Assembly: GCA_027293245.1 (NCBI GenBank)
Contig: JAPUFZ010000101.1
Span: 1-11,831 of the forward strand
Length of the DNA: 11,831 nucleotides
Reading direction: 5' to 3'
Origin: Gammaproteobacteria bacterium
GTDB lineage: Bacteria > Pseudomonadota > Gammaproteobacteria > GCA-001735895
Below the pieces are notes generated by a model. The model was not told where the DNA came from. It saw only the letters and a program-made list of their open reading frames with translations, and did no database searches. Both the position numbers and the translations under genes were made by a program. Positions 1 through 11,831 of the stretch are shown here, one piece after another (within the stretch, counting starts at the first letter, position 1; each line of letters opens with the position of its first letter).

Positions 1-97
1 ACTCGCCTGTCATGATTTGCTGCATCACTTCAGTCATTTCCTGCCTGGACAGATCCTGGCCGGCAATGACGGTTTTTATCGCTGTTTGAATATCCAT
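1..97 (-). CDS. trpD: Anthranilate phosphoribosyltransferase, N-terminal fragment (cut by window edge)
   Basis: Only the first 32 codons lie in the window; the gene runs off the left edge. The translation starts MDIQTAIKTVIAGQDLSRQE and continues into MTEVMQQIMTGE. This is the N-terminal helical region typical of bacterial TrpD, with the familiar GQDLSxxEM and QIMTGE segments. The family transfers the phosphoribosyl group of PRPP to anthranilate, the second step of tryptophan synthesis; the catalytic part is outside the window. The ATG at 97-95 is preceded by a GGGGA ribosome-binding site six bases upstream (104-108). It follows trpG after 45 bases on the same strand, so it is probably in the same transcript. 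The identification rests on the N-terminus plus gene order. Confidence 0.9.
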   Translation of the reverse strand, partial: MDIQTAIKTVIAGQDLSRQEMTEVMQQIMTGE

Positions 98-118
98 GAT
101 ATTTCCCCGATTAATTTA

Positions 119-132
119 TTTCGCAAGCGAAA
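119..132. repeat. Small perfect inverted repeat in the trpG-trpD gap
   Basis: The two arms TTTCGC and GCGAAA face each other across 2 bases, in the 45-base space between the trpG stop and the trpD start. In the minus-strand mRNA this would be a 5-6 bp hairpin just after trpG. It is not followed by a U-run, so I do not read it as a terminator. It could be an mRNA stability or processing element, or chance. Confidence 0.45.
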
Positions 133-142
133 ATAGCCTAGA

Positions 143-724
143 TTACATTTTTAGAAAATTACCTAACAGATCGTGTCCGAATTCGGTCAATATGGATTCG
201 GGGTGAAACTGCACACCCTCAACGGCCAGTTCCCGGTGTCGCACGCCCATAATTTCATCGACACTACCATCCTCATTTTCGGTCCAGGCGGTTAACTCGA
301 GGCACTCAGGCATCGATTGTAGGTCGATTACCAGTGAATGGTACCGGGTTGCTTCAAAAGGGCTGGTTAATCCGGAAAATACACCGACACCGGTATGCTT
401 GACCATCGAAGTCTTGCCGTGCATTATTTTTTTCGCGTGAATAATGTTTCCGCCAAAAACCTGGCCAATACTCTGATGCCCCAGGCAAACCCCCAGTATT
501 GGTTTTACACCGGCCAATGCTCCAATCGCAGCCATTGAGACACCCGCCTCGTTTGGCGTACAGGGACCGGGTGAAACCATTATATGGCTAGCGTCATTGG
601 CAATCACTGCCTCGAGACTTAGCTGGTCGTTACGAACGACCTCGACCTCCGCTCCCAGTTCGCCAAGATACTGCACCAGGTTATAGGTGAACGAGTCGTA
701 GTTATCTATCATTAACACTTTCAT
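143..724 (-). CDS. trpG: Anthranilate synthase component II (glutamine amidotransferase subunit)
   Basis: This 193-residue protein is a stand-alone class I glutamine amidotransferase, the normal length for an unfused TrpG. It hydrolyses glutamine and passes ammonia to TrpE, which makes anthranilate from chorismate in the cytoplasm. Visible motifs are the N-terminal [14 protein letters not shown] (residues 7-20), the oxyanion-strand [11 protein letters not shown] (51-61), the nucleophile Cys80 in [10 protein letters not shown], and the catalytic His174/Glu176 in [10 protein letters not shown]. Similar proteins serve folate synthesis (PabA), and some bacteria use one subunit for both; the location directly behind trpE favours TrpG. 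The ATG overlaps the trpE stop in an ATGA (721-724). An AGGAG ribosome-binding site (733-737, 8 bases before the ATG) lies inside trpE, so coupling and independent initiation are both possible. Confidence 0.95.
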
Positions 725-2232
725 GACAGGGACTCCTGGCCAGGCGCGCAGGGGTCTCGAGCCGGTAGTCCCGACTCGGCCATTGCCACAGCCCGGAAAA
801 TCGCCCGCGCCTTACTCATTGTTTCTGCCCATTCGTTTTCTGGAACCGAATCATAAACAATACCAGCGCCGGCCTGAATATAGAGTTGCCCATCCTTGAT
901 CACTGCGGTGCGTATTGCAATCGCAGTATCCATATTACCACTCCAGGAAATATAACCCACAGCACCCGAATAAATGCCGCGTTTGACGGGTTCGAGTTCA
1001 TCTATTATTTCCATCGCTCGGATTTTTGGCGCACCAGAAACCGTTCCGGCCGGAAACGTCGCGCGCAATACATCCATCGCCGAGAGACCGGGTTTTAGCC
1101 TGCCTTCGACATTGGAAACGATGTGCATGACATGCGAATAGCGTTCAACTATCATTTTTTCAGTCAACTCGACACTACCGGTTTGACTGACTCGACCCGC
1201 ATCATTTCGACCCAGGTCGATTAGCATCAAGTGCTCTGCCAGCTCTTTCGGGTCGCCAAGTAATTCCTTTTCGAGTGCCAGATCACGCGCTGTATCCTTA
1301 TCCCGGGGCCGGGTACCCGCGATCGGTCGAACCGTAACTACCTGATCTTCCAGGCGCACCAGAATTTCAGGTGACGATCCAACCACAAAATGGTCACCCA
1401 GATTCAGGTAATACATATAAGGGGATGGATTGAGGCTGCGCAATGCGCGGTATAAATCGATTGGTTCAGTTCTAAATGGGATCGACAGGCGCTGTGATAA
1501 TACGATTTGCATGGCATCGCCATCGATGATGTATTGCCGGGCCTTATCAACTGCGGATTCAAATCCCTCGCGCGTAAACTCGGAGATAAAATCTTCTTCG
1601 CGCACCTTTTGCTGCACTGGCTTAGGCCGCCGGTTTAGTCGTGTTTCGAGTAGCTTGTTCTCGATCCGCGTCAATTGTTCCTGACCATCGGCCCAGCTTT
1701 CTCCCTGCGATGGATCAACATGCACAATGAGGAACATGCGCGAAGATAAATTATCAAAAACCACCAGTTCATCGCTCAACATTAACAGGATGTCGGGGGT
1801 ATGATGTTTATCGGGATTGGGACAATCGGCCAGTTTGGGTTCGACGTAGCGAATCGTATCGTAACCAAAGTAACCCACCAGCCCTCCATGAAATTTTGGC
1901 AGGCATTCGGCCTCGGCAACTTTGAAAGAATTCAGATAATCTTCGATGAATCGCAACGGGTCGTTGCTGTCTTCCTGACGAACTATGGCGCCGTCCACTT
2001 CGATCGTTACCTTGCTGCCATAAACCTTCAGTCGCGTGCTACAGGCCAGCCCGATAATGGAATAACGCCCCCATTTTTCTCCGCCCTGTACCGATTCGAA
2101 CAGGTAGGAATAGGGTTCGTTGGCTAGTTTCAAATAGGTACTGAGCGGCGTATCCAGATCGGCGAGCACTTCGCGCACCAGTGGAATACGGTTATATTTA
2201 TGCTTAATTTGATTAAATTGCTTAACATTCAT
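721..2232 (-). CDS. trpE: Anthranilate synthase component I
   Basis: This 503-residue chorismate-binding enzyme converts chorismate plus ammonia (from TrpG) to anthranilate, the first committed step of tryptophan synthesis. The N-terminal domain carries YSYLFESV (41-48), the counterpart of the LLES feedback-binding motif of TrpE proteins, so tryptophan inhibition is expected. The C-terminal catalytic domain has [12 protein letters not shown] (237-248), PIAGTRPR (303-310), the His335-containing [14 protein letters not shown] (331-344), [19 protein letters not shown] (393-411) and the terminal [11 protein letters not shown] region (about 452-462). Length and order fit ordinary TrpE; PabB is less likely given the N-terminal motif and the adjacent trpG-trpD. 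The start codon follows a weak GGA ribosome-binding site (2241-2243, 8 bases before the ATG). That site lies inside a possible leader-controlled structure. The downstream trpG overlaps it by 4 bases. Confidence 0.96.
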
Positions 2233-2250
2233 GGCAATGATCCAAACGGG

Positions 2251-2292
2251 TTAACAGGGTACAACGCAACAACAACAGCGGGAGATCACCAT
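2251..2292 (-). CDS. Cys-rich 13-codon frame upstream of trpE (tentative)
   Basis: An ATG-started frame reads MVISRCCCCVVPC and ends in TAA 18 bases before the trpE ATG. Five of its 13 residues are Cys, four consecutive (TGT TGT TGT TGC). Its ATG lies within the last codons of the Trp-containing frame at 2286-2339: the overlap ATGGTGA holds the start of one and the stop of the other, a layout compatible with re-initiation. No clear ribosome-binding site precedes it. Poly-Cys leader peptides are known in other bacteria as cysteine-responsive elements, but I know of none at trpE. The repeat could also be a simple TGT microsatellite with no coding role. Confidence 0.3.
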   Translation of the reverse strand: MVISRCCCCVVPC

Positions 2293-2339
2293 CGCCAGCA
2301 GATATTGATTACCTTGTCCTGTTTACGTTTTGAAATCAC
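2286..2339 (-). CDS. Candidate trp leader peptide with two Trp codons before its stop
   Basis: The frame from GTG (2339-2337) reads MISKRKQDKVINICWRW, 17 residues, then TGA. Two of the last three sense codons are TGG. Leader peptides that sense charged tRNA-Trp upstream of trp genes are short and have clustered Trp codons, and this frame lies between gph and trpE on the trpE strand. Weak points: the start is GTG, the AAGG at 2342-2345 is only two bases from it, and no transcription terminator follows. The Trp codons lie in the segment that can pair with the trpE ribosome-binding site, so a ribosome paused there would keep that site open. Function is inferred. Confidence 0.45.
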   Translation of the reverse strand: MISKRKQDKVINICWRW

Positions 2340-2353
2340 TGCCTTAGTAAATC

Positions 2354-3025
2354 CTAGATAAGCATTTCGAGTTCGGTCATCGAATCTATCACAGCATCCG
2401 GCCCATATCTATGAATATCTTCACCATGGTTGTAACCGTAGCTGGTGCAGATGATCTGGAATCCGGCCGCCCTGGCAGCCCGCACGTCATTACTCGAATC
2501 GCCAATCATCAATGACTGCAATGGATCGACCTGCATGTTTTGTGCCGCAAACAGTAGCGGTAGCGGGTCGGGCTTTAGTTTCGGCGTATCATCACCGCAA
2601 ACGGTTTCTTCAAAGTATTGGGTCAGCCCAAGATCCCGCAGCAGGGGATGAGTAAACTCGGCTGCCTTGTTGGTAACACAACCCATCCGATATCCGCGGC
2701 TGCGCAGATATTCCAGGCCATGCAATACACCCGTGTACAACCGACTGCGGGTCGAGGTATTGTGCGCGTAGAGTGATTTGAATATCGGCAGCGCCCGGTT
2801 ATAGAGTGACTCGTCGGGTTCGCCCTCATCGGCATTGACCAGTGCACGTTTGACCAGGCGTTCGATACCGTTACCAACCCAACGCCGCACGGCTACTTCG
2901 CCTCGATCAGGGATAGCCAGTTGCCCCAGCATTGCATCGATACAGTAAGCCAGATCGGGCACACTATCGACCAGGGTACCATCGATATCGATTAGCACCA
3001 TTTCGGGGATTTTTATCGAACTCAA
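2354..3025 (-). CDS. gph: Phosphoglycolate phosphatase (HAD superfamily)
   Basis: This HAD-family phosphatase is up to 223 residues long. Numbered from the TTG at 3025, motif I is DIDGT with Asp13 (nucleophile) and Asp15, motif II is Thr118 in VTNK, motif III is Lys151 in KLKPDP, and motif IV is GDSSND with Asp176 and Asp180. A helical cap domain lies between motifs I and II (about 20-95). Gph removes phosphate from 2-phosphoglycolate, a product of oxidative DNA damage repair and related side reactions. The assignment over other HAD phosphatases rests on family likeness and the conserved rpe-gph-trpE order. The start is uncertain: TTG at 3025 overlaps the rpe stop as TTGA, which would favour coupling. 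The ATG at 3001 (residue 9) would also leave motif I intact. Neither has a well-spaced ribosome-binding site. Confidence 0.88.
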
Positions 3026-3708
3026 ACCTGTGCCAGCGCGTTTCTTATTTTGGCTATAATGCTGTTATATCGATTGCTATCACTGGCATCGCCAAATCCG
3101 AAAATACCCGAACCGGCGACAAAGGTGTCGGCACCAGCGGCTGCTATCTCGGCAATATTATCCACCTTGACGCCACCATCGACTTCGAGTCGTATATCGA
3201 GGCCAGACTGGTCGATTAACTGCCTAGCCTGGCGCAACTTGTCCAGTGTCGCTGGAATAAAACTCTGCCCTCCAAACCCGGGGTTAACAGACATCAGTAA
3301 TATCATATCGACCTTGTCTAGCACATAGTCAAGGTAGGATAGCGGTGTCGCAGGATTAAACACCAGGCCTGAGCGGCAACCAGATTCTCGAATTAGACTC
3401 AGACTGCGGTCAATATGGTCCGAAGCCTCGGGATGGAAGGTGATATAACTGGCGCCGGCACTGGCAAAATCAGGGATTATGCGGTCTACCGGCTTGACCA
3501 TCAGGTGGACATCGATCGGAGCAGTAACTCCATGACTGCGCAAAGCCTGGCAAACCAGCGGGCCAATGGTCAGATTGGGTACATAGTGATTATCCATCAC
3601 ATCGAAGTGAACAATATCAGCCCCGGAGGCAAGGACATTATCGACCTCTTCGCCTAGTTTTGCGAAATTGGCGGATAGAATCGAAGGGGCGATGAAAAAA
3701 TCCGGCAT
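3022..3708 (-). CDS. rpe: Ribulose-phosphate 3-epimerase
   Basis: This 228-residue TIM-barrel enzyme interconverts ribulose 5-phosphate and xylulose 5-phosphate in the pentose phosphate pathway. Its length matches the usual 220-230. Seen from the [20 protein letters not shown] start are the metal-binding and catalytic residues His34 and Asp36 in VHFDVMD, His68 in DVHLMV, Asp177 in LEVDGGV, the NPGFGGQSF loop (142-150) and the phosphate-binding VAGSGIFG (197-204). The frame is open 17 codons further, to an ATG at 3759. I chose 3708 because a GGAG site (3714-3717) stands five bases before it and because relatives begin at this point. gph overlaps its stop by 4 bases. Confidence 0.95.
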
Positions 3709-3713
3709 GATGG

Positions 3714-3717
3714 CTCC
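3714..3717 (-). promoter_or_regulatory. Ribosome-binding site deciding the rpe start
   Basis: GGAG on the minus strand, five bases before the ATG at 3708-3706. It supports the 228-residue Rpe rather than the extended reading from 3759. Confidence 0.7.
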
Positions 3718-3735
3718 ATTAGTCTGTTCGCCAGC

Positions 3736-3764
3736 AATGTACACGAAATTTGAACCCATTTCAG
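3736..3764 (-). promoter_or_regulatory. Possible sigma70-type promoter for rpe-gph(-trp)
   Basis: On the minus strand CTGAAA (3764-3759) and TACATT (3741-3736) are separated by 17 bases, each four of six to consensus. Transcription would start near 3729 and give a leader of about 20 bases before the chosen rpe ATG. The upstream ATG at 3759 would then lie inside the promoter, which agrees with the shorter protein. Both boxes are weak. Confidence 0.35.
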
Positions 3765-3807
3765 CCCGGAAGCCCCGGTTCCATCAGGGAAAATTTTTAT
3801 CCATGCA

Positions 3808-3835
3808 TAAAAAAACCAGTAAATACCGGCTTTTT
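3808..3835 (-). terminator. Rho-independent terminator downstream of the cytochrome c gene
   Basis: In the minus-strand RNA, GCCGGTA and TACTGGT form a stem (two G-U pairs) with a short TT-centred loop, extended by A-U pairs and followed by seven Us (3815-3809). It lies about 45 bases past the cytochrome stop. The plus strand also ends in five Ts, so it may work both ways. It separates cytochrome transcription from rpe. Confidence 0.7.
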
Positions 3836-3880
3836 AGTTTGGCGTTCTGGATAGTTTATTAAATCCAGGAATTCCTCAAT

Positions 3881-4195
3881 CTACTTCAAACTATCGATAT
3901 AGTCGGCAAGATTTCCTATATCGGCATCGCTGAGACCAGCGGCCATGGCATTCATGATTGGGTTTTTACGTGCGCCGCTACGAAAATCGGTCAAGTTTTT
4001 ACGCACAAAATCTGCGTTTTGACCAGCCAGCGAAGGATAGGTAGGGACCACACTTTTGCCACCGGCGCCATGACATCCAATACAGCCTTTGGCGGAATAG
4101 GCAGACTGGCCAGCCGCTACATCCGCGTAGGCTGAAGCGCTCAAAATCAACACCAATGAACAGGCTACCGGCACTATAAAACTCAAAGATCTCAT
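3881..4195 (-). CDS. Periplasmic class I cytochrome c (c553/c4-like single domain)
   Basis: A 104-residue precursor. Residues 1-24 form a Sec signal peptide with a likely cut after ASAYA, leaving a mature protein of about 80 residues. One haem-binding motif, CIGCH, has Cys38, Cys41 and proximal His42. The distal ligand is Met81 or Met84 in NPIMNAMAAGLSDADIGNLA, followed by the terminal helix ADYIDSLK. The central YPSLAGQNADFVRKNLTDFRSG resembles the domains of cytochrome c4 and c553. It is expected to carry single electrons in the periplasm; its redox partners are not in the window. A GGGAG ribosome-binding site lies nine bases before the ATG. It stands alone, with its own terminator and a divergent neighbour. 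Confidence 0.9.
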   Translation of the reverse strand: MRSLSFIVPVACSLVLILSASAYADVAAGQSAYSAKGCIGCHGAGGKSVVPTYPSLAGQNADFVRKNLTDFRSGARKNPIMNAMAAGLSDADIGNLADYIDSLK

Positions 4196-4220
4196 AAAAC
4201 TAAACTCCCGGTAGCATAAA

Positions 4221-4250
4221 ATGACATGCCATTAGATAATGACTTAAAAT
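4221..4250 (+). promoter_or_regulatory. Likely sigma70 promoter for the methyltransferase gene
   Basis: ATGACA (4221-4226) and TAAAAT (4245-4250) are 18 bases apart, each five of six to consensus. Predicted transcription starts near 4257, leaving an untranslated leader of about 75 bases before the ATG at 4332. It lies in the 136-base divergent gap shared with the cytochrome c gene. Confidence 0.5.
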
Positions 4251-4331
4251 AATCCGCGCCATTGTGGCAAAGCCATTCACTCTTGTAAAGGATACCCCCC
4301 GCAGCTTAATCGATGCTGAATACCTGGTTAT

Positions 4332-4925
4332 ATGATTGATTTAAAAGGCTATAACAAAAAGATCCGGCAAGACCTGAAGATTCAGTCGCGTGCCAGCAAC
4401 CACGCGCTGACTTTTTACACCACCTGGGGACTATTTTCTCCGCGCGCTATAGACGATGGTTCGCAGATGCTGCTCGACTACCTGGAAATCAGCCACGATG
4501 ACGATTGCCTGGATCTCGGCTGTGGTTATGGGGTGCTCGGCTTATGCATGGCCAAATCGGCGCCCGATGGTCACAGCTTGCTGGTCGACAAGGATTTTGT
4601 CGCGGTTGAATATGCGGAAAAAAATCGGTTATTAAATAAAATCGATAACGCCAGTTGCAAATTGAGTAATGGCTTCGATCAAATACCGAAACAAAAATTT
4701 GATTTGATTGATTCAAACATTCCGGCCAAGGTCGGCAAGGAAATGTTATACATTTACCTGTTCGATGCGCTCGAATACCTGAAACCCGGCGGTTCTTTTT
4801 ATCTCGTTACCATCACCGGCCTACGACAGTTTTTCAAACGCGGTTTTCACGAGGTTTTCGGGCACTACGAAAAAATTAAACAGGGCAAAACTTACACGGT
4901 AGCTCGTGGAACAAAACAGCACTAG
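4332..4925 (+). CDS. Class I SAM-dependent methyltransferase, RsmC/YbxB-like
   Basis: A 197-residue Rossmann-fold methyltransferase. Motif I is DLGCGYGVLG (61-70), the SAM-ribose acidic residue follows in LLVDKD (83-88), and motif IV is DSNIPAKVGKE (127-137), then LKPGGSFYLVT (150-160). The entry segment GLFSPRAIDDGSQMLLDYL (33-51) and the C-terminal EVFGHYEKIKQGKTYTVAR (174-192) match small methyltransferases of the RsmC/YbxB type, whose characterised members modify RNA guanines. Here the usual N-P-P-aromatic motif is N129-I-P-A, so the substrate should not be assumed. An in-frame stop at 4317-4319 leaves the ATG at 4332 as the first possible start; its ribosome-binding site is weak. Its end faces purK across five bases. 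Confidence 0.85.
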   Translation: MIDLKGYNKKIRQDLKIQSRASNHALTFYTTWGLFSPRAIDDGSQMLLDYLEISHDDDCLDLGCGYGVLGLCMAKSAPDGHSLLVDKDFVAVEYAEKNRLLNKIDNASCKLSNGFDQIPKQKFDLIDSNIPAKVGKEMLYIYLFDALEYLKPGGSFYLVTITGLRQFFKRGFHEVFGHYEKIKQGKTYTVARGTKQH

Positions 4926-4930
4926 GATTT

Positions 4931-6064
4931 CTACGCCGAGCTGAGCTTGTGCTTTATTTTGGCCAGTAGTTGACGCGCCTCGCCGGTATCACCGGCGAGA
5001 CAATTAATATGTCCCATCTTGCGGCCAGCTCGCGCCTCGGTCTTGCCATAAAGATGAAGTTTTACTCTGCCTTGCTGCATTACCTCGTCCCAACGAGGTA
5101 CGCCATCTTGTGGCCAGATATCGCCTAGCAGATTCCACATTGCTACCGCGGTATGTTGCCTGCTTGAACCAGCTGGTAATCCACACATCATGCGCACCTG
5201 CTGTTCAAACTGAGAGGTTTCACAGGCATCGAGTGTATAGTGACCGGAATTGTGCGGACGTGGCGCCATTTCATTTACCAGCACCTGGTTATCGTTGGAG
5301 ATGAAAAATTCAACCGCGAGCACACCACAATAGTCCAGACCTTCGGCAATACGACAGGCGGCCTGCCTGACCTCATGCGCGAGACCCTGCGAAAGATCTG
5401 CCGGTGCCATTGAGATATCGAGAATTCCCCTGGCATGTTCATTTTCCGCTATCGGAAAACAATCGATATCGCCCGATTCACTACGACACAAAACTACCGA
5501 TACCTCTTTGGCGAGGTCGATTTTTTTCTCCAAAATACAGGCTCGTCCATCAATTTTCTTATAGATAGCGAGAAGTTCGTCAACCGATTCACAGATAACC
5601 TGGCCCTTGCCATCGTATCCCAGGGTTGCTGTTTTCAGTATCGCGGGGAATTCGAAGCCATTCGCAGCAGCGATATCGGCCTGTGAATCGATTGCCAGGT
5701 AGGGCGCCGTATTTAATCCTTGCGAGCTAAAATAATTTTTTTCGAGTACCCGGTTCTGGGCGATACGCAGCGCACTCGCAGAAGGATGGACCGGTAAAAA
5801 TTGGGCCAGGTATTCAAGCGTATCTGCTGGAATATTCTCAAATTCGGTGCTGATTGCGGCACAATGCTGCACCATATAGTCAAGCGCGTCTCGATCACTA
5901 TAAGGCGCTTCGAGGTGTTTGCTTGCCATTTTACCGGCCGGACTGTTTGCGTCCGGATCGAATACTATGACTTCGTAACCCATAGTCCTCGCCGCAGCGA
6001 CAAACATACGACCGAGTTGTCCACCACCCAACATGCCCAGCGTATTGCCAGGGAGTATCACCAT
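4931..6064 (-). CDS. purK: N5-carboxyaminoimidazole ribonucleotide synthase (ATP-grasp)
   Basis: This 377-residue ATP-grasp ligase makes N5-CAIR from AIR, bicarbonate and ATP, the step before PurE in purine synthesis. Seen are the N-terminal GMLGGGQLGRMF (10-21), EFENIPADTLEYL (75-87), the ATP-grasp loop TLGYDGKGQV (147-156), the hinge region ILEKKIDLAKEVSVV (177-191) and the signature NEMAPRPHNSGHYTLDAC (264-281). Length is close to the usual 355-390. Its ATG shares one base with the purE stop (TGATG at 6066-6062). There is no ribosome-binding site of its own (the upstream bases read CCTCCCC), so translation probably depends on re-initiation after purE. Confidence 0.96.
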   Translation of the reverse strand: MVILPGNTLGMLGGGQLGRMFVAAARTMGYEVIVFDPDANSPAGKMASKHLEAPYSDRDALDYMVQHCAAISTEFENIPADTLEYLAQFLPVHPSASALRIAQNRVLEKNYFSSQGLNTAPYLAIDSQADIAAANGFEFPAILKTATLGYDGKGQVICESVDELLAIYKKIDGRACILEKKIDLAKEVSVVLCRSESGDIDCFPIAENEHARGILDISMAPADLSQGLAHEVRQAACRIAEGLDYCGVLAVEFFISNDNQVLVNEMAPRPHNSGHYTLDACETSQFEQQVRMMCGLPAGSSRQHTAVAMWNLLGDIWPQDGVPRWDEVMQQGRVKLHLYGKTEARAGRKMGHINCLAGDTGEARQLLAKIKHKLSSA

Positions 6065-6558
6065 CAGTTTTGGGGAGGTAGTGTCATCGCCAAAACAGCA
6101 TCACGCTGGCTCTGGCGGAATTCATCCAGTTGCTGCGCGAGTACCGGGTCATTAATAGTCAACATTGATATGGCAAACAACGCGGCGTTAATCGCTCCGG
6201 CTTTGCCGATTGCAAAAGTCGCCACGGGTATACCTTTTGGCATTTGTACGATAGACAACAGAGAATCCTTACCGCCTAAATGCTCGGTGGGTACCGGCAC
6301 TCCCAAAACCGGGATTGTGGTATTGGCGGCGAGCATGCCGGGCAAGTGGGCTGCGCCTCCAGCGCCCGCAATAATGCAGGAAATATTTTCCGCGCGCGCG
6401 GCTTTAGCAAACTCCGCGAGTAAATCAGGTGTTCGATGCGCAGACACTATTCTTGCCCGGTACTCTACGCCGAAGCGTTCGAGGTATTCAATAGCATGCT
6501 GCATCACCGGCCAATCACTATCACTACCCATCACCACTGCTACCACGGGTCCCGACAT
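6064..6558 (-). CDS. purE: N5-CAIR mutase, class I PurE
   Basis: A 164-residue protein that moves the carboxylate of N5-CAIR to carbon 4 to give CAIR. Seen are [11 protein letters not shown] (9-19) for phosphate binding, [11 protein letters not shown] (37-47) with the catalytic His41, and [12 protein letters not shown] (64-75). The presence of PurK marks it as the bacterial class I mutase rather than the class II AIR carboxylase. A longer reading from a TTG at 6570 exists, but I chose the ATG at 6558 because a GGAG site (6565-6568) stands six bases before it and overlaps that TTG. It is first in a purE-purK operon. Confidence 0.96.
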
Positions 6559-6564
6559 GGCTCT

Positions 6565-6568
6565 CTCC
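6565..6568 (-). promoter_or_regulatory. Ribosome-binding site deciding the purE start
   Basis: GGAG within TTGGAGAGAG on the minus strand, six bases before the ATG at 6558. It excludes the TTG at 6570 as the likely start. Confidence 0.75.
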
Positions 6569-6591
6569 AAGTAATCCCGAAAAAGCGGACG

Positions 6592-6620
6592 ATTATAACC
6601 CTATTCATTGTGAAAAAACT
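6592..6620 (-). promoter_or_regulatory. Likely purEK promoter with consensus -10 box
   Basis: TATAAT on the minus strand (6597-6592) is a perfect -10 hexamer about 34 bases before the purE ATG. It predicts a start near 6585 and a short leader. The -35 is poor: AGTTTT at 17 bases spacing is the best I find. The 140-base purE/purC gap also must hold the purC promoter, for which I see only weak boxes (TATATG near 6635). I see no PurR-like operator. Confidence 0.45.
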
Positions 6621-6702
6621 AATCCCGTCGAGGCTATATGCTATTATTTCGTCCCTGTTTTTGTTACCCGTCCTCCAATCCATTCCAGCAGCAACTAAAT
6701 GA
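6610..6702 (+). CDS. Signal-peptide-like 30-codon frame ending at the purC start (tentative)
   Basis: From GTG (6610) the frame begins VKKLIPSRLYAIISSLFLLP and ends PAATK with TGA at 6700-6702, overlapping the purC ATG as ATGA. Two lysines, a hydrophobic run of about 12 and small residues near the end resemble a Sec signal peptide or a small membrane peptide. The ATGA overlap is typical of coupled genes, and purC has no obvious ribosome-binding site of its own. Against it: no ribosome-binding site before the GTG, and the region is AT-rich, so hydrophobic codons arise easily. It may be a purC leader, a degraded gene or chance. Confidence 0.25.
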   Translation: MKKLIPSRLYAIISSLFLLPVLQSIPAATK

Positions 6703-7604
6703 ACTCCTCAGTCGAATCACCAGCCATATTTGAAACCAATATTGAAAATCTTGATTTGATCGCGCGCGGCAAGGTACGCGACATTTACCGCATCGACGAC
6801 GATCACATGCTGATAGTCACTACCGATCGGCTATCCGCATTCGACGTAGTATTTCCACAACCCATCCCCGGGAAAGGTGAATTGCTTACCCGTATCTCCA
6901 ACTTCTGGTTTGATCTAAGCTGTGATCTGGTGGGCAATCATTTGACTGATCTGAAGTTACAGGACTATGTTTCCGAGCAGGATTTTGTCAACCTGGCGCC
7001 CCGCTCGATTATTGTAAGGCGCCTGAAACCCCTGCCAGTCGAAGCTATTGTGCGCGGTTACGTCATCGGTTCAGGCTGGAAAGACTATTTGAGCAGTGGT
7101 CAAATCTGTGGCATTGAGCTACCCGACGGTTTGCTCCAGGCAGAGCAACTAGCCGAACCTATTTTCACACCGTCAACCAAGGCCGATGTCGGCGATCACG
7201 ATATCAATGTGCGCTTCGAACAAACTGTCGAACTCATCGGTGAAGCAAAGGCCAGGCAGATTCGCGATATCAGTATCCGTCTTTATCAAATGGCATCCGA
7301 CTATGCACGGTCCAGGGGCATTATCATTGCCGACACCAAGTTTGAGTTTGGTGTCGACGAAAATGATCAACTGGTGTTAATCGATGAGATCTTGACACCC
7401 GATTCATCGCGCTACTGGCCGGCCGACTTATATCGTGTGGGTACCAGCCCTCCCAGTTATGACAAGCAGTTTGTTCGCGACTATCTGGAAACCCTGGACT
7501 GGGACAAGACTCCGCCGGCACCGCAGCTTCCGCAGGAAATTATTGATAAAACCCGCCAAAAATATCAGCAGGTACACGATATTGTGACGGGCAATATCGA
7601 GTAA
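6699..7604 (+). CDS. purC: SAICAR synthetase (long, Ade1-type)
   Basis: This 301-residue enzyme joins aspartate to CAIR with ATP, giving SAICAR, the step following PurE. It is of the longer form near 300 residues (as in yeast Ade1 and many proteobacteria) rather than the 237-residue E. coli form. Seen are ARGKVRDIY (22-30), TTDRLSAFDVVF (41-52), VEAIVRGYVIGSGW (114-127), PIFTPSTKADVGDHD (154-168), IIADTKFEFG (209-218) and LIDEILTPDSSRYWP (227-241). It diverges from purEK across about 140 bases, so three consecutive steps sit together. The start at 6699 lacks a clear ribosome-binding site but gives the expected N-terminus. It converges with the outer-membrane protein gene across 13 bases. Confidence 0.96.
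   Translation: MNSSVESPAIFETNIENLDLIARGKVRDIYRIDDDHMLIVTTDRLSAFDVVFPQPIPGKGELLTRISNFWFDLSCDLVGNHLTDLKLQDYVSEQDFVNLAPRSIIVRRLKPLPVEAIVRGYVIGSGWKDYLSSGQICGIELPDGLLQAEQLAEPIFTPSTKADVGDHDINVRFEQTVELIGEAKARQIRDISIRLYQMASDYARSRGIIIADTKFEFGVDENDQLVLIDEILTPDSSRYWPADLYRVGTSPPSYDKQFVRDYLETLDWDKTPPAPQLPQEIIDKTRQKYQQVHDIVTGNIE
7577..7599. repeat. Perfect 8-bp inverted repeat at the purC 3' end
   Basis: CGATATTG and CAATATCG flank a 7-base loop within the last codons of purC, just before the TAA. It is AT-rich and has no U-run on either strand, so it is not a standard terminator. It is the only stem I see between the convergent purC and outer-membrane protein genes. Confidence 0.4.
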
Positions 7605-7617
7605 TCGGAAAGATCGA

Positions 7618-8802
7618 CTAAAAATATCGCGCTAACTCAAGCAACAGATAGTCATCATCTTCGAAAACTATCAGCAGATCATCATCGGCGATATAGGGGA
7701 ATAGCTGCATTTCCAGTGTTCCTTTCCAGCTGTTTCCGAACCGGCGACTGGCTTCAAGTCGAAAAGTCCGGCTACCTTTTTCGGTATCGACAACATACCC
7801 GGCCAGTAGCTCGCTACTTTGTGCATCGTTAAAAGCCAGGCGCGCTCCGATAAATAAATCGCGATCAAATATATCTCGCAAGGGGGCTTCCCGGCTATCG
7901 TAGGAATACTCTACCAGGCTTCCGAGGTTGATGTCCGAATCGAAAATATTATAAAAGGTGTACTCGAAGCCGCCGGTAAAAGCCAGGTAGGACCGCGCTT
8001 TGGTGTCCCGGTATATCATCTCCAGTTTCCACAACCATTCCTCAGTGGTTAACTGCGCATCGATAGAGTACTGTGTCATTTGCAGATAAAGCGGAATTAA
8101 AACCGGCTGACCAGTAGCGCCGAGTCCGGGGATCAGTTCGGGTTGGCGATTAGTGCCCTTGAAGAATGACAGTCCGATATCCAGTTCATCGTAAGTCTGC
8201 GAAAAACGAAACGAGTAATCTACATGGTCTTTACCATCGGCTGACGCATAAATAGTCTGCGAGTCGTCTACTACCAGTGGAAACCTTGGCCTGCCGTTCT
8301 CACCCGGGAAATTACGCTCCCGAAATCCCGGCAATACCAGGAAATCAAGCACGCCCCAGTCTTGGTAGTGTTTCAAATGAATCATTTGCTGACCCAGCTT
8401 ATCTTCACCATCGATCCCCTCGACCAGATCGATCTGGTTGATGACATCGACCAGGTGACGCGTTTCTGTTACGCCCCAGAACATGGTATTAATACCAACC
8501 CGCCACTCATTATCGCCACTGAGATGCAACCAGAGTAACTCGCGGATATCGTTATGATTGCGATTTTCGTCCTTCGACCCGGCGCGCATGAACAGTTCGA
8601 TACTCCAGTTGTCATCGCCATCATTCCAGTCACCCACTAGTCTGGGTTGAAAAGACAGGCTCAGGTCGTCGCTCAACTGATTGGGAAACCTGGCGGGATT
8701 CGGGAAGCTGATAGCTTCCGCTGCGAAGTTGCCGGAAAAGTCCTGTGCCCCGACCAGAACCGGCCAGGCGATTAGCAGGGCCGGTATTAATACCTGTTTC
8801 AC
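7618..8802 (-). CDS. Predicted outer-membrane beta-barrel protein of the RND/LolA-like operon
   Basis: A 394-residue protein that I recognise by type, not by name. The GTG start (8802) gives a 19-residue signal peptide, KQVLIPALLIAWPVLVGA, with a likely cut before QDFSGN. The rest is rich in alternating polar and aromatic residues of amphipathic strands and ends DDDYLLLELARYF; a terminal Phe with alternate hydrophobics is the usual barrel-assembly signal. The segment FWGVTETRHLVDVINQIDLV (108-127) recalls the WG...N-x-I-D stretch of DUF1302-type proteins, but this one is shorter. It starts five bases after the LolA-like gene stop. A role as the outer-membrane end of the export pathway is inferred from the operon alone. 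Confidence 0.72.
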   Translation of the reverse strand: MKQVLIPALLIAWPVLVGAQDFSGNFAAEAISFPNPARFPNQLSDDLSLSFQPRLVGDWNDGDDNWSIELFMRAGSKDENRNHNDIRELLWLHLSGDNEWRVGINTMFWGVTETRHLVDVINQIDLVEGIDGEDKLGQQMIHLKHYQDWGVLDFLVLPGFRERNFPGENGRPRFPLVVDDSQTIYASADGKDHVDYSFRFSQTYDELDIGLSFFKGTNRQPELIPGLGATGQPVLIPLYLQMTQYSIDAQLTTEEWLWKLEMIYRDTKARSYLAFTGGFEYTFYNIFDSDINLGSLVEYSYDSREAPLRDIFDRDLFIGARLAFNDAQSSELLAGYVVDTEKGSRTFRLEASRRFGNSWKGTLEMQLFPYIADDDLLIVFEDDDYLLLELARYF

Positions 8803-8807
8803 CTTAT

Positions 8808-9599
8808 CTATTTTGCACGCTTCAACGATTGCGAACGGAAATCACGATCCGAAATACCGGTCTGGAACTGGTAGTCGGTCCATTCGAGTGTGGTACCTTT
8901 GCCAGTTAAATGATTCGCCATTTCCATTTTTCCGGGACGCCAGTAATGCCCTAAATATTGCTTGAAATCGCTCGCTGACAAAGTCTTTAGCAGGGCTCTC
9001 TTGCGGTCATAAAAATCAACTTTTACCAGTCGATATGCCTCTTTATCCACCCAGGCAACCTGTTTCGTGTAGCCCGAGTATTTGTACTCAGGAAAGCGTT
9101 CGATTACATAACACTGCCAATCACCGCATGCCTCTTCGCGCAAAAACCTGTAGCTATACTTTTCCACCTCCTGCGACCCCAGGTCCTCGAAAGCGAAGGT
9201 GCTGCCCATAAACGGCCCCGATTTATTACGCGAATTGATGCGCTTCACCTTTTTTAAAGCCGGCAGGTAAAGCCACTGATCATCAGGCTCAAGCCCGTGC
9301 GAGTAAGTCAGCAATGCCGTGCCCTTGACGTCGGCTGGTTGATCGAAAATAGACAGGTTCTTATCGCCATCACCCTCCACTTCAAGCGTTTTAATACGGA
9401 TAACACGGGTCGATGTATCACCATTTTTGTTCCTCAGAATCATCAACATATTGGCAGTAAAGTCGATAAAACCCTTGTCGTAGTCATCTGCCGCGATCGC
9501 GATCTCCAGGCCTTTTTGCTCCGCGCTCTGGGCGTATAGAACAGTCGGCAACAGCAGGACCGTGATAATCGAGACGATAACAATTTTAGAATTAAACAT
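8808..9599 (-). CDS. Periplasmic LolA-like protein (outer membrane lipoprotein-sorting protein family)
   Basis: A 263-residue protein with a signal peptide (1-23, cut near VLYA before QSAEQ) and no lipobox, so probably soluble in the periplasm. The strands with DFTANMLMILRNKNGD (46-61), LSIFDQPADVKGTALL (82-97), DDQWLYLPALKKVKRI (106-121) and GPFMGSTFAFEDLG (128-141) fit the LolA-like family annotated as outer membrane lipoprotein-sorting proteins, half-barrel folds with a hydrophobic cavity. Cys158 and Cys163 may form a disulphide. True LolA carries lipoproteins; this branch usually sits next to RND/MMPL transporters and more likely carries lipid or other hydrophobic cargo. It has a strong AAGGAG site seven bases upstream (9607-9612) and overlaps the transporter gene by eight bases. 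Confidence 0.85.
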   Translation of the reverse strand: MFNSKIVIVSIITVLLLPTVLYAQSAEQKGLEIAIAADDYDKGFIDFTANMLMILRNKNGDTSTRVIRIKTLEVEGDGDKNLSIFDQPADVKGTALLTYSHGLEPDDQWLYLPALKKVKRINSRNKSGPFMGSTFAFEDLGSQEVEKYSYRFLREEACGDWQCYVIERFPEYKYSGYTKQVAWVDKEAYRLVKVDFYDRKRALLKTLSASDFKQYLGHYWRPGKMEMANHLTGKGTTLEWTDYQFQTGISDRDFRSQSLKRAK

Positions 9600-11831
9600 G
9601 ACTATGCTCCTTGCCGTCTAAGGCCATTAGCAATGGGGGTAATAACAGGAAATCGGCAATAATCGCAAATATGATGGTCACCGCGGTCATGAACGCCATA
9701 TTGGAGTTCAACTGAAAGGCGGAAAAGGTCAATACGAAAAACCCGGCAATCAATACCAGCGAAGTCACCACCAGTGCGAGCCCTACGGTATTGAATGCAT
9801 AGCGCACGGCATCCTGTGAATTCAGGCCTTTTTCGCGCCGGGCACGCAAATACTTACTCAGGAAGTGTACGGTATCGTCGACTACGATACCGAGCGTCAT
9901 GCCGGTCACTACCGACAGGGCCAAACCGATCTGACCTACCACGATACCCCATGCGCCGAAAGCCAGGGCCGCTGGAATCAGGTTAGGAATCAAGCTCAAT
10001 AGCCCGATTTTGAGTGACCGCAGGGCGAAGATGAGAATTAACGATATCAGTATCAACGCTATCGTGGTACCGAGCAGCATACTCCTGATATTACGTGCGC
10101 CAATATGACTGAACATCAGGGTTGGACTCGCGCCTTCGTTATGCATCGCGACCGGCGCATTATTCCTGAGCCACTGCTGCGCGCGTTGTTCCAGCGCAAG
10201 TACCGAGCGGGTGGTCATATTGCGCAACATGACTGTCATTCGGGTCGCCGATTTGTCAATATTAATCTGGTTGTTGAGGTCAAGCCCATAGGGCAATGAC
10301 ATTTCATATAACAACAGGTACTGTGCGGCCAGCTCACGTTGTTCGGGCAGCCGGTACCAGGATGGATCGTCGCCATGCATACTTCGATTCAGTCGTCTGA
10401 AAGTATCGGTCAGGACATTGACGTGTATCACTTCAGGTTGTGAACGATACCAGTTGGCAAATTTATCTACATTGCGCAAAAACTCCGGCTCACTGACACC
10501 ACCTTCTTGCCCGGACTTTAATGAATAGCCAATCAAATAGAGGCCACTCAAATTCTCCGAGGCAAAATCGGCATCGCGCCGAAACTCGATTGTTTCACTG
10601 AAATACTTGACGAAGTCATCATTCAATTCATTTAGTGGCACAAAAGAAATCAATAGCAGGCTACCTGCACCCATGATTAACAGCAGTCGAGTTCGCTTCG
10701 CGATAACGAATTCGGCGAATCTACCCATTAACCTGCTCGAAGTGGTTTCCTGCACCTTTTGCCTGTCCGGCAATATCATCATCAGCGCAGGCAGGAAAGT
10801 CACGCTGAGCACGAAAGCAATTATCACGCCCATCGCGACAATATTGCCAAGGTCATGAAATGGCGGTGCATCGGAAAAATTCATGCTTAAAAATCCAATT
10901 GCGGTAGTCACGCTGGTGAGAAACACCGGTTGCATATTGACCCGGATACTGTCTACCATCGAATCGTGTTTCGTCTCTCCTCGGCGCATCGACAGCACAT
11001 AATTCATCAATACATGAACACTATCGGCAATCGCCATGGTAGGTATGATCATGACTGCGGCAAACGAGGGTGGTGTGAGCGCAATGCCGAACCATCCGGC
11101 AAGACCCATGGCGCCAATTATCGAAAAAATAATGATCGCGAAGGTAGCAAAGGTTCCACTCAAGCCCTTAACCCAGAAAAACAGGACAATTACAAAGGCG
11201 ATCAGCATGATCGGAAACAAGGTCGACATATCGTATTGACTGGCTTCAGGAAAAGCCTGGTTCATCATGATGATGCCAGTCAATTTAACTTCGATGTCTG
11301 GAAAGGCCTGACGAAACTGGCCCCGCATTTCACGGACGTAGGACACCACTTCAGGATTTTCGACGATTGGATTGACGCCGGGTAATTCGATCGTGATATT
11401 GATGCCGGTTACATGCGCGCTGGGTGATACCAGGCGGTTGATTAGTACCGGTTCATTCAATGCGATATCGCGAATGCTTGCGAGCTCGTCTTCACTTAGA
11501 TTGCCGGGTTCGAAGGCAAGGTCCGCGACGATTAAATCGTCTTCAACGGCTGAAGTGTGCTGATAATTGGTGAGTGACTCAACCCGACTCGAATGCGGTG
11601 TTTGCCAGGCCCTGTCGGTCACCCAGGCAACAGCTTCCAGGGTTTCGTTGCTAAATACTTCGCCACTTTTGGGGACCAGTAAAAACACCACGTTGTCATC
11701 TTTAGAATAGGTATCCTGCAAATCTTCGAAGGCAACCAGTTGTGGATTGTCCTCGCCGAAAAATACCCGGTAATCGTTGGTGAAAGTCAGGAACTGGGCA
11801 CCAAATCCCATCGCCCCAATAGCCACAATGG
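9592..11831 (-). CDS. RND-superfamily (MMPL-type) inner-membrane transporter, 5' end missing
   Basis: At least 744 residues; the frame runs off the right edge, so the true start and part of the first membrane helix are outside. Numbered from 11826, it shows the twofold RND plan. The end of helix 1 (1-13) is followed by a periplasmic domain (14-200). Helices lie near 203-219, 225-246, 252-275, 299-316 and 327-352, then helix 7 (379-396), a second periplasmic domain (397-578), and helices near 581-602, 608-625, 627-653, 679-701 and 710-734. Asp268 in AIADSVHVLMNY and Asp650/Asp651 in GIVVDDTVHFL lie at the paired intramembrane acidic positions linked to proton coupling. With about 12 helices and two modest loops it resembles MMPL/HpnN-type exporters of hydrophobic molecules, not AcrB. 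Substrate unknown. Confidence 0.9.
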   Translation of the reverse strand, partial: IVAIGAMGFGAQFLTFTNDYRVFFGEDNPQLVAFEDLQDTYSKDDNVVFLLVPKSGEVFSNETLEAVAWVTDRAWQTPHSSRVESLTNYQHTSAVEDDLIVADLAFEPGNLSEDELASIRDIALNEPVLINRLVSPSAHVTGINITIELPGVNPIVENPEVVSYVREMRGQFRQAFPDIEVKLTGIIMMNQAFPEASQYDMSTLFPIMLIAFVIVLFFWVKGLSGTFATFAIIIFSIIGAMGLAGWFGIALTPPSFAAVMIIPTMAIADSVHVLMNYVLSMRRGETKHDSMVDSIRVNMQPVFLTSVTTAIGFLSMNFSDAPPFHDLGNIVAMGVIIAFVLSVTFLPALMMILPDRQKVQETTSSRLMGRFAEFVIAKRTRLLLIMGAGSLLLISFVPLNELNDDFVKYFSETIEFRRDADFASENLSGLYLIGYSLKSGQEGGVSEPEFLRNVDKFANWYRSQPEVIHVNVLTDTFRRLNRSMHGDDPSWYRLPEQRELAAQYLLLYEMSLPYGLDLNNQINIDKSATRMTVMLRNMTTRSVLALEQRAQQWLRNNAPVAMHNEGASPTLMFSHIGARNIRSMLLGTTIALILISLILIFALRSLKIGLLSLIPNLIPAALAFGAWGIVVGQIGLALSVVTGMTLGIVVDDTVHFLSKYLRARREKGLNSQDAVRYAFNTVGLALVVTSLVLIAGFFVLTFSAFQLNSNMAFMTAVTIIFAIIADFLLLPPLLMALDGKEHSHV

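Follow-up and report, generated by a model that had tools for sequence, protein, structure and literature searches.

The stretch of DNA analysed here (11,831 nucleotides (nt); hereafter, the window) carries the genes rpe, gph, trpE and trpG in this order along its minus strand, and the 121-nt gap between gph and trpE contains a short open reading frame (ORF) that ends in Trp codons (Table 1). Elsewhere in the window, an RND-type transporter ORF at 9592-11826 (minus) has only sub-cut-off NCBIfam matches (HAE3/HpnN-like), and the ORF that adjoins it at 8808-9599 (minus) has no NCBIfam match.

Table 1. Features of the trpE leader and its neighbours in the window.
Feature	Position	Strand	Basis or remark
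rpe	3759-3022	minus	named by NCBIfam
gph, phosphoglycolate phosphatase, neighbour 5′ of the leader	2354..3025	minus	NCBIfam NF009695 and TIGR01449, above cut-off
Promoter-like extended -10, TGA-TAGATT, inside gph 3′ end	2383..2391	minus	conserved in 35/35 order genomes
Hairpin of the whole leader, beginning four bases 5′ of the leader start and ending one base short of the trpE ATG	2233..2343	minus	minimum free energy -43.4 kcal/mol
P1 5′ arm, leader start codon region	2333..2343	minus	pairs with 2233-2243
Leader peptide ORF, GTG start, VISKRKQDKVINICWRW-stop, 17 codons and TGA	2286..2339	minus	homologues in 36/36 complete order leaders
P2 5′ arm (2330-2326 and 2323-2318), within leader ORF	2318..2330	minus	folding, arm swaps
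P3 5′ arm	2304..2317	minus	folding
Leader Trp codon 15 (TGG)	2295..2297	minus	sequence
Leader Trp codon 17 (TGG), immediately 5′ of the stop	2289..2291	minus	sequence
Leader stop TGA	2286..2288	minus	TAA or TAG in some relatives
P3 3′ arm	2261..2273	minus	folding
P2 3′ arm (2248-2244 and 2258-2253)	2244..2258	minus	folding, arm swaps
P1 3′ arm, trpE ribosome-binding site (GGA) and spacer to ATG	2233..2243	minus	folding, arm tests
trpE, anthranilate synthase component I, regulated gene	721..2232	minus	NCBIfam TIGR00564, above cut-off
trpG, next gene of the operon after trpE	143..724	minus	NCBIfam TIGR00566, above cut-off

A preliminary description of this DNA had read a GTG frame at 2339-2286, with TGG codons at 2297-2295 and 2291-2289, that ends Cys-Trp-Arg-Trp-stop. 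The frame is there exactly as described, and our survey of related genomes shows that it is conserved. In the genome set used, the order of the window amounts to one family, with 41 genomes in three genera. A trpE match was found in 38 of the 41 genomes searched (all except G007, G011 and G061) and a complete leader in 36, with G009 and G026 excluded at contigs that end within trpE or the leader; we group these genomes under our own labels as clades A (8, including the window's), B (19), C (7) and D (2). All 36 carry an ORF in the corresponding position; it has 16-18 codons, and its stop lies 47-67 nt from trpE. The leaders end in WRW or WRWW followed by the stop, with the single exception of G032 (WRRW), so that the W-x-W-stop frame is kept in relatives, as the preliminary description had asked of a real leader; the terminal Trp cluster begins at codon 14 in 4 genomes and at codon 15 in 32. 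The N-terminal parts diverge strongly among clades and the TGG-CGA-TGG end is nearly constant. A short ORF with clustered Trp codons, kept in frame in 36/36 order genomes, is what characterizes Trp leader-peptide attenuators in general, and the conserved Trp leader peptide ORF upstream of trpE is real.

The GTG start is peculiar to the window, the other 35 order leaders starting with ATG. Shine-Dalgarno matches of -4 kcal/mol or lower are found for the leader in just 3/36 order genomes, the window included, and for trpE in 1/36; a poor leader site therefore appears typical of the group. The Arg codon between the Trp codons (2292-2294 in the window, minus) is CGA in 36/36 aligned order leaders, and Pseudomonas leaders use CGT or CGC for the same residue; CGA may have a role in the tip hairpin, or may act as a slow codon. 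A pattern search for further leaders in the window's own genome, which required ATG and missed the window's GTG leader, returned at least three matches. In one relative (G005), an apparent second leader copy was rejected: its contig stops at base 4292, right after the copy, which we accordingly read as the end of this contig overlapping the trpE contig.

Upstream of the leader, a block GCTGTGnTAGATTC can be read as an extended -10 element; it is located 28-46 nt 5′ of the leader start in 35/35 testable order genomes (30 by a strict pattern and 5 by TAGATT at -144 or -145 from trpE; the contig of G008 is too short). A simple sigma-70 scan of the window returned no full promoter. From the promoter-like block we infer a transcription start near 2376, and by the same consensus argument the leader probably lies inside the trpE transcript, as the preliminary description had supposed. 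Wherever gph is upstream, the block sits in gph codons; gph was not found 5′ of the clade B leaders searched (up to 1500 nt, contig permitting), and the block is present there too. The promoter has apparently been kept within a coding end, also after the loss of that coding end. In the window, the block GCTGTGATAGATTC (2382-2395, minus) lies within the gph codons Ala-Val-Ile-Asp-Ser and is nearly invariant in relatives. A TrpR repressor in place of leader control was considered and rejected: Pfam PF01371 gave matches in the control genomes of E. coli and B. subtilis and none in the 41 order genomes, so that Trp control may rest mainly on the leader.

Folding at minimum energy gives a single nested hairpin: the leader ORF forms the 5′ arm, the trpE ribosome-binding site (RBS) lies in the 3′ arm and the Trp codons are placed near the tip. 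The window hairpin (2343-2233) has a z-score of -5.40, with 0/200 dinucleotide shuffles as good, and the fold of the 139-nt leader has a z-score of -3.72, again with 0/200 shuffles as good, bearing out the earlier expectation that the folding energy would beat that of shuffled sequence. At the base of the hairpin, the duplex of 2343-2333 with 2243-2233 (z -5.52) makes the leader start region a stronger RBS partner in the window than the Trp-codon strand, and the leader's own start codon has a probability of 1.00 of pairing with the trpE start region.

The preliminary description had proposed a different geometry, in which the Trp-codon strand (2296-2283) sequesters the RBS (2243-2233) and a ribosome stalled on the Trp codons lets an alternative helix (2330-2318 with 2258-2244) form and free it. 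The Trp-codon pairing is feasible and strong in the window (duplex -14.3 kcal/mol, z -3.55 against shuffled RBS), and the alternative helix does appear in the minimum-energy fold. There, however, it is the mid-part of the closed hairpin that buries the RBS: the RBS pairing of 2343-2333 is continuous with it, so the supposed open helix does not free the RBS. In the ensembles of 36/36 order genomes, the partner of the RBS is the 5′ region of the leader (per-genome mean probability 0.47-0.88), whereas pairing of the RBS with the Trp-codon strand has a probability of 0.00 in all 36. The Trp-codon duplex is above shuffles (z < -1.65) in 7/36 genomes, the window among these. Tested by folding ensembles, by swapping arms and against shuffles, a Trp-codon switch is not conserved, and we regard that geometry as improbable.

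The hairpin with the leader start over the trpE start recurs in the order. Its mean z-score is -3.56, with 34/36 genomes below -1.65 (the exceptions are G014 at -0.36 and G058 at -1.56), and in 34/36 the leader's start codon itself pairs with the trpE start region at p > 0.4. MAFFT fails on the P1 3′ arm across clades, and we therefore used arm swaps and clade-wise alifold instead of a single covariation count. The two arms fit with a mean of -25.2 kcal/mol within their own genome versus -14.8 kcal/mol across clades. For the full helix, the observed fit is reached by 0/20000 swaps, within-clade or overall, and the same holds for P2 alone. P1 alone reaches its fit in 0/20000 overall swaps, but in 9777/20000 within-clade swaps, and another clade's 3′ arm fits at least equally well in 10/36 genomes. 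Clade-wise alifold finds the long helix in clades A, B and C, with both-sided changes at 7/30 pairs in A (7/8 genomes, G014 omitted for an insertion and its weak fold), 4/29 in B and 7/26 in C. The co-variation that the preliminary description had suggested looking for in its two helices is found for P2 within clades; the Trp-codon pairing with the RBS is hardly better than within-clade swaps, of which 1280/20000 do as well. A short ORF with a GTG start and a weak Shine-Dalgarno match might be a chance ORF next to a chance hairpin, without function; set against the 36/36 conservation of the ORF, the fold z-scores and the arm-swap results, this explanation is scarcely credible.

Beyond the order, we defined leaders as having at least two Trp in the last six residues, and found them at 50 of 80 named loci, of which two (L032 and L033) belong to the order. 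Where the gap from leader stop to trpE is short (up to 66 nt), pairing of the leader start with the RBS at z < -2 is found in 8/14 named loci, or 6/12 without the two order members, including metagenome-assembled genomes (MAGs) of Thiotrichales, Chromatiales, Arenicellales and Betaproteobacteria, among others. Among long-gap named loci, which are mostly Pseudomonas-type MKVIKALARWRWRA, it is found in 1/36 (mean z 0.08). A second sample covered the class outside the order; it consists of the top 80 of 213 genomes with a trpE match and is therefore biased to similar TrpE. A Trp-rich leader is present in 22/80 of these (19 short-gap and 3 long-gap), and a leader with two Trp in 0/7 additional genomes outside the order, giving 22/87 in all. 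Among the short-gap leaders, 17/19 have their 5′ region paired with the RBS (p > 0.4) and 14/19 have z < -2; among the long-gap leaders, 0/3 do. The start codon itself is paired (p > 0.4) in 12/19 short-gap class leaders versus 1/10 Pseudomonas-type leaders, and the terminal Trp cluster begins at codon 11-16 in the former and at codon 10 in ten Pseudomonas-type leaders. The class sample and the named loci may overlap in a few cases (L225 and L051 share a leader peptide).

Outside the order, RBS pairing accompanies the short-gap layout in these folds (17/19 at p > 0.4, compared with 1/36 long-gap loci at z < -2). Single-Trp leaders in Thiogranum, Thiobacillus and Hydrogenophilales MAGs (L036, L096 and L106) also fold onto the trpE start, with z-scores of -3.3, -2.7 and -3.4, suggesting that the layout may be wider than counted; these loci stand outside both leader counts and were folded among 27 loci picked by eye, from which we draw no rate.

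A terminator scan found no U-run terminator in the window, in agreement with the preliminary description, and a looser scan found one weak site, a hairpin of -5.6 kcal/mol before a GUU-repeat tract. In this looser scan, which is our own, a terminator-like site is a hairpin followed by at least 5 T of 8, and the expectation comes from shuffles. Such sites are found in 17/19 genomes of clade B (5.5 expected), 6/7 of C (1.4), 4/8 of A (2.4) and 0/2 of D (0.1), as well as in 8/19 of the short-gap class sample (3.3) and 4/35 of the long-gap set (8.2). With at least 6 T, the counts are 15/19 in B (1.2 expected), 3/7 in C (0.3), 5/19 in the short-gap class sample (0.7) and 3/35 in the long-gap set (1.9), from which one of the 36 loci (L052, a chance-looking TTG ORF) was omitted. 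The long-gap set includes Pseudomonas leaders that reportedly attenuate, and its low score means that the scan may miss real terminators. In clade B leaders (L007 and others), the second Trp codon and the stop are enclosed by a tip hairpin, GCGAU-GGUG-AUCGC, which is followed by a U-rich stretch.

The enriched U-tracts suggest that control in clades B and C may be partly or mainly transcriptional, and they speak for transcription attenuation, in which the leader hairpin or its upper part would halt RNA polymerase, a Trp-stalled ribosome would prevent the hairpin and the RBS pairing would be secondary; termination would be intrinsic in the sister clades, and in the window it would be weak or aided by Rho. 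Textbooks use trp attenuation as their example of a gene controlled by early termination of transcription, and classic trp leaders work in this way. Against this reading, the terminator scan is negative in the window, sites with at least 6 T number 2/8 in clade A (0.7 expected) and 0/2 in D, no separate antiterminator is seen in the folds examined, and the helix runs past any terminator to the trpE start in 36/36 genomes. We consider transcription attenuation the main rival, though an unlikely one; transcription control, alone or added, may operate, most of all in clade B. Clades A and B have the hairpin in common and differ in the U-tract, offering a natural comparison of a regulator shifting between transcription and translation.

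With some confidence, we favour ribosome-mediated tryptophan attenuation, which in the window most likely acts on the initiation of trpE translation. Sequestration of the RBS, as expected of a translational attenuator, is supported by folding and co-variation, and its opening by leader translation is modelled. The default fold would shut the leader start and the trpE start in one helix. With ample Trp-tRNA, a ribosome loaded on the nascent leader would finish and depart, and the hairpin would close, silencing both trpE and the leader. With scarce Trp-tRNA, the ribosome would stall at codons 15-17, where the hairpin tip could not form, and a queued or initiating second ribosome would cover the remaining 5′ arm and leave the trpE site free. 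This last step is the least certain. In our model, opening the RBS costs a mean of 11.5 kcal/mol with no ribosome (14.5 in the window) and 10.1 kcal/mol (12.7 in the window) with a ribosome at the first Trp and the helix closing around it; with stalled and queued ribosomes, the mean is 4.9 kcal/mol (4.1 in the window). The mean is also 4.9 kcal/mol if the helix cannot close around the first ribosome. A lone stalled ribosome hardly cuts the cost if the helix can close around it, and we therefore propose that the stalled ribosome acts jointly with a second one that is initiating or queued. Points that weigh against the favoured reading are the enriched U-tracts of clades B and C, the within-clade swap result for P1, the 10/36 genomes that a foreign 3′ arm fits equally well, the weak fold of G014 and, beyond the order, the pairing of the start codon itself in just 12/19 short-gap leaders and the presence of a Trp-rich leader in only 22/87 genomes. 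The leader would be a clean test of whether queued ribosomes, beyond the stalled one, set such a switch.

The central idea of the preliminary description, a Trp leader that acts on the trpE RBS and not through a clear terminator in the window, is upheld by this comparison of sequences, and its interpretation as a whole is partly supported. A further way to couple the two genes would be reinitiation at trpE by ribosomes that end at the leader stop. The distance from stop to trpE leaves room for this, and excerpts of PMC4833913 propose reinitiation after leader ORFs; in the same excerpts, however, the proposal applies to short distances, with a peak at 10-11 bp. Reinitiation would be expected to boost trpE at plentiful Trp, the wrong sense, and leaves the co-varying arms unexplained, making it very improbable.

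Returning to the favoured attenuator, the shared helix means that the closed hairpin would silence both sensor and target. We tentatively extend this to a self-locking translational trp latch common to many Gammaproteobacteria (in the GTDB sense, Betaproteobacteria included), a generalization that we think has a lesser though real chance of being right. The latch would be open only while Trp-stalled ribosomes and one queued behind fill the whole leader. If true, it would replace the terminator/antiterminator switch, and part of trp regulation across several proteobacterial orders would be translational and would escape terminator-based searches; excerpts of one screen (PMC2965389) include its own statement that it does not detect translational attenuators.

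Among known systems, the leader resembles that of E. coli trpL (Rfam Trp_leader) in that a short peptide with neighbouring Trp codons is encoded ahead of trpE and, in our proposal, charged Trp-tRNA is sensed via a stalled ribosome. E. coli-type trpL switches between an antiterminator and a U-run terminator, whereas the window has a single long hairpin reaching the trpE start, and no U-run intrinsic terminator was found there between leader and trpE. At the Rfam gathering threshold, the window and 12 related loci gave no matches; a permissive search of 2200-2420 gave one weak unrelated match, and Rfam membership was rejected. Attenuation at trpE of Pseudomonas putida was reportedly described by Olekhnovich and Gussin in 2001. 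As in the Pseudomonas loci analysed here (leader MKVIKALARWRWRA), a leader ending in RWRW lies upstream of trpE, but the Pseudomonas-type leader differs in its stop about 70 nt upstream and its first Trp at codon 10 (ten loci), and long-gap loci of several genera, the Pseudomonas-type included, are with one exception in 36 (z < -2) without the pairing of leader start and RBS seen in the window. In B. subtilis rtpA (anti-TRAP), Trp codons in a leader ORF likewise govern how the gene that follows is translated; a ribosome at the leader stop is close enough to the rtpA start to mask it, and that system is not known to have a long hairpin built from the ORF itself, unlike the window.

Translational control by a stalled leader ribosome is also proposed for erm: according to excerpts of PMC5118997, such a ribosome would open a stem-loop that keeps the following gene from being translated. 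The erm attenuators sense macrolides; here the signal would be an amino acid, and the leader start codon is buried with the target start. Our search of the open-licence literature (subscription papers being outside its scope) returned no description of a trpE layout like this one, and the nearest printed idea that we found is the LEU element of actinobacterial leuA, as given in excerpts of PMC1262725. In that account, a run of Leu codons pairs with the Shine-Dalgarno box, a pseudoknot is proposed, and mutation of the Leu codons reportedly left regulation unchanged. The two systems share a leader with regulatory codons, a base stem over the target Shine-Dalgarno and no obvious terminator. Pairing of the codon run with the Shine-Dalgarno is not what we observe (probability 0.00 in 36/36 genomes; duplex above shuffles in 7/36): unlike the LEU element as excerpted (PMC1262725), the leader start pairs with the Shine-Dalgarno here, and the Trp codons lie near the tip. 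Judged from its sequence, the trpE leader is probably a new form of amino-acid leader-peptide attenuation, with a translational output.
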